Origin: Phragmitibacter flavus
GTDB taxonomy: Bacteria > Verrucomicrobiota > Verrucomicrobiia > Verrucomicrobiales > Verrucomicrobiaceae
Assembly: GCF_005780165.1 (NCBI RefSeq)
Contig: NZ_VAUV01000003.1
Span: 186,001 to 250,000, forward strand
Direction: 5' to 3'
Length of the DNA: 64,000 nt
In this document: positions 1 to 64,000 of the stretch, piece after piece
How positions within the stretch are numbered: position 1 is the first letter of the stretch
Layout: each line of letters begins with the position of its first letter
Notes under the pieces: generated by a model
Databases searched by the model: none
Told to the model about the DNA's origin: nothing
The model's input: only the letters and a program-made list of their open reading frames with translations
Translations under genes and position numbers: made by a program

Positions 1-247
1 CTTCCTCGGGAGAATTTTTCAAGCTGCGTTCCCAGGCCCCACCCACCGTGCCGGAACGCTCCAGTTCACAGATGAAACGGTAGGCCGGAGGTCGAATGCG
101 AAAGAAGCGGTTGCCCAACGAATCCTGCACCACATACCAGCGCATCCCGCGAAACCGCTGGGGAAAAATCTCCACTCCAGGTCGCAGACAAACACGACGA
201 TCCTCCACTCGATGCCAGGATTCGTCGAAGGTGGGCGGACGATTCAT
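1..247 (-). CDS. N-terminus of a putative M50/HlyD-type peptide metalloprotease-like exporter protein (partial)
   Basis: The frame opens with ATG at 247, 34 bases after the upstream adaptor gene stops, and runs off the window start after 82 codons. The visible part reads MNRPPTFDESWHRVEDRRV and then LRPGVEIFPQRFRGMRWYV followed by VQDSLGNRFFRIRPPAYRF. This pattern is the cytoplasmic head of large membrane proteins that join a zinc-protease-like M50 (site-2 protease) membrane region to a HlyD-type barrel-sandwich domain, often annotated as putative peptide zinc metalloprotease. The M50 and HlyD parts are outside the window, so the assignment rests on this head and on the operon, which holds two HlyD-type adaptors and a TolC-like protein upstream. 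The role in export or processing of a peptide is inferred. Confidence 0.6.
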   Translation of the reverse strand, partial: MNRPPTFDESWHRVEDRRVCLRPGVEIFPQRFRGMRWYVVQDSLGNRFFRIRPPAYRFICELERSGTVGGAWERSLKNSPEE

Positions 248-281
248 CACGTTTTTTCTTTTCTCTTCCTGCCAAAAATAA

Positions 282-2111
282 CTAGATCCAAAACCACAGG
301 CGCAATGCCTCCACCAGACGGTGGGTGCCAATCCACAACAATGAACGCTTCTCCGTCGCGATCTTGCAAAGTCCACTCATGCCCGGGCGCCACCATGCTT
401 GCGGTTCTCCAAGCACCTGGGCGCGCAACACAAACACCGTGCCCTCCGCCCGAACCTCTGCCACCGGCTCAAAACGATCCACTTTCACCGAATAAGATTC
501 TCCTGGTCGACTCGCAAAAGCCAGGTCGCCCTGCAGCCCTGCGGACAAATACGAAATGTCGCGTTCATCCACCTGCAGCTGCCCGAAAAGGTCTTTGATC
601 TGCACCACCTTCAACAGCAGTTCACCCGTCTGCACCGGCGACGAAAGCCTCTCGCGCAGATCCCCTTCCACGATCACTCCATCAAACGGCGCGGTCAGTT
701 CCGTCAATTGCAACCGATGCCGAATGACCGCCAGTTTTGCCTCCGCCTGACGCATCTCCGCCTGTGAAACCAACATCTGCGCCAGCTTGCCCTCGCCCTG
801 ATTGCTGCGGACTTCACGTTCGCTTTTGTTGCGCAACGCCACCGTGTCCGCCTCCTCCAACAACAACTCCGTGCGATCAAGGCGCACCAGCACATCGCCT
901 TTTTTCACGATGTCGCCGACATGAAAAGCCGCCTCATCAATAAACCCCGGAAACGGTGCTGAAATCAGCGAAGCCGCATCCGTCTTCAAGATGAACGGTG
1001 CCTTCACCTGATGATCGACATGAATGATCGCCAGTGCCACCAAAGTCACGCAAGACAACACCGCCGCCAGCTTCCAGCCGGTGTGATCCGGTCCCAGCCA
1101 GCCCGCTGCTTTGCGACGAGTCGAACGCCAGATGCGTTTGCCGATCCATCCGGTGCGCCCATGCAAACCTTGCAATCGCGGGGCCACCAAATCAGCCAGC
1201 AACCGCACCCGCTCCAGCTCGCCGATGGTCCAAACCCCTTCCTCCGCCGCGCGCTCCAGACACACCAACCCCACCACTTCCTGTTGATGCCGCAACGGCA
1301 CCGAAGCCACCGCCACCGCCTCTCGCGCCGTGGAAAATTTGCGATGCTCGCGACTCACCACCGAAGTGCCCGCCAGTTCCGGCCAGGCCACTTCGTTGTC
1401 CTGATCCGCCGCCTCCTCCATCACCTGCTGCAGGGCCAGCGCCTCCTGTGAGCCACTCGAGATCCTGCCGCCATGACTGGTGCTCGAAAGCTTCAAATCC
1501 TGACCTTCCATCCACGCAAGCGACACCCGCGAGGCCCGCATCGGTGCCGCCAATTCATTGCAAAGCCGCAACGCCGCCTCCTGAAAATGGCCGCTCTCCC
1601 CCAGCGCAAGGCCGAGATCCATGACCTGCGACAGATTGAGCAGCTTCTCTTCGCTGCGTTGCGCGTGACGACGCGATTGATAAAGATCCGCCAGCGCTCG
1701 CGCTTCTTTGGAAACCGCTTCAATCAAAAGTTCCTCTTCATCGCCGGCAATCCCCTCGGCCACCATCCATAGCGGCGGCAGTCCTTCACGAACCGGAAAA
1801 CTCATCGCCTGATAGCGTCTCCCCAACAGACCCGGCAACGGCGTGAACTCATTGTTGCGGACGTTGCGCAATTCTGCAGTCAAGCCCGACTGCCCCAGAC
1901 GTTTTGCCGCGCCCACTGGTGCCTGTGCCAACACCCGAAACTCACTTCCCGCCCCGCCGCCGACCAGCAAACAAACCGATTCCGCATCCAGACGCGCCGC
2001 CGCATAAGCACAAAGACGTCCCCAAAAAATATTCGGCTCGCCATCAAACGTCGCGAGCAATTCATACTCGGGAATCGAATTCGCAGAGGGCTCGGAAAGA
2101 TCAGGTTTCAT
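282..2111 (-). CDS. GAF-domain/HlyD fusion: membrane-anchored efflux adaptor protein
   Basis: A 609-residue protein. Residues about 20-330 are soluble and contain two GAF-like segments, the second (about 160-300) carrying VASVPLRHQQEVVGLVCLE. A single membrane segment follows at about 345-365 (WKLAAVLSCVTLVALAIIHV). Residues 370-590 form a HlyD-type periplasmic adaptor with a split lipoyl-like domain (ISAPFPGFIDEAAFHVGDIV and LTAPFDGVIVEGDLRERLSS) around a coiled-coil hairpin. The frame can begin at TTG 2129, but ATG 2111 sits 21 bases after the previous stop and gives a sensible N-terminus. A cytosolic sensor domain on a periplasmic adaptor is unusual and suggests ligand-gated or assembly-gated export. 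It lies third in the minus-strand export operon. The adaptor assignment is firm; what GAF binds is unknown. Confidence 0.75.
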   Translation of the reverse strand: MKPDLSEPSANSIPEYELLATFDGEPNIFWGRLCAYAAARLDAESVCLLVGGGAGSEFRVLAQAPVGAAKRLGQSGLTAELRNVRNNEFTPLPGLLGRRYQAMSFPVREGLPPLWMVAEGIAGDEEELLIEAVSKEARALADLYQSRRHAQRSEEKLLNLSQVMDLGLALGESGHFQEAALRLCNELAAPMRASRVSLAWMEGQDLKLSSTSHGGRISSGSQEALALQQVMEEAADQDNEVAWPELAGTSVVSREHRKFSTAREAVAVASVPLRHQQEVVGLVCLERAAEEGVWTIGELERVRLLADLVAPRLQGLHGRTGWIGKRIWRSTRRKAAGWLGPDHTGWKLAAVLSCVTLVALAIIHVDHQVKAPFILKTDAASLISAPFPGFIDEAAFHVGDIVKKGDVLVRLDRTELLLEEADTVALRNKSEREVRSNQGEGKLAQMLVSQAEMRQAEAKLAVIRHRLQLTELTAPFDGVIVEGDLRERLSSPVQTGELLLKVVQIKDLFGQLQVDERDISYLSAGLQGDLAFASRPGESYSVKVDRFEPVAEVRAEGTVFVLRAQVLGEPQAWWRPGMSGLCKIATEKRSLLWIGTHRLVEALRLWFWI

Positions 2112-2132
2112 GCTTGGGGGATGCCGCAAATA

Positions 2133-2906
2133 CTACGGGTTCACTGAAACCGTCGGAAACGGAGTCAACACGCGCAAGCCGGGACGGATCAAACCCGCCT
2201 TGTTGTCCAGCAGCAACCTCACCCGGAACAAACCGCTGCGGGCATCCACTTCAGGATCGATGAAGTTGATCTTCGCCTTCAATCCCTTCACCTCAGGCAT
2301 CTCAGGAAACTGCGCGGGGTATTCCTGACCGAGTTTCAGCAACGACAATTGTGAGGCTTCCAGATGAAACAGCAGCAAGACCTGGTCAGTGGTCATCACT
2401 TGAAGGATGGGATCATTTTCGCTGATCGACTCGCCCGACTCCTTGAACTTGCGCACCACCACTCCCGTCAATGGCGAAACGATTTCGCGTTCATTCACCT
2501 CCGCTTTGGCAATGGCGAGCTCCGCCTGCAAACGTTTCAATTCCACCTCCTTGGCCAAGGCATCGTCGCGACTCGCCACATTCTGTTGGAACAATCGTTG
2601 CGCCGCGTTGAAGTCGAACTGTGCCTTGCTGATCATCTGGTCATACCGCTCCACGGCCAGTCGCTGCTTTTCCGAAAGCAGACTCACCAACAATTGCCCC
2701 TCTTTGATACGTTCCCCTTCCTCCACCTGAATCTTGCCGATGATCTCACGGATTGAAGCACTGATCGTCACCGAGCGAAACGGCTTCACCACCCCTTCCG
2801 TCATCAGATTGACTTCCGCCTCGACGGCAAAACTCACCACCGGTGACGCCATCACTAACAGCATCGTCACACAGGCATAACTAAAACAACGACACGACTG
2901 CTTCAT
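2133..2906 (-). CDS. HlyD/AcrA-family periplasmic adaptor (membrane fusion protein)
   Basis: A 257-residue exported adaptor that would bridge an inner-membrane component and the TolC-like protein encoded just upstream. ATG 2906 starts a clear signal peptide (MKQSCRCFSYACVTMLLVMA, cut near SFA-VEA); the frame also opens at TTG 2939, but that would bury the signal. The lipoyl-like halves are VKPFRSVTISASIREIIGKI (residues about 38-57) and REIVSPLTGVVVRKFKESGE, separated by a helical hairpin of roughly 75 residues, then a beta-barrel region ending RPGLRVLTPFPTV. It is shorter than RND adaptors such as AcrA (near 400 residues), and its C-terminal membrane-proximal domain is small. It is followed within 21 bases by the GAF-HlyD gene. 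No pump gene is adjacent, so the substrate cannot be named. Confidence 0.8.
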   Translation of the reverse strand: MKQSCRCFSYACVTMLLVMASPVVSFAVEAEVNLMTEGVVKPFRSVTISASIREIIGKIQVEEGERIKEGQLLVSLLSEKQRLAVERYDQMISKAQFDFNAAQRLFQQNVASRDDALAKEVELKRLQAELAIAKAEVNEREIVSPLTGVVVRKFKESGESISENDPILQVMTTDQVLLLFHLEASQLSLLKLGQEYPAQFPEMPEVKGLKAKINFIDPEVDARSGLFRVRLLLDNKAGLIRPGLRVLTPFPTVSVNP

Positions 2907-2973
2907 TTCAAGGGGGGACCTCACTGGGGAATTTCTCAAATGGCAGATGAATCCTGGTGCCGGCCTAAATCGA

Positions 2974-4656
2974 CTACTTCTTGGATTTGGATTTTTTGGT
3001 CATGGAAGGTGCCGGACCCACCGAGGCCCCCTGGCTGCTTTCCTTCTCCATCTCTTCCACGATGATGCCCTGCTTCTCCAGCATCTCGCCCGTCACCAGC
3101 CAAAGGTCGACCTGATCCTTGTTAAGATCCGCCAAAGCCGCCAGCTCACGACTGCGCGTCTGCGAATATTCCTCCTGATATTGTAACACCTGATAACTGG
3201 TGGAGACCCCTTCCGTCAGACGCTTCACTTCACCTTCCATCGTGCGTTGGGCGACCTCGCGGCTCTTGCGCGCCGAAATCAAACGCTGCCGATCCATGTC
3301 AATCCGGCTCAACACCGTGTCCAGTTCCAACGAAATCAGCGCCTTTACCCGATCCACATCGATCATTGCCTGGGTCTCCAAATGCTGAGCCAGACGGGCT
3401 TGTGAACGCATGCGTTTCACCCCAAGCGGAACCGAAAACGTCACTCCGACGGTCCATTCCGGACCCTGACCACCCAATGCCTCATCATAAGAACTGCCCG
3501 TGCTGCCCGCCAAACCGTGAACGCCGCCGCTCGCAATCAGATCAAATCGCGGACGCGACTGGTTCTCCGCCAGCAAGGTCTGATGTTTGCGCTGATCCAC
3601 AATTTCCAACGACTGCAGCACATCATATCGCGCTGCCGAAGCCTTGCCCAACAGCTCAGCCCGCGGGGCCACCTGCACCGATTCCCTCAAATAATCCGCT
3701 GGCCGAATCCGCAGGCTCTGTCCCGCATCCGCTCCTTTTTTGAACAGCGTTTGCAACGTGTTCTGCCGTTCGATGTATTGGGTCTCCGCCAGCAGCGCAC
3801 CTTCCTTACGTGCGTAAACCGCCGCTTCCGCCACCAGCACATCATTCGGCTGCATCACTCCCTCTTCACCGCGCTTTTTGTTGTCGCTAAAAAGTTTCTC
3901 CGCCAGTTCGATGGAATCGCGCTGCACCGCCATGTTTTCATACGTGAAGATCACGTCATAATAGAGCTTCATCACGTTCCCCACCGTTGCCGCCGTGCGC
4001 GCCCGCCATTCGAGATCCGCCACACGCATGTTGGAACGGGCGATGCGCAGTTCCGCAAGGTTCGCACTGTTGCCAAAATCCCTCAACAACGGCTGGGTCA
4101 CGGTCAAACCAGTGAAGGTCTCATACTCCGGATTAAAAAGTCCCGGCGGCAGATTGCGGTTCAAACTGTTGTCCAACACCCGCAGGCTGCTGCCCAGTTC
4201 AAAGGTCGTGCCCCAAGGAATTTTCTGCACCAGGGCCACCTTAGCCACATGGTTGCGTTGCTCAAAAATGGTCGGCTCCCCGAGGATCGGCGTGGACAGA
4301 CCCGTTTGCGAAGCGATCACTTCAGGAGTCGCCGCACCACCACCCGTGGCTACAAAATCCTGGGCGTTTTGTGGCGTGTCGATGTATTGATAGGCATAAG
4401 CACCTTCCAGTTTAGGATCAAATGCCGAACGCGCGATGTTCGCCCGCTCCTGTTCAATCACCTTGTTAAGATTCTGAACCGCAATGTCGTGGTTGTTCTC
4501 CAAAGCGAGAGCAATGACCTCCTGAAGGCTCATTTTCCTCACCTCAACCTCATCCGCAACAACCCCCGTTCCAACCATTCCTATGGTGCCTAGAGCAACT
4601 AATTGAGCCAGGCAAAAATATGTTGGAACGGCACACCGGGGATTAGTAGATTTCAT
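2974..4656 (-). CDS. TolC-family outer membrane efflux protein
   Basis: A 560-residue outer-membrane channel subunit of the TolC/OEP family. ATG 4656 begins a signal peptide (MKSTNPRCAVPTYFCLAQLV, cleavage near VVA-DEV); the frame extends upstream to 4776 without a convincing N-terminus. After the signal come the long alpha-helical repeats of the family (MSLQEVIALALENNHDIAVQ near the start), two OEP repeats separated by beta segments such as FTGLTVTQPLLRDFGNSA and EWTVGVTFSVPLGVKRMRSQ, and a basic tail (KKSKSKK). It is the first gene of the minus-strand export operon; the HlyD adaptor starts 67 bases after its stop. It should form the trimeric exit duct for whatever this operon exports. Confidence 0.85.
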   Translation of the reverse strand: MKSTNPRCAVPTYFCLAQLVALGTIGMVGTGVVADEVEVRKMSLQEVIALALENNHDIAVQNLNKVIEQERANIARSAFDPKLEGAYAYQYIDTPQNAQDFVATGGGAATPEVIASQTGLSTPILGEPTIFEQRNHVAKVALVQKIPWGTTFELGSSLRVLDNSLNRNLPPGLFNPEYETFTGLTVTQPLLRDFGNSANLAELRIARSNMRVADLEWRARTAATVGNVMKLYYDVIFTYENMAVQRDSIELAEKLFSDNKKRGEEGVMQPNDVLVAEAAVYARKEGALLAETQYIERQNTLQTLFKKGADAGQSLRIRPADYLRESVQVAPRAELLGKASAARYDVLQSLEIVDQRKHQTLLAENQSRPRFDLIASGGVHGLAGSTGSSYDEALGGQGPEWTVGVTFSVPLGVKRMRSQARLAQHLETQAMIDVDRVKALISLELDTVLSRIDMDRQRLISARKSREVAQRTMEGEVKRLTEGVSTSYQVLQYQEEYSQTRSRELAALADLNKDQVDLWLVTGEMLEKQGIIVEEMEKESSQGASVGPAPSMTKKSKSKK

Positions 4657-5202
4657 AAATGCACAGAACTGATTAATTTCAGCTTCGGCTGTATGTGCAT
4701 GATGCCCAACAATTGTCGACGAATTTCCTTCGGATTTTCGATAATAAATGCATCCAACGGTCAGGCCGACATCCATGATGGCCGATCAAAATTGCAGCAA
4801 CTCACCAGCCGCCAAGGTTAAAAACCATGTCTCCAAAGCGTGGCAAACTGGAGGGCATGCTGACGACGTATAACCCCCTGTCATGACGGACAGCCTCACT
4901 GCCGGTCAACGCCTCAACCGCAAATCGCAGAATTCATCGATCGTAAAAGTTCATAGAAGACTATCCGTTGAAATTGGATGCTTGATGAGTTGACGCGCTT
5001 GTTCGTGTTGCCCGCACTAACTCCCAGCCATTCAGCAGGATTTTTTTGTGCCCGAAAATCCAAACCTATCGATGGATATCATTCGCGTCCCATTCTCTCC
5101 TTGATGGGACCAAAACGCGATTCAAAGCGATTCACATGCGACCTTTACACTTAGGGCTGCCAACCATAGGGTGATTTCCCCAAATCAAAACTTCCATTAG
5201 CC
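4657..5202. other. Intergenic region between the divergent export and stressosome operons
   Basis: About 545 bases separate the TolC-like start from the rsbR start. I see no credible gene: the open frames are short and lack starts with ribosome-binding sites. An imperfect hairpin with 7-base arms (GTCCCAT and ATGGGAC, loop of 10) lies at 5087-5110, and a T-rich run begins at 5041. Promoters for both divergent operons should lie here, but no -35/-10 pair is convincing enough to place. Confidence 0.4.
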
Positions 5203-6057
5203 ATGACCACTCTTCCTGATTTAATCGGCAAAGCAAAATCCACGATTCTTAGTGAGTGGGTCCGGCAACAAATCGAAGCGCCAGGGATGCGGTCTGACCT
5301 TATCAATGATGCGCAATTGAAAACCCAGTCGGCCGAATTTTTCCAGCAATTCCAGAAGGGACTCGAGAGCGGCGAACTGAAAAACGTCAAGGTGGCGGCT
5401 TGGGAACCGACCCTGAACCTTCTCAGCGAATTTTCCCGCCAGCGCGAGCGCATGGGCTTTTCCCCATCGGAAACGGCGCTGTTCGTCTTCTCACTGAAAG
5501 ACCCTCTCTTCGATCAATTGCGCAAAGATTTTAAGGCTGAGCCGGATCGTCTGGTGGACACGATGACGGCCATGTCGGGACTTCTCGACAAACTGGGTCT
5601 CCACACCATGGAGGTTTATCAGGTGGCGCGTGAAGACGTCATTCGTCGTCAGCAGGAGGAACTTCTCGAGCTCTCCACGCCGGTGGTCAAACTTTGGGAA
5701 GGCATCGTGGCCCTGCCCCTGATCGGCACGCTCGACAGCGCCCGCACCAGTGTGGTGATGGAATCCCTTTTGCAGCGCATCGTCGAAACAGGATCAGACA
5801 TCGCCATCATCGACATCACTGGCGTGCCGACGGTCGACACTCTGGTCGCGCAACATCTCCTCAAAACGGTGGCCGCCGCCCGGCTCATGGGTGCCGACTG
5901 CATCATCAGCGGCATCCGGCCCCAAATTGCCCAGACCATGGTGCACTTGGCCATTGATCTTAGCGCGGTAACGACCAAAGCGACCATCGCCGAGGCACTC
6001 AAGGTCGCTCTTCAACGCACTGGCCACCGATTCGTCCGGGATGCCGAGGCCAAGTAA
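5203..6057 (+). CDS. rsbR: RsbR-type stressosome scaffold protein (sensor domain plus STAS)
   Basis: A 284-residue cytosolic protein. Residues 1-145 form an all-helical N-terminal domain of the RsbR_N (globin-like) kind that is expected to sense stress. Residues 160-275 form a STAS domain. Both phosphorylation threonines of the family appear: Thr176 in PLIGTLD and Thr210 in DITGVPTVDT. They are 34 residues apart, as in Bacillus RsbRA Thr171 and Thr205. RsbR and RsbS co-assemble into the stressosome and hold the kinase RsbT until RsbT phosphorylates them. The gene heads a tight plus-strand run rsbR-rsbS-rsbT-phosphatase-kinase, with 50 bases to rsbS. The family and the phosphosites are firm; the signal sensed is unknown. 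Confidence 0.92.
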   Translation: MTTLPDLIGKAKSTILSEWVRQQIEAPGMRSDLINDAQLKTQSAEFFQQFQKGLESGELKNVKVAAWEPTLNLLSEFSRQRERMGFSPSETALFVFSLKDPLFDQLRKDFKAEPDRLVDTMTAMSGLLDKLGLHTMEVYQVAREDVIRRQQEELLELSTPVVKLWEGIVALPLIGTLDSARTSVVMESLLQRIVETGSDIAIIDITGVPTVDTLVAQHLLKTVAAARLMGADCIISGIRPQIAQTMVHLAIDLSAVTTKATIAEALKVALQRTGHRFVRDAEAK

Positions 6058-6107
6058 CTCACCGACGTTTCCTTCCGCCACCTACCTTTCCCCAACCCAC
6101 CGAATCT

Positions 6108-6464
6108 ATGCAAGACCGCATCCCGATTCTGCACATGAGCAACATCCTGCTCGTGACCATTCAAGTCGACATGCACGACCGACTGGCCTTGCAGTTGCAG
6201 GATGACTTGACCACCAAGATCTCCGACACCGGTGCAAGCGGGGTTCTCATCGACATCTCCAGCCTGGAAATGGTCGACTCATTCATTGGCAGAGTATTGG
6301 GCAACATCTCCTCAATGGCCCGAGTTCTCGATGCAAAAACCGTGGTGGTCGGTATGCAGCCCGCGGTGGCGATCACGCTCGTCGAGCTGGGGCTTTCTCT
6401 GGAAGGCGTGCTCACCGCCCTGAATGTGGAGAAGGGTATGAAACTTTTGGCAAAGGGCAGATGA
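6108..6464 (+). CDS. rsbS: RsbS-type stressosome STAS protein
   Basis: A 118-residue single STAS domain, the usual length for RsbS. The phosphorylatable serine is Ser58 in the motif SLEMVDSFIGR, equivalent to Ser59 of Bacillus RsbS. RsbS holds RsbT inside the stressosome; phosphorylation by RsbT releases it. The start MQDRIPILHMSNILLVTIQV matches the family (RIPIL, then an NILLV strand). The stop is followed after only 3 bases by the rsbT start, so the two are almost certainly translationally coupled. Confidence 0.94.
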   Translation: MQDRIPILHMSNILLVTIQVDMHDRLALQLQDDLTTKISDTGASGVLIDISSLEMVDSFIGRVLGNISSMARVLDAKTVVVGMQPAVAITLVELGLSLEGVLTALNVEKGMKLLAKGR

Positions 6465-6467
6465 ACC

Positions 6468-6872
6468 ATGCCCGTGCTTAAAAGCGAAATTCAACCCGTT
6501 CTCACGGAAAACGACATCGTTTACGTGCGGCAGAACGTTCGCAAATGGTGCCTTGAACTGAAGTGCTCTCTCGTCGATCAAACCAAGGTGGTCACGGCGG
6601 CCAGTGAGCTTGCGCGGAACCTTCTCATCTACGGCGGCGGCGGCGAAGTTCACCTTGAGCTGGTGCAGGAAGGTGTGCGCAACGGACTGCGCATTGCTTT
6701 TGTGGATGAGGGTCCGGGCATCCCGGATATCGAGCAAGCCTTGAAGGACGGATTCACCAGCGGCAAAGGCATGGGCCTCGGCCTCGGGGGTGCGCGACGG
6801 CTGGTCAACGATTTCCATATCGAGTCAGAAGTTGGAAAAGGAACCCGCATCACCATCACCAAATGGCGCTAG
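6468..6872 (+). CDS. rsbT: RsbT-type serine/threonine kinase (switch kinase of the stressosome)
   Basis: A 134-residue GHKL ATPase/kinase. The N box is SELARNLLIYGGGG, the G1 box DEGPGI and the G2/lid GKGMGLGLGGARRL, all as in RsbT and other anti-sigma-type kinases. It should phosphorylate RsbR and RsbS and then be released to activate a partner. In Bacillus the partner is the phosphatase RsbU; no rsbU is present here. The next two genes instead each carry a further RsbT-like domain, which suggests different partners. The start ATG 6468 follows the rsbS stop by 3 bases. Confidence 0.93.
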   Translation: MPVLKSEIQPVLTENDIVYVRQNVRKWCLELKCSLVDQTKVVTAASELARNLLIYGGGGEVHLELVQEGVRNGLRIAFVDEGPGIPDIEQALKDGFTSGKGMGLGLGGARRLVNDFHIESEVGKGTRITITKWR

Positions 6873-6888
6873 GCCCGCTGTTCTGACC

Positions 6889-7890
6889 ATGCCCGCAACC
6901 CTCCAACTCCCGGTGCAGGACCGATCCCAAGTGGGTGAGGCCCGACGCCTCGCTTGCGCATGGGCCGCAAAGCACGGCAGCTCCCAACAACAGCAAGGGA
7001 AACTCGCACTCATCGTATCCGAACTCGCCAACAATCTTGCCCTTCATACCACCGAAGGCGGCAAAATTCTGGTGCAGGTGCTCGTCGAAAACGATCCGAC
7101 CACCCTTGAAGTCCTCGCCTTGGACAACGGACCTGGGAGCGCCAACTTCACTGCCTTTCTTCAGGACGGATTCTCCACCACAGGCACCGCCGGAACTGGC
7201 CTGGGGGCGGTTCAACGGGGCTCCAGCCTTTTTGAAATGCACTCAAATCCTCAAACTGGCACGGCGCTTTTGAGCCAACAGGGCGAGGGACACGAGTCAA
7301 ACCATGCCCACTTCGGCATGATCAACGTGCCCATCCGTGGGGAACACGTTTGCGGAGACAGCCTTGGATACTTGGATCTTGGCGGCGGTCGACAACGGCT
7401 CATGGTGGCCGATGGACTGGGTCACGGACCTCTGGCAGCGGACGCGTCTCTCGCTGCCATCGCGACCTTTAAATCCAATCCCCATTTGGATCTTATCTCC
7501 CTGCTGCAAAAAGTTCACACCGCTTTGAAAAGCACCCGTGGTGCCGCCGTAGCCGTGGCTGAAGTCGACGCCAACACCCAGAAACTGCTCTACGCCGGCG
7601 TTGGCAATATCGCCGGATCCATCGTTCACCAAGTCGATGAATACAGCCACCTGGTCTCGATGAATGGAACTCTTGGCATGGCCTGCGGACGCATCCAACA
7701 GTTCAGTTATGCCTGGCAGCCGGAGAGCCTGTTGGTCATGACTTCTGATGGGGTCAAAAATCACTGGCGCCTCGACCGTTATCCCGGCCTCATCAATCGC
7801 CACCCCAGTCTCATCGCCGGCGTGCTTTTCCGCGACTACGCGCGAGACAATGACGATGCAACGGCCGCTGTCCTCCGATTTAGCGTGTAA
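6889..7890 (+). CDS. RsbT/RsbW-like ATPase fused to an RsbX-like SpoIIE phosphatase
   Basis: A 333-residue protein with two domains. Residues about 10-135 are a GHKL ATPase domain (IVSELANNLALHTTEGG as N box, LDNGPGS as a G1-like box, TTGTAGTGLGAVQRG as lid). Residues about 145-333 are a PP2C-type SpoIIE phosphatase (VADGLGHGPLAADAS, then YAGVGNIAGS, then MTSDGVKNHW), most like RsbX, which dephosphorylates RsbR and RsbS and resets the stressosome. ATG 6889 is chosen because it lies 16 bases after the rsbT stop and matches the start of the ATPase fold; the frame extends upstream to 6790 inside rsbT. The G1 box reads DNGPG rather than DxGxG, so nucleotide binding may be altered. The resetting role is inferred from family and position. 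Confidence 0.88.
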   Translation: MPATLQLPVQDRSQVGEARRLACAWAAKHGSSQQQQGKLALIVSELANNLALHTTEGGKILVQVLVENDPTTLEVLALDNGPGSANFTAFLQDGFSTTGTAGTGLGAVQRGSSLFEMHSNPQTGTALLSQQGEGHESNHAHFGMINVPIRGEHVCGDSLGYLDLGGGRQRLMVADGLGHGPLAADASLAAIATFKSNPHLDLISLLQKVHTALKSTRGAAVAVAEVDANTQKLLYAGVGNIAGSIVHQVDEYSHLVSMNGTLGMACGRIQQFSYAWQPESLLVMTSDGVKNHWRLDRYPGLINRHPSLIAGVLFRDYARDNDDATAAVLRFSV

Positions 7891-7900
7891 CCACTCAGTC

Positions 7901-10189
7901 ATGAGCAGCGACTCACAGTCTTTACCCCTCCACATCGTGGATCTCCACGTGGAAAAAGACATCGTGGTCTGTCGTCAACATGCGCGCCAGTTTGCTTCAG
8001 CACTCGGATTTGACCTCCAAACGCAGACACGGATCGCCACCGCAGTTTCTGAAATCGCCCGCAACGCCTATCAATATGCAAGCGGCGGCGTGGTGGAGTT
8101 TTTGTCTGATTGTGAAACCAACAGCCAACGGCGATTCGACCTCCGACGTCAAAGTTTCATCATCATCATCAGGGATCAAGGCCCCGGCATCCCTCATCTG
8201 AAAACCATCCTTGAAGGCGACTATCGATCCACCACCGGCATGGGTCTCGGCATCATCGGTGCCCGTCGCCTCATGGACACGGTGGACATCCAGTCGGACT
8301 CAAAGGGCACGGTCATCACCCTTCAAAAAAACCTGCCCCCTTCCGCTGCCCGTAAAACCGACGCGCAGATCCAGAGCATCGCCGTGATCCAGTCGGAACC
8401 GGCTGCCGTGGAGCGCACCGTCATTGCCGAGGTGCAGAGGCAGAATCAGGAACTCATCACCGTGATGGATGAGGTGCGGCTCCGTCAGGAAGACCTCGAT
8501 CATCTTAACAAGGAACTTGAAGATACCAATGCGGGCGTGCTTGCGCTTTACGATGAGCTGGAGACTCTCCACCGTGTGGGCCTGTTGCTCGCGTCGAAAA
8601 TTGACCTGCCAGCCGTCATGCAAACCTTGATTGAGGCCACCACCGATCTAACCGGGGCTCAGTTCGGTGTGTGTTACATGCTCAACAAAAAGACCGGACA
8701 TTGGGAACGCTACGCCGATGCCGGACCAAAACGTGATTTGTTGTCAGATCTACCGAAGACCCAGGGATCCGACTTCTTCGGAAGCAATTTCGGCGAGGAA
8801 GGACTAACGCATGTCCCGGACATGGAAGACCTGTCTGAGCCCAGTTGCATGTCTGATTTTTCGGCGGCGCTTGATCCTTCCAACAAGCTCAGGAGTTGCC
8901 TCGCGTTCCCTTTGAAGGCCGAGAACAATTCGGTCGTCGGAGCCCTCATCTTCGGCAGCTCAGAACCGCGTTTCTTTTCCGAGAGAAGCGAGCGTATCGT
9001 TTCAAGCATTGCCGCCCAAGCCATTGTCGCCGTTGAGAAGGCCCGGTTGTTTGACAGCGTCAAGTCAGCCAGCGAGGCAAAAGACCGCTTTCTGGCAATG
9101 TTAAGCCACGAGCTGCGAACCCCGCTTAATCCGGTGCTCAGCATTGTCTCCGACCTGCATCAAAATCCCTCCTTCCCCAAGGAGTTTCAGGAAGATATCG
9201 CCGTCGTGTTGCGCAACGTGCAGCTTGAAGCACGACTTATCGACGACTTATTGGACTTTCAGCGCATCATCAAAGGGAATTTCAGCTTCGCTTCAGAACC
9301 CGTTGATGCCCATTCCATCATTGAGACCGTGGTCAATATTTGTAAGCACGATTTGCTAAGTCACAAACATCATCTCACTCTGAATCTGGACGCCCCTAGA
9401 TTTATCGTGATCGGCGACCCCGCCCGACTTCAACAAATTCTCTGGAATGTGCTGAAAAACGCCATCAAATTCACCCCCATCGGCGGCGACATCTCCATCA
9501 CCACCGAGTTGGGTAGTAGTGACCAGACATTGTGTATTGTCATCACGGATACCGGTCGCGGCATTGAAAACGAAATGCTCGAAGGGATCTTCAATGCTTT
9601 CGAGCAGGGCAGTTTGGAGGGCACCACCGAGTTCGGCGGATTGGGACTCGGCCTTGCCATCGTCAAGGCCTTCATTGAAAAACTGGGCGGCACCGTCAAA
9701 GCCGAAAGTGCTGGCCGGGATCACGGCACAAAAATGATTCTAAGCTTCCCACTGGTCGATGTTTTGGCACCAGGAATTGCCCCGGTTCTGGAACCTACCG
9801 ATCAAAAGCCCGGCCTTATCGGCGGAAAGGCTCAACATGTCCTTTTGGTGGATGACCACTTCGATACTCTTGAAAGTCTTTCCCGGATTCTCGCTAGAAA
9901 AGGCTATGTGGTCACCACGGCCGTTGACTGCGCCTCGGCCTTTACCTTGGCCCAGAACCAAACCTTTGATGTGATTTGCAGCGACCTCGGACTCCCCGAT
10001 GGTTCTGGACTCGACCTCATGATTGACATTCGCAAGCTCGGGATCACCACCCCCTCCATCGCACTCAGTGGATACGGGATGGAGAGTGATGTCGCCCAGG
10101 CACAGGATGCCGGTTTTCAAAAGCATCTCACCAAGCCGGTCTCGATGCACGCGCTGTTGAGCGCGCTGGCTGGAGTGCTCGCCGATTAG
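7901..10189 (+). CDS. Hybrid histidine kinase with an N-terminal RsbT-like ATPase domain
   Basis: A 762-residue cytosolic protein. The order is: RsbT-like GHKL domain (residues about 10-145, SEIARNAYQYASGG, RDQGPGI, TTGMGLGIIGARRL), coiled coil (about 165-220), GAF domain (about 225-385), HisKA with the phospho-His near 403 (MLSHELRTPLNP), HATPase (WNVLKNAIKFTP, TDTGRGI, GGLGLGLAIV) and a receiver (LLVDDHFDTLES, phospho-Asp in CSDLGLPDG near residue 693, Lys in LTKPVS). ATG 7901 lies 10 bases after the phosphatase gene and replaces an upstream frame opening at 7748. As last gene of the stressosome run it is probably the output: RsbT or stressosome interaction through the first domain would steer a phosphorelay. 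No partner response regulator is adjacent. Confidence 0.9.
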   Translation: MSSDSQSLPLHIVDLHVEKDIVVCRQHARQFASALGFDLQTQTRIATAVSEIARNAYQYASGGVVEFLSDCETNSQRRFDLRRQSFIIIIRDQGPGIPHLKTILEGDYRSTTGMGLGIIGARRLMDTVDIQSDSKGTVITLQKNLPPSAARKTDAQIQSIAVIQSEPAAVERTVIAEVQRQNQELITVMDEVRLRQEDLDHLNKELEDTNAGVLALYDELETLHRVGLLLASKIDLPAVMQTLIEATTDLTGAQFGVCYMLNKKTGHWERYADAGPKRDLLSDLPKTQGSDFFGSNFGEEGLTHVPDMEDLSEPSCMSDFSAALDPSNKLRSCLAFPLKAENNSVVGALIFGSSEPRFFSERSERIVSSIAAQAIVAVEKARLFDSVKSASEAKDRFLAMLSHELRTPLNPVLSIVSDLHQNPSFPKEFQEDIAVVLRNVQLEARLIDDLLDFQRIIKGNFSFASEPVDAHSIIETVVNICKHDLLSHKHHLTLNLDAPRFIVIGDPARLQQILWNVLKNAIKFTPIGGDISITTELGSSDQTLCIVITDTGRGIENEMLEGIFNAFEQGSLEGTTEFGGLGLGLAIVKAFIEKLGGTVKAESAGRDHGTKMILSFPLVDVLAPGIAPVLEPTDQKPGLIGGKAQHVLLVDDHFDTLESLSRILARKGYVVTTAVDCASAFTLAQNQTFDVICSDLGLPDGSGLDLMIDIRKLGITTPSIALSGYGMESDVAQAQDAGFQKHLTKPVSMHALLSALAGVLAD

Positions 10190-10210
10190 CGGCCACAGGA
10201 CCTGATCCAC

Positions 10211-13200
10211 TTAGTTCCTTTTTTGCAAAAGGTCGCGCAACACGCTTAGATTGGCAGGCTTCACCAGGTATTCGTCAAAACCCGCCCGCTTCGCCTCAGC
10301 GATGTCTTCGCTGCTGCCATAACCACTCAAGGCGATCAGAAAAACGTCCTTTAGATCAGGCAGGGTGCGTAACTTCCGTGCCACCTGAAAGCCATCCATG
10401 CCAGGGAGACCGATGTCCAACAACACAACATCGGGAAGAAACTCCGTGGCGGCGGTGATGGCGTCCGGGCCGGTAAATGCCGTCTTGGTCACGTGACCCC
10501 GACGCCGTTGCAGCAAGGCGAGACTCTTGGCAGCATCAACGTTGTCATCGACAACAAGAATTCGCCGCGATGCCTCACGCGCGACGGGCGCTGGCGCTGG
10601 TTGTGTTGACGGACCCTCATCAACAATGGGCAGGCGGACAACGAAGGTGGCACCTTTGTCAGGTCCGTCGCTGTGGGCGGTGATGCTGCCGCCATGCATG
10701 CTGACCAAGCGCTTCACCAAAGTAAGGCCGATACCCAAGCCGCCATGGGCCCGGTCGAGCGTATGACTGGCCTGAACGAAGAGATCGAAGATATGAGGCA
10801 GCAAGTCAGACGAGATGCCAATTCCATCGTCAATGACACTTATCTCCACCTCGTGCGTATCGCTTCCGATCTTGCCAGAGGGAGAAAGAGCCTTGGCAAG
10901 AGCAGAGTTTTTTACCACCAACTCAGCTTTCACGGTGATGTGACTGCCATTCCCACTGTATTTGCAGGCGTTGGATAAAAGATTGACGAAGACCTGCTCG
11001 ATCCGCGTCGCATCGGCATCCACATAGACAGGCTCTTGGGGCAACGTGAGAACGAGTTGCTGATCCTGCGCATCGCAACTGGCACGCACCGTGGCAGCGG
11101 CGGCGGCGAGGATGGCTTCCAGCGCCAGAGGTTTTTTCCGCAGCCCAATCTTGCCTTCGGTGATGCGGGAAACATCCAGCAAGTCATCCAGCATCCGGCT
11201 CATGTTCTCAATCTGTCGAGTGATGACGTGTTGAGCTTGGATTCTCTCCTCCACGCTGATGTTGCCGCAATTGAGCAACTCAGTGGCATTGCGGATCGGT
11301 GCCAATGGATTGCGAAGCTCATGAGCCAGCATGGCAAGAAACTCGTCCTTGCTGCGATCCGCCCTGGCCAGTTCTTCAGCTCGGGAAATGATCGCTTGTT
11401 CAAGTTCACGCCGCACTGTCACGTCGCGTGAAACGGCAAGCAAGCGCGTCGGCTGCCCCCGCGCATCCAGGATGGGCGAGATGGCCACGTCCCACCATTT
11501 ATCAAGGCCATGCAGCGTTCGGAAAAATCCGACGAAACTGGCTTCGTTGCCGGCCGCAGCCGCGGCAACGGTTTCGCGCGCCGCCATCAGGTCCTCCGCG
11601 CTTGACCAAAATTCAATCCACGACTTGCCGACAAAAGGCGTGATGTCCGGGATGCCCAGCAATTCCTGCCCGGCCTCAATGGAAAGTAGATTGCCGTCAA
11701 GGTCGAGCACCTTGATGCAGTCCGGGCTGCTGTCGATGATGCTGCGCTTAAATTCCTCGCTCTTCCGGATCGCCTCCTCGGCTTCCCTGCGCTCGATGAG
11801 CAAGGATGCCGTGCTGGACACCATTTCGCTCAACAACTTCTCCCGCACTCCCGGCTCGCACGGCTCCGTGTAAAAACAAACGAACGTTCCCAGCACTCTG
11901 CCAGTGGAGGCAACGATGGGTGTGCTCCAGGCGGATTGCATTCCCTGAGAACGTGCAAATTCGGCCAGCAGGGGATACTCATCACAGTTGGCAATTTCGG
12001 GCACGACCTCGCGTTCCCGGCGTGTCACGGCGGCACAACAGGGGCCCCCATGACTGCTCACGGCCATGCCATTGACCTTGTCCGCATAAGCAGGAGGCAG
12101 CGACGTCGTGATGGTCCTGGTGAATGTTTCGCCCTTGTCATCCAGCAGATGAATGGCAGTGCGGGTTCCCGCCGGAGACTGCACCTCGGAGGTGACGGTC
12201 AGGAACTCAAGCACTTCAAGCAATAGCGTTCCACGTGCGGATTTTTCAAGCGCTTCCTTCGACGCCGATTGCAGCAGTTCAGCCTGTCGCAGTTCGTGAA
12301 TGTCGGTGTTGCTGCCAAAGTATCGCACCACCTTCCCTGCGTCATCACGAATGACCTTCATCCGCGAAAGGAACCAGCGATACTCACCGCCGTGATTGCG
12401 CAGAGGAAAGGTATCCTCGCAGTCCTGGCCCTCGGTCAGGTGCCGCTCGAACTTTTCCTTCACCGCCTCAAGATCATCGGGGTGTAGCGCACGCATCCAG
12501 CCGTCTCCCACATTGTCTTCCAACGTCGTGCCGGTATAACTGAGCCAAACCTGGTTGAACCACACCATGCGTCGGTCAGCGTTGGCCAACCATGCAAGCT
12601 GTGGGATGTGGTCGGTAATGGCATGAAGCCGTTGTTCGCTTTCGCGCAGCGCCGTTGCGGCTGCCACTCGATCGGTGATGTCCTCGAGCGACATGATGAT
12701 CAGCGCTTCGTCCTCAACCACCTGCCGTAACCGGCTCGCATTGACCATGATGATGCGCGGACCAATATCTTCAAACGTGTGCTTCACCTCGTAGTTCTCG
12801 ACCACCTGCTCCTGCACCAGCATATCTTCGAGCAGCATGCGCAAAGCAGGGATGTTCCACTGGCCGTTGCCGAGATTGTAAATGTAACGGCCCTCGGTCT
12901 TGTCGGGTTCGACACCGAAGTGATCGTAGAAAGCGAGGTTGGCCGACTTCACACGCAACGAGCCATCGAGCATCACCAGCGGAATGCGCACATTGGCAAT
13001 GATGTTCTCCGCGTAGTCGCGCGCCCGATGCAAAGTATCCACATCCACCAGCGTGACCACGGCTCCGTCAATTTTGTTATCGTGCGTGAGATAGGGCCGG
13101 GCGCGCAAGGAAAACCAGTGTCCATTGGCATCCTGAATTTCCCGCTCGCGGGGACCCACCGTATCAATGACCTCGCTCAGAAGGGGTTCAAGGTCAGGGA

Positions 13201-15580
13201 TGGCGAGACTCAACTTGATGTCGCTCAGCGGACGCCCGATGTCGCCCTTGGCAAGGTTGAGCGTCTTTTCCGCCATGGGGGTGAAACGCCGGATGCGCAA
13301 TTCGCGTGAGACGATAACGATGGAAAGCTGCGTGCTGGCGAGCACGTTGTTGAGGTCGTTGTTGAGTCCGTTGAGTTCGAGATTGCGGCTGTTGAGCTCG
13401 TCATTGACCGTCGCCAGCTCCTCGTTGCTGGACTGGATTTCCTCTTTTGAGGTCTCAAGCTCCTCGTTGATGCTCTGCATCTCCTCGTTGGTGGATTGCG
13501 CCTCCTCGTTGGCAGTTTGCAGCTCTTCGTTGGCAAAATCCTGCTGTTCGATGACGGACTGGAGATATTCACGCGTGGTAACAAGCTCACGAGTGAGGCG
13601 GGCGATCTCATTGGCCTGATCGCTGTCCGCATTGCGAAGGTCCCGCGACTTTGGCAGCGCGGGGGGCTGCAGGCTTCCGTGGGTTGGCACGTCATGCTCG
13701 TCGAAAATGACAATGAAACCCGCCTCGCGATCCTGAGCCGCCTTGAGCGGGATCACTTCGATCGCGACCGCACGGTGGCCACCACTGCTTTTTACCCAAG
13801 CACCCTCCTCGCGCACCGCTTGACCGTCGCTTTGCGCCCGGGCAATGGCGCTGCGCACCGGAACGAGCAACCCTTCGCGCAGCATTTTCAGAAGGTCATG
13901 ACTGGCCATCCCGGACGCCGGTGCCAGAAATTCTCCGGTGTCGCCGCGAAATTGCACCACCTCCATCACCGCGTTGATGACCACACACGGCGGCACGTAT
14001 TTTGCCAGCAACACACGTTCGGCATCCCGGTGCAGCATCGCCGGAGGTTTCTCCCGTGGACCCGCTGCCGCTGGCGCAAAACCGGAGGCGCCATGCGACG
14101 GACGGAAACGCGCGTCGGGAGATGTGGGTCCGGGCCGACGGGTGAAAATTTTCTGCCGCGCATCTTCAACATCAAATAGAGCGCGGGATGTGCCCAGCGA
14201 TTCCGAACTGCCAAGCCAGAGATGCCCGCCAGGTTTCAACGCGTAGTGCAGCAGCGGTAACACCTGTTGTTGCAGCACAGGCTCAAGATAAATGAGCAGG
14301 TTTCGACAGGAGACAAAGTCCACTTTCGAAAACGGCGGATCGGCCAGCACATTGTGCCGCGAGAAAACCACACGCTCACGAATGCTTTTGCTGACGCGGT
14401 AGAATCCTTCTTCCTCGGTGAAGAACTTTCGCAGCCGTTCGGGTGAAACATCCAGCGCAATGCTCTTTGGATAGCGCCCCGCGCGCGCCTTCTCAATGCC
14501 CGAAGCATTCAAGTCGCTGGCAAACATCTGCAATTGCACCGAGCGTTTCGTCGACTCGGCGCACTCCGCGAACAGCATCGCCAGCGAATACGCCTCCTCG
14601 CCCGTCGAACAGCCCAGCGTCCAGATGCGCACTGGTTCGTGATTGGAGCGCTCAGCAATCACCTTCGGAAAAATCTTCTTCGCCAGCACTTCAAACGCCT
14701 CGGGATTGCGAAAGAAGCTGGTCACGTTGATGAGCACATCCTGATAAAGCGCTTCGATCTCGCCCGGGGTCGCCAGCAGGTGTTCCTCGTATTCCGCCAA
14801 CGTCTCAATCTTGTGCACCAACATGCGCCGCTGGATGCGCCGCTGCATCGTGTTCGCTTTGTAATGGGTAAAATCCACGCCGAGTGCCCGATGCAAAATT
14901 CCCGCGATCCGTCCATGCCCCGGCTCGTGAACGACGCCTTCCCTAATTTCCGTCGCGACATAAGGATGCCGGGCCAGGCGGGCGATTTCATGAGCGATCC
15001 CCTCCGGTGGCAAAACAAAATCGACACTCCCAGTCGCCGCCGCGCTTTTTGGCATCGAATCATACTCCGCGCTCTCATCCTGGGCGAAAGTCACGCCCCC
15101 CTCGGCCTTGATGATCTCCAATCCCAGCGTGCCATCCGTCGCGCTGCCGGAAAGCACCACTCCGATCGCCTGATGCCCGCTGTCCTCGGCGAGCGAACGG
15201 AAAAATTGGTCAATCCCGCGATGTCGTGCTTCGCGCACCTGGGGCAAAAGCTGCAACTTCCCGCCCTCAATGATCATGTCCCGCCCGGGTGGAATGACAT
15301 AAACGTGATTCGCTTCCACCGTCGGCTCATCCCGCACCTGACAGACAGGCATCTCCGTCGCGCGAGAAAGAATTTCCGCGAGATTGCTGACATGCGAAGG
15401 TGCCAGATGCTGGACAATGACAAACCCCATCCCCGTGTTGTCCGGGATCGCACGCAACAGCTGAGACAATGCTTCCAATCCACCTGCTGAAGCGCCGACA
15501 CCCACAATAGGAAACTTCGCCCCCTGTCGAGGTGCGGTATTTTGCGTCGCTTCCGACGAGGGATTGATGTCAGAAGGCAT
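10211..15580 (-). CDS. CheB-CheR-PAS-GAF hybrid histidine kinase (1789 residues)
   Basis: One continuous frame. Residues about 22-200 are a CheB methylesterase domain (GASAGGLEAL, VQHLAPSHVS, GSATDGTLGL give the Ser-His-Asp triad). About 215-490 are a CheR methyltransferase (SFFRNPEAFE, LGCSTGEEAYSLAM). About 675-740 are a long Glu/Asn-rich coiled coil (TANEEAQSTNEEMQSINEE). Three PAS segments and one GAF segment follow (about 760-1400), then HisKA (LAMLAHELRNPLAP), HATPase (GGLGIGLTLVKRL) and a receiver (LVVDDNVDAA, VVLLDIGLPGMDG, YLVKPA). It lacks the N-terminal receiver of classical CheB, as is usual in CheB-CheR kinases. It converges on the stressosome kinase with a 21-base gap. No chemoreceptor or CheA is nearby, so the methylation target is unknown. 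Confidence 0.93.
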   Translation of the reverse strand: MPSDINPSSEATQNTAPRQGAKFPIVGVGASAGGLEALSQLLRAIPDNTGMGFVIVQHLAPSHVSNLAEILSRATEMPVCQVRDEPTVEANHVYVIPPGRDMIIEGGKLQLLPQVREARHRGIDQFFRSLAEDSGHQAIGVVLSGSATDGTLGLEIIKAEGGVTFAQDESAEYDSMPKSAAATGSVDFVLPPEGIAHEIARLARHPYVATEIREGVVHEPGHGRIAGILHRALGVDFTHYKANTMQRRIQRRMLVHKIETLAEYEEHLLATPGEIEALYQDVLINVTSFFRNPEAFEVLAKKIFPKVIAERSNHEPVRIWTLGCSTGEEAYSLAMLFAECAESTKRSVQLQMFASDLNASGIEKARAGRYPKSIALDVSPERLRKFFTEEEGFYRVSKSIRERVVFSRHNVLADPPFSKVDFVSCRNLLIYLEPVLQQQVLPLLHYALKPGGHLWLGSSESLGTSRALFDVEDARQKIFTRRPGPTSPDARFRPSHGASGFAPAAAGPREKPPAMLHRDAERVLLAKYVPPCVVINAVMEVVQFRGDTGEFLAPASGMASHDLLKMLREGLLVPVRSAIARAQSDGQAVREEGAWVKSSGGHRAVAIEVIPLKAAQDREAGFIVIFDEHDVPTHGSLQPPALPKSRDLRNADSDQANEIARLTRELVTTREYLQSVIEQQDFANEELQTANEEAQSTNEEMQSINEELETSKEEIQSSNEELATVNDELNSRNLELNGLNNDLNNVLASTQLSIVIVSRELRIRRFTPMAEKTLNLAKGDIGRPLSDIKLSLAIPDLEPLLSEVIDTVGPREREIQDANGHWFSLRARPYLTHDNKIDGAVVTLVDVDTLHRARDYAENIIANVRIPLVMLDGSLRVKSANLAFYDHFGVEPDKTEGRYIYNLGNGQWNIPALRMLLEDMLVQEQVVENYEVKHTFEDIGPRIIMVNASRLRQVVEDEALIIMSLEDITDRVAAATALRESEQRLHAITDHIPQLAWLANADRRMVWFNQVWLSYTGTTLEDNVGDGWMRALHPDDLEAVKEKFERHLTEGQDCEDTFPLRNHGGEYRWFLSRMKVIRDDAGKVVRYFGSNTDIHELRQAELLQSASKEALEKSARGTLLLEVLEFLTVTSEVQSPAGTRTAIHLLDDKGETFTRTITTSLPPAYADKVNGMAVSSHGGPCCAAVTRREREVVPEIANCDEYPLLAEFARSQGMQSAWSTPIVASTGRVLGTFVCFYTEPCEPGVREKLLSEMVSSTASLLIERREAEEAIRKSEEFKRSIIDSSPDCIKVLDLDGNLLSIEAGQELLGIPDITPFVGKSWIEFWSSAEDLMAARETVAAAAAGNEASFVGFFRTLHGLDKWWDVAISPILDARGQPTRLLAVSRDVTVRRELEQAIISRAEELARADRSKDEFLAMLAHELRNPLAPIRNATELLNCGNISVEERIQAQHVITRQIENMSRMLDDLLDVSRITEGKIGLRKKPLALEAILAAAAATVRASCDAQDQQLVLTLPQEPVYVDADATRIEQVFVNLLSNACKYSGNGSHITVKAELVVKNSALAKALSPSGKIGSDTHEVEISVIDDGIGISSDLLPHIFDLFVQASHTLDRAHGGLGIGLTLVKRLVSMHGGSITAHSDGPDKGATFVVRLPIVDEGPSTQPAPAPVAREASRRILVVDDNVDAAKSLALLQRRRGHVTKTAFTGPDAITAATEFLPDVVLLDIGLPGMDGFQVARKLRTLPDLKDVFLIALSGYGSSEDIAEAKRAGFDEYLVKPANLSVLRDLLQKRN

Positions 15581-16024
15581 TGTTGAGAGTTGACCGAGCT
15601 GTCAATCATTGACCAGGACCACTGCAACTGCATCGCCGGGCCATTGACGTAGCCGACTGGAGCAGCCTACCTGTTCATCCTGATTACATCAACCCAAACT
15701 TCGTTCAGACACAAGTGCATGCGCTTAAAGCTTTAAACCGCCCAATATAAACCTGGTGATTCCATCATGCGACGCTTCTAGGTGGATCAAGCTCCAGCTC
15801 GCTGCGTGTCCAAAGCCGTTCCGTCGGCAGGATGGAGCGGTCGACAGCCTGCTCCTCATCTCTCAAAATCGATGTCGCCGCACAGGCCACTTTAATCGCG
15901 ACAACCGCGTGGAAATCCTCCCGCCCCTTGATGCGTTGGCCCTGTTTCTCCGCCGCATCTCCTCCATTTCCCATTGCCAACTCCCCACGAACTGCCACAT
16001 GGACGGTTCCTCAACGCACGCCCC
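15581..16024. other. Intergenic region between divergent genes
   Basis: About 440 bases between the CheB-CheR kinase start and the RGG protein start. A frame of 107 codons (15756-16079) crosses it but overlaps the start of the RGG protein, has no recognisable domain and has no good ribosome-binding site, so I do not call it. AT-rich stretches near 15720-15755 (for example AAAGCTTTAAACC) could hold promoters, but I cannot place them with confidence. Confidence 0.35.
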
Positions 16025-18325
16025 ATGTCCGATTCCCAAGACACCAAGCCCCTTCTCGACCTTTCTGACCTTCGACTGACCCCCAAATGGGTCTCCGATT
16101 TCGGCAAGTCCAGTTCCAGCTCTTCGCCCGACCAGGAAGAGACCAATTCCCGTCCCCAACGTGGAGGCGGACGCGATTTCAACGACCGCCGCGGCGGCCC
16201 CCGCAATGATCAACGCAGCGGCCCCGGCCCACGTGGTCCCCGTGATGGCGGCAGCCAGTTTCGTGGCGGCCAGGGCGCAGGTGGCGGTGCTGGTGATCGT
16301 CAACGCGACGGTGGCAATCGTTCACGCGATGGACGCTCCCCCCGCCCGCAGGACGGTCGGGGTCGTCCCGGGCAAGGTGGTGACCGACGCGACTTCCAAG
16401 ATCGTCGTCCTCCACAGGAAGCTCCTCCACGTCTGCCAGCCGGACTCATCACCGAAATCGAGCCCGAATCCCGTGCCACCGAAGCCATGGCTTCGATGAT
16501 TCGCAACGCGGGCAAGGCCTACAGCGTGTTCGACGCCGCCCGCCTCGTGCTCTCCAGCGGCGACCGATTCCACGTCAAATTCTCCCTTCCCAAAGACAGC
16601 GAAGCGAAACTCTACGCCATCCCCGCCGACGGCTCCCTGTGGTTGTCCCGCGAAGAAGCCATCGAACATTTTCTTAACAGCGAAGGCATCAAGGAATTTT
16701 ATCGCGTCGAACAAGTCCAGCTTGAAGCCCCCAAAGGCAACTTCGCCAGCGTCGCCATCTGTGGCCTCAGCGGCACCCTGCTTGGACCACCAAGCCATCA
16801 CAGTTATCAAACCACGCTGCATCGCATCCATCGCGAGCGTTTTGCCAACATGTCCTTTGAGGACTACAAACGCCGCGTGCGCACCGACAACTCGCCGGAA
16901 GCGGTGGAGAAGTGGAAAGAATCCCTCACCCACGGCACCGAATGGGTGGTCATCACCCCTGGTTCCGAGCCTGAGCAGGAGCCAGTCGCAGAGGTGAAAC
17001 CTCCCACGGAAGCGACTCCCGAAGTTGAAGCCGAAGCAGAAGCTCCTATCTCCAACGCCGCACCTGAAGTGATCGCCGACGAGCCAGCGTCCGAAGAAGC
17101 CGAGGCAGCAACCCCAGAGGCATCTTCCGAAGAAGCAGCACCCACGCCTGCTCCAGCAGCAGAACCTGCAACTCCTGCCGTGCGCCTGAAAACCCGCGCC
17201 GAGATGCAAACCCACTTCCGGGAAAACTTCGCGCCGACGTTGGTTCACGAAACCAACACCCGCTACGTCTCCGGCAACATCCCCCGCCAGAACATCAATC
17301 CTGGGCTCTACAACCTGTTGCGCCGCAGCGTCGACGAAACCCGCAAACACCTGCTCACCCTCGCCCAGCGCCTTTGCATCGGCTTTGAACAACAGGGACT
17401 TAAGCTATTCAAACGCCGCGGTGGCAAACTATGGGTCAGCCGCGCCAGACCCCGTCTTCTCGACAGCAGCGTCGTTCTTTCCGAGCGCATTTCCTTGATG
17501 ATGCAAATCGTCAAATCCAAGCCCGGCATCAGCGCCAAAGCGCTCATCGAAGCCGTCGCGCCTGCCGCCGCCAAGGTCGAAACACCGACACCTGAGCCAA
17601 CACCCGCGCCTGCAGTGGTTACCGAATCCATTGACGCAACCCTGCCTGTCATCGACGAATTGGGTGCCGTGGTTGAATCGATCGTCGATACGCCAACAAC
17701 AGTGGAAGAAATCGCCGAGGCCCCCGCTCCTGTTGCAGCAGCCGTGGTCGCTCCGCACGAACCTACCGCCGACCAGATGGGTGCCCTCAAAGACCTTCAT
17801 TGGCTCAACAGCGAAGGTTATGTGATCGAATACGCCGATGGCCAGGTTTTCCCCGGCGTCACCGAGCCACCTCCCGCCAAACCCAAGCCTGAGAAGCTGC
17901 CAGTTCCGGTCGCTCCCGCTGACGAAGCCGCCGAGACCGAAGTCCCCGCAGATTCCGCACCCGCCGAAATCGCCCCAATTCAGGCCGCCATCGAAATGGC
18001 TCCTGCTCCTGCTCCTGTCGAGCAACCGAGTGCCGATGTCGAATCCGCAGAGGCAGAGACTGGAGAAGCACCGCAGGCCATCGCCGGCTCCGAATCCAAC
18101 ATCAACGAACTTGAAGCATCCCCCCAAGCCTTTGATTTCCTGATGGAATCATCCGAAGCCCCTGCTCCTGCCGTCACCGACTCTGAAGAGACCGAATCCT
18201 CATCCGCCGAACCCACCGAAGAAGCAGGCTTCCTGGTGGAATCCGAAGCCGAGGTTGAAATCGAAGCCGAAGTAGAAGAATCTTCCAGCGAAGAAAAAGT
18301 CGCCGCCAAACAAGCGGCTGAGTAA
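16025..18325 (+). CDS. RGG-rich, acidic-tailed protein of unknown function (possible RNA-binding protein)
   Basis: A 766-residue protein. After a short start (MSDSQDTKPLLDLSDLRLTP), residues about 35-135 are very rich in Arg, Gly, Asp and Gln with many RGG/RDG units, a low-complexity composition typical of RNA-binding proteins. Residues about 140-310 look folded (VKFSLPKDSEAKLYAIP, then LWLSREEAIEHFLNSEGI, then GTLLGPPSHHSYQTTLHRIH). A second folded stretch lies at about 395-510 (NINPGLYNLLRRSVDETRKH, FKRRGGKLWVSRARPRLLD). The links and the tail are Ala/Pro/Glu-rich and strongly acidic. ATG 16025 is preferred to 15974, which adds a poor extension. I recognise no family by name. No gene follows on the same strand, so it seems monocistronic. 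RNA binding is inferred from the RGG composition only. Confidence 0.75.
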   Translation: MSDSQDTKPLLDLSDLRLTPKWVSDFGKSSSSSSPDQEETNSRPQRGGGRDFNDRRGGPRNDQRSGPGPRGPRDGGSQFRGGQGAGGGAGDRQRDGGNRSRDGRSPRPQDGRGRPGQGGDRRDFQDRRPPQEAPPRLPAGLITEIEPESRATEAMASMIRNAGKAYSVFDAARLVLSSGDRFHVKFSLPKDSEAKLYAIPADGSLWLSREEAIEHFLNSEGIKEFYRVEQVQLEAPKGNFASVAICGLSGTLLGPPSHHSYQTTLHRIHRERFANMSFEDYKRRVRTDNSPEAVEKWKESLTHGTEWVVITPGSEPEQEPVAEVKPPTEATPEVEAEAEAPISNAAPEVIADEPASEEAEAATPEASSEEAAPTPAPAAEPATPAVRLKTRAEMQTHFRENFAPTLVHETNTRYVSGNIPRQNINPGLYNLLRRSVDETRKHLLTLAQRLCIGFEQQGLKLFKRRGGKLWVSRARPRLLDSSVVLSERISLMMQIVKSKPGISAKALIEAVAPAAAKVETPTPEPTPAPAVVTESIDATLPVIDELGAVVESIVDTPTTVEEIAEAPAPVAAAVVAPHEPTADQMGALKDLHWLNSEGYVIEYADGQVFPGVTEPPPAKPKPEKLPVPVAPADEAAETEVPADSAPAEIAPIQAAIEMAPAPAPVEQPSADVESAEAETGEAPQAIAGSESNINELEASPQAFDFLMESSEAPAPAVTDSEETESSSAEPTEEAGFLVESEAEVEIEAEVEESSSEEKVAAKQAAE

Positions 18326-18460
18326 TCGGCAAACAGAAACGGCACGTCAGACCCCAGCTGCGCCGCAGCCCGGGATGTTCGCTACGCATTTGACCAAACC
18401 GGTGCGGGTGCAGGTGCTGGAGGAGGCGAGCGCCTGTTCGTTGTCGCGATAGAAAGCAAA

Positions 18461-18520
18461 GTAGAAGGGCCGTCCCGGCCCTTGAGTTGTATTGGGCAAG
18501 GCCCGGGACGAGCCTTCTAC
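18461..18520. repeat. Palindromic repeat, copy 1 (full hairpin)
   Basis: A left arm beginning GTAGAAGGGCCGTCCCGG is matched by a right arm ending CGGGACGAGCCTTCTAC at 18498-18520, with about 14 bases between. Near-identical units occur at 40830-40853 (left arm only) and 58147-58209 (full). This copy lies between two converging genes, so it may also stop transcription from both sides. It resembles a REP element in size, placement and structure. Confidence 0.75.
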
Positions 18521-18564
18521 GTTTCCTCCATCAATAAGCGAAGCGCTCGTCCACTAAGACCGGC

Positions 18565-21500
18565 TCAATAATTAAACAAAAACGCCGGTGAATTGATCAA
18601 CGCCCACGCCAGATCCTGCGCGGCGGTCAATCGCATCGTCGACATCTGTTGCCGGCTCAATCCCGCATCGCGACGCAACTGCACCAGCTTCGGATCCAAT
18701 ACTACCGGCTGCTGCGCCTCTACCAACTTCCCTTGAAGGGCCAGCAATTGCTGATCCACCGGCAACGGCATCCGCGCCGCCACCAACGCCCTCTTCGCAT
18801 CCTGATGGGCGGCATCCGTCAAAAGATATTCCGCCCGCAATTTCGCCAACTGCGCCTCATCCCGTTTGCCCATCTCGGTTGTAGCAATCTGCGCCAAACC
18901 TTGCGATGCCCCAAAACGCAACGGCTGTGCCGAACTCGTCACATAAATGCGAAACTTTCCAAGGTGATAGCGCTGCCGCTGATACCCCTGCTGCAACACC
19001 AGATTCAACACCCCGTCCTTTGATCCTATGGCCGCCGGATCGGTCTCAAAAATCGCCTCATGCCGACGCGACCCGCGGGGACTTACCGCCCACCCCTTGT
19101 CCGCCACGTCATTGTTGCCGTTGACCGATGCCGCAATCCCAAAATCCTTCTGTTCAAAACTGGCAAGATGCGGCCGCATTTTCACCGCCTCAGGTTTTGC
19201 CTGCCCCGCCGCCTGATGGCTCACCGTAAACTCCGTCAGCACGAAATTCCCATCTGGAGCCAACCCAGGACCGTTGTCAGGAAGTCGCTCATCTGGCAAG
19301 GCTTCAATCTTGATCCCGGTGATCCCCGTCAACGAAGTCTTCGCGCGCAATACATACATCGCCTGAACCGCCGCCCCCGGAGGCAACGCCGTTGCCAGCA
19401 ACGAACCATCCGCCTCCTTCACCAATTTCTCCACCCCGCTGACCCTCACCACTTCCAAATCCAGCGGAATCCATTCCGTGGAAAGATCCAGATAAGCCGA
19501 CCAGTCAGCCAGCTTGGGCAAAACGGCTTCCTCCGATTTTTTGACCTGTTCCTCGGCTTTGGCGATGCGCGTCGCACGCTCCGCCTGTTTCTTCGCCAGT
19601 TCAGGAGCCACCGCTTTTTGATGATCCGCAATCGCCTGCCTGGCCTTCGCGATCTTTTCCGCACGCTCGGCTTCCTGCGCCGCAATCACCCCGGACATCT
19701 TCATCTCATACTCCGCCCAATCCTTCATCATCGACGCGTTTTCTCCAGCAATCTCCGCCATGCTCGCCTCGGCGGCCTTGATCTCCTCCTCCGTCGGAGG
19801 CCGATTCAAAATGCGCACAAACAACTCTTCAATCAACCGCCGATCATCTGGCATCTTCTTCGTCAGTTCCGCGATCGCATTGGTCGGCGAACTGATCGCA
19901 TCTCCCACCGTCGGACCACTGATCAACGCCATCACCGGCCCCAGTTGCACATCATTGCTGCGCTCACACTCACACGCGCTCTCGCGCACCGGCCGACCAA
20001 AGTTGCCCAGAAACCCATCGGCAATCTTGATCTGCGCATCGTCAATCTCCGCCGCTCTCGTCCCTGGTTTAACCCCCGGGATGTTGTTCGCCGCACCCGT
20101 CACCGCATGAATCGCATCATACAACGCCTCCGCCGGCAAACGCCGCGCCTTGGCGTGGGAATAATTGATCTGGTCATCCTTGTTCCATTCATTGGTGGCG
20201 ATGCTCAATTGATAAGTGCGGGACTTGGTGATCACCCGCATCAAATGGCGCACATCAAATCCACTTTGAATAAACTCATCCGTCAAATAGCTCAGCAACT
20301 CAGGATTGCTCGGTGGATTGCCCGCACGAATGTCGTCCAAAGGTTCAATCACCCCGGTTCCGGTCAGATAGCCCCAAATCCGGTTGGCATAACTCATCGC
20401 AAAATAAGTGTTGTCCGGACTGGTCATCCAATCCGCCAGCCTGGCACGACGACTTGCGTCCGGCTTCTCCGCGAGATTCAGTTTTACCGGATAGGGAAAT
20501 TCCGGCTTGGTCTCTTTGTTGGTGCGCTGATGCACCATCTCGCCCTTGCCCGTGTCCTGCACAATCTCAAAGAGCGGCTTGGCTCCTTCGACGGCACTGC
20601 CGCCGATGTTGCGGTTGCCGCTTGCGGGATCTTTGGTCAGTCCCACCTGCGAGAAAAATGCCGCCGTCTCATAATACTGACCTTGGGTCCAACGCTCGAA
20701 CGGATGGTCATGACACTTGTTGCAGTTAAAGCGAACCGCCAGAAACAAGTGGGTGGTGTTCTCCATGGTATCTTCCGGAGTGCGCAGGATCTTGTAGTAA
20801 CTCGCCGCCGGATGCTCCCGATTGGAACCGCTGGCCGTTAGAATCTCCTTCACAAACTGATCATAAGGACGATTGCCGGCAATCTGCTCCCGAATCCATC
20901 CTCTGAAAAGCTGCGCTCCCTCTTCGCCGAGAAACTTGCTGTTCACCTGCAACATGTCCGCCCATTTGTTGGTCCATTGTTCAACAAAGGCCTCGCTGGC
21001 AATCAGTTGATCAATCACCTTGTCACGCTTCAATCGCGTGTCCGTCTTGTCTTCAAGAAACGCCCGCACCTCATCCGCCGTCGGAGGTAATCCGGTGAGA
21101 TCCAGATAAACCCTGCGCAGGAACTCGTTGTCTTTCGTCAACCCACTCGGAAGAATCTTCATCCGCTGCCACTTTGAGGAAACCAATTCATCAATGCGAC
21201 TCCACTTCTCCGGTTCCTTCCAGGCAAAGCCGCTGCGATCCCCCATCACCGTCACCGTCGTCGCCGCATAAGCTCCTTCAAACCTAGCCAGCATCGGTGC
21301 CTCTCCACGCCGGAGCGTTGTTACCAGGCCATGCTTGTCCGTTTCCGCAACTTCCGTGTTGCCGCTCTCGATAAAAGCCTCTGCCGTCACATCTTTGGTG
21401 ATGCCATCCGCATAAGTAGCCAGCACCCGCATCTGCTGTTTTTCGCCAATGGCTTCCACCACCGGATTCAATGGAAACACTTCGAGACGGGTAACCTTGG

Positions 21501-23706
21501 GGGTATCCTCCTTGATCTTGCTGCCATTCGCGATCCACGCCTTGATCATTTCATAATACAGCTCACCCGGCACCGTCAACTGACCGCCTTCATGAGGCAC
21601 CGCCCCACTCGCCTTGAGTAACATCAGACTGCGCGCCGGGGCCGCCACATTGCTGCGCCTGCTCCACAACTCCTCCGTCAAAGCGGTCACATCATAAGCC
21701 ATGTCATAACCGCGCAGCGACAACTGAAACCCATTCTTCCCTGCCTGTCCTCCATGACAGGTGCCCATGTTACAACCCAGTTTGGACAGCACCGGATTGA
21801 TGTCCCGAATGTAATCCGGCTCATAGGCTTCCTGAAGGCCACCCACACTCACCGGAACCTCCACCAATTGTGATGCCAGACGAATCTTGATGATTCCACG
21901 CCCTTCGGCTTTGGGACGCACCAACCGATGCGGCGTAATCTCCACCTGCACCCCCTGTGCCTCCATGGCCGCGATCCGCGTCACGTCCGCACGCGTGCCG
22001 TCTTTCATGATGGCCGTCACCAGCAACTGCGCATATTCCGCCGGTTTGCCCAAGGCGATTTCTTTTGGCATCACTTCCAGCTTTGCGACCTGACGATTCG
22101 GTGACAGCACTTCCGCCTCCATCGCTTTGTCCCTGGCCGCCCGCTCGATCTGATCAGAAGTATCTTTGGCAATCGTTGCCGCATCCGTCAAAGGCACACT
22201 GATAAACTCCTTGCTCACCTCGCCGGTGCCGACATCAATCAATCGAATCTTCCCGTCCGCCCCACCTGCTGCGAGCGTCTTGCCATCGGGACTAAAACCC
22301 ACCGCATAGATGCCAGAATCTGCCACCACCACCGACTTGAGCAGCTTTACTCCGTCATTGAGCGATGCTTCCAATGTCGCCTTTTCAGCAGGGGTGTGGT
22401 CACTGACGCGCTTCTCATGAATTTTTTTCAGTTCATCGCTCAATGCCGAATCAAACTCCGCACCGTAGATATTCACCGCACCACTGGCATGATAGGCACT
22501 CGCGGCCGCAATGGTTTTGCCATCGGGAGAATAATCCACCCCAAAAATGCGCCCCTCCATCGCAGGAAACTTGCGCACCAGATTCGCGTTGTCACCAATC
22601 ACCCGCTTGGTTTGACGATGAATCCGATAGATTTGCGGCAGCCCGTCCGATCCCCCAATCAAAATCTCATCGCGCTGCGGATGCCGCTCCACTGCATGAA
22701 TCCCACCACGCAATGCCCCGGGTGTGATGGAAGTGATGTTGTCCACAAACCTGGACGTCGCCACCTCGGTCAGTTTCGCCGCCATGTCCCGGCTCGTCGC
22801 CACCAGATGGGAACCATCGCTGCTCCAGACCGAATCCAGCACCCAGTCATTCGCCGAGCCATTGAACAGCACTTCCTTGCCTGACTTCGCATCGATCACC
22901 CGCAGCGAATTGTCCGCTGCCCCAAAAGCCAGACGTCCCCCATCAGGAGACCAGCTCACCCCATACAGCGTGTCAAAAGTGGTGCTGGTGCTCTGCAGCA
23001 ATTCTCTGTCCGCCACGTCCCACACCTGAATCTCTCCCATGCGCCCCGGATTGCCACCAGCCACGGCAAGATGTTTCCCATCCGGTGAGAAACGGATCTT
23101 CTGAATCCGCTCCGACAACCCCACCAACCTCGCTTCAAGTCCCGAACCATCGGCCCGATGCAGCAACACCTCATGATACCCTGCCACCGCCAGGTATTTG
23201 CCATCTGGCGAATAATCGAGCGAAGTCACCAATGGTGCCGTGGCATACACCGGCGGATTCTCCATGTCATGCTGACGACGCGCTGAGGGCGGCGTATCAT
23301 CTTTTGCACCCTCTGCGATCCAGCGTTTGATCAGGTCGATCTGGGTCGTATGCAAAGCGTCCGCTTTCTGCGGCATCGACGCCTTGCCGCTCGCATCCGG
23401 CGTGATTTCCTTCACCAAGAGACTCGCCTCCGGATTTCCACCTAACACCGCCTCGCCCTCTTCGCCGCCCTTCAGCAAGGTCGCGAAATCGGTCATGATG
23501 TAATCGCCCTTCGCCTTGGAAGGTTGGTGACAACCATAACATTGCGCCTGGAGAATCGGACGAATCTGCCGGTAAAAACTCACCGGTTTTGAAGGATCCG
23601 GTTCCTCCTGCTTGGCTTGAAGAGCAGAAGAAAAACAAAATCCCGAGACCAAAGCAAAGGCAGCGGCAGCGAGGGTGACGGAGGTGGACGTCAGACGATC
23701 AATCAT
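18565..23706 (-). CDS. Large PVC cytochrome-type protein: PSCyt1, WD40 propeller, DUF1549/DUF1553-like regions
   Basis: A 1713-residue exported protein. ATG 23706 begins the signal peptide (MIDRLTSTSVTLAAAAFALV, cut near LQA-KQE); a longer frame to 23766 is not credible. A first cytochrome-like segment has CYGCH near residue 55 (IRPILQAQCYGCHQPSKAKG). WD40-type repeats occupy about 125-500 (FSPDGKHLAVAGG, SWSPDGGRLAFGAAD). Ig-like segments flank a second cysteine segment CNMGTCHGG near 648. DUF1549-like (CNKCHDHPFERWTQ near 995) and DUF1553-like regions follow (about 850-1330), then an Ala/Lys/Glu coiled coil (about 1330-1390) and a beta-rich end. Such proteins abound in Planctomycetes and Verrucomicrobia and are suspected in periplasmic breakdown of complex carbohydrates; no enzyme activity is established here. 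Confidence 0.88.
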   Translation of the reverse strand: MIDRLTSTSVTLAAAAFALVSGFCFSSALQAKQEEPDPSKPVSFYRQIRPILQAQCYGCHQPSKAKGDYIMTDFATLLKGGEEGEAVLGGNPEASLLVKEITPDASGKASMPQKADALHTTQIDLIKRWIAEGAKDDTPPSARRQHDMENPPVYATAPLVTSLDYSPDGKYLAVAGYHEVLLHRADGSGLEARLVGLSERIQKIRFSPDGKHLAVAGGNPGRMGEIQVWDVADRELLQSTSTTFDTLYGVSWSPDGGRLAFGAADNSLRVIDAKSGKEVLFNGSANDWVLDSVWSSDGSHLVATSRDMAAKLTEVATSRFVDNITSITPGALRGGIHAVERHPQRDEILIGGSDGLPQIYRIHRQTKRVIGDNANLVRKFPAMEGRIFGVDYSPDGKTIAAASAYHASGAVNIYGAEFDSALSDELKKIHEKRVSDHTPAEKATLEASLNDGVKLLKSVVVADSGIYAVGFSPDGKTLAAGGADGKIRLIDVGTGEVSKEFISVPLTDAATIAKDTSDQIERAARDKAMEAEVLSPNRQVAKLEVMPKEIALGKPAEYAQLLVTAIMKDGTRADVTRIAAMEAQGVQVEITPHRLVRPKAEGRGIIKIRLASQLVEVPVSVGGLQEAYEPDYIRDINPVLSKLGCNMGTCHGGQAGKNGFQLSLRGYDMAYDVTALTEELWSRRSNVAAPARSLMLLKASGAVPHEGGQLTVPGELYYEMIKAWIANGSKIKEDTPKVTRLEVFPLNPVVEAIGEKQQMRVLATYADGITKDVTAEAFIESGNTEVAETDKHGLVTTLRRGEAPMLARFEGAYAATTVTVMGDRSGFAWKEPEKWSRIDELVSSKWQRMKILPSGLTKDNEFLRRVYLDLTGLPPTADEVRAFLEDKTDTRLKRDKVIDQLIASEAFVEQWTNKWADMLQVNSKFLGEEGAQLFRGWIREQIAGNRPYDQFVKEILTASGSNREHPAASYYKILRTPEDTMENTTHLFLAVRFNCNKCHDHPFERWTQGQYYETAAFFSQVGLTKDPASGNRNIGGSAVEGAKPLFEIVQDTGKGEMVHQRTNKETKPEFPYPVKLNLAEKPDASRRARLADWMTSPDNTYFAMSYANRIWGYLTGTGVIEPLDDIRAGNPPSNPELLSYLTDEFIQSGFDVRHLMRVITKSRTYQLSIATNEWNKDDQINYSHAKARRLPAEALYDAIHAVTGAANNIPGVKPGTRAAEIDDAQIKIADGFLGNFGRPVRESACECERSNDVQLGPVMALISGPTVGDAISSPTNAIAELTKKMPDDRRLIEELFVRILNRPPTEEEIKAAEASMAEIAGENASMMKDWAEYEMKMSGVIAAQEAERAEKIAKARQAIADHQKAVAPELAKKQAERATRIAKAEEQVKKSEEAVLPKLADWSAYLDLSTEWIPLDLEVVRVSGVEKLVKEADGSLLATALPPGAAVQAMYVLRAKTSLTGITGIKIEALPDERLPDNGPGLAPDGNFVLTEFTVSHQAAGQAKPEAVKMRPHLASFEQKDFGIAASVNGNNDVADKGWAVSPRGSRRHEAIFETDPAAIGSKDGVLNLVLQQGYQRQRYHLGKFRIYVTSSAQPLRFGASQGLAQIATTEMGKRDEAQLAKLRAEYLLTDAAHQDAKRALVAARMPLPVDQQLLALQGKLVEAQQPVVLDPKLVQLRRDAGLSRQQMSTMRLTAAQDLAWALINSPAFLFNY

Positions 23707-23850
23707 TGGAGCAAACAGGCGGTTGTCAGTGCGATGGAATTCGCACCAGTGGTCAGCAAGCAACATTCGGCAACGCTGAATACAGCGCCACCTCGCCTAT
23801 TTTTTCAGGTTGCCACAAAATGGCAAGATTATAACCGCCGCTCCCAATGC

Positions 23851-24399
23851 TTACCACTTCGCGTGCAGCAGCTGGTCAGTCGCAAATCCCAACCGTTTGG
23901 CCTCATCAAGGTAGACCTGCTTATCCGACTCGGAAATCTTTGGGTCGCGAGCCAGCAACCACAAAAACTTCCGGCTGGGCGTTCCCACCAGCGCCACCGA
24001 GTAGTCGTCCGCCAGTTTGATGATCCAGTAGTTGCCCTCTTTCGACGCCGGTGCCAAAGCGGCGAGTCCTCCAAATTTCACCCTCAACCGGCTGTTTCCT
24101 GTCTCAGGAACCGCCGTCGCACTCCCCACCACCTGCTTTTGTGAACCATCGGGACGCATCTCCGTGTTCACCACCTTCACGCTCCCATCCGCCTGGGGAG
24201 TGTATTCCGCAATCGCCTTGGAATCATCACGCTGAAATGCATTCGGCAGACGTGCGACCTCATGCCAGCGACCGGCATACTGCGCGAGATCCACTTTCGA
24301 CACCGTGGGCAATGGGGGCTTGGGAGCCGACTTGCAAGAAACCACCAACAACAGAACCAAAAGAGCCAATGACCAGTAGCAAGCGTTCAAGATTTTCAC
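23851..24399 (-). CDS. blc: Outer-membrane lipoprotein of the bacterial lipocalin (Blc) family
   Basis: A 182-residue lipoprotein. The GTG at 24399 is chosen because it directly begins a lipoprotein signal (KILNACYWSLALLVLLLVVS) whose lipobox Cys follows VVS; the frame continues upstream to 24474 but would bury it. The lipocalin signature is present (VDLAQYAGRWHEVARLPNAF, with the invariant GxW as GRW), followed by the eight-strand barrel (DGSVKVVNTEMRPDGSQKQV, KEGNYWIIKLADDYSVALVG) and a C-terminal helix (DKQVYLDEAKRLGF). Blc proteins bind lipids or lysophospholipids at the outer membrane under stress. The gene lies downstream of nothing on its strand and is followed 145 bases later by the large cytochrome gene. 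Confidence 0.88.
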   Translation of the reverse strand: MKILNACYWSLALLVLLLVVSCKSAPKPPLPTVSKVDLAQYAGRWHEVARLPNAFQRDDSKAIAEYTPQADGSVKVVNTEMRPDGSQKQVVGSATAVPETGNSRLRVKFGGLAALAPASKEGNYWIIKLADDYSVALVGTPSRKFLWLLARDPKISESDKQVYLDEAKRLGFATDQLLHAKW

Positions 24400-24610
24400 A
24401 GATTCAAATTCGACGGAGGTGAATCCAATGGATGCCTCAAAGATAAACTCTGCGGATTTCCCGCGAACCAGCACAGGAATCGGTGCCCTCCCGTAAGAGA
24501 ATCCACCATCTCGCGATAACTGGTGGCTCCCCCTAAGTTATCGAATTCCAATCGTTGTATCCCATGAAAAGTGCTCTCCCTTCCCCGAACCCCTAATCCC
24601 CCCACGGATC

Positions 24611-25384
24611 ATGAACGCGATCAACGGACAGCAGATTCACCGACTCCTTGAAGCGTTGGAGAGACTTCATTGCCACCAGGCCGGCCCTTTTCACCAACGA
24701 CTTTTCGACGCCACCAAGACTCTTTTCAAAGAGTGCGGCCAGGCTTTTGAGATCTTTTCGACCACCGAAGCGGGAGGTCACTCCCTGCAAACCGACATCA
24801 CCTTCCCCGCCTCCTACTCCCAGAACGAATTTTTCGAACGAATCGGCGAGCTGGTTCAACTGCAACATCCAGGATATCAATTGCTCATGCTGGGCCACAT
24901 GGACGTCTTCCGCATGAGCGACCTCCTCTCACAACGCCAGTTCCAGCGAACCGACCTCTACAATGAAGTGTTCATCCCGATGGACAAAAGATATCAACTG
25001 GCGATCCCTTTCGTGAGCGCAGGAGGCTTCGGAGCCCTCACCCTGAATCGACGCGATCGTGACTTCTCCGACACTGAACTCGCCCTCGCCATCCCTTTTG
25101 CCAGGCATGTTGGCATCGCCTACGAAACCGACCAAATCCTGCAGTCCGCCATGCCTGCCCGTGCAGCCGCCGCTACTAAAGACTACACCCCATGGCGTCA
25201 ACTCGGCCTCACCAAGCGCGAATGCGAAGTGCTCGACTGGATGACGCAAGGCAAACGCGACGGTGAAATCGCCGTCATCCTTGGCATCAGCCAGCGCACG
25301 GTCAACGTTCATGTCCATTCGATTTTGTCGAAATTGAAAGTCGAAAACCGCACCGCCGCCGCCAGCATGGTGGCAACTCTCTAG
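24611..25384 (+). CDS. LuxR-family transcriptional regulator
   Basis: A 257-residue regulator. The last 65 residues are a LuxR/FixJ-type helix-turn-helix (LTKRECEVLDWMTQGKRDGE, then IAVILGISQRTVNVHVHSIL, then SKLKVENRTAAA). Residues 1-185 form a sensing region that resembles a GAF or autoinducer-like fold in its alternating helices and strands (YQLAIPFVSAGGFGALTLNR), but I cannot assign a ligand. ATG 24611 fits the first helix. It stands alone between a divergent lipocalin gene and a PPK2 gene 78 bases downstream, so one of these may be its target; this is only positional. Confidence 0.85.
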   Translation: MNAINGQQIHRLLEALERLHCHQAGPFHQRLFDATKTLFKECGQAFEIFSTTEAGGHSLQTDITFPASYSQNEFFERIGELVQLQHPGYQLLMLGHMDVFRMSDLLSQRQFQRTDLYNEVFIPMDKRYQLAIPFVSAGGFGALTLNRRDRDFSDTELALAIPFARHVGIAYETDQILQSAMPARAAAATKDYTPWRQLGLTKRECEVLDWMTQGKRDGEIAVILGISQRTVNVHVHSILSKLKVENRTAAASMVATL

Positions 25385-25462
25385 GATCAACATTAACAAG
25401 TGACACGACAACGGTTGCCGGTTGACCAATGCCTGTGTAGTTTGGTGCAAGCAACTGACACC

Positions 25463-26350
25463 ATGGCAAACCAACCCGACCCAAGCGCGTTCAAGTATCC
25501 ACGCAAAACGGCTTTTAAACTGGGGAAGGCCCCGACCTCCATCGACAAGCTCTACAAAAACAAGCTCGATTACAAGGAGAAGCTCAACGTCATGCGTGAG
25601 GAGATTCACCTCCTCCAGGAAAAACTCTACGCCGAGAACCGCCACGCCGTGCTGGTCATCTTCCAGGCCACCGACACCGCCGGCAAAGACGGCACCATCG
25701 ACCACGTCTTCAACGGTATCGATCCCCACGGACTCGAAGTCCATGCCTTCAAACGCCCCACCAGCACCGAGCTCGATCAAGACTTCCTCTGGCGCACCAC
25801 GGTCGCCCTTCCTTCGCGCGGCAAGATCGCCGTTCACAACCGCAGCCACTACGAAGAAGTGCTCGCCTGCCGCGTCCATCCCGACATCATCACGGATATC
25901 CAGCGACTCCCCCTTGCGCTCACCAAAAACATGGACAAACTTTATCAGGGACGATTCGAAAGCATTCGCGACCAGGAAAAGCACCTCGTCCGCAATGGCA
26001 CCCGCGTGATCAAATTTTTCCTCCATCTCTCCAAGGAAGAACAACGCAACCGCCTCCTTGCCCGCATCGACGATCCGGAAAAGCATTGGAAGTATGAGCC
26101 CGGCGATCTCAAGGAACGCGGCTACTGGGACAAGTATCAAAAAGCCTACGAAGAAGCCATCCAGGAAACCGCCACCGAAGCCGCCCCCTGGTATGTGATT
26201 CCCGCCGATGACAAACGCAACATGCGCCTCCTCGTCGCCGCAGTGCTCTGCGAAGAGTTGCGCGCCCTCAACCCCGATTGGCCAAAAGTCAATGTCGTGC
26301 AGCTTGAGGCCCTCGCCGAAGGCAAAAAAATGCTGCTCGCCGAAGACTAA
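25463..26350 (+). CDS. ppk2: Polyphosphate kinase 2 family protein (polyphosphate:nucleotide phosphotransferase)
   Basis: A 295-residue PPK2 domain protein. It uses polyphosphate to phosphorylate nucleoside mono- or diphosphates. The P-loop-like motif is FQATDTAGKDGTIDHV, the second conserved block HNRSHYEEVLACRVHP, and the lid region RNRLLARIDDPEKHWKYEPG followed by YEEAI. The length and the start region (FKLGKAPTSIDKLYKNKLDY) match the single-domain PPK2 enzymes that act on AMP and ADP, but the substrate cannot be fixed from sequence alone. ATG 25463 is preferred to the frame start at 25400 because the earlier part does not match the family. Confidence 0.9.
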   Translation: MANQPDPSAFKYPRKTAFKLGKAPTSIDKLYKNKLDYKEKLNVMREEIHLLQEKLYAENRHAVLVIFQATDTAGKDGTIDHVFNGIDPHGLEVHAFKRPTSTELDQDFLWRTTVALPSRGKIAVHNRSHYEEVLACRVHPDIITDIQRLPLALTKNMDKLYQGRFESIRDQEKHLVRNGTRVIKFFLHLSKEEQRNRLLARIDDPEKHWKYEPGDLKERGYWDKYQKAYEEAIQETATEAAPWYVIPADDKRNMRLLVAAVLCEELRALNPDWPKVNVVQLEALAEGKKMLLAED

Positions 26351-26381
26351 ACTTCTTCAAAATGCCCTCAACATTGAGCCC

Positions 26382-26708
26382 ATGGAATCCATCATCACGG
26401 CGAATCAGTCGCTCCTCCCGTGGGTTTACACCACCGTTAACTTTTTGGGATTCATTTTCTTCATCCTGGCCTCAGCGTTTAAAGGATGGAGCAAAGGCGA
26501 ACTCCTCCTGGCCATCGCAGCGATCCTATCCCTGGCGCTGCAAGTCTATTGGATTTTGATGGAAATGCGGATCACCTGGATTTCCTCTGGCCACACCGGC
26601 AGAGCCATCTGGTTCGTCCATGCATTCGCAGAATACGTCTCCATTTTCTGCTATGCACTCGGAGCAATCCTCATCTATCGCGCCGCCCGAAAACGCCAGC
26701 CATCCTAA
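26382..26708 (+). CDS. Small integral membrane protein of unknown function
   Basis: A 108-residue protein with about three hydrophobic helices (WVYTTVNFLGFIFFILASAF, LLLAIAAILSLALQVYWILM, FAEYVSIFCYALGAILIYRA) and a basic tail (RAARKRQPS). ATG 26382 lies 31 bases after the PPK2 stop, so it is likely cotranscribed with ppk2. No known family was recognised. Its stop overlaps the converging PLD-like gene by 4 bases. Confidence 0.65.
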   Translation: MESIITANQSLLPWVYTTVNFLGFIFFILASAFKGWSKGELLLAIAAILSLALQVYWILMEMRITWISSGHTGRAIWFVHAFAEYVSIFCYALGAILIYRAARKRQPS

Positions 26709-27226
26709 CGGATCGGCTCCGGGCAAACATCCCTCCTCTGGCACTTCTCACAATGGTCCCCCAGATAAAACTCATCGATAAAAGCCATCAACTGCGCCAG
26801 TTGCTCGCGATCTTCCGTCACCACTCCCGCTTCAAAGTTGCGCCGTCCATCGGACTTCGCCCCCATCCCCGCTCCCGTGAGATTGGCTGACCCAATATAG
26901 GCCACGCGTCCATCCGCGATCACGCACTTCATGTGCATGCGCGGACACAGCAATCGGTCAAACCCATCGCTGCGCAGGAACTCCGGGAACCGGTCGAAAT
27001 CCTCACGAAACCTCGGCCCCGGTTCCTTCGCATGGATCAGCCTCACCTCGACCCCGTTCCGCAACTTGCCCGCCAGCACTTCAAGAAACGGAATAAACTT
27101 CCCACGTCCTCCATCCACATGCAGATCCTTGATGTCCGCCGTCACGATCCATAAAAATCGACGCGCCTTCGCCACAATGTCACGGAACACCGTTTCGTAA
27201 GTCTCCGCATTCAACACCAGGCGCAT
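26705..27226 (-). CDS. Phospholipase D-like (single HKD motif) protein
   Basis: A 173-residue protein with one HKD motif, HMKCVIADGRVAYIGSANLT, close to the C-terminus (residues about 105-125), so a homodimer would be needed for activity, as in Nuc and some nuclease-like members. The N-terminal half is a Rossmann-like PLD fold (ARRFLWIVTADIKDLHVDGG, NGVEVRLIHAKEP). The end carries four possible metal-binding residues, HCEKCQRRDVC. ATG 27226 is chosen; a TTG at 27250 would add eight residues. The substrate, nucleic acid or lipid, is not clear. Converges with the membrane-protein gene with a 4-base overlap. Confidence 0.78.
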   Translation of the reverse strand: MRLVLNAETYETVFRDIVAKARRFLWIVTADIKDLHVDGGRGKFIPFLEVLAGKLRNGVEVRLIHAKEPGPRFREDFDRFPEFLRSDGFDRLLCPRMHMKCVIADGRVAYIGSANLTGAGMGAKSDGRRNFEAGVVTEDREQLAQLMAFIDEFYLGDHCEKCQRRDVCPEPIR

Positions 27227-27306
27227 TCCCGCGATACTAACCGCTTCCAATCACAAACGAAAGCGTCTTGTATTTGCCTTTCCCACAACGATGTTGTTGC
27301 CGTTCC

Positions 27307-27714
27307 ATGCCCGCCCCTGCCAAAGAACCCATCATCCTGTTTGACGGCGTCTGCCATCTTTGTGCCGGAGCCGTGCAGTTCATCCTCAAGCGCGATCCCA
27401 AAGCCATCTTCCGTTTCGCCCCCCTGCAATCGCCGCTCGGCATCGAACTGCGCCAGCAACATCACCTCGATTCCACGACCGTCGACACCCTCGTGCTGAT
27501 AGAAAACGGCAATGCCTACACCCGCAGCAGTGCCGCCCTGCACATCGCCAAACAACTCAACGCCGCCTGGCCCTTGTGCTACGCCGCCATCATCATCCCG
27601 CGTCCCCTTCGCGATGCCGCCTACAACTTCATCGCCCGCAATCGCTACCGCTGGTTCGGCAAATCCGAAGCCTGCATGATGCCCCAACCCGGCTGGAAAG
27701 AACGTTTCCTTTAG
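27307..27714 (+). CDS. DCC-family (DUF393) thiol-disulfide oxidoreductase-like protein
   Basis: A 135-residue protein of the DUF393 family, named for the DxxCxxC start. The motif here is FDGVCHLCAGAVQFILKRD at residues about 12-30. The rest follows the family: FAPLQSPLGIELRQQ, VLIENGNAYTRSSAALHIAK, then YNFIARNRYRWFGK near the end. The activity is thought to be redox-related, but no substrate is known. ATG 27307 is used rather than 27268, which begins in a non-family extension. It is convergent with the autotransporter gene and the two stops overlap by 4 bases. Confidence 0.88.
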   Translation: MPAPAKEPIILFDGVCHLCAGAVQFILKRDPKAIFRFAPLQSPLGIELRQQHHLDSTTVDTLVLIENGNAYTRSSAALHIAKQLNAAWPLCYAAIIIPRPLRDAAYNFIARNRYRWFGKSEACMMPQPGWKERFL

Positions 27715-30700
27715 ACCGAAACGAAGGAATTCTTCCCGCGCCGACGCCGAGTCAGCCACACTGCTCCTGCCAGCAACAACAACATCGCGCGACCCGGTTC
27801 TGGCGTCACGGTGATCGTCAATGCCTTGTCAGCCGTGGAAACTGCCCACATCTGCCCCGCATATCCCGTCAGCGTCGTCAGGTCAGGCAGATCAAAATTC
27901 GTCGCATTGTCGCCGCTTCCATCGCGTGTCTCACCGAAGTCGAAGCCCTCCGCCATCAGTTCCCCCGTCCACGTTGCCAACGTCCAACTGTCCCCAATCA
28001 TCAACGAATATCCCGCGTCAAAATTCACCTGGAACTTCGTAAGGCTGTTCATCGACAAATCCCCGGTCACATCAAACATGTCGGCGCTCGATGCCGAAAA
28101 CAAATTGAACTCCGCCACCGCCGCATTCGCCGTGGTCGGCGCAAACGCAAGACCGCTGGAAAACCTCAGCGTTCCCGCCATCGCTCCCAAATTGTCACCG
28201 GGCTTCACCGTGCCCACCAGAATCTGCCCCATCCCCTGCACGATGCCCGTGCCGGAAAGGATCGTCGTCGCCGTCGTGCCATTCAGAAAAACTGCCCCCA
28301 ATCCCGTCCTGCCCAATCCCGCCACTCCCACCTGCAAATTGCCCTGACTCACCAAAGTCTCTCCCGTGTAGGTATTATTTCCTTCCAGCCTCAGAAAACC
28401 ATTCCCCGTCTTGGTCAATGAGCCCTGCCCCTTGATCACCCCACCATAGATCAACTGGGTATCCGCGTTCAACGTTCCCCCCTGCTCGCGCAACTCCATC
28501 CCGCGATTGGAATTGACGGTAATCGACGTCACATTCAGTGCGCCGCCGTTGAAGACCAAGTTGTCATCATCCACCGCCGCAGGCGCAGCCCCCAGAGCGG
28601 TCTCAATCCCTATTCGAAACGTTCCTCCATCAAAAAACGTTCCTCCTGTGTAACCGTTGGAGCTCCCAAAAACCGTCCGCCCCGTGCCGTTGTGCACCAC
28701 GGACACCGCCCCCGTTCCATCATCCGTGATCCGCGCATTGATCCGCGATTCGGTCGTGTTGAAATAGTTGGTCACACTGATCTGACCACCCGAATTCGCT
28801 CCCGTTCCCGCCGTGAGAAACCCGTCGCCACCTGCGGCCCCCAGATGCAATACCCCCGCATTTTCTGCGATCAAAATCCCCCCGTCCGCCGCGAGACGCA
28901 AGGTGTTGGTGCCCCCGAGACCGATGACCGTCATTCCCGTGCTCGAACTCACCAGCGATGCCACATTCGTCACCCCGGCAGCCGCCATGGAAACGTTGCC
29001 CGTTGTCCCGCCCGCAACGATTTTGATATGCGACGCCGCATTGTTCACGATCACATTCCCCGGCCCCAACCGCGTAATCTCTGTATACCCGTCAAACGCC
29101 ACCACATTTCCCCCACTCACCGACGCCCAATCACGCCGGTTCACGGTTGCCCAATGGCCCATGAATCCATCCGCATTCGAGGTCCGCACCCCATTCGTCA
29201 CCGTTTGCAGGACATTCGTCAAACCCGGCAAAAGAAAACTCACCACCCCATCCGCGCGCGTGATCGCCCCCACATCCACCAACACATCCGCCACCCCGCC
29301 ACTGTTCGGCAGCAACGCCACCACCGACGAACCGCCATCCACCAGCAACCCGTCAAAAGTCTGCGTCACCGCCGACCCCGATTTCCCCGAAACCAACAAC
29401 GTCCCACCCCGCATCTCCAGTGATGAATCGGCATCAATCATGTCCCCAAGCGGTGCCCCTGCCGCATTAAAATCCAACTGCAACGTCCCGCCAGCCACCA
29501 CCGTCTCACCGGTATACAAACTCGCACGATTCAAAGTCAACCGCCCCGCCCCTTCCTTGACCAACGACAAATTCCCCGCCGCCCCTCCATCCTGGATCAC
29601 CCCGCTAAACGTCGTGTCCACCGCCGACCTCACCGTCAGCGTCGCATCCACAGCACTCGCGTTCTGAACCGTATTCAACCCAACCCCCGCTCCAGCAGCC
29701 GAACTCAATCCCCCCACCACCGTCGAAAACCCATTCAATTCCAACGTTTTTGCATACGCCGAGTCCTCAAAAATCACCGTATTTGGTCGGCCCGAATTCA
29801 ATGCCCCCACATGCCCCAGTCGCACCGTTCCCCCCTGAATCCGCAACCCGCCAGTAAACCGGTTGTCCCCCGCCAGCACCACCGTGCCACCCGCGTTGCT
29901 CGCGTTCTGCCGGATTGTCAGCGCCCGGCTCCCCCCACTCTCCACCACACTCCCCGCAAGAGTCGCCATCCTGGTCGCATTCTCCGTCGCAATCGCTGCA
30001 TCTGCCGTCAGCGTCACCGTTCCGTTCAAAACCGCATTCGAATCCATCCGCAGCACCCCGCGCGACGACGACCCAGTCCCCGCCAATCGAAAATCACTGC
30101 TGTAAGCCCCCGCCGTTCCATTGATCGCCATGGTCGAATTCGCACCCACCACGATCAATTCCAATCCATTCAAATTCGCCGCCGCACTCGACCTCAAGAA
30201 CAATTGCCCATTGGCACTGTCGACCGTCAAGGTGCCGGTCAAATCCTTCACCCCCGTCGTGCCCAGCTCCAAATAACCAATCGTCCCGCCCGTCTTGCGA
30301 ATCGTCAAATCATGCGCCGTGATGTTGGTGTTGAATACCATGAATCCCCCCGTCGATGCCGCCGCCTCCCCATCGACTTGGATGACCGCCCCATCCCTGA
30401 ACTGCAGGCGACCCGCCCCCGCAAAACGGTAGGCATTGCCCGGAACCGTTGGCATTGGCCGGGGCACCGCATTGAACGTCAACCCCCCCACATAAACCAC
30501 CCCATCATAACCGCCACCCGCCGCGCCCAAGGTGATTGTGCCTGCATTCCCGCCCGACCCAAACACCGCCACCGTGTCCAGTCCCAACGTTTGATAACCC
30601 GGCACGATCGTTTCCGTCCAGGTGGTCTGGCTGGCGTTCTCCACCGAATACCAACCTGCCCTCGTCCCATCCGACGCATTCGAACTCCACACCCCACTGC

Positions 30701-30854
30701 CATCCGACCCGGTGCTGCCGACCCCGCCCACTGGATCCCATACAAAAGTCCGGCTCTGTCCATGCCCCGATTCCAACACTCCAATCAAACCCAACAGAAC
30801 TCCCAGCTGGCAAAGCCTGGGAAAAAACCTGGAACCGGCACAATTGGAAATCAT
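27711..30854 (-). CDS. Autotransporter-associated beta-strand repeat protein with PEP-CTERM anchor
   Basis: A 1047-residue secreted surface protein. ATG 30854 begins a signal peptide (MISNCAGSRFFPRLCQLGVL, cut after GHG-QS); the frame continues far upstream but in antisense of the next gene. The body is made of Gly/Thr/Asn/Leu-rich repeats typical of passenger strands, for example LSLVKEGAGRLTLNRASLYT, GSLTKTGNGFLRLEGNNTYT and GTGRTVFGSSNGYTGG. The C-terminus carries a sorting signal: PEPGRAMLLLLAGAVWL followed by RRRR. This is a PEP-CTERM motif, recognised by exosortase, instead of a beta-barrel translocator. Its likely fate is extracellular or outer-surface display. No exosortase gene is in view. 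Confidence 0.87.
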   Translation of the reverse strand: MISNCAGSRFFPRLCQLGVLLGLIGVLESGHGQSRTFVWDPVGGVGSTGSDGSGVWSSNASDGTRAGWYSVENASQTTWTETIVPGYQTLGLDTVAVFGSGGNAGTITLGAAGGGYDGVVYVGGLTFNAVPRPMPTVPGNAYRFAGAGRLQFRDGAVIQVDGEAAASTGGFMVFNTNITAHDLTIRKTGGTIGYLELGTTGVKDLTGTLTVDSANGQLFLRSSAAANLNGLELIVVGANSTMAINGTAGAYSSDFRLAGTGSSSRGVLRMDSNAVLNGTVTLTADAAIATENATRMATLAGSVVESGGSRALTIRQNASNAGGTVVLAGDNRFTGGLRIQGGTVRLGHVGALNSGRPNTVIFEDSAYAKTLELNGFSTVVGGLSSAAGAGVGLNTVQNASAVDATLTVRSAVDTTFSGVIQDGGAAGNLSLVKEGAGRLTLNRASLYTGETVVAGGTLQLDFNAAGAPLGDMIDADSSLEMRGGTLLVSGKSGSAVTQTFDGLLVDGGSSVVALLPNSGGVADVLVDVGAITRADGVVSFLLPGLTNVLQTVTNGVRTSNADGFMGHWATVNRRDWASVSGGNVVAFDGYTEITRLGPGNVIVNNAASHIKIVAGGTTGNVSMAAAGVTNVASLVSSSTGMTVIGLGGTNTLRLAADGGILIAENAGVLHLGAAGGDGFLTAGTGANSGGQISVTNYFNTTESRINARITDDGTGAVSVVHNGTGRTVFGSSNGYTGGTFFDGGTFRIGIETALGAAPAAVDDDNLVFNGGALNVTSITVNSNRGMELREQGGTLNADTQLIYGGVIKGQGSLTKTGNGFLRLEGNNTYTGETLVSQGNLQVGVAGLGRTGLGAVFLNGTTATTILSGTGIVQGMGQILVGTVKPGDNLGAMAGTLRFSSGLAFAPTTANAAVAEFNLFSASSADMFDVTGDLSMNSLTKFQVNFDAGYSLMIGDSWTLATWTGELMAEGFDFGETRDGSGDNATNFDLPDLTTLTGYAGQMWAVSTADKALTITVTPEPGRAMLLLLAGAVWLTRRRRGKNSFVSV

Positions 30855-30990
30855 TAAATTATTGGTAAGAGCTTCATCATCAACCACAACAGCAAGCCTC
30901 TCAAAATCCCCTTTCATTGACAAGCACAAAAGCATCGGCCTCGCAGCCCATCGCAATTTCATCCCACCCAACCACGTATCCGTGTAGCCC

Positions 30991-33900
30991 ATGTCCCGAC
31001 TCCTTTCCCTGCTCCCGCTCCTGCTGACGCTCTTCAGCCCATTCCTCCAGGCCCAACCACCAACGCCTGCCGCCAATGACGAGGTCCGCAAGGTCATGGA
31101 AACCTTCAAAGGCCGTGGCGTCATGCGTGGCGAAACTCCACCCACTCCCCCAGACGCCGCACCAGACTCCTTCCAACTCCGCGATGGACTCGCCCTCGAC
31201 CTCATGGCTGCCGAACCCATGGTCGAACAACCCCTTTACTTGAGTTGGGACTCGCGCGGTCGACTCTGGGTCACCCTCTACCGCCAATACCAGTTCCCCG
31301 CCGGACTCAAAATCACCAGCTACGACCAGCACCTGCGCGCCGTCTTCGACACCATCCCCCAACCCCCTCCTCACGGCGTCAAGGGAGCCGATCAGGTCAT
31401 CGTTCTCGAAGACACCAACCACGACGGCCAGTTCGACAGCCGCAAGGTTGTCATCGACGGACTCAACATCGCCACCGCCGCCATCAAGGGAGCCGGTGGC
31501 ATCTGGGTCCTCAACCCGCCCTACCTGCTCTTTTATCCCGACGCCAACCACGACGACATCCCCGACAGCGACCCCGAAGTCGCTCTCAGCGGCTTCGGCC
31601 TCGAAGACACCCATGCCGTCGCCAACAGCCTGCAATTCGGCCCCGACGGCTGGCTCTACGGCGTCAACGGCAGCACCACCACCTGCAACATCAGCAGCCG
31701 TGTCACCAAAAATATCCGCTTTGAAGGTCAGCATGTCTGGCGCTTTCACCCCAAGACCCATCGCTTCGAAGTCTATGCCGAAGGCGGCGGCAACACCTTC
31801 AATCTCGAAATCGATTCCAACGGCCGCTTCTTCTCCGGCACCAACGGCAACGCCCGCGGCATCCACTACGACCAAGGCATGAGCGGCATCAAAAACTTCG
31901 GCAAACACGGCCCCGCCGGCAACCCCTACGCCTTCGGCTACTTCGACCACCTCGAAACCAAAAGCGACGGCAAACGTTTCTCCCAAGCCTTCTGCATCTA
32001 CGAAGGCGGCGACCCCACCCTCACCAAACTCCTCGGCAACCGCATCATCGCCCCCAACTCCCTCCACAATTTTGTCTACGTCAGCCGACTCATCCCCACC
32101 GGCTCCACCTTCCGCGTCGAAGACGATGCCCCCTTGCTCAAAAGCACCGACTCCTGGTTCCGTCCCGTCGATATCAAAGTTGGACCCGACGGCGGCATCT
32201 GGATGGCCGACTGGTATGACACCCGCCTCAGCCACGTCAGCCCTGTCGACGACTGGCACAAAACCAGTGGTCGCATCTACCGCGTCCGCGCCAACACCGA
32301 ACCCTCTCCTAGCAAACCCTTCAATCTCCACACCAGCCCCGCCGCCGACCTCGTCAAACTCCTCAACCATCCCAACAAATGGTTCCGTCGTCAGGCCGGC
32401 TTCGAACTCGCCTGGCGCAACGCCACCGAGGTCCTCCCTGACCTCGAAAAACACCTTCGCTCACCCAATCATCCCCACGCCATCGACTCCCTCTTCGCCC
32501 TGCACATGCTCGGCGGCCTCCGCGACGAACTCGCCCTCGACCTCCTCGTCCACCCCAACCCCTCCCGCCGCCGCTGGGTCATCCGCTGCATCGGCGACAC
32601 CAATCAAACCAGCCCCCGCATCGCCACCGCCATCCGCGAACTCGCCCTGCGCGAAGACCATCCCGAAGTCCGCACCCAACTGCTCTGCAGCCTCAAACGT
32701 CTGCCCGCCAGCAACGCCCTCCCCGCCCTGCGCGTGATGCTCACCCGCGATCAGGACCTCACCGATCCCCGCATCCCTCTCCTCCTCTGGTGGGCTCTCG
32801 AAGACAAAGCCGAAACCGATCGCGAACCCCTCCTAGCCCTTTTTGACGAATCCGCCGTCTGGCACAGCCAGCTTGCCCAATCATACGCCATCAAAAACCT
32901 CGCCCGCCGCTGGGCTCTCGCCGGAGGCACCGACAACTTCAACGCCTGCGCCGGCCTGCTCCGACGCGCCCCACGTGACACCGACCGCACCCTCGTCATC
33001 GAAGGCATCGCCTCCGCCTTTCAAGGTTCCAAAATGCCAGTGCTTCCTCCCGCCCTCGCCGAACCCCTCCAGGCACACCTCAAAAAACTCGTCGAAGATG
33101 ACCTCCTGCTCGCTGTCAAAACCGGCGACAAAACCGCCATCAAAAAATCTCTCGCCGTCATCACCGATCAAAAAGCCCCCACCGAAAAACGCATCGCCCT
33201 TCTCGAAGCCCTCGCCGCCGCCAATCATCCCGACCTCCCAAAAATCCTCCAATCCCTCCTCAAATCTCCCGGCAACCTCCCCCTCAAACACGCCGCCCTC
33301 AACGCCGCCGGCCGTTACGACGACCTCGAGCTCGCCAGAACCGTCCTCACCGGATACGAAGCCCGCTTCGCCGGTGACCCTGCCCTGCGCGACGCAGCCC
33401 ACCGCATGCTCGCCAGCCGCAAAGAATCATCCACCCTGTTCCTCGACCAACTCGATGCCCGCACCATCAAACCCACCGAAGTCGCCGTCGACGTCGTCAA
33501 CCAGATGCGCGTCTACAACGACGAATCCTTAACCATCCGACTCGACAAACACTGGCCCCCCGTCACCACCCTGCTCGCCGCCGACCAGGCCACCGAAATG
33601 ACCCGCATCAAAACCATACTTACCGCCCAACCCGGCAACCCCAAACAAGGTCACCTCATCTACCAGCAGCGCTGCCACGCCTGCCATAAACTCTTCAACG
33701 AAGGCGGCCTCGCCGGACCCGACCTCACCGGCTATGAACGCAGCAATCTCGACTTCTGGCTCACCGCCATCCTCGCCCCCAACGCCGAAATTCGCGAAGG
33801 ATTCGGCACCTACATCGCCAAGCAAAAGAACGGTCAGATGCTCATGGGCATGCTCGAAAAGCAAGACGCCACCGGCATTCTCCTGCGCGACATGGCCGGA

Positions 33901-34035
33901 CAAAAACACCTTATCTCCAACAACGACATCGAAACCCTCGACGCCTCCCCCGTCTCCCTCATGCCCGCCGGCCTGATCCAAGGCCTGAGCGACGAAGACC
34001 TCCGCCATCTCTTCGCTTACCTCATGAAACCTTAG
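30991..34035 (+). CDS. PVC-type heme-binding CxxCH protein (propeller, HEAT-like repeats, cytochrome c)
   Basis: A 1014-residue exported protein. ATG 30991 begins a signal peptide (MSRLLSLLPLLLTLFSPFLQ, cleavage near FLQAQ). Residues about 60-440 form the putative membrane-bound-dehydrogenase beta-propeller (WDSRGRLWVTLYRQY, QFGPDGWLYGVNGSTTT, VGPDGGIWMADWYDTRLSHV). Residues about 450-830 are helical, HEAT-like repeats (HPNKWFRRQAGFELAWRNAT, RKLA-type turns). The C-terminus is a cytochrome c segment with the heme motif CHACH near residue 893 (QRCHACHKLFNEGGLAGPDL). This is a PVC-lineage family thought to oxidise substrates in the periplasm. It is divergent from the autotransporter gene with 136 bases between; the lnt gene overlaps its end. 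Confidence 0.9.
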   Translation: MSRLLSLLPLLLTLFSPFLQAQPPTPAANDEVRKVMETFKGRGVMRGETPPTPPDAAPDSFQLRDGLALDLMAAEPMVEQPLYLSWDSRGRLWVTLYRQYQFPAGLKITSYDQHLRAVFDTIPQPPPHGVKGADQVIVLEDTNHDGQFDSRKVVIDGLNIATAAIKGAGGIWVLNPPYLLFYPDANHDDIPDSDPEVALSGFGLEDTHAVANSLQFGPDGWLYGVNGSTTTCNISSRVTKNIRFEGQHVWRFHPKTHRFEVYAEGGGNTFNLEIDSNGRFFSGTNGNARGIHYDQGMSGIKNFGKHGPAGNPYAFGYFDHLETKSDGKRFSQAFCIYEGGDPTLTKLLGNRIIAPNSLHNFVYVSRLIPTGSTFRVEDDAPLLKSTDSWFRPVDIKVGPDGGIWMADWYDTRLSHVSPVDDWHKTSGRIYRVRANTEPSPSKPFNLHTSPAADLVKLLNHPNKWFRRQAGFELAWRNATEVLPDLEKHLRSPNHPHAIDSLFALHMLGGLRDELALDLLVHPNPSRRRWVIRCIGDTNQTSPRIATAIRELALREDHPEVRTQLLCSLKRLPASNALPALRVMLTRDQDLTDPRIPLLLWWALEDKAETDREPLLALFDESAVWHSQLAQSYAIKNLARRWALAGGTDNFNACAGLLRRAPRDTDRTLVIEGIASAFQGSKMPVLPPALAEPLQAHLKKLVEDDLLLAVKTGDKTAIKKSLAVITDQKAPTEKRIALLEALAAANHPDLPKILQSLLKSPGNLPLKHAALNAAGRYDDLELARTVLTGYEARFAGDPALRDAAHRMLASRKESSTLFLDQLDARTIKPTEVAVDVVNQMRVYNDESLTIRLDKHWPPVTTLLAADQATEMTRIKTILTAQPGNPKQGHLIYQQRCHACHKLFNEGGLAGPDLTGYERSNLDFWLTAILAPNAEIREGFGTYIAKQKNGQMLMGMLEKQDATGILLRDMAGQKHLISNNDIETLDASPVSLMPAGLIQGLSDEDLRHLFAYLMKP

Positions 34036-35774
34036 CGTCCTTGTCCACGCCGTATCCATCCCATCAAGGCCAGCAGCGCCGTGACTGCAGCCATCGCGAT
34101 GGAAAATACGTCGCCATGTTTCGCATAGAAAGTCATGGGCGGATTTTTCTCCAATGCCACCTCTTTGGGCAAAAACCCTTTGATGAACACACTCCCGGTG
34201 TTTGGGTCCTGAAGCTTGTCGGCCTTCGCAATTCTCCCATGGGAATCCACAAAACAACTCACCCCCGTATTGCAGGAACGGGCCATCGGACGACGCAATT
34301 CCACGCAACGAAAAATCGCATTGGCGAGATGAACCTCATTCTCGTTGCTCTGCAAGAACCACCCGTCGTTGGTCATGTTCACGATCATTTGTGGTGCGTC
34401 CCTCACAAACTTTCTGGCCAGCCTTCCCACCGTATCTTCAAAACAAATCAGCGGAATGATCTGCACTCCACCACCCGCCGGAAACTCCAACTTCAAAGGC
34501 TCCGTTGATTCCCCAAAGGCAAAATCGCTCGGCAGAATCCCCCCCAGCAATGCCTCCACCCCCGGCACTCCACGCATCGGCAGATACTCCCCAAACGGCA
34601 CCAGATGAATCTTCCGGTAGAGCTCGTGATTCTCGAAACTGCCCTGCATCAAAGCCGCTCCGTTGTAACCGGGCTCATTCGGCATCTGAATGTCGGTTCC
34701 TGTCAGCAGCGCATACTGATGATCCTCAAACAGCGCGTTGAGAAAATCGAAATGATTCGGATCATGAAACGCATAAGAAAGCGACGTCTCCGGCCAGATT
34801 ACCAAATCCGGTTTGGAAGTGATCAGACCATACCTCGTCAACTCACCCATCTCCTGATAAATCTGTTCATGGGTCCCGGGCGTCCAGCGCACCACCTGCG
34901 GGATGTTCTGCTGCACCACCAGCGTCCGCACCTTCACCGTCTCCCCCGGCTTTTCCGACAATACATTCACCCCAAAGAAAAAGTTGGCAATCACCAGAAA
35001 CGCCGCAAAGAAGAAATCCAGATGCGGACGCGCCCCCCGCTGACCCGCTTCGATGCGAAACCGCACCACCGTCGTATAACCGATGCACCCCACCAACACC
35101 GGCAGGAACGAGAGACCCGTCACCCCGACGAACTCCGCCGTTTGAATCATCGCCAGATGGTGACGCATCGCCACCCCCAGGCCATTCCAGCCAAACCCGG
35201 TGAACACCACCCCACGCAGCCACTCACAAGCCACCCACGCCGCCGCGCAAACCAGTCCACAACGAATCGAAGCAAACGACAAACTCACCCACTTGCGTCG
35301 CCCCTCATCCCTCGCCTCCTCCAACTTGGGCCTCCCAATCGTCACCGCCAACGCCCCCCAAATCCCCCAATAAACCGACAAGTAAGCGCCCAATCCTAAC
35401 ACCGCCCCCGCCCCCAACAGCTCAGGTCCCCACCCCACCCACGAATGATCCATCGCGCCATGAATCACCCTCGATGAATGCCGCACCCAAGCCAGATTCG
35501 GAATAAAAAACGCCAGCCCCGCCAGATACCCCAAGCCAAATCCCCGCCGCCAGGGTTTTTTGTCCTTGGAAGATGAAGAAGAGGCATCCCCCCACCACAA
35601 CGCAAACAACAGCGGCAGCATCCATACCCACACGACGATGCCCACATTCCAGTTCGGATACGCAAACGTCAGCGTCACCCCACTGACAACCGCTAAAAAT
35701 GGTCGGAGATATTTCAAGCCGCGTATCCTGCCCGCAAACCCACCCAAGGGCAAGCGAAGGCATCTGCCATTCAA
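34032..35774 (-). CDS. lnt: Apolipoprotein N-acyltransferase
   Basis: An inner-membrane enzyme that adds the third acyl chain to lipoproteins. The N-terminal half has several membrane segments (VVSGVTLTFAYPNWNVGIVV, LGYLAGLAFFIPNLAWV). The nitrilase-like C-terminal domain holds the triad: Glu in VIWPETS, Lys in LYRKIHLVPFGEYLP, and Cys in PLICFEDTV. It ends with a last membrane segment (VFSIAMAAVTALLALMGWI). The frame opens as far as TTG 35819, but that would overlap sufD by 41 bases; TTG 35774 lies 4 bases past the sufD stop, giving 580 residues. No ATG is near, so the exact start is uncertain. It is last in the fur-sufCBD run, and overlaps the converging cytochrome gene by 4 bases. Confidence 0.9.
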   Translation of the reverse strand: MNGRCLRLPLGGFAGRIRGLKYLRPFLAVVSGVTLTFAYPNWNVGIVVWVWMLPLLFALWWGDASSSSSKDKKPWRRGFGLGYLAGLAFFIPNLAWVRHSSRVIHGAMDHSWVGWGPELLGAGAVLGLGAYLSVYWGIWGALAVTIGRPKLEEARDEGRRKWVSLSFASIRCGLVCAAAWVACEWLRGVVFTGFGWNGLGVAMRHHLAMIQTAEFVGVTGLSFLPVLVGCIGYTTVVRFRIEAGQRGARPHLDFFFAAFLVIANFFFGVNVLSEKPGETVKVRTLVVQQNIPQVVRWTPGTHEQIYQEMGELTRYGLITSKPDLVIWPETSLSYAFHDPNHFDFLNALFEDHQYALLTGTDIQMPNEPGYNGAALMQGSFENHELYRKIHLVPFGEYLPMRGVPGVEALLGGILPSDFAFGESTEPLKLEFPAGGGVQIIPLICFEDTVGRLARKFVRDAPQMIVNMTNDGWFLQSNENEVHLANAIFRCVELRRPMARSCNTGVSCFVDSHGRIAKADKLQDPNTGSVFIKGFLPKEVALEKNPPMTFYAKHGDVFSIAMAAVTALLALMGWIRRGQGR

Positions 35775-35778
35775 GCCT

Positions 35779-37098
35779 TCAACCGTGCTTCGCCTCAATG
35801 CGCCGATCCAGATCTTCAATCAACGCTTCATCACCGAGACGGGAAATCACATCTTCAAGGAAACCCAGCTCGATCAACCGGCGCGATTCACGATCCGCAA
35901 TGCCGCGCGCTTTGAGATAAAACAACTCATCCTCGCTGATCGGGGCGCTGGTGGCACCGTGACTGCACTTCACCTGATCCGCATTGATCTCCAGACCGGG
36001 CATTGACACCGCCTCACACTCTTCGCTGTTCAACAAGTTGCGACATTTCTGGTAGGCATCGGTGTAATGCGCACCTTCCGCCACCTGTATCAGTCCCGAA
36101 AAAATCGAGCGGGAATTATCAGCCAGAGAATTTTTGTAAAGCAGATCACTGAAGCTGTGTGGGGCCAAATGATTCTGCAACGTGCGCATGTCGACCACCT
36201 GGTCATTCACCGGGAGAGTCACTGCAAACATCTCGCTGCGCGAATGTTCACCCACCAGATCACTGACGCTTTCGCTGCGCGCAAACGCCGCGCCGAGCTG
36301 CAATTGAAGCGCCTGCACTTCAGCATTCTTGCCCACCGACGTCGATGAGATATGCAGCGCATTGGCTTTGTCCGCCATCTCCTGAACATTGATATACTGA
36401 ATGCGGCTGCTTGGTCCGGCCACCAGATCGGCCACCGCAATGCTCTGCGCATGTTCCTGATTCAATGAGCCGTGATGATCCACCACCGTGACACGCGACT
36501 GTTCACCTGCCACAATCAACGTATGCGGGAAAGTCACGGCATTCTCACCACTGACCCAATGATAGATTTCAATCGGAAGTTCCTGCACCGTGTTTTTGGG
36601 AACCAAAACCACCGCCCCGGCCTTCACATGAGCCAGATGCAGCGCCGCAAACTTGGTTGAACCAAGAGCCGATTCACGCTTCATCAAATACTGCTCCAGG
36701 ACATCCCCATGCGTGCGCAGCGCTTCCGCAAATGGAAGGCATTGCACACCAAGCGCCAAAGCGTCGGCCGAAGCATGAACAAGACGATCATTGAGAAACA
36801 CCAGCTTGGCTCCCAATTTGGAAATCCCTTGCGAGAGCAATACCGCACGCTGCTGATCTTCAGCACCGGCCTCTTTCGCCAGATGCAACCCATCAAGCTG
36901 AATGCGCCGGGCATTCGAGTAACGCCAGGTCTCCGTCTTCGCGGCAGGCACGGGTGTCGCCAGATACACCTCCCAAGCACTGCGCACCCGCTGCTGGAAC
37001 CAGACAGGGGCTTCATTAAGTCGATTAAAATCCGGCTCCAGGTGCAGCTGATCGGCGGATGAAGGAGTTTCCGGTTGTGGCTCGGTAACGGTGGACAT
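35779..37098 (-). CDS. sufD: Fe-S cluster assembly protein SufD
   Basis: A 439-residue subunit of the SufBCD scaffold. The C-terminal SufBD core shows the family blocks HGSLNQEHAQSIAVADLVAG, then LAPHSFSDLLYKNSLADNSR, then CSHGATSAPISEDELFYLKA and RGIADRESRRLIELGF. ATG 37098 (MSTVTEPQPETP) is chosen over TTG 37113. SufB starts upstream and its stop lies 78 bases before. SufD pairs with SufB and with the ATPase SufC to build clusters for transfer to apoproteins. Confidence 0.94.
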   Translation of the reverse strand: MSTVTEPQPETPSSADQLHLEPDFNRLNEAPVWFQQRVRSAWEVYLATPVPAAKTETWRYSNARRIQLDGLHLAKEAGAEDQQRAVLLSQGISKLGAKLVFLNDRLVHASADALALGVQCLPFAEALRTHGDVLEQYLMKRESALGSTKFAALHLAHVKAGAVVLVPKNTVQELPIEIYHWVSGENAVTFPHTLIVAGEQSRVTVVDHHGSLNQEHAQSIAVADLVAGPSSRIQYINVQEMADKANALHISSTSVGKNAEVQALQLQLGAAFARSESVSDLVGEHSRSEMFAVTLPVNDQVVDMRTLQNHLAPHSFSDLLYKNSLADNSRSIFSGLIQVAEGAHYTDAYQKCRNLLNSEECEAVSMPGLEINADQVKCSHGATSAPISEDELFYLKARGIADRESRRLIELGFLEDVISRLGDEALIEDLDRRIEAKHG

Positions 37099-37176
37099 GT
37101 AAGAGGGAGGCAAAAAAGATAAATGGGTCAGATGTTATGAACTAGCACGGCACGCAGGCAAGCAGGATGGGGTTGG

Positions 37177-38592
37177 TTAACCAACGGAACCTTCCATCTC
37201 CAGATCAATCAGTCGCTTCAGCTCCACGCTGTATTCCATCGGGAATTCGCGCACCAGATCGTTGATGAAACCATTGACGCTAAGGCTCATCGCCTCCGCT
37301 TCACTAAGTCCACGCTGCTGCATGTAAAAGATCTGCTCGGAACTTACCTGGCTGACGCTCGCTTCATGCTGCGTCGCGTGTTGGTTGCCCTTCACATTGA
37401 TCGCCGGATAGGTATCCGTGCGGCTGCTGGTGTTGATCAACAAGGCATCACACTCGGTGTTGTTCTTGCAACCCTTCAGGTGTTTGGGGATCTGCACCAA
37501 TCCACGATAAGTGGCACGACCTTCACCAATCGAAATGGATTTGGAAATGATGTTGCTCGTCGTGTCATCCGCCGCATGCACCATCTTGGCACCGGTGTCC
37601 TGATGCTGACCACTGTTCGCGAGGGCGATGCTGATCACTTCGCCACGCGCACGTTTGCCTTTCATGATCACGCCGGGATACTTCATCGTCAGCCGGCTGC
37701 CGATGTTGCAATCAATCCAGCGCACTTCCGCATCTTCCATGGCGATGCCACGTTTGGTCACCAGGTTAAACACGTTGCTGCTCCAGTTTTGCACCGTCAC
37801 GTATTGGATCTTGGCACCTTTCAAGGCCACCAACTCCACCACCGCGCTGTGCAAGGTTGAAGTCTCAAACTTCGGTGCCGTGCAACCTTCCATATACATC
37901 ACTTCAGCCCCTTCATCGGCGATGATGAGCGTGCGCTCAAACTGACCGAACTGTTCGGAGTTGATGCGGAAATAAGCCTGTAAAGGATGTTTCACTTTCA
38001 CGCCCTTCGGAATGTAAATGAACGACCCACCGGAAAACACTGCGCTGTTCAACGCGCTGAATTTGTTGTCGCTGGAGGGGATCACTTTCCCGAACCAGGG
38101 CCGGAAAATTTCTGGATACTTCGCCAGGCCTTCAGCACTATTGACGAAGATAACGCCCTGCTCTTCCACTGCCGCCTTGATGTTGGAGTAAGCCGCCTCG
38201 GAGTCGTATTGAGCTTCCACGCCAGCAAGGAACTTGCGCTCCTGCTCAGGAATCCCCAAACGGTCGAAGGTGCGCTTCACATCTTCAGGCACGTCATCCC
38301 AACTGCGCTTCGGCTTTTCACCGGAGGACAGGTAATAACGGAACTCATCAAACTTGATGTTCTCCAAGTCCTTGGTCGCCCAATGCGTCGGCATCGGTTT
38401 GGAGTTGAAAATCTCCAGCCCCTTTTTGCGAAATTCACGCACCCAGTCAGGATCGTTTTTGACGTCGGCAATGTAGTCGACCGTCTTTTCGCCCACGCCG
38501 AATCCGGCGTCATACTTGTGCACCTCGGGAAAATAAAAATCCCCAACGGAGTCGACCTTGATGTCGGCGATTTCTTCTTCTTCAGTAGTCAT
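37177..38592 (-). CDS. sufB: Fe-S cluster assembly scaffold protein SufB
   Basis: A 471-residue SufB, the usual length. The start [20 protein letters not shown] agrees with ATG 38592. Conserved blocks include [20 protein letters not shown], then [20 protein letters not shown], then [20 protein letters not shown], and the C-terminal [20 protein letters not shown] holding a conserved cysteine. In the scaffold SufB carries the nascent cluster. sufC ends 25 bases upstream. Codon use here is more balanced than in the surrounding long C-rich genes, as expected for a well-expressed housekeeping gene. Confidence 0.96.
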
Positions 38593-38617
38593 GATCGTAT
38601 CCAGTTAAGTTTCTATC

Positions 38618-39376
38618 TCAGGCCACCGCAGCGGCCAGCTCTTCGCGAGCCCATTCGTATCCTTTGGCTTCCAGTTCGAGCGCCAGTTCCGGTCCACCGC
38701 TGTGCACAATGCGACCGTCCACCATCACGTGAACGATGTCGGGTTTGATGTAATCCAGCAGACGCTGGTAATGGGTGATGACAAGGAATCCACGTTCCTC
38801 AGAACGCATCGCATTTACCCCGCGTGAAACCACTTTCAGCGCATCAATGTCGAGTCCGGAATCGGTCTCATCCATCACCACATACTTGGGTTCCAGCATC
38901 ATCATTTGCAAAATTTCGTTGCGCTTTTTCTCACCGCCGGAGAATCCTTCATTCACACTGCGGGAGGTAAACGAGCGGTTCATTTCCAACTGATCCATGC
39001 GCTGATAAAGTTTCTTGTAATAACCCACCGCATCCAATTCATCGCCCTTTGGCAAACGCGCCTGCAGCGCCGCACGGATGAAGTTCGCATTGCTGACACC
39101 TGGGATCTCAAACGGATATTGAAACGCCAGAAACAATCCGGCACGTGACCGCTCATCAACTTCCATCTCCAAGATATCGACTCCATCCATCGTGATGCTG
39201 CCACTGTTCACTTCATAATCTTCATGCCCGCAAAGAACTTTGCTCAAGGTGCTTTTGCCGGAACCGTTTGGCCCCATGATGGCGTGAACTTCGCCGGGTT
39301 TCACTTCAAGGGTAAATCCGCGCAGAATTTCGCGGCCAGGGATGCTTGCGTGCAGGTTGTCGATTTTAAGACTCAT
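38618..39376 (-). CDS. sufC: SufBCD complex ATPase SufC
   Basis: A 252-residue ABC-type ATPase. ATG 39376 begins [18 protein letters not shown]; the frame is open further upstream (to 39472) but into the fur gene. Walker A is [12 protein letters not shown], the signature motif is [14 protein letters not shown], and Walker [14 protein letters not shown]. The D-loop region and the final [20 protein letters not shown] match SufC. It dimerises on SufB and SufD and drives cluster assembly. It is the first structural gene of the suf run, 43 bases past the fur stop. Confidence 0.96.
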
Positions 39377-39419
39377 GGTATGGGAAAGAGATAAAGAAAG
39401 AAAAGGAGAGTTGAGCGAA

Positions 39420-39854
39420 CTAGGCGTGGGTTTTTTTGGTGCATTCAGGACAGCGACCACGGATCGCCACATCGAGACCGGTCACCGTCACGCCTTCAGG
39501 CAGACGCCAAAGTTTTTTGGCCTCAATGACCTCCATCGGCGGTGCATCAATCACCAGCCCGCAGCCCTCACAATGGAAATGCACATGCTCCTGAAGGTTT
39601 GCGCAAAACCGCGAGGAAGCCCGCTCAATGTTGACCTGACGGATCAGTGCATGCTCCGTCAGCGTCTCCAAACAATTGTAAACCGTCGCCAGCGAAATGC
39701 CCGGGATGCGCTCTTTGGCCCGCATAAAAACTTCGATGGCCGTGGGATGATCGCAGGACTCCTGCAAGACATCCAGCACCTGTCGCCGCTGCGGCGTCAT
39801 GCGTAGATCAGCCGGCATCGCAGTCTCGTGAGAGGTAGGATCGTTGAGTTTCAT
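39420..39854 (-). CDS. Fur-family metal/iron-responsive transcriptional regulator
   Basis: A 144-residue Fur-family repressor. The winged-helix part ([20 protein letters not shown] and [16 protein letters not shown]) is followed by the dimerisation part with metal ligands: [10 protein letters not shown] (one CxxC pair) and CPEC at the end (a second CxxC pair), the structural zinc site of the family. ATG 39854 is chosen ([11 protein letters not shown]). It heads the suf operon (sufC begins 43 bases downstream), so iron or iron-sulphur status likely controls it. Whether it is Fur, PerR or another subtype is not decidable by eye. A candidate self-operator lies just upstream, at 39915-39925. Confidence 0.88.
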
Positions 39855-39887
39855 GTGAGTGAGGAATGGTGGAAGCCTGAGCCCCTC

Positions 39888-39915
39888 ACTATAAAACGAT
39901 TCAGAAGACAATCAA
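39888..39915 (-). promoter_or_regulatory. Candidate promoter of the fur-suf operon
   Basis: Read on the minus strand, a -35 hexamer TTGATT (39910-39915) is followed after 16 bases by a -10 hexamer TATAGT (39888-39893), about 34 bases upstream of the fur start codon. Both hexamers are close to the sigma-70 consensus and sit where the operon needs them. Confidence 0.5.
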
Positions 39916-39925
39916 GAATGATTCT
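39915..39925. promoter_or_regulatory. Short inverted repeat next to the fur promoter, possible operator
   Basis: The sequence AGAATGATTCT is an inverted repeat with 5-base arms about one central base. It abuts the candidate -35 box of the fur-suf operon, which is where an autoregulating Fur-family repressor would bind. It is short, and resembles but does not match the classic Fur box. Confidence 0.35.
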
Positions 39926-40021
39926 AAATCTAATCTCTGCAAATAATCTCACTTTCCCAAGCCCCTCCCGCGAATTTCAAATTCCCAATCCCCCTGTTCC
40001 CGCTATGCTCACCCCCAAATC

Positions 40022-40822
40022 ATGAAACTTGGACTCATCGGCTGTGGAAAAATGGGCTCGGCATTGCTAAACGGCGTGCTCGCAGCCGGATTGGTCAAAC
40101 CTGAAGATGTGCTCATCTGCGACGCCTACGCGACCGCCGCCATGCAGCTCAAAAATCGGCATCCTTCCCTTATCGTCGTTTCCGACGCCGCCGAACTCGC
40201 CCCCCAGGCCGACGTCGTCATCCTCGCCGTCAAACCCAAGGACATCCGTCCCCTTCTCGAAAACTGCGCCTCCCTCAAAAAATCCCCTCTCTGGCTCTCC
40301 ATCGCCGCCGGTATCACCCTTAAACAACTGCAGGACTGGTCCGGTCCCAAAGCCCGCGTCATTCGCTCCATGCCCAACACCCCCGCGCAAATCGGCAAAG
40401 GTTACAGCGCGTTCGCCAAAGGCAGCACCGCGACCGACTCCGACGCCCAGATCGCCCGCGACCTCCTCGGTGCCGTCGGCCTCGTCGATGAAGTGCCCGA
40501 ATACCTCCTCGATTCCATCACCGGCCTCAGCGGCAGCGGCCCCGCCTACGTCTTCACCATCATCGAAGCCCTCGCCGATGGCGGCGTCCTCATGGGCCTG
40601 CCCCGCGACGCCGCCTTGCGCGCCGCCGCCCAAACCGTTGTCGGTGCCGCCCAGATGGTCATCGACACCGCCCAGCACCCGGCATCCTTGCGTGACGCCG
40701 TCACCAGTCCCGGCGGCACCACCATCGCCGGCCTCGAACAACTCGAAAAACACGGCCTCCGCAACGCCCTCCTCCAAGCCGTCCGCAAAGCCACCGAACG
40801 CAGCCGCGAACTCGCCGGCTAA
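40022..40822 (+). CDS. proC: Pyrroline-5-carboxylate reductase
   Basis: A 266-residue enzyme that reduces pyrroline-5-carboxylate to proline with NAD(P)H. The N-terminal Rossmann motif is LGLIGCGKMGSALLNG, and the C-terminal signature is AVTSPGGTTIAGLEQLEKHG, both close to the family pattern. The middle block DSITGLSGSGPAYVFTIIEA is also characteristic. The length is normal. ATG 40022 fits the start of the Rossmann strand. It is divergent from fur and followed within 8 bases by a copy of the palindromic repeat, which may terminate it. Confidence 0.96.
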   Translation: MKLGLIGCGKMGSALLNGVLAAGLVKPEDVLICDAYATAAMQLKNRHPSLIVVSDAAELAPQADVVILAVKPKDIRPLLENCASLKKSPLWLSIAAGITLKQLQDWSGPKARVIRSMPNTPAQIGKGYSAFAKGSTATDSDAQIARDLLGAVGLVDEVPEYLLDSITGLSGSGPAYVFTIIEALADGGVLMGLPRDAALRAAAQTVVGAAQMVIDTAQHPASLRDAVTSPGGTTIAGLEQLEKHGLRNALLQAVRKATERSRELAG

Positions 40823-40829
40823 AATAAAA

Positions 40830-40853
40830 GTAGAAGGCCCGTCCCGGGCCTTT
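40830..40853 (+). repeat. Palindromic repeat, copy 2 (left arm only)
   Basis: The unit GTAGAAGGCCCGTCCCGGGC and its following CTTT is the same as the left arm of the repeats at 18461 and 58147, but the right arm is missing here. It lies 7 bases past the proC stop. The remaining GGCCCGTCCCGGGCC is itself nearly palindromic and could still form a small hairpin. Confidence 0.65.
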
Positions 40854-40877
40854 CATTTCCTCTCTCCATCCAAGGTC

Positions 40878-42218
40878 ATGTCCGACCTGCTCGCCAGCAT
40901 CGAAGCCGAAAAGCATCGTGATCGCCAACGCTGGCGCTGGTTCATCATCACCACCGCCATCGGGCTGCTCGTCACTCTTGCCTACGCCTTCCTGCACGAC
41001 GACCCCCCTCCCGACGACGCAGCCATCACCCCCACCTTCACCCCCGGCGGCGGCCCCCAAAACCCCCTCATCCGCTTCATCGAAGGATCCGAGTCACTGT
41101 TAGTCGACTCGGAAATCTCATTTGAGGCCCTCGCTCTCACCATAGGCACTGAAGACGAACAAAAACGCCACCTCGCCAAGAACACCGCCTTTATCAACGC
41201 TTGGGACAATCTCATGTTGAGTGATCCCGCCACTTGGCGCTCTCCACTCCAGTTTAGTAGCCTGCAAAGCACCACCGAAAGCGATAACACCTTCCTCATT
41301 CGATTGCAGGATATTTCCCGTCTCATCCGCATGAAAGGTCATCTCCTGATTCGTCAAGGTGACCACGTCCAAGCCACCAATCTAGCCCAGCAACTCATCC
41401 GCTTCGGCAAAGGCATCACACAAACACAAGGTGGCATCATGTATTGGTTGGTCGGCATAACCCAACAACACTTGGGACTTCAACTTTTGGAGCACAGCCT
41501 TGCCACGTGCTCCGATCCACAACCACTACGCGCTGCAAATGACTTCCTTCAAGTTCTCGAACCCTCAGTTCAAGATCTCCAGCTATCGCTGAAAATCTCC
41601 CACCTTGATACAAAATCAATGTTGGACCTCTTCCTCGCCCAAAACGCCAATTCACATTGGCAATTAAGAAAAAATCGCACCCTCCGCTTCGAACTCTCTC
41701 TTCTCCACCCCTTTCTCGATGCACTTAACGAAAGTGGCCCGGCCATATTAGCCGCCCAACAGCATTATCGTCAGGCTACTGAAGACTGGGATGAACAACC
41801 ATGGTTCTCTCGTTTCAACCCCAACGCCACAGGCTATGGACGTTCGATGTTTAACATTGCCGCAATAGACCGAGTCGGCACCGGAGCCCTGCACTCGATG
41901 ACCTATTTTCGCATCACCCGCCTCATGCTCGCTATACGCCGCCACGAACTCGACCACCAAAAACTTCCCTCTTCCCTCACCGAACTGATCCCCGCCTACA
42001 TTCCTCAAATTCCCCTCGACCCCTTTGACAACCAGCCACTGCGCTGGAACCCCATCACCCAACGTATCTACAGCATCTCAGCCGACCAAGCCGATAACAA
42101 CGGCTCTTTCAAACAGCCCCTCGCCTTTAAAGGCCCCGACTTCGGCATGTTTTACTGGTGGGGAGCCGAAGCCATCGCGTTTCGCCAAAAAACATTTACT
42201 CCACGTTCCAACCCCTGA
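40878..42218 (+). CDS. Conserved-looking membrane-anchored protein of unknown function
   Basis: A 446-residue protein. ATG 40878 gives a short charged head (MSDLLASIEAEKHRDRQRWR) and one membrane segment (WFIITTAIGLLVTLAYAFLH), then a Pro/Asp-rich linker and a largely helical body facing outside the cytoplasm. The last 100 residues (RITRLMLAIRRHELDHQKLP, then SSLTELIPAYIPQIPLDPFD, then NQPLRWNPITQRIYSI) resemble the end of many PVC membrane proteins of unknown function. The middle is less C-rich than the genes downstream, so it may evolve at a different rate. The frame is open upstream to 40107 through proC antisense-free reading, but that part is not a protein. No function is assigned. Confidence 0.65.
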   Translation: MSDLLASIEAEKHRDRQRWRWFIITTAIGLLVTLAYAFLHDDPPPDDAAITPTFTPGGGPQNPLIRFIEGSESLLVDSEISFEALALTIGTEDEQKRHLAKNTAFINAWDNLMLSDPATWRSPLQFSSLQSTTESDNTFLIRLQDISRLIRMKGHLLIRQGDHVQATNLAQQLIRFGKGITQTQGGIMYWLVGITQQHLGLQLLEHSLATCSDPQPLRAANDFLQVLEPSVQDLQLSLKISHLDTKSMLDLFLAQNANSHWQLRKNRTLRFELSLLHPFLDALNESGPAILAAQQHYRQATEDWDEQPWFSRFNPNATGYGRSMFNIAAIDRVGTGALHSMTYFRITRLMLAIRRHELDHQKLPSSLTELIPAYIPQIPLDPFDNQPLRWNPITQRIYSISADQADNNGSFKQPLAFKGPDFGMFYWWGAEAIAFRQKTFTPRSNP

Positions 42219-42259
42219 CACGCACATCCCCCCACCCCAGCCCGCACGTATCACCCCTG

Positions 42260-43804
42260 ATGCACACCCAAACCATCTGGGTCCTCGGCGATCAACTCTC
42301 GCCCAACAACGCCGCCCTCACCGCCGCCGATCCCGCATCGGCCGTGGTGCTCATGATCGAATCCAAAGCCCGCGGAGCCCTTCGACACTATCACAAAAAG
42401 AAGCTCCTCCTCGTCTACTCCGCCATGCGCCATTTCGCCAACGATCTGCGTCAGGCCGGATGGACCGTCGACTACCACCTTCTCACCGACACCCCCGACT
42501 TCGAATCCGGCCTCAAACGCCACCTCGAAACCCATCACCCCACCTCCATCCAGCTCACCGAACCCAACTCCTTCATCGAAACCACCGCCCTCAAAAAACT
42601 CGCACGCAAACTCAACACCGACCTCACCCTCCTCCCCACCCAACAATTCCTCTGCCCTCGCGCCGACTTCCTCGCCTGGGCCAGCCCACGCAAACGCCTG
42701 CTCATGGAGGATCACTACCGCCGCCTGCGCAAACAAACCTGCTACCTCATGCAGAAAAATGGCGAACCCGTCGGCGGCCAGTGGAACTTCGATCACGACA
42801 ATCGCAAAACCTTCTCCGACTGGCACAAAGCCGGACGCCCCACCACCCCCATCCCCGCCCTCAAACCCGACACCATCACCCGCGAAGTCGCCGCGCTCAT
42901 CGACACCGAATTCGCCGACAACCCCGGCACCACCGAAAATTTCTCCCTCCCCGTCGACCGCCACCACGCTCTGAAGTGGCTCGACAACTTCATCACCCAC
43001 CGCCTCCCCACCTTCGGCGACTACGAAGACCTCATGGTCAGCACCGAACCCGTCCTCTTCCACTCCCTCATCTCCCCCCTCATCAACCTCGGCCTCCTCA
43101 CCCCCCAGGAATGCGCCGAAAAAGCCATCACCGCTTATGAAAACGGCCACGCCCCCCTCCCCGCCGTCGAAGGTTTCGTCCGCCAGATCATCGGCTGGCG
43201 CGAATACATCAACGGCATCTACTGGCTGCGCGGACCAGACTACGCCAAAGAAAACGCCCTCCACGCCCACCGCCCCCTCCCCGACTGGTTCTACCACGGC
43301 AACGTCCCCATGAGCTGCCTCAACCACGTCCTCCATCAAGTCATCGACACCGGCTGGAACCACCACATCCAGCGCCTCATGATCCTCGGCAACTTCTGCC
43401 TCCTCGCAGGAATCCGCCCCGACCAAACCCTGCGTTGGTTCACCGAAATGTATGTCGACGCCAACGAATGGGTCATGGCCGCCAATGTCGTCGGCATGAT
43501 CTGCCACGCCGATGGCGGACTCATCACCACCAAACCCTACGCCGCAGGCTCTGCTTACATCAACCGCATGAGCGATTATTGCCCCTCCTGCCAGTTCGAC
43601 CCCAAACTCAAAACCGGCCCCCAAGCCTGCCCCTTCAACTACCTCTACTGGAATTTCTACGACCAACACGCCGACCGCTTCAACAACAACCCCCGCACCA
43701 GCATGCCCGTCAAAAACTGGCTCAAACGCCCCCCAAAAGACCAGCAGGCCGTGCGCGACTCCGCCACCACCTTCCTCAAAACCTGGGTCCCTGTCCCCGA
43801 ATGA
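42260..43804 (+). CDS. FeS-BCP-type photolyase (prokaryotic (6-4) photolyase-like, cryptochrome/photolyase-related)
   Basis: A 514-residue flavoprotein related to deoxyribodipyrimidine photolyase. ATG 42260 begins MHTQTIWVLGDQLSPNNAAL, the start of the antenna domain. The C-terminal catalytic domain carries EGFVRQIIGWREYINGIYWL and HHIQRLMILGNFCLLAGIRP, typical of the iron-sulphur group, and cysteines in ICHADGG (residue about 414), CPSCQFDPK and ACPFNYLYW that should hold a 4Fe-4S cluster. This group repairs (6-4) photoproducts or acts as a light sensor. It starts a plus-strand repair run: its stop overlaps the helicase start (ATGA). Confidence 0.88.
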   Translation: MHTQTIWVLGDQLSPNNAALTAADPASAVVLMIESKARGALRHYHKKKLLLVYSAMRHFANDLRQAGWTVDYHLLTDTPDFESGLKRHLETHHPTSIQLTEPNSFIETTALKKLARKLNTDLTLLPTQQFLCPRADFLAWASPRKRLLMEDHYRRLRKQTCYLMQKNGEPVGGQWNFDHDNRKTFSDWHKAGRPTTPIPALKPDTITREVAALIDTEFADNPGTTENFSLPVDRHHALKWLDNFITHRLPTFGDYEDLMVSTEPVLFHSLISPLINLGLLTPQECAEKAITAYENGHAPLPAVEGFVRQIIGWREYINGIYWLRGPDYAKENALHAHRPLPDWFYHGNVPMSCLNHVLHQVIDTGWNHHIQRLMILGNFCLLAGIRPDQTLRWFTEMYVDANEWVMAANVVGMICHADGGLITTKPYAAGSAYINRMSDYCPSCQFDPKLKTGPQACPFNYLYWNFYDQHADRFNNNPRTSMPVKNWLKRPPKDQQAVRDSATTFLKTWVPVPE

Positions 43805-46284
43805 CCACCAAGAAAATCAAACCACCCAAAGACCCCTGGCTCCACTGGTTCAAAACCCAACGCTGGAAACCCTTCCCCTTCCAGCAACAAACCTGGAGCG
43901 CCTATCTCAACGGCAAAAGCGGCCTCGTCCACGCCCCCACCGGCCTCGGCAAAACCTACGCCGTCTGGGGCGGCCCTATCCTCGACTGGCTCCAGCAAAA
44001 CCCCGACCCCACCACCTGGCCCAAAATTTCCTCCCCCGAACCCCTCCGCGTCCTCTGGATCACCCCCCTCCGCGCCTTGGCCAACGACACCGTCGAATCC
44101 CTCCAACTGCCCATTCGCGACCTCCGCCTCCCCTGGACCGTCGAACTCCGCACCGGCGACACCAAATCCGCCGCCCGCCAACGCCAGCGCAAACACTTCC
44201 CCACCTGCCTCGTCACCACTCCCGAAAGCCTCTCCCTCCTCCTCAGCTACCCCGACCTCCGGGAAAAATTCGCCACCCTGCAAGCCGTCATCATCGACGA
44301 GTGGCACGAACTCCTCAGCTCCAAACGTGGCGTCCAAACCGAACTCTGCCTCGCCCGCCTGCGCCGCTGGCAACCCAACCTCCGCACCTGGGGCCTCTCC
44401 GCCACCCTCGGAAACCTCCCCCAAGCCCTCGAAGTCCTCACTGGCCCCAACCTCCCCCCCGAAAAAACCACCCTCATCTCCGCCCAAATCCCCAAAAAAT
44501 TCGAGCTAAAAACCCTCCTCCCCACCCGCACCGAGTCCTTCCCCTGGTCCGGCCACGTCGGCCTCCACCTTCTCAAAAACGTCATCGCCCAAATCGAAAA
44601 AAAACAAACCACCCTCCTCTTCACCAACACCCGCTCCCAATCCGAAATCTGGTTCCAGGCCCTCCTTAACGCCCGACCCGATTGGGCCGACAAAATCGCC
44701 CTCCACCACGGCTCCATCGACCGCTCCGAACGCGAAAAAACCGAAATCCGCCTCCGCTCCGGCGACATCCTCTGCGTCGTCTGCACCGGCAGCCTCGACC
44801 TCGGCGTCGACTTCTCCCCCGTCGAACAAGTCATCCAAATCGGCGGCCCCAAAGGCATCGCCCGCCTCCTCCAGCGCGCCGGGCGCAGCGGCCACCAGCC
44901 CGGTGCCACCAGCCGCATCTTCTGCGTCCCCGCCCACGCCATGGAACTCGTCGAATTCGCCGCCATCCGCGACGCCATCAGCCTCGGCCAAATCGAATCA
45001 CGCGACCCCCTCACCGCCCCCCTCGACCTCCTCGCCCAGCACCTCGTCACCCTCGCCCTTGGCGGCGGTTTTACCGAACCCGAAACCCTCGCCGAAATCC
45101 GCAGCACCCACGCCTACCGCCACCTCAGCGACCGCGACTGGCAATGGACCCTCGACTTCGTCGTCCGCGGCGGCAACGCCCTGCGCGCCTACCCTCAATT
45201 CAAACGCGTCCAAAAAAACACCGACGGCCTCCACCTCGTCACCGAACCCCACATCGCCCGCTTCCACCGCATGTCCGTCGGCACCATCACCAGCGACGCC
45301 ATGATCACCGTCAAACTCCAAAACGGTGCCTACCTCGGCAGCCTCGAAGAATCCTTCATCGCCCGGCTCAAACCCGGCGACCCCTTCTCCTTCGCCGGCC
45401 ACCGCGTCGAACTCGTCCGCGTTCGCGACATGGCCGCCATCGTGCGCCGTTCCCAAAAAGCCTCCCGCCTCGTCCCCCAGTGGATGGGCGGACACATGCC
45501 CCTCTCCTCCCAGCTCGCCACCGCCGTCCGCGCCAAACTCGCCGAAGCCCGCCTCGGCCACTTCCACGGACCCGAAATGACCTCCGTCAAACCCGTCCTC
45601 GAACTCCAGGCCCGCGACTCCCTCATCCCCAATCCCGACGAACTCCTCATCGAATCCGCCCACACCCGCGAAGGCCACCACTACTTCATCTACCCCTTCG
45701 CCGGTCGACTCGCCCACGAAGGCCTCGCCTCCCTCACCGCCTTCCGCCTCAGCCGCGATGCCCCCCGTTCCATCACCCTCACCATGAACGACTACGGCTT
45801 CTGCATGACCACCCCCACCCCCGTCGAACTCGACCCATCCGGCTGGCAAAACCTCCTCTCACCCGACCACCTCCTTGATGACCTCCTCGCCTGCCTCAAC
45901 TCCGGCGAACTCACCAAACGCAAATTCCGCGAAATCGCCCGCATCGCCGGCCTCATCTTTCAAGGCTACCCCGGAGCCAGCAAAAGCACCCGCCAGATCC
46001 AAGCCTCCAGCGGCCTCTTCTTCGACGTCTTCACCCGCTACGACCCCGACAACCTCCTCCTCAACCAGGCCCGCCGCGAAGTCCTCCAATACCAGCTCGA
46101 CGAACACCGCCTTACCCAAACCCTGCGCGCCATCCAGACCATGAAAGTCATCCCCATCCCCACCGAACGCCTCACCCCCCTCTCCTTCCCCTTGTGGACC
46201 ATGTGGATCCAAGGTCAAGTCAGCACCGAAGCCTGGTCCGACCGCGTCCGCCGCATGGCCGAACAACTCGAATCCACTTCATAA
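43801..46284 (+). CDS. Ligase-associated DEXH-box DNA helicase (Lhr family)
   Basis: An 827-residue superfamily 2 helicase. ATG 43801 overlaps the photolyase stop by 4 bases. Motif I is VHAPTGLGKTYAVW, motif II DEWHELLSSKRG, motif VI region QRAGRSGHQPG, and the third domain LLFTNTRSQSEIWFQ and SLDLGVDFSPVEQVIQIGGP fit the Lhr group. The C-terminal winged-helix and Lhr-type beta domain follow. In many bacteria this helicase is encoded with an ATP-dependent ligase, an exonuclease and PdeM; here only PdeM follows, and a photolyase takes the first place. It should unwind 3'-tailed duplexes during repair. Confidence 0.92.
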   Translation: MTTKKIKPPKDPWLHWFKTQRWKPFPFQQQTWSAYLNGKSGLVHAPTGLGKTYAVWGGPILDWLQQNPDPTTWPKISSPEPLRVLWITPLRALANDTVESLQLPIRDLRLPWTVELRTGDTKSAARQRQRKHFPTCLVTTPESLSLLLSYPDLREKFATLQAVIIDEWHELLSSKRGVQTELCLARLRRWQPNLRTWGLSATLGNLPQALEVLTGPNLPPEKTTLISAQIPKKFELKTLLPTRTESFPWSGHVGLHLLKNVIAQIEKKQTTLLFTNTRSQSEIWFQALLNARPDWADKIALHHGSIDRSEREKTEIRLRSGDILCVVCTGSLDLGVDFSPVEQVIQIGGPKGIARLLQRAGRSGHQPGATSRIFCVPAHAMELVEFAAIRDAISLGQIESRDPLTAPLDLLAQHLVTLALGGGFTEPETLAEIRSTHAYRHLSDRDWQWTLDFVVRGGNALRAYPQFKRVQKNTDGLHLVTEPHIARFHRMSVGTITSDAMITVKLQNGAYLGSLEESFIARLKPGDPFSFAGHRVELVRVRDMAAIVRRSQKASRLVPQWMGGHMPLSSQLATAVRAKLAEARLGHFHGPEMTSVKPVLELQARDSLIPNPDELLIESAHTREGHHYFIYPFAGRLAHEGLASLTAFRLSRDAPRSITLTMNDYGFCMTTPTPVELDPSGWQNLLSPDHLLDDLLACLNSGELTKRKFREIARIAGLIFQGYPGASKSTRQIQASSGLFFDVFTRYDPDNLLLNQARREVLQYQLDEHRLTQTLRAIQTMKVIPIPTERLTPLSFPLWTMWIQGQVSTEAWSDRVRRMAEQLESTS

Positions 46285-46306
46285 AACTCAATCTCAAATC
46301 TCAAAT

Positions 46307-46963
46307 TTGAAATCTTTATCCATCACTTGGGCGAACGAAACCCTCCATCTTTTCCCCGAGCGCGCCCTCTGGTGGCCCCGCCAATCCACCCTCTTCATCA
46401 CCGACCCCCACTTCGGCAAAGCCGCCACCTTCCGCCACGCCGGCATCCCCATCTGCGAATCCTCCCACGACGCCGACCTCCTCCGCCTCACTCACATCCT
46501 CAACCAAACCAACGCCCAACACCTCATCATCCTCGGCGACTTCCTCCACGCCCGCACCGGCAACAACCCCACCCCCCTTGCCGCCCTCCCCCAATGGCGC
46601 GCCACCTGTCCCGGCCTCCCCATCCCCCTCATCCCCGGCAATCACGACCGCCACGCCGGTCCCCCCGCCCAATCCCTCAACATCGAACTCGTCCACGGCC
46701 CCTGGCCCCTCCCTCCCTTCACCTGCTGCCACGAGCCCGAATCCCTCCCCGACCACTTCACCCTTGCCGGTCACCTCCATCCCGCCCATCGTCTCAGCAC
46801 CAATAACAGCAGCCTCACCGCCCCCTGTTTTCATCTAAGTCAAAACCTCCTGATTCTCCCCGCCTTCGGCACCTTCACCGGCACCAGCCGCATCCACCCC
46901 AAACCCGGCGACAAGATCTACCTCGTCGGCCCCACCGAAGTCCTCCAAATCCCCACCCGCTAA
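46307..46963 (+). CDS. pdeM: Ligase-associated DNA damage response endonuclease PdeM
   Basis: A 218-residue calcineurin-like metallophosphoesterase. The metal motifs are in order: DPHFGKAATF, GDFLHA, GNHDRH, CHEP and GHLHPAH. They match the PdeM family of the Lhr-associated repair set. No ATG is present; TTG 46307 is the first plausible start and follows the helicase stop by 22 bases. The context with the helicase supports the call. The substrate is DNA in the family, but not proven in this lineage. Confidence 0.87.
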   Translation: MKSLSITWANETLHLFPERALWWPRQSTLFITDPHFGKAATFRHAGIPICESSHDADLLRLTHILNQTNAQHLIILGDFLHARTGNNPTPLAALPQWRATCPGLPIPLIPGNHDRHAGPPAQSLNIELVHGPWPLPPFTCCHEPESLPDHFTLAGHLHPAHRLSTNNSSLTAPCFHLSQNLLILPAFGTFTGTSRIHPKPGDKIYLVGPTEVLQIPTR

Positions 46964-46978
46964 CTCCTTCCCAAGGAA

Positions 46979-46998
46979 AGGCGATCTCCAGATCGCCT
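46979..46998. repeat. Palindromic hairpin downstream of pdeM
   Basis: AGGCGATCT and AGATCGCCT form a perfect 9-base stem around CC. It lies 16 bases after the pdeM stop and may be a terminator or a repeat unit. A following stretch (about 47000-47090) holds further small palindromes such as ACCGACGTTCCGTCGGT, so the intergenic region looks repeat-derived. Confidence 0.55.
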
Positions 46999-47178
46999 CT
47001 ATCTATCGGGCCACGGATGTCTCATCGGTCTCTCTTCATCAGTCCATCGGACCACCGACGTTCCGTCGGTCTCAGAGCCCCACTTCCCCAACGTGACAAA
47101 ACCGTCGACCACCCCCCATTGACCGTAGCCCAGTCACCCCCTCATTAAAGGTTCGCCAACGCCAACCTTCCCCATACC

Positions 47179-48966
47179 ATGGTCATCGACCTCAGCTCCA
47201 AGCTGCACCACCCGGTCTCCCGCCAGCTCTACAAAGCCGCCGCCCCCCTCGTCGAACGCAGCCTCCACATCCGCGGCTTCAACGACCTCTACGAACGCAC
47301 CCGGCTATCCGTCAACGCCCAGCCCGACACCCCCGCCCCCTTCGCCTGGTTCACCGCAGCCCTCCAGCAACTCAAAGTCCGCTGCGACCTCGACACCCCA
47401 AAAAACTTCACCATCCCCCAAGGCCCCCTCATCGTCGTCTCCAACCACCCCTTCGGCCTCCTCGACCCCCTCATCCTCGGTCACTACCTCTCGCAGCACC
47501 GCCCCGACCTGCGCATCATGACCAACTTCCTCCTCAACGAACTCGAAGACATCCGGCCCCTCATCGTCCCCGTCGACCCCTTCCACCACCCCGACAGCCC
47601 CCAGCGCAACCTCCGCCCCATCAAAGAATGCCTGCGCCATCTCAAAAAAAACCACGGCGCCCTCGCCATCTTCCCCAGCGGCGAAGTCGCCCACTACCAA
47701 CCCGGCCACGGCATCCAGGAATGCCCCTGGAGTGATCACGTCGGCGCCCTCGCCCGACGCTCCGAAGCCGCCGTTCTCCCCGTTTATTTCAAAGGCCGCA
47801 ACAGCGTCCTTTTCCAAACCGCCGGCATCCTTCATCCCCGCCTGCGCACCAGCCTTCTCCTTCGCGAACTCTTCGACCGCAGCCGCCACCCTGTCACCAT
47901 GCGCATCGGCCGCCCCATCCCCTACTCCCGACTCAAACACTTCGACAACGACACCTCCCTCACCCGCTACCTCCGCCTCCAAACCCTCGTCCTCGGCCAA
48001 CCCAACCTCCCCAAAAAATCCGCCCCCTCCGTCGCCTTCTCAACCCCTTCTCCCTCACCCAACACCCCCAGCACCCTCACCCGCGAAGTCGCCGCCCTCC
48101 CCCCACCCCTCGCCCAGCAGGGCCACCTCGCCGTCCACATCGCCACCGCCTCACAAATCCCCCACCTCCTCCAGGAAATCGGTCGCTGCCGCGAACTCAC
48201 CTTCCGCACCGTCGGCGAAGGCACCGGCAACGCCATTGACCTCGACCGCTTCGATCCCCACTACCTCCACCTCTTCCTCTGGGACCACCAAAACCAGACC
48301 CTCGCCGGAGCCTACCGCATCGGCCGCTGCGACCAACTCCTCCGCGCCCACGGCAAAAAAGGCCTCTACACCCACACCCTCTTCAAATACAAAAACGCCT
48401 TCACCGACGGACTCCACAACGCCCTCGAACTCGGTCGCTCCTTCATTCTCCCCACCTATCAACGCAACCCCGCCGCCCTCCCCCTCCTCTGGAAAGGCGT
48501 CTTCACCTGGATCTCCCAACATCCCCAATACCGACGCCTCTTCGGCCCCGTCACCATCAGCCAGGACTACCAGCAGCTCTCCAAACGCCTCATGGTCTCC
48601 TTCCTCACCCACCACCGCGCCGACCCCACCCTCACCCCCCACATCCGCCCAAGAAAACCCTTCCACAAAAAAGGCAGCAAAAAACTCCTGCGCGAATTCA
48701 TCTCCGCCGACCTCCGCGAAGTCGACGATTTCTCCGCCGTCATCGCCAGTCTTGAAGCCGACGGCAAAGGCCTCCCCATCCTCCTCAAACACTACCTCCG
48801 TCTCAACGGCACCCTCCTCAGCTTCAACGTCGACAAATCCTTCTCCAACTGCCTCGACGGCCTCATCCACGTCGACCTCCTCAACGTCGAACCCCGCCTC
48901 ATCACCAAATACCTCGGCCCCACCGCCGCCACCCAATACCTTGCTCATCATCAATCCCCCATCTAA
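47179..48966 (+). CDS. OlsF-like bifunctional acyltransferase (PlsC-type plus OlsB/GNAT-type)
   Basis: A 595-residue fusion. The N-terminal half is a lysophospholipid-type acyltransferase (IVVSNHPFGLLDPLILGHYL, with His and Asp spaced H-x5-D, and FPSGEVAHYQPG). The C-terminal half (about 310-595) is an OlsB-like N-acyltransferase of the hemolysin/GNAT type (GRCRELTFRTVGEGTGNAID, then LFLWDHQNQTLAGAYRIGR, then LGRSFILPTYQRNPAALPLL). Ornithine lipids are made in two steps, N- then O-acylation, and OlsF-type fusions do both. The fold and the order agree with that. It stands alone, with a repeat-rich region upstream. Confidence 0.8.
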   Translation: MVIDLSSKLHHPVSRQLYKAAAPLVERSLHIRGFNDLYERTRLSVNAQPDTPAPFAWFTAALQQLKVRCDLDTPKNFTIPQGPLIVVSNHPFGLLDPLILGHYLSQHRPDLRIMTNFLLNELEDIRPLIVPVDPFHHPDSPQRNLRPIKECLRHLKKNHGALAIFPSGEVAHYQPGHGIQECPWSDHVGALARRSEAAVLPVYFKGRNSVLFQTAGILHPRLRTSLLLRELFDRSRHPVTMRIGRPIPYSRLKHFDNDTSLTRYLRLQTLVLGQPNLPKKSAPSVAFSTPSPSPNTPSTLTREVAALPPPLAQQGHLAVHIATASQIPHLLQEIGRCRELTFRTVGEGTGNAIDLDRFDPHYLHLFLWDHQNQTLAGAYRIGRCDQLLRAHGKKGLYTHTLFKYKNAFTDGLHNALELGRSFILPTYQRNPAALPLLWKGVFTWISQHPQYRRLFGPVTISQDYQQLSKRLMVSFLTHHRADPTLTPHIRPRKPFHKKGSKKLLREFISADLREVDDFSAVIASLEADGKGLPILLKHYLRLNGTLLSFNVDKSFSNCLDGLIHVDLLNVEPRLITKYLGPTAATQYLAHHQSPI

Positions 48967-49089
48967 GAACATCTGAGTTCGTCTGCGCCCATCTGAGTCA
49001 AAAGACCCACCAACCGAAACCAACGCCCTCCGCGTGACGAATCAAGAAAGTGACACCCATTCACCCATCTTGACCCCGTCACCACCACC

Positions 49090-50097
49090 ATGACCACCCG
49101 CACCCTCGGCAAAACCGGCCCCACCGTCTCCACCCTCGGCCTCGGCTGCATGGGCATGACCGACCACTACGGCCCCGCCGACCGCACCACCAGCCTCGCC
49201 ACCCTCCACGCCGCCATCGACGCCGGCATCACCCTGCTCGACACCGCCGACTTCTACGGCGCCGGCCACAACGAACTCCTCCTCCGCGAAATCCTCGCCA
49301 CCACCCCACGCGAAAAACTCATCATCAGCGGCAAATTCGGCGCCATGCGCGACCCCTCCGGCGGCTGGGGCCCCATCGACGCCCGCCCCGCCTTCATGCG
49401 CCACTCCCTCGCCCAATCCCTCCAGCGCCTCAACATTGACCATATCGACATCTACCGCCCCGTCCGCCTCGACCCCAACGTCCCCATCGAAGAGACCATC
49501 ACCGCCCTCGCCACCATGGTCAAAAAAGGCTACATCCGCCACATCGGCCTCTCCGAAGTCAGCGCCGACACCATCCGCCGCGCCCACGCCATCCATCCCA
49601 TCTGCGACGTCCAGCTCGAATACTCCCTCCTCACCCGGGGTGCCGAAGACACCATCATCCCCACCTGCCGCGAACTCGGCATCGGCATCACCGCCTACGG
49701 CACCCTCTCCCGCGGCCTCCTCAGCGGCCACTTCGACCCCACCGCCCTCACACCGCGCGACTTCCGCAGCGTCAGCCCGAGATTCCGCGCCGCCAATCTC
49801 GAAAAAAACCTCCAGCTCGTCGAATCCCTCCGCCCCCTTGCCGAGCAACACAACGCCACCATCGCCCAGCTTGCCATCGCCTGGGTCCTCGCCAGCGGCG
49901 ACGACATCATCCCCATCATCGGCGCCCGCACCCCCACCCAACTGCAAGAAATCCTCGGCTCCCTCACCCTCCCTCTAAGCTGGACCGACCTCCCCGACAT
50001 CGAGCAAGCCATCCCCAAAAACGCCGCCTCCGGCGAACGCTACCCCCTCGCCATGCTCCGCGACATGGACAGCGAACGCCCCACTCCCCAGGGTTAG
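49090..50097 (+). CDS. Aldo/keto reductase family protein
   Basis: A 335-residue (beta/alpha)8 oxidoreductase using NADPH. Blocks are LGLGCMGMTDHYGPADR, LLDTADFYGAGHNE (Asp51 and Tyr56), IISGKFGAMRDPSGGWGPID (Lys82), and ITAYGTLSRGLLSGHF. Three of the four catalytic residues are present. The usual His (in LYYQHRVD-type motifs) is replaced: the segment here reads IDIYRPVRLDP, with Val at that place. That variant is seen in some members of this group, so activity is not excluded. ATG 49090 is the first start and has the expected N-terminus. It is not in an obvious operon. Confidence 0.88.
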   Translation: MTTRTLGKTGPTVSTLGLGCMGMTDHYGPADRTTSLATLHAAIDAGITLLDTADFYGAGHNELLLREILATTPREKLIISGKFGAMRDPSGGWGPIDARPAFMRHSLAQSLQRLNIDHIDIYRPVRLDPNVPIEETITALATMVKKGYIRHIGLSEVSADTIRRAHAIHPICDVQLEYSLLTRGAEDTIIPTCRELGIGITAYGTLSRGLLSGHFDPTALTPRDFRSVSPRFRAANLEKNLQLVESLRPLAEQHNATIAQLAIAWVLASGDDIIPIIGARTPTQLQEILGSLTLPLSWTDLPDIEQAIPKNAASGERYPLAMLRDMDSERPTPQG

Positions 50098-50127
50098 AAT
50101 CACAAACACCTTCCCTAACAAAGGCAC

Positions 50128-51045
50128 CTACACTCCCGCCAATCGTTCCTTGATCGCTTCCCTCACAATTTTCGAATACGAATTCTTGGCAGGAAGATTC
50201 TGCGGCGAAGAAAATGCCAGCGCGAGTTGATCATGCGTTGTCGTGAACGAAGATCCCTGCACCAGAGGAAAAGGGGAAACGCTCGACGATTCGTCTATGG
50301 AATAGTCTTGAAAGGTAATCGACCCCGGCTGCAACGCATACTCCGCAAGTTTGTTCCCCAACCGCTCATAAATTCTCCTTAGCACCGGAGTTGGACAGAT
50401 AAAAAACAATCCCTTTTTGCATTGCTCTTCCACCCGCAGAAGATGCCCTTTGGTGATCAACTGCGGGAGAATGCGTTTGTTGACATTCTCCCAATTGAAG
50501 TTGGACGACTTCCCCTCCAACGGCGCCGCAAACCCCTCGATCCCACTCCCCTGATGCAGCGATTGTAACTCCCAACTCTGTCTCCGATAGCTTCCTGTCG
50601 TATCAATGGTTTGCACCTCAACCGCAACAAACTCCAGCAACTCTCCCCCACCATCAACATGGGCGATGATCCAATCAAAAGAGTAGGTTGAACCGCGCGA
50701 CTGAACCTTAAGTTCCTTGCCCAGCCGCTGACCAAAAGGAATAGCGGCACCACCCGAAGGCAACCCACCGGTCAGATTCGTCACCATTGGAACAGTCGGC
50801 CCGAATGCCGTCAAACAAACCTGCCACAACACCTGATACTCATTCGCGTAAAGTCGCTGCGGACAACAAATGACAGCCGACTTGTCTTTAGAAGCCGAGG
50901 CCGTGCACAACCCTGATGCCATCCCGTCACTAAAATTTTTTCTGCATGGCAACGAAATGAAAGGGCACTTCCGACTTCGAACTGCAGCTCCGAACCCTTC
51001 AGCCGTTGGCGAGACACCAAAAAGCTCATTTACTTTAAGCGGCAC
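50128..51045 (-). CDS. NotI-like type II restriction endonuclease
   Basis: A 305-residue protein. Residues 27-61 hold cysteines C27, C34, C47 and C60/C61 (SRKCPFISLPCRKNFSDG, then SGLCTASASK, then VICCPQRL) spaced like the metal-binding fold of NotI. The nuclease core has FDW around residue 124 and EVQT around 143-146 followed by DTTGSYR, matching the E-x-Q-T and GSYK pattern of NotI. It starts with GTG at 51045 and overlaps the methyltransferase stop by 11 bases. The pairing with a C5 methyltransferase makes a type II system likely. The recognition site is unknown; NotI itself cuts GCGGCCGC, but specificity cannot be inferred from homology this distant. Confidence 0.8.
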   Translation of the reverse strand: MPLKVNELFGVSPTAEGFGAAVRSRKCPFISLPCRKNFSDGMASGLCTASASKDKSAVICCPQRLYANEYQVLWQVCLTAFGPTVPMVTNLTGGLPSGGAAIPFGQRLGKELKVQSRGSTYSFDWIIAHVDGGGELLEFVAVEVQTIDTTGSYRRQSWELQSLHQGSGIEGFAAPLEGKSSNFNWENVNKRILPQLITKGHLLRVEEQCKKGLFFICPTPVLRRIYERLGNKLAEYALQPGSITFQDYSIDESSSVSPFPLVQGSSFTTTHDQLALAFSSPQNLPAKNSYSKIVREAIKERLAGV

Positions 51046-52228
51046 AACTGCTTTTCCCCCTCACTTCAAGATGAGACTTCATCGTTTCGGCAATCGCCCT
51101 GGCCAACAACACCGGCACGGCATTGCCAACTTGCTCAAACTGAGATCCCCGGTTGCCCTTAAACCTGTAGTAGTCCGGGAAACTTTGAATCCGCGCCGCT
51201 TCACGCACAGAAAACGCACGCGCCTGGTCTGGATGGAAGACCGCCCCCCAATGAGGGTCGCACTTGGTCAACATCGTGCACGCCAGCGAATCCCAAGCCA
51301 GCCTTCCATACCGCTTGGTATGGTCAGACCTCCGGGCCTTTTTCATCCCTTCCGGCAACAACTCAAACGGAATATTGGTCCAGGCACCCCCGGCAGGGAT
51401 ATGCCTCAATCGCTCTAAATTGATTGGCGAAAGTTTGTTCGACGTATGATTGAACAACTTCTCAGTTCCCATTCGTAGTTCAGCCGCATACTTGCTGATC
51501 TCACGGCGTTTCCCATACGGCATCTCCTCAGCACCGCCACCCGCCTCAATCATCGGCAAATCCGAAATCGCATCCCTGAGCGTCACCGCAGGCTCCAGCA
51601 TCAAAGAATCCAACGGTCTCAATCGGGTGGTCAGCGTTGAACCTCCGGTGAAGTTCGCCAGTGCCTCATGAAAATGAGTGGGCTCCGGGTGCACCAAACC
51701 GGGCGATAGCGACGCAAGAAAAATCAAACGGAAGCGATTCTGCGGCACACCAAAATGCGCCGCCAACATGATCCGACAACTCGTCTTATAACCCCGATCA
51801 GTCAGCTCCCGCAAAATCGTTTCTACCACACGCCCTCCGCCAAGCGAAAGCATCCCAGGCACGTTCTCAATCAACAGAGTTCTCGGAGCAAATTCGTCAA
51901 CAAACCTCAGGTAATGCCGAAACATCGAGTTGCGGGGATCATCAAGTATCCGGTCCGGCGCATAAATGGAAAAGCCCTGACACGGTGGACCGCCCAAAAT
52001 ACAATCCAACTCTCCTTTCTGTAACCCAAGCTTGTGCCGCACACTCTCAGGGTCCTGGTTTTCAATCGGACCGTGCGTGGCCCAAGTATCCCGATGATTC
52101 AGTCGAAACGTTTCGACAGCGTTCTCGTTAAAATCATTGGAATATAGACAATTGAACCCCGCCTGGCGAAAGCCCTCGGTAATTCCACCGGCACCAGCAA
52201 ACAGATCAATTGTATTCAAGTCTCCCAT
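51035..52228 (-). CDS. DNA (cytosine-5-)-methyltransferase
   Basis: A 397-residue C5-methyltransferase. Motif I is DLFAGAGG, motif IV GGPPCQGFS with catalytic Cys83, motif VI ENVPG, motif VIII QNRFRLIF, and motif X QVGNAVPVLLARAIAE. The target-recognition region lies between about residues 190 and 330. Its gene overlaps the endonuclease start by 11 bases, so they are translationally coupled. Codon use is less C-rich than in neighbours, a hint of horizontal acquisition. A perfect 14-base palindrome at 52264-52277 lies 36 bases upstream of its start and may be an operator. Confidence 0.94.
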   Translation of the reverse strand: MGDLNTIDLFAGAGGITEGFRQAGFNCLYSNDFNENAVETFRLNHRDTWATHGPIENQDPESVRHKLGLQKGELDCILGGPPCQGFSIYAPDRILDDPRNSMFRHYLRFVDEFAPRTLLIENVPGMLSLGGGRVVETILRELTDRGYKTSCRIMLAAHFGVPQNRFRLIFLASLSPGLVHPEPTHFHEALANFTGGSTLTTRLRPLDSLMLEPAVTLRDAISDLPMIEAGGGAEEMPYGKRREISKYAAELRMGTEKLFNHTSNKLSPINLERLRHIPAGGAWTNIPFELLPEGMKKARRSDHTKRYGRLAWDSLACTMLTKCDPHWGAVFHPDQARAFSVREAARIQSFPDYYRFKGNRGSQFEQVGNAVPVLLARAIAETMKSHLEVRGKSSCAA

Positions 52229-52263
52229 ATCTAGATTTCAATCCTGACACGCCCTCGTCCAAA

Positions 52264-52277
52264 AACAATCGATTGTT
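52264..52277. promoter_or_regulatory. Perfect palindrome upstream of the methyltransferase, possible operator
   Basis: AACAATCGATTGTT is a perfect 14-base palindrome. It lies 36 bases before the methyltransferase start, where transcription of the restriction-modification pair should begin. No C-protein gene is visible nearby, so binding by the methyltransferase itself or a host regulator would be needed. Confidence 0.4.
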
Positions 52278-52376
52278 GTTCATTTGAATACTTTTTACCG
52301 ACATCTTTGACTTGGAACAAAGTGACACTATCTAAACGACATCCCGATTCACACCATAAAATTCACCGAGAATTGC

Positions 52377-54070
52377 CTACCCTTCCCCCACCCGCAACAC
52401 CGCCCCCGTGTCCGCGCTCGTCACCATCGCCGCATAACGCTCCAACCACCCACCCCGCACCTTCGGCTCCGGCTTCTTCCACGCCAATCTCCTCCGCTCC
52501 AACTCCCCCTCCTCCACACACAGCCTAATTCCCCGCGCCGGAATATCGATCTCAATCAAATCCCCTGCTTCCACCAACGCAATCGGCCCGCCCGCCGCCG
52601 CCTCCGGCGACACATGACCAATCGCACCCCCACGCGTCGCTCCCGAGAACCGACCGTCCGTGATCAGCGCCACCGATTCCGCCAAACCCCGACCCGCAAT
52701 CGCCGATGTCGGTGCCAGCATCTCCTGCATCCCCGGTCCCCCACGCGGCCCCTCATACCGAATGATGACCACATCCCCCGCCTTCACCTTCCCCACCAAA
52801 ATCCCCACGCTTGCTTCTTCCTGCGACTCAAAAATCACCGCCGGACCCGTAAACTTCATCATCGTCTCAGCCACTCCCGCCGCCTTCACCACACAACCTT
52901 GCGGCGCCAGATTCCCAAACAACACCGCCAAACCACCCCTCGGCGAATGCGCATTCTCTATCGACCGGATCACATCCGCATCCCTCACCTCCGCCCCCTC
53001 AATCACCTCACCCAACGTCTTTCCCGACACGGTCTTCGCATTCAAATGCAACACCCCCTCCTTCCGACTCACCTCCCTCAAAATCGCCGAAATTCCCCCG
53101 GCCCGGTCGATGTCCTCCATGTGATATTTCCCCGAAGGTGCCACCTTGCATAAATGCGGCACCCGCTCCGCAATCGCGTTAAAATCCTCCATCGACAAGC
53201 GCACCCCCGCCTCGTGCGCCACCGCCAGCGAATGCAAAATCGTGTTCGATGATCCCCCATCGCCATGTCCAAAGCCAATGCGTTATCAAACGCCTCGCGG
53301 GTTAAGATATCCGAAGGCCGCACGTTCTCCCGCACCAATCTCACCACCGCCCGACCCGCCTCTTCAAACAATCGGTCCCGACCCGCATCCGTCGCTAAAA
53401 TCGACCCGTTTCCCGGCAACGCCAACCCCAGCGCCTCGCACAAACAGTTCATCGAATTCGCCGTGAACATCCCCGAACACGAACCACAAGTCGGACACGC
53501 ATTCATCTCAATCTCCCGCAGCTTCCCCTCATCGATTCTGTTCGCCGACAACTGCCCCACCGCCTCAAACACCGACGCCAGATCAAGCGCCTTCCCCGTC
53601 ACCGGATCCACCCCCGCCTTCATCGGCCCCCCCGAAACAAACACCGCCGGAATGTTCACCCGCGCCACCGCCATCATCATGCCCGGCACAATCTTGTCGC
53701 AATTCGGAATGCACACCACCCCGTCAAAACAATGCGCCCGCAACATCGTCTCCACCGAATCCGCAATCAACTCACGCGACGCCAAAGAATACTTCATCCC
53801 CCCATGCCCCATCGCAATCCCATCATCCACGCCGATCGTGTTGAACTCAAACGGCACCCCGCCCGCTGCCCTCACCGCCGCCCTCACCTTCCTGCCCACC
53901 ACGTCCAGGTGAGCATGACCAGGAATGATCTGCACAAACGAATTCGCAATCGCAATGAACGGCTTGTCAAAATCCTCATCCGACTCAATCACCCCCGTCG
54001 CACGCAACAAACTCCGATGCGGAGCCCGCTGACTCCCCTTCTTGATGGTATCACTGTTCAACTTTTTCAT
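52377..54070 (-). pseudogene. ilvD: Dihydroxy-acid dehydratase, frameshifted (one-base deletion in a G tract)
   Basis: Two adjoining frames together give a full IlvD. The N-terminal frame starts at ATG 54070 ([20 protein letters not shown]) and carries the Fe-S cysteines in CIPNCDK and [15 protein letters not shown]. It reads to ALDMAMGD and then loses sense. The C-terminal frame resumes with [10 protein letters not shown] and ends correctly at 52377. On the minus strand, the joint is a run of five Gs at 53254-53258. One more G would give [20 protein letters not shown], the expected family motif. The rest is intact, including [20 protein letters not shown], so this is either a recent mutation, a phase-variable tract, or a homopolymer sequencing error. 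It is divergent from a LysR regulator. Confidence 0.88.
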
Positions 54071-54126
54071 CCCCCATCCTCCCTGAAAATCGACCATAAC
54101 AAAAATACCCATCTGGTCGCGATATG

Positions 54127-54141
54127 ATACTTTTTCAGTAT
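54127..54141. promoter_or_regulatory. LysR-type T-N11-A operator candidate
   Basis: ATACTTTTTCAGTAT has the ATAC-N7-GTAT form, a T-N11-A box as bound by LysR-type regulators. It lies in the ilvD/lysR divergent region and overlaps the first two bases of the lysR start codon (54140), which would suit autorepression by the regulator encoded here. Confidence 0.5.
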
Positions 54142-55018
54142 GGACTACTCCCTGCGCGAACTTGAATGTTTCACCGCCGTCGCCGAAGAACTTTCCTTCA
54201 CCCGCGCCGCCCGTCGACTTAACCTTGCCCAACCTCCGCTATCCCGGCACATCCGCACCCTCGAAGAAAAACTCGGAACCCAACTCTTCGACCGCGAATC
54301 CCGCACCGTCACCATCACCACCGCCGGCAACCTCTTCTATGAAGAAACCCGCGGCATCCTCCCCCAACTCACCCGCGCCGCCGAACTCGCCCGCCGCGCC
54401 GCCCAAGGCGAAACCGCCCGCCTCCGACTCGGCTTCGTCAGCGCCGTGCTCAATGCCGACCTCGTCGACACCTTCCGCCGTTTCCGCGAGACCCACCCCA
54501 GCACCCAAATCATCCTCCACGACATCCCCCCCTCCGAACAACTCCGCGCCATCGCCCAGGGCAAACTCGACGGCGGTTTCATCGGCCTCCCTCCCAACAC
54601 CCCCTCCCCCGGCATCCAGTTCATCACTTGGCACAAGGAACCCCTCATCGCCCTCGTCCCCTCAGGTCATCCCCTCACCACTCACAAACGCCTCGCCCTC
54701 GCCGACCTCGCCAAAGAAAACTTCATCGCCGTCGCCGCCTCCGCCGCCCCGGCCTTCAGCACCTTCGTTCAAGAAAAATGCCGCAAAGCCGGCTTCCGCC
54801 CACGCATCATCCTCGAATCCCCACGCGCCCAAGCCGTTGCCGTCATGGTCGCCGCCGGCTCCGGCATCGCCCTCCTCCCCCAATCCATCGCCCACCTCAT
54901 GGGCCCCGCTGTCATCGCCATCCCCCTTAAAGAAAAACCCACCATCGCCCACGTCTTCGCCCATCGAACCGGAAAGGCCGCTCAGCCCATGCAGCACTTT
55001 CTCAAGGCGCTCGGTTAA
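54140..55018 (+). CDS. LysR-family transcriptional regulator, divergent from ilvD
   Basis: A 292-residue LysR-type regulator. The N-terminal winged helix is [20 protein letters not shown], then [20 protein letters not shown], followed by a type 2 periplasmic-binding co-inducer domain ([40 protein letters not shown]). It is divergent from ilvD with 69 bases between, the arrangement of LysR regulators with their target, so it may sense a branched-chain amino acid intermediate as IlvY does. That target is inferred from position; the sequence alone does not say. Confidence 0.9.
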
Positions 55019-55055
55019 ATTTGTGCCATGACTTCATCCAACAAACAGCGCCGCC

Positions 55056-55466
55056 ATGCCCAGTCACTACTCGACCGACCGCAAGATCAACTGCGACCAA
55101 TTCGTCGACCTTCTGCAACGTTCCACCCTTGCAGAACGACGCCCTGTCGACGACCCGGCATGCATCCAAGCCATGCTTGATCACGCCGACTTGCTGTGCA
55201 CCGCGTGGGACGACGACCGATTGATCGGCATCGCACGCTCCGTCACCGATTTCCACTTTTGCTGTTACCTATCGGATCTCGCCGTGGACAAAAACTATCA
55301 ACGAACTGGCATCGGCAAACAACTCATCCGACTGACCATGTCAATGCTCGGTCCCAAAGCCAAGTTGATCCTGCTATCAGCCCCACAAGCCACCGGCTAC
55401 TATCCCAAAATTGGCTTCCAATCTCATCCGTCCGCCTGGATCATCGAATCAACCCGACCCTTGTGA
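55056..55466 (+). CDS. GNAT-family N-acetyltransferase
   Basis: A 136-residue GNAT protein. The acetyl-CoA loop is VDKNYQRTGIGKQLIRLTM (the Q/RxxGxG/A motif as QRTGIGK), preceded by the strand LCTAWDDDRLIGIARSVTDF and CCYLSDLAVD. The last strand is LILLSAPQATGYYPKIGF, as in acetyltransferases of the YjaB/ElaA-like size. The acceptor substrate is unknown. It lies 37 bases after the LysR stop and could be cotranscribed with it. Confidence 0.87.
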   Translation: MPSHYSTDRKINCDQFVDLLQRSTLAERRPVDDPACIQAMLDHADLLCTAWDDDRLIGIARSVTDFHFCCYLSDLAVDKNYQRTGIGKQLIRLTMSMLGPKAKLILLSAPQATGYYPKIGFQSHPSAWIIESTRPL

Positions 55467-55685
55467 TAAAACTCATGATCGAAGGGTCTTCCGGGCTTTT
55501 GGAGTGCGACGATCTTCGGCGCTTTGGACTCGCCTGGATGGCAACCGGTAAGAGATAGACCGTGTCCACATCTCACCAAACTTCAAAAGCAGTGCCGAGC
55601 ACCGCACTCCACACCAGCCAGCGATCAAAACACCCATCCAGTTCCTCCTTGACCCTTTCACCTGCCCCCACAACCTTTCCGGGTC

Positions 55686-58142
55686 ATGGCAGCCGCTCCA
55701 CCAACTACCGCCCCAATCCTTACTCTTTCCGGCGGCACCCAGCTCAGCAAAACTCTGGAGCTCGACCAACCCTTTCATATCGGCTCCGCCCGCGGTGCCC
55801 AGTTCCGCATTCCTCACCCCTCCCTCCAACCCCAACACGCCACCCTCACTTGGAACGGACGCTTCACCCGCATCGAAAGCGCTGAACCCAACGCTCCCAT
55901 CGTCCTCCACGGTCAGCCGCTCAAGGCTCCCACCAATCTCCGCAGCGGCGACATCATCCGCGTCGGTGATTTCGAATTCCATTACCACGCCCCCAAAACT
56001 TCTTCCGCCAACGCCGCCGACTCATCCTCCGGACTCACTGTTCCCCTGCGCGGCAAAACAGTCAGCGAGATCCCCCTCGAATCCGGCCTCACCTTCGGTA
56101 GCGGTTCGGAAGCCCACGTCCATCTCGACGACGACACCCTCCTCCCCATTCACGCCGTCCTCGAAAAGGCTCCCGATGGCTACACCCTGATCGACAAAGG
56201 TGGTTCCGGCCTCCTCGCCAACGGCCGCTACTTCGAACGCCACCCCCTGCTCATCGGCGACCGCATCGACTTCGGCCCGGAATACGCCTTCACCTGCGAA
56301 GGCTGGGCCCTCCGCCGCATCCCCCTGCAAAACGGCTGCGCCCTCACCGCTCAAAACATCCACGTCAAAAGCGCCGCCCGCCACCTCCTTCACAATGCCG
56401 GATTCGCCGCTGCCGCTGGAGAATTCATCGGCATCATCGGCCCTTCCGGTGCCGGCAAAACTACCCTTCTGCGCACCCTCTGCGGCCTCACCCCCCTCAC
56501 CGAAGGAACCATCCAGCTCAATCAAACCCGCACCTCCAGCCTCGAAGATCCCGCCCGCTACTTCGGCTACGTCCCCCAAAAAGAAATCATCCACCTCGAA
56601 CTCACCGGTCGCCAGGCCCTTCGCTACGCCGCCGCCCTCCGCCTCCCCGCCCGCGCCCCCCAACTCGAAATCGACAAACTGATTGCCCGCCTCGCCCGCC
56701 AGCTAGGTCTTAGCGACCACCTCGACACCCCGGCCAAACGACTTTCCGGCGGCCAGTTGAAACGGCTTAGCGTCGCCGTCGAAATGCTCAGCCGGCCCCC
56801 GCTGTTGCTCCTCGACGAACCCACTTCCGGACTCGACCCCGAATCCGAAGCCCAGCTGATGCGCCAGTTGCGCGACCTCACCGCCACCGGCTGCACGGTC
56901 ATCTGCGCCACCCACTTGATGGAAAATGTCCATCTCATGGACAGCGTGGAGATCCTCAGCGCCTCCGTTCAGCATGGCGAAGCCGGCACCACCGTCTTTC
57001 GTGGTCGACCCAGCGCTGCGCGCGATTTTTTCAAAGCCAAAGACCTCACCGCCATCTATCCCCGACTTCAAGAGCGCAAACCCTCCCAGTGGCGCAGCGA
57101 CTACGAAACCCACACCCAGCAATCCGCCACCGCCCCCAAACCTCCCGCTGAACCGGTTGCTCCCCCACCCCGACCCAGCCATCGCCGCCGCCCTGCCCTG
57201 CCCATCCTTTTGCACCGCCAGTGGGACATTCTTCGTTCCGACACCAAAAACCTCCTCCTTCTCCTCGGCCAGCCCCTATTGATCGGCCTCTTGCTCGCCC
57301 TCGCCGCAGGCACCTCCCCCGACCAAGTCGCCACCCAACTCTTCCTCGCCTGCATCGCCACCTTCTGGATGGCCTGTGGCAACGCCGCCCCTGAAATCGT
57401 TAGAGAAAGGGCCATCTTCGAACGCGAACGCTTCGCCGGGCTGCGCATCCACCATTACCTCAGCGCCAAATTCCTCTGGCTCAGCGCCACCTCCCTCGCC
57501 CAATCCCTCCTCTTATATACCATCCTCAAACTTTTCGGTGGCATCGCCGGCTCTGTCCTCTGGCAGCTCACCGCCCTCGCCGCCACCACCCTCGCCGCCA
57601 CCGGCATCGGCCTGCTCATCTCCTCCTGGTCACGCAACGTTTTGCAAGCCGTCCTTCTCGTCCCGGTTTTCACCATCCCCCAAATTCTCTTTTCCGGTTA
57701 TGTCTTCAAACTCGAAGACTGGCATGATCGACCCGCCCCCCGGGTCCTCAGCCGCACCTTCCCCGGCTTCGCCTCCCAACGGCTCGTCGACACCAGCCTT
57801 CTCTGGCAACAACCCATCGGCAACTACGACGAACTCGACCAGGCCGGTCATCTCACCTCCTACGAAAACCTCGCCACCGCCCTGCGCCCCACCCGTTCCT
57901 GGCTCGGAATCCAACCCGACGCCCCCTATCAATTTGAAGAATCCCAACTCTACAGTGCCGTCCGGGGCCTGCCCATGCGCACTCGCGAAGGCACTTGGAA
58001 TCCCGAAAGTCCCGTCAAGTTCCGCCTCGGCGCCACTTATGCATGGAGCCATCCCGCCATCCACGCCATCATCATTCTGCTCCTCTGGACCACCCTCACC
58101 TGCCTCGGTTCCTACTTCTTCCTCCGTCAGCAAAGGGAATAA
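55686..58142 (+). CDS. FHA-FHA-ABC transporter fusion (ATPase and membrane domain in one chain)
   Basis: An 818-residue protein. Two FHA domains (residues about 15-105 and 120-210; DQPFHIGSARGAQFRIPHPS, then LTFGSGSEAHVHLDDDTLLP) precede an ABC ATPase (Walker A GPSGAGKTTLLRTL near 257, signature RLSGGQLKRLSVAVEML, Walker B LLLLDEPTSGLDPE). An ABC-2 type membrane domain fills the rest (KNLLLLLGQPLLIGLLLALA and GSYFFLRQQ near the end, several helices between). FHA domains bind phosphothreonine, so transport may be tied to Ser/Thr phosphorylation. No kinase is adjacent. The substrate is unknown. A palindromic repeat lies 5 bases past the stop. Confidence 0.87.
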   Translation: MAAAPPTTAPILTLSGGTQLSKTLELDQPFHIGSARGAQFRIPHPSLQPQHATLTWNGRFTRIESAEPNAPIVLHGQPLKAPTNLRSGDIIRVGDFEFHYHAPKTSSANAADSSSGLTVPLRGKTVSEIPLESGLTFGSGSEAHVHLDDDTLLPIHAVLEKAPDGYTLIDKGGSGLLANGRYFERHPLLIGDRIDFGPEYAFTCEGWALRRIPLQNGCALTAQNIHVKSAARHLLHNAGFAAAAGEFIGIIGPSGAGKTTLLRTLCGLTPLTEGTIQLNQTRTSSLEDPARYFGYVPQKEIIHLELTGRQALRYAAALRLPARAPQLEIDKLIARLARQLGLSDHLDTPAKRLSGGQLKRLSVAVEMLSRPPLLLLDEPTSGLDPESEAQLMRQLRDLTATGCTVICATHLMENVHLMDSVEILSASVQHGEAGTTVFRGRPSAARDFFKAKDLTAIYPRLQERKPSQWRSDYETHTQQSATAPKPPAEPVAPPPRPSHRRRPALPILLHRQWDILRSDTKNLLLLLGQPLLIGLLLALAAGTSPDQVATQLFLACIATFWMACGNAAPEIVRERAIFERERFAGLRIHHYLSAKFLWLSATSLAQSLLLYTILKLFGGIAGSVLWQLTALAATTLAATGIGLLISSWSRNVLQAVLLVPVFTIPQILFSGYVFKLEDWHDRPAPRVLSRTFPGFASQRLVDTSLLWQQPIGNYDELDQAGHLTSYENLATALRPTRSWLGIQPDAPYQFEESQLYSAVRGLPMRTREGTWNPESPVKFRLGATYAWSHPAIHAIIILLLWTTLTCLGSYFFLRQQRE

Positions 58143-58146
58143 AATA

Positions 58147-58209
58147 GTAGAAGGTCCGTCCCGGGCCTTGCATTCATCCAACCCCCAAGGCTCGGGACGA
58201 GCCTTCTAC
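58147..58209. repeat. Palindromic repeat, copy 3 (full hairpin)
   Basis: The left arm begins GTAGAAGGTCCGTCCCGGGC and is matched by a right arm ending CTCGGGACGAGCCTTCTAC at 58209. It starts 5 bases beyond the stop of the FHA-ABC gene and lies between it and the converging PHP gene. Identity with the copy at 18461 is nearly complete in both arms, so the two are diverged copies of one family. Confidence 0.75.
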
Positions 58210-58265
58210 TTTCAGAGGGACCGCGAAGTTGCACTTCGCTTCATGATTTATCCTTTATCCTTTCC

Positions 58266-59057
58266 TCAAAATCCCACCACCCGGCCCTTCCGCCCTTCAA
58301 ACCACACCGACCCCTCGTAACCAACACCCCTCGCCACTGCCATCGCCTCCGCAAAATTCGCTCCCACTTCTTCCGGCTTGTGGGCATCCGAGTTGATCAA
58401 CAACGGCACCCCCGCCTCAAAAGCCAGTTCCACAAACCCCACCGCCGGATACAACTCCTGGGCATCCTTACGCAATCCCGCGGTATTGATCTCATACGCG
58501 GTGCCCGTATCCGCCAGCGCCTGCACCACCGGCTCATAGAAGCGCCGCAAATCGCCCTCCGGTCGATGCCCGAACTTCTTCGGCAGATCCGGGTGCCCGA
58601 CAAAATCAAACAATCGCGAGCGGATCATTTTCTCATACACCTCAAAATACCGCGACCACACCTCCTCCACCCCACACTCCGCAAACTTCGACAAATGTTT
58701 CGGATTGTCCACATCCCACCCCGGAGCCAGGTAATGCACACTGCCAATCAAGTAATCAAAATTCGCTTTCGTCGACAGTTCCTCAATCCACGCCTCCCCT
58801 CCCTCAAGAAAATCCACCTCCAGCCCTAACCGGATCGGCAAATCGGGAAATTCCGCCCTCGCCTCGTCCACCATTTCCAGATACCGGGGAAAATCCTCCC
58901 ACCCCATGCGCCAGTCATCAAAATACTCCCGCATCGGACTATGATCCGACAGCCCCAGTTCCGGTAACCCCAACCGTTTCGCCGCCTCCGCATAATCGCG
59001 TGGAAGTCCCTCAGCATGATGGCAAAGCGGCGTATGGGTGTGGTAGTCCGGCGGCAT
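58266..59057 (-). CDS. PHP-domain histidinol-phosphatase-type phosphatase
   Basis: A 263-residue PHP-fold phosphoesterase. Metal-binding blocks are DYHTHTPLCHHAEG, SDHSPMREYFDDW, GLEVDFLEGGE, GSVHYLAPGWD, FVGHPDLPKKFG and INSDAHKPEEVG, as in HisK-type histidinol phosphatases. ATG 59057 (MPPDYHTHTP) is preferred over 59093. It may act on histidinol phosphate, but other sugar phosphates are possible. It is divergent from the small secreted protein gene downstream and converges on the FHA-ABC gene. Confidence 0.88.
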   Translation of the reverse strand: MPPDYHTHTPLCHHAEGLPRDYAEAAKRLGLPELGLSDHSPMREYFDDWRMGWEDFPRYLEMVDEARAEFPDLPIRLGLEVDFLEGGEAWIEELSTKANFDYLIGSVHYLAPGWDVDNPKHLSKFAECGVEEVWSRYFEVYEKMIRSRLFDFVGHPDLPKKFGHRPEGDLRRFYEPVVQALADTGTAYEINTAGLRKDAQELYPAVGFVELAFEAGVPLLINSDAHKPEEVGANFAEAMAVARGVGYEGSVWFEGRKGRVVGF

Positions 59058-59118
59058 AAAGTGAAAAAGTTTAAAAAAATCTTGAACGTCCAACCCTCAT
59101 TCGGCTAGTTTGAGGCAC

Positions 59119-59871
59119 ATGATCAAGAAAATATCGCTTCTTTTAGGTTTGATCGCAGCCCTGCCTGCGAGCTCTTTCGCTTGGGTTGGTGGCCCCTTTG
59201 ACGGAGGCACCCACGGTCAGCTTCTTGATGATCGCGGCATTTATCAGGCCGCTTTCCGCATGAAAAATGGTTCAGGTTTCATGCAGTTCGGCGTGAATGT
59301 TGATCTTGGTCCCTCGATCAACACGGCAACCACCGGTTCGAGCACCGCGCTTTCCACCACGATCGGCAGTTATCTCAACCGTTCCATCGTCTACTACAAA
59401 GGAGTTACTTTCTTTGGCAATGCCACCGGATTTGTTGATCATGCAACCAGAAGCGTTTCCGGTTTCACCAACGCACAGAGTGAAGTGACATTGAGCGCCA
59501 GCACCACGGGCGATGATGGAGATCTTTCCGCCACCAACTCAATCGTTTCCAACGGTCTTGGGTTGACCGCCAACATTGCCTGGACAGCTGATATAACGAG
59601 CACTCACCCCGAGTTGACGTTTGAGGGCACCGGAGAATTGGTCATTATTAACCCCTCCGCCGAACAGGTCATTTACCAGGGGATTGTCTCAATCATTGAA
59701 GATTACACTCCACCACCAAACTCTTCTCTTGGGGACCTTATTGGAGATCTCGTGAACCAACTTGGCACTCTTCAGGACGCAGTTCCCAGTGCCGACGGTG
59801 TCTATCAAAACAGTGAGAAAGTCGATATCACTGTTTACGGTGCTCGGAAATTTTTCCTCACCCGGCGCTAG
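59119..59871 (+). CDS. Secreted protein of unknown function
   Basis: A 250-residue exported protein. ATG 59119 begins a signal peptide (MIKKISLLLGLIAALPASSF, cut near SFA-WVG), preceded by the SD-like GAGG. The mature part is rich in Gly, Ser and Thr with alternating beta-strand pattern (NGSGFMQFGVNVDLG, GDLSATNSIVSNGLGLTANI) and ends KVDITVYGARKFFLTRR. No family was recognised. It is followed by a clear terminator, so it is probably monocistronic. Confidence 0.72.
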   Translation: MIKKISLLLGLIAALPASSFAWVGGPFDGGTHGQLLDDRGIYQAAFRMKNGSGFMQFGVNVDLGPSINTATTGSSTALSTTIGSYLNRSIVYYKGVTFFGNATGFVDHATRSVSGFTNAQSEVTLSASTTGDDGDLSATNSIVSNGLGLTANIAWTADITSTHPELTFEGTGELVIINPSAEQVIYQGIVSIIEDYTPPPNSSLGDLIGDLVNQLGTLQDAVPSADGVYQNSEKVDITVYGARKFFLTRR

Positions 59872-59903
59872 TTTAGCTGTGCCTTCTTGATCGATCATTT
59901 ATA

Positions 59904-59933
59904 CCGCACAGGGAAACCTGTGCGGCATTTTTA
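59904..59933 (+). terminator. Rho-independent terminator
   Basis: A perfect 9-base stem CCGCACAGG / CCTGTGCGG closes a GAAA loop and is followed by CATTTTTA. It lies 32 bases after the stop of the secreted-protein gene and upstream of the pseudopilin gene. Confidence 0.85.
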
Positions 59934-59966
59934 TACCTGTATCGTTACTTGTTAGAACCTCAATTC

Positions 59967-60500
59967 ATGCGTTCGCCAAACAGAAAAGGGGTTACCCTCG
60001 TCGAAATCCTCATGGTTGTCACCCTCATTGGAGTTCTGGTGACCTTGGCAATTCCAAGTTACTCTTGGCTTCGTGAACGTGCCGGATTTGCCGGTTGCGT
60101 CTCGCGGATGCGCATTTTGCATATTGGATTCACCACCTACATGCAAGAGAATGACATGATCTGGCCGCAACTCCCCCAAGGTCCAGGGACCAAGTTCGCT
60201 GATGAAAGCGCAGAGTGGGAATTTTGGTATAACAAACTCAAGGATCATGGTGTTGATCGCACGCAATGGATTTGTCCAAGCGATCAATTTGCCAATTCAG
60301 GGAGCAAAGAAGACGAGAAGGACAAATACAAAAGTTCCTACGTTCCCACGGCTTTCGATGAATTTCCCAACACCGCTTTTCGCTGGAAACAGCCTTGGGT
60401 CATTGAGCGCGGCGGATTTCATTACAAGGACCAGGGAGCCAACCTGCTCATGCCTGATGGCACTATCACACAAGGTCCTGCAATTCCTTCAGGACTCTAA
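59967..60500 (+). CDS. Type II secretion/type IV pilin-like prepilin protein (H...DG type)
   Basis: A 177-residue prepilin-like protein. ATG 59967 gives MRSPNRKGVTLVEILMVVTL, a class III prepilin leader cut after Gly (KG followed by VTLVE in place of the usual FTLIE), then the hydrophobic helix and a C-terminal globular head. The end has HYKDQGANLLMPDG, a variant of the H-x9-DG motif of PVC pseudopilins (11 residues between His and DG here). Such proteins are common single genes in this phylum. No assembly genes are adjacent. It converges with polX and their stops overlap by 4 bases. Confidence 0.83.
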   Translation: MRSPNRKGVTLVEILMVVTLIGVLVTLAIPSYSWLRERAGFAGCVSRMRILHIGFTTYMQENDMIWPQLPQGPGTKFADESAEWEFWYNKLKDHGVDRTQWICPSDQFANSGSKEDEKDKYKSSYVPTAFDEFPNTAFRWKQPWVIERGGFHYKDQGANLLMPDGTITQGPAIPSGL

Positions 60501-62239
60501 CGGCTCAAAAATTTCGCCCGCAAAAACTCGTCCACCTTGCTCAGTGGCAGACAGTTGATGATGTCCTCCCGCGTCAGCCAGCCTTTTCTGGCGGCGCGGA
60601 TGCCATAAAAAATGTCCTGCAATCCACGCGGGCTGTGGGCATCGGGATTGATGGAGCACTTCACGCCTTTCTCCTTCGCCAGCTTCCACCAACGCCAGTC
60701 CATGTCCAAGCGCCAGGGACTCGCATTCAGCTCAATGATCGTTCCCGTCGCTGCAGCCGCTTCAATCACCGCCGCGATGTCCACCGCATAGGGCGGACGT
60801 TGCAAAAGCAGACGCCCGCTGACATGACCAAGCATGGTCACATATGGATTCTCCATCGCCTTGATGATGCGTTTGGTCATCTCCGCTTCGGGCAGGGTGA
60901 ACGACGCATGAACCGATGCCACCACGTAGTCCAATTGTGACAGCACCTCATCGTCAAAATCCAGGCTGCCGTCCTTCAAAATGTCCACTTCACTACCCGC
61001 GAAAATCTTGAAATGCCCCCCGTCATAAGTCGCATTCAACGCCCGAATCTCCTCCACCTGCTTCAACAAGCGCACCGCATCCAGTCCATTCGCCTGGAAA
61101 GAGGATTTGCTGTGATCCGCAATGCCCAAATACTGCAACCCCAGCTCCTGCGCCTCCTCCGCCATCGCTTCCAATGAAGCCACGCCATCACTCCAGGTGG
61201 TATGATTGTGAAACACCCCACGCAGATTACTCAGCTCCACCAACTTGGGCAAAGGCTGCTTTTCCGCCAGTTGAATCTCGCCGCTGTTCTCGCGCAGTTC
61301 CGGTTCAATCCACGACAGGCCTAGTGCGCGATAGATGTCCCCTTCTTCCATCACCTCCGGCTCCACCGTATTCGATCCCTCGACGGGCTTCAGCCCATAC
61401 TCATTCAGCGAAAGCCCCCGATCCAAGGCTCGCTGACGCAAGGTCACATTGTGCTCCTTGCTGCCGGTGAAATACTGCAGTGCAAAAGGAAACTGCGCAT
61501 TGCTCACCGCCCGCAGATCACACTGCAACCCATTTCTTAAGAGCACACTCGCCTTGGTTTCGCCCTGACCCAGTATCGATTGCACTTGCGGTATCCCCAC
61601 AAAATCTTCGATCACCAATTTCGGTTCCCGCGTCGCCACCAAAAAATCCAGGTCATGCACCGTCTCCTTGCCGCGTCGGTAACTGCCAGCCACACTCACC
61701 CGCGTGATCTCCGGGTGCAGTCGAAGCATCCCCAAGATTTCCTCCGCCAAAGGCGCAACTTGATCGCCTCGAAACTCTTGAGCGTGCGTTTCACGAAATG
61801 CCAGCGACTCCAGTAGCTTCACCACCGTTTTTGACCCAAATCCGGCGAGCTTCGCCACTTCACCGCTCTCACAAACTCGCTTTAGATCCGCCACCGATGA
61901 AATCCCAAAAGTTTCATGCAACACCTTGATCTTCTTCGGCCCCAATCCCTGCACTTCAAACAACTCAAAAAAATCGTCACTAAATCCCTCCCGTAACTTG
62001 TCATAAAATCCCAGTCCTCCGGTGGTCGCCATCTCATGCAGCTTGTCCCGCAACGCCTCTCCCAAACCTTTGATGCCCGCCAGCTCATTCTTTTCCGCCA
62101 GTTGCATGATTGGCCCTGGAAAATTCTCCACCACCTCCGCTCCTGTCCGATACGCTCTAATCTTAAACGGATTCTCCTCCTTAAGTTCCATCAACAAGGC
62201 GATGCGTTCAAAGATGGTTACGGCTTCCGTGGCAGTCAT
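60497..62239 (-). CDS. polX: DNA polymerase/3'-5' exonuclease PolX
   Basis: A 580-residue family X polymerase with a PHP domain. ATG 62239 begins [20 protein letters not shown]; the frame opens earlier to 62380 with no family match. The 8-kDa-like and helix-hairpin-helix part has [20 protein letters not shown], the palm [17 protein letters not shown] with the metal aspartates, and the C-terminal PHP domain [30 protein letters not shown] and [13 protein letters not shown]. It fills short gaps in repair. It is divergent from ilvB with 286 bases between. Confidence 0.94.
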
Positions 62240-62299
62240 ATTAAAACTGTGAACGATGGTTAGATACTGTCCAACAACAAGTAACGTCGATTCCCACTC

Positions 62300-62340
62300 A
62301 TTTGACCGATGATCGATCCGTTGCCATCTCATGGTCAAAT
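62300..62340. promoter_or_regulatory. Inverted repeat in the polX-ilvB divergent region
   Basis: ATTTGACC at 62300-62307 and GGTCAAAT at 62333-62340 are perfect 8-base arms separated by 25 bases containing GATCGATC. This could be an operator or an RNA hairpin acting on ilvB or polX. Confidence 0.35.
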
Positions 62341-62509
62341 CGAGTGATTCTTTTTGAGCGCCACCACCAAAATCGTTCAATATTATAGCAAAATCGTCAT
62401 TTTCGAATTGGAATCCATTCTAAAAGTCCACATTCTCACGCGAAACTTCAATTTTCTATTGCGATTTCATGGATTAATGAGAGAATCAACCTCCCAACCC
62501 TCAATTTTC

Positions 62510-62515
62510 AGGAGG
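62510..62515 (+). promoter_or_regulatory. Ribosome-binding site of ilvB
   Basis: AGGAGG is a perfect Shine-Dalgarno sequence 10 bases before ATG 62526. It fixes the ilvB start, and is stronger than most start regions in this window. Confidence 0.8.
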
Positions 62516-62525
62516 AACACCCAAT

Positions 62526-64000
62526 ATGACAGAAAAACTGGACGGCGCTCAGGCGCTTATCAAAACGCTCGACAAACTCGGCATTGAGTATGTTTTCGGT
62601 TACTCCGGCGGTGCCGCGATTCCGATTTTCGATGCCCTCGAAACCGTGAAGACGAACATGAAGTTCGTCCTCGTGCGCCACGAGCAGGGTGCAGTCCACA
62701 TGGCCGACGGTTACGCCCGCGCCACCGGTCGTCCGGCCGCTGTTTTGGTGACCTCCGGCCCCGGTGCCGGCAATACCGTGACCGGCATCATGACCGCGCA
62801 GATGGATTCGGTGCCCATGATCATCATCACCGGTCAGGCCGTTTCATGGATGCTCGGCAAAGACGCTTTCCAGGAAGCCGACATCTTCAACATCACGGCT
62901 CCCGTGGTGAAGCACAGCTATCTGGTGAAGAACACCAACGACATTCCTCGTTTTGCCCGCGAAGCCTATCACATCGCCACCACCGGTCGTCCCGGCCCGG
63001 TGTTGATTGATATTCCGAAGGACATGAGCCAGGGACCCTTCACCGGTTCCATGGACGAGCCAATGGACCTTCCCGGTTACCACCCCGAAGAGTCTTTCAA
63101 GATCAACAAGAAGTCCGTCGAAGAAGCCGCCAAGCTCATTGCACTCTCCAAGCGTCCCGTGATTCTCGTGGGCCAGGGGGCCATGATCGCCCGTGCCGAC
63201 AAAGAGTTGATGGAGCTTGCGGAAACCTTGAATGCCCCGGTGACATCCACCCTGCTCGGCAAAGGCGTGTTCCCTGAGACCCATCGCCTCAGCCTCGGCA
63301 TGCTCGGCATGCACGGCACCGCTTATGCCAACAAAGCCATGTGCGAAACCGACTGTATCATCAACATCGGCTCCCGATTTGATGACCGCATCATCGGCAA
63401 AGCGACCGAGTTCGGCAAGAAAGCGAGCATCATTCACTTCGACATCGACGAGTCGGAAGCCAACAAAATGATCCAGGCGGACGTCTTCATCAAAGGCGAT
63501 GCCAAAGCCGCTCTCAAAGAGTTGCTTCCTCTGATCACCCCTCTGGAGACCAAGGCTTGGAACGAACAGCTCGACGGCTACAAGAAGAAATTCCCGCTCT
63601 CCTACAAAAAGCAGGGTGGTCTGCGCATGCAGCAGGTCATCGACGAGCTTTACCAGCTCACCGAAGGCAAGGCCATCGTCTCCACCGACGTGGGTCAGCA
63701 TCAGATGTGGGCCGCCCAGTTCTACAAAAACGACAAAAGCTTCCATTGGCTCAGCTCCGGCGGTGCCGGCACCATGGGCTTCGGTTTCCCCGCTGCCATT
63801 GGCGCTCAACTCGGTTGCCCGGATGCCACCGTGATCTCCATCAGCGGCGACGGCGGATTCCAAATGACCTTGTTTGAACTGGCGACCGCCGCCATTCTCA
63901 AACTGCCCATCAAGATCCTCGTGCTCAACAACCACTACCTTGGCATGGTGCGTCAGTGGCAGGAGTTGTTCTTCGAAAACCGCGAAAGCGGCGTGGATCT
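62526..64000 (+). CDS. ilvB: Acetolactate synthase large subunit (partial, runs off the window)
   Basis: The first 491 residues of a thiamine-diphosphate enzyme that condenses pyruvate in isoleucine, valine and leucine synthesis. Seen: [34 protein letters not shown] (the TPP-activating Glu), [71 protein letters not shown], and [16 protein letters not shown] followed by [13 protein letters not shown] (TPP/Mg motif GDG...NN). The start is set by the AGGAGG site. Codon use is balanced. The small subunit ilvH would be expected just beyond the window. Confidence 0.96.

Follow-up and report, generated by a model that had tools for sequence, protein, structure and literature searches.

Introduction

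The SigB stressosome of Bacillus and Listeria (rsbRSTUVW-sigB-rsbX) shares RsbR, RsbS, RsbT, the PP2C phosphatase RsbX and the phospho-acceptor residues with the locus described here, whereas its RsbU_N phosphatase, RsbV/RsbW and SigB have no counterpart in this locus, which has a kinase output instead. Mycobacterium Rv1364c (an RsbU-RsbW fusion, 3ke6) carries a GHKL anti-sigma-type kinase and a PP2C domain in one chain, as is also seen here, although the domain order and the GHKL subfamily differ. To our knowledge, Rv1364c is not part of an rsbRST operon.

Stressosomes with other outputs have been described. According to the accessible text of the papers, the stressosome of Moorella thermoacetica acts on a diguanylate cyclase and thus shares a non-sigma output with the present locus, but its output protein combines RsbU_N with GGDEF, instead of an RsbT-like domain, a linker and a histidine kinase (PMC4976288, PMC12143880). 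The accessible part of one of these papers also describes that RsbT switches RsbU by ordering its coiled-coil linker (PMC12143880). As far as the available text of a survey of globin-sensor stressosomes extends, rsbRSTX modules can precede phosphorelay kinases, and most signalling proteins encoded downstream of rsbRSTX are without RsbU_N (PMC9237108). In the same text, the rsbRSTX-D1-D2 locus of Vibrio vulnificus resembles the present one in its rsbRSTX order, in the lack of rsbU and sigB and in a downstream two-component kinase, whereas it differs in having a globin-sensor RsbR in place of RsbRD_N and a single-domain RsbX in place of a fused one; an RsbT-derived domain in D1 goes unmentioned in the accessible portion (PMC9237108).

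Here we analysed a 64,000-nucleotide stretch of Phragmitibacter flavus DNA (the window), which contains a five-gene stressosome locus.

Results

Gene organization of the locus

The locus consists of five adjacent genes, encoding RsbR, RsbS, RsbT, a phosphatase and a hybrid histidine kinase (Table 1). Hereafter, T denotes RsbT, T' the RsbT-like domain of the phosphatase (T'X), and T'' the RsbT-like domain of the kinase. For the fourth and fifth genes, the longest open reading frames begin at 6790 and 7748, and the starts in Table 1 were chosen to fit the domains.

Table 1. Features of the stressosome locus, in window positions
Feature	Position	Strand	Details
Gene 1, RsbR	5203-6057	+	Pfam RsbRD_N (5215-5523) and STAS (5689-5997)
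RsbR T176	5728-5730		
RsbR T213	5839-5841		
Gene 2, RsbS	6108-6464	+	Pfam single STAS
RsbS S58	6279-6281		
Gene 3, RsbT switch kinase (T)	6468-6872	+	Pfam HATPase
Gene 4, RsbX-type PP2C phosphatase	6889-7890	+	Pfam HATPase_c_2 (T', 6922-7254) and SpoIIE/PP2C (7384-7758)
Gene 5, hybrid histidine kinase	7901-10189	+	Pfam HATPase_c_2 (T'', 7970-8329)+GAF_2+HisKA+HATPase_c+Response_reg
T'' (RsbT-like GHKL)	7916-8344	+	gene 5; N-box and G1 residues intact; AF2 pLDDT 91.4
Signature linker	8399-8575	+	gene 5, residues 167-225; QNQEL...LNKELEDTNxGVLALYxEL
GAF	8603-9037	+	gene 5
HisKA	9077-9268	+	gene 5; His403
HATPase_c	9413-9754	+	gene 5
REC	9839-10168	+	gene 5; Asp695

The gene content proposed in an earlier note on this DNA, namely rsbR-rsbS-rsbT followed by a phosphatase with a GHKL domain and a GAF hybrid kinase with an RsbT-like domain, was borne out by the Pfam assignments, as were its intergenic gaps of 50, 3, 16 and 10 bases by the ORF coordinates; none of rsbU, rsbV, rsbW and a sigma factor gene lies within the five-gene run, as that note had also stated. 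The nearest long ORFs on either side are on the minus strand, and a scan of 4777-10260 for sigma-70-like promoter sites found 0, against 2.2 expected. On the basis of spacing and synteny, we read the five genes as a putative single operon. Because the identical gene order recurs across phyla, the layout is more than a chance arrangement.

Conservation of the core proteins and the phosphatase

The column of RsbR T176 contains Thr in 87 of the 89 RsbR sequences of the set, and that of T213 in 88 of the 89; the S58 column of RsbS contains Ser in 90/90 RsbS sequences, and all three residues are also found in the Listeria proteins. We take these positions to be equivalent to the phospho-acceptor sites. 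The N-box Glu/Asn and the G1 Asp are present in 90/90 T sequences, and T of P. flavus groups with Listeria RsbT in the tree. The STAS-containing RsbR with its Thr pair, the RsbS with its Ser, and the RsbT-type GHKL protein encoded beside rsbS indicate that the locus is a member of the rsbRSTX modules.

The fourth protein, with its metal-binding Asp residues and its position after rsbT, is a PP2C phosphatase of the RsbX type; D157, D175, D287, D322 and D323 are invariant in the 57 rows of the alignment. Its AF2 model has a pLDDT of 92.9, and its best solved relatives are RsbX 3w40 and 3zt9; the latter, which we take to be the Moorella RsbX, gave the best match among solved structures to the phosphatase domain. 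It is not a single-domain RsbX, since T' is fused in front of the PP2C domain. The same fusion was found in all of the best 80 of at least 437 phosphatase relatives, these loci having been selected for that fusion.

Three clades of RsbT-type domains

In the tree, T, T' and T'' form three separate clades inside the RsbT family, apart from RsbW and the histidine-kinase ATPases, suggesting that three specialised roles were fixed before the module spread. Before counting, L015, L021, L031 and L049 were left out of the kinase set, and L042 and L086 out of the T set. The N-box Glu, N-box Asn and G1 Asp are conserved in 92, 92 and 92 of the 92 T' sequences and in 79, 77 and 75 of the 79 T'' sequences, so that T' and T'' belong to the RsbT family by tree grouping and by active-site residues. 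In the fold ranking of T'', SpoIIAB (Z 15.6) and RsbW (Z 14.7) preceded the best histidine kinase (Z 8.7), with no RsbT structure among those listed. Rv1364c (3ke6) matched T weakly in sequence (E 0.14) and T'' in fold (Z 12.3). The comparison with RsbT and RsbW that the earlier note had called for thus identifies T' and T'' as RsbT-type by the tree, with T'' nearest to the SpoIIAB/RsbW fold. A histidine-kinase origin was rejected, by the tree for both domains and by the fold ranking for T''.

The Asp aligned with D94 of Listeria RsbT occurs in 88 of 90 T sequences and in 90 of 92 T' sequences, but 74 of 79 T'' sequences have Gly at this position. D94 presumably corresponds to the RsbU-contact residue D92 of B. 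subtilis RsbT.

A signature linker in the kinase

The fifth protein is a hybrid histidine kinase, in which the HisKA His, HATPase_c and the receiver Asp are all present; a Pfam scan of the kinase did not detect RsbU_N (PF08673). Directly behind T'', the AF2 monomer model predicts a single 59-residue helix, which would place a helical linker between the N-terminal and output domains, as in an RsbU-type target.

A model of this linker, seeded by 25 of the 88 module kinases, matched 87 of the 88 and was rare elsewhere. Among 5,468 ORFs from the module loci, 87 contained the linker: 86 module kinases and one phosphatase, which occupies the kinase position in a Streptomyces locus and is preceded by the linker. 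The linker was retained in eight module kinases that lack T'', in the loci L005 and L015, where T'' is decayed, and in the archaeal locus L099. These results indicate that, of the N-terminal half of the kinase, it is the linker behind T'' that is retained in kinases with a decayed or missing T''. At a threshold of 1e-3 the linker was not found in the kinases of L086 (0.0035) and Phaeobacter L098 (0.73), and only its first half is kept in L011 and L064. No description of T'', T' or the linker was found in the open-access PMC literature.

The kinase at the D1 position in Vibrio sp. THAF191c was rejected as a carrier of a decayed T'', as it was not significant alone (hhalign, 0.005-0.007; hmmsearch, 0.52 against 5,468 ORFs and five test sequences). 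A two-row alignment of this kinase with that of locus L118 gave 4e-7 over 152 columns; L118 alone gave 1.8e-6 to 2.5e-5, so the L118 row may carry the signal. A tblastn search of plasmids with the N-terminus of the L118 kinase gave no match. A search of 369 genomes from the class to which a Cellvibrio MAG belongs found no D1 relatives, and the positive controls were silent as well.

Occurrence of the module

The loci compared are the best 80 of at least 437 phosphatase relatives, from many phyla, and the following frequencies are therefore not unbiased. R-S-T-T'X was found in 76 of these best 80 loci, and 65 have the full arrangement with a T'' kinase and all six features. In 77 of the best 80, the gene immediately after that of the phosphatase encodes a kinase, 71 with T'' (including L031, which ends at a contig end) and six without; L002 and L017 are an identical contig. 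The module is widespread and not peculiar to P. flavus. Among 288 genomes of the phylum Verrucomicrobiota, the linker was found in five, exactly the five with T'X. In Deinococcus radiodurans R1 the module lies on plasmid MP1.

In Burkholderiales, 50 genomes had a match to the T'X profile, some of these matches being partial; 34 of the 50 gave no linker match, and seven of the 34 were inspected. L123 contains the whole module, with rsbR split over two ORFs and a T'' kinase without a linker match. In L125-L127, T'X is paired with RsbR, and neither RsbS nor RsbT was recognised within 12 kb; L128 has the order R-S-T'X-kinase. In L130 a single-domain RsbX stands behind rsbT, and the contig of L124 is 3.5 kb long. 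At four places in Burkholderiales the linker lies away from T'X, in genomes with the module elsewhere, and genome G937 gave two weak linker matches only. The linker gaps in L086, L098, L011, L064, L123 and these 34 genomes are counted against the main reading given in the Discussion. The adjacency of T' and RsbR in L125-L128, where no separate T was recognised in the stretches fetched, is counted in its favour. The absence of rsbT from the L086 locus of Ramlibacter pallidus was rejected as proof that T is dispensable, because a full RsbT is encoded at a second locus of this genome, next to another T'X.

Discussion

We favour, at a probability of about 0.5, an RsbU-less stressosome with a hybrid histidine kinase output, in which RsbT would read the linker and T'' would serve in docking. 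RsbR and RsbS would form the core complex; upon stress, RsbT would phosphorylate the conserved Thr and Ser residues and then leave, and T' would bring the phosphatase back to the core and so reset it. The freed RsbT would act on the kinase's helical linker, by analogy with the RsbU linker, and T'' may be a docking or dimerisation platform that replaces RsbU_N. Action on the linker would switch the autophosphorylation of His403 and the phosphotransfer to Asp695 of the receiver domain. The assembly of the complex, any binding by T, T' or T'', the sense in which the kinase is switched, and the phosphotransfer are predicted here. Conservation of the catalytic residues in most T'' argues against a mere docking role, which would need none. 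No published case of RsbT directly contacting a kinase of this type was found in the open-access PMC literature, and the Vibrio authors, in the accessible text, report no positive interaction between RsbT and D1 (PMC9237108).

The fusion of T'' directly to the linker helix, its RsbT-type placement in the tree, its SpoIIAB/RsbW fold and its mostly kept ATP site would also suit a mechanism in cis, in which T'' binds RsbS/RsbR and sequesters the kinase, acts on its own linker when released, and leaves RsbT to phosphorylate the core only. This mechanism is rather unlikely, given that the linker persists in kinases from which T'' is absent or decayed, and the Gly at the aligned linker-contact Asp in most T'' favours RsbT over T'' as the linker reader. 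It is improbable that T' and T'' work independently as kinases of STAS proteins, each with anti-anti-sigma substrates of its own that lie outside the core, the operon being a multi-switch hub. Such a hub would agree with the conserved N-box and G1 residues of all T' and most T'', with the further STAS and RsbW-like genes elsewhere in the genome, and with Streptomyces L015, in which an additional STAS gene is annotated some 2.3 kb upstream of rsbR. Against it, T'X adjoins RsbR in L125-L127, where no second STAS partner was recognised in the vicinity. Within the module, the RsbR/RsbS models also detected no STAS gene beyond rsbR and rsbS, although they do not cover STAS domains in general and failed to pick up the additional gene of L015.

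An RsbW-like ATPase, a STAS protein and a SpoIIE-domain phosphatase are encoded side by side on contig 5, and could form a SigB-like cascade that is the true output, the kinase being a modulator. This is very improbable: the genome gave 0 matches to RsbU_N in a search that, among 14 control genomes, was positive in Bacillus subtilis only, and no SigB/F/G-type sigma factor over the cut-off (seven weaker sigma matches, the best at 129 bits against 234.35). The contig 5 genes are not linked to the module, and a kinase stands directly behind the phosphatase in nearly all of the best 80 loci, from many phyla. A SigB-type output was therefore rejected. Since T' and T'' are RsbT-type and no SigB-like output was found, the phosphorelay output that the earlier note had raised is supported as the best reading of the stressosome; competition for, or mimicry of, RsbT binding sites, as also raised there, would be a candidate role of T' and T''. 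That note missed that the module is widespread, that the accessible text of the survey already describes phosphorelay outputs behind rsbRSTX (PMC9237108), and that the linker is the retained element. What is new here is the linker signature of the fifth gene.

More tentatively, and at somewhat less than even odds, the RsbT-derived domain and the linker may together be a portable transmitter of RsbU-less stressosomes in bacteria and some archaea, which precedes HisKA kinases, PAS kinases or SpoIIE phosphatases and has decayed in the outputs of single-domain-RsbX stressosomes. If true, this transmitter would explain by what route stressosomes lacking RsbU_N targets act on their outputs. The linker with the attached RsbT-derived domain would be a concrete candidate binding site, and the linker a sequence signature with which stressosome outputs may be found in unannotated genomes.

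Composition of the operon

The earlier note had described a stressosome operon with three RsbT-like ATPase domains and a hybrid kinase output. Its five genes were found at the place given, separated by 50, 3, 16, and 10 bases. The Pfam assignments of genes 1–5 are RsbRD_N+STAS (RsbR), STAS (RsbS), HATPase (RsbT, here T), HATPase_c_2+SpoIIE, and HATPase_c_2+GAF_2+HisKA+HATPase_c+Response_reg. The RsbT-like domains N-terminal in the phosphatase and in the hybrid kinase are termed T' and T'', respectively, and the phosphatase gene with T' is termed T'X. The phosphatase domain of gene 4 proved RsbX-like, as claimed, with 3zt9 and RsbX 3w40 as the nearest solved structures. RsbR T176 and T213 and RsbS S58, which we take to be the phospho-acceptor sites, are present, as are both the phospho-acceptor His403 and the receiver Asp695 of the kinase.

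The CheB-CheR-PAS hybrid kinase that adjoins the operon is convergent and lies 21 bases past its end; nothing shows that it belongs to the module. The divergent upstream cluster encodes HlyD-like, TolC-like, and GAF/HlyD-like proteins and, by eye, looks like an efflux or secretion system.

Coordinates of the operon and of other features (L numbers denote compared loci)
Feature	Sequence	Position	Strand
Five-gene operon	window	5203-10189	+
1789-aa CheB-CheR-PAS-GAF-HisKA-HATPase-REC protein	window	10211-15580	-
Upstream cluster	window	282-4776	-
Separate partner-switching set	contig 5 of the source genome (L100)	2623-5456	-
Orphan T''-linker histidine kinase	L129	4166-5614	
Kinase behind a single-domain RsbX	L118	6197-7381	

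In the source genome, no RsbU_N was found and no SigB/F/G sigma factor matched above the cut-off. The partner-switching set on contig 5 consists of an RsbW-like ATPase, a STAS protein, and an adjoining SpoIIE-domain phosphatase, and contig 17 also carries RsbW-like and STAS genes together.

According to a published survey, rsbRSTX modules upstream of diverse outputs, including phosphorelay kinases, are already known; that most surveyed outputs are without RsbU_N is a gap also in print (PMC9237108). The parts of the open-access literature searched did not describe T', T'', or the helical linker after T''; "ATP-binding SpoIIE phosphatase" is already a name in automatic annotation.

T' and T'' are RsbT-like ATPase domains

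The domains (90 T, 92 T', and 79 T'') were taken from 92 loci, namely the window, four same-phylum relatives, seven plasmid loci, and 80 genome_contigs loci. With four RsbT references, one RsbW, two RsbW-like proteins from the source genome, and ten histidine-kinase ATPase domains, they made up a set of 278 sequences, from which a FastTree tree was built over 137 columns with the kinase ATPases as the root. All 92 T' grouped together (support 1.0), as did all 90 T (0.79) and 78 of the 79 T'' (0.77). T, T', T'', and the RsbT references were split from RsbW and the kinase ATPases with a support of 0.76, or 0.97 when one stray T'' is left out. Of the four references, three fell with T (0.87) and one with T' (0.93).

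The AlphaFold2 model of T'' and the linker (pLDDT 91.4) matched SpoIIAB 1l0o (Z 15.6, 131 aligned, 2.3 Å) and RsbW 6m36 (Z 14.7, 103 aligned, 1.3 Å) far better than the top histidine kinase, RetS 6dk7 (Z 8.7, 112 aligned, 3.1 Å). The ranks between RsbW and RetS were taken by further anti-sigma factors, by LvrC, a response regulator of Leptospira (9qih, Z 11.2), and by SiaB (6kko, Z 10.0), and no RsbT structure was among the fold matches listed. The N-box Glu and Asn and the G1 Asp are intact in 90/90 T and 92/92 T'; in T'' they are kept in 79/79, 77/79, and 75/79, respectively. The tree thus bears out the claim that the extra ATPase domains are RsbT-like, and the fold ranking likewise sets T'' apart from histidine kinases.

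Distribution of the module

Among 288 Verrucomicrobiota-phylum genomes, seven had a match to the phosphatase (1e-10), five with T'X and two over the phosphatase domain only. A one-genome-per-species scan turned up at least 437 relatives, and the best 80 of them were retained; we take these 80 to include members of Verrucomicrobia, Cyanobacteria, Acidobacteria, Planctomycetes, Gemmatimonadetes, Proteobacteria, Myxobacteria, Ignavibacteria, and an archaeal Methanoregula MAG. In these best 80, rsbR, rsbS, rsbT, and T'X occur in order in 76, T'' lies directly 3' of T'X in 71 (including L031, cut by the contig end), a kinase without T'' is present in six, and all six features are found in 65. The three loci with neither T'' nor a kinase downstream are L021 and L049, which both run off the contig, and L093, with the kinase upstream.

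The same five genes are found on plasmids of Sphingomonas, Deinococcus radiodurans, Deinococcus sp. KNUC1210, and Paraburkholderia; in the Paraburkholderia plasmid, rsbR is annotated as two overlapping genes. Of 83 loci, 65 have a further kinase gene 3' of gene 5 by script (L030, L060, and L086 are doubtful picks), and all 44 put through Pfam have a receiver, HisKA, and HATPase_c; none follows gene 5 in the window or in its close relatives L016 and L017. A contig labelled Klebsiella pneumoniae MAG (L065), a label that is possibly wrong, bears the module. In Ramlibacter pallidus (L086), T'X directly follows rsbS and rsbT is gone, but another locus of the same genome has an rsbT.

The linker of the module outputs

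The linker that joins T'' to the output domain has the conserved consensus ExQxQNQELLRxLxELRxRQEELxxLNRELEDTNRGVVALYAELDEKA and is part of a single 59-residue helix predicted by AlphaFold2. Of the 88 module kinases, 25 served as seeds of its model and 87 are matched by it; only the first half remains in L011 and L064. When the 5,468 ORFs from these loci were scanned, the 87 matches were 86 module kinases and a Streptomyces SpoIIE phosphatase (L015), which occupies the kinase's place.

Of the 288 Verrucomicrobiota-phylum genomes, exactly the five with T'X have the linker. It occurs in 16 of 399 Burkholderiales genomes, at 21 places. In 14 of these genomes it lies about 530 bases or less from T'X (which matches as two pieces in G860); of the other two, one has it on a different contig and one has two weak matches only. 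Four more places are second copies remote from T'X, including the orphan kinase of L129, around which no stressosome core genes were recognised in 9 kb. The linker model has no hit in 34 of the 50 Burkholderiales genomes that match the T'X profile, which counts against a tie of the linker to T'X.

Proposed roles of T' and T''

In Burkholderiales, L125–L127 are two-gene units with a T'-PP2C phosphatase gene beside rsbR, and no RsbS or RsbT was recognised within 12 kb; L128 has rsbR, rsbS, T'X, and a kinase, with no separate T recognised at the locus. Because T'X thus stands beside rsbR, or rsbR and rsbS, without a locally recognised T, these arrangements suggest that T' binds the STAS proteins reset by its own phosphatase half, and it may also phosphorylate them.

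T'' is missing from eight module kinases (L013, L014, L035, L056, L062, L076, L078, and L082), all of which retain the linker, and is unrecognisable in L005, where the linker is also retained. Its motifs are partly lost in L003, L022, L063, L070, and L091. The GAF and SpoIIE domains of L015 follow a decayed T'' and the linker; the archaeal locus L099 has the linker, but no T'', ahead of PAS and a kinase ATPase domain. In the Phaeobacter kinase L098, T'' precedes HisKA_2 with no clear linker. Since the linker persists where T'' is absent, unrecognisable, or decayed, it is the more constant element across module outputs, whereas T'' is optional. The kinase of L118 has a decayed RsbT-like domain at its N-terminus (hmmsearch E 5e-7) and may link Vibrio-type outputs to T''.

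The Asp aligned with Listeria RsbT D94, which we take to be equivalent to B. subtilis RsbT D92, is kept in 88/90 T and 90/92 T', but is Gly in 74/79 T''. In a published study, RsbT switches RsbU through ordering of a coiled-coil linker, with RsbT D92 opposite RsbU R91 (PMC12143880). A T'' that acts in cis on the linker is less favoured, because the linker is constant where T'' is optional, the RsbU linker provides a precedent, and the Asp of T is replaced in most T''. We therefore favour, as an inference, a mechanism in which freed RsbT would read the kinase linker and T'' would serve as a docking platform.
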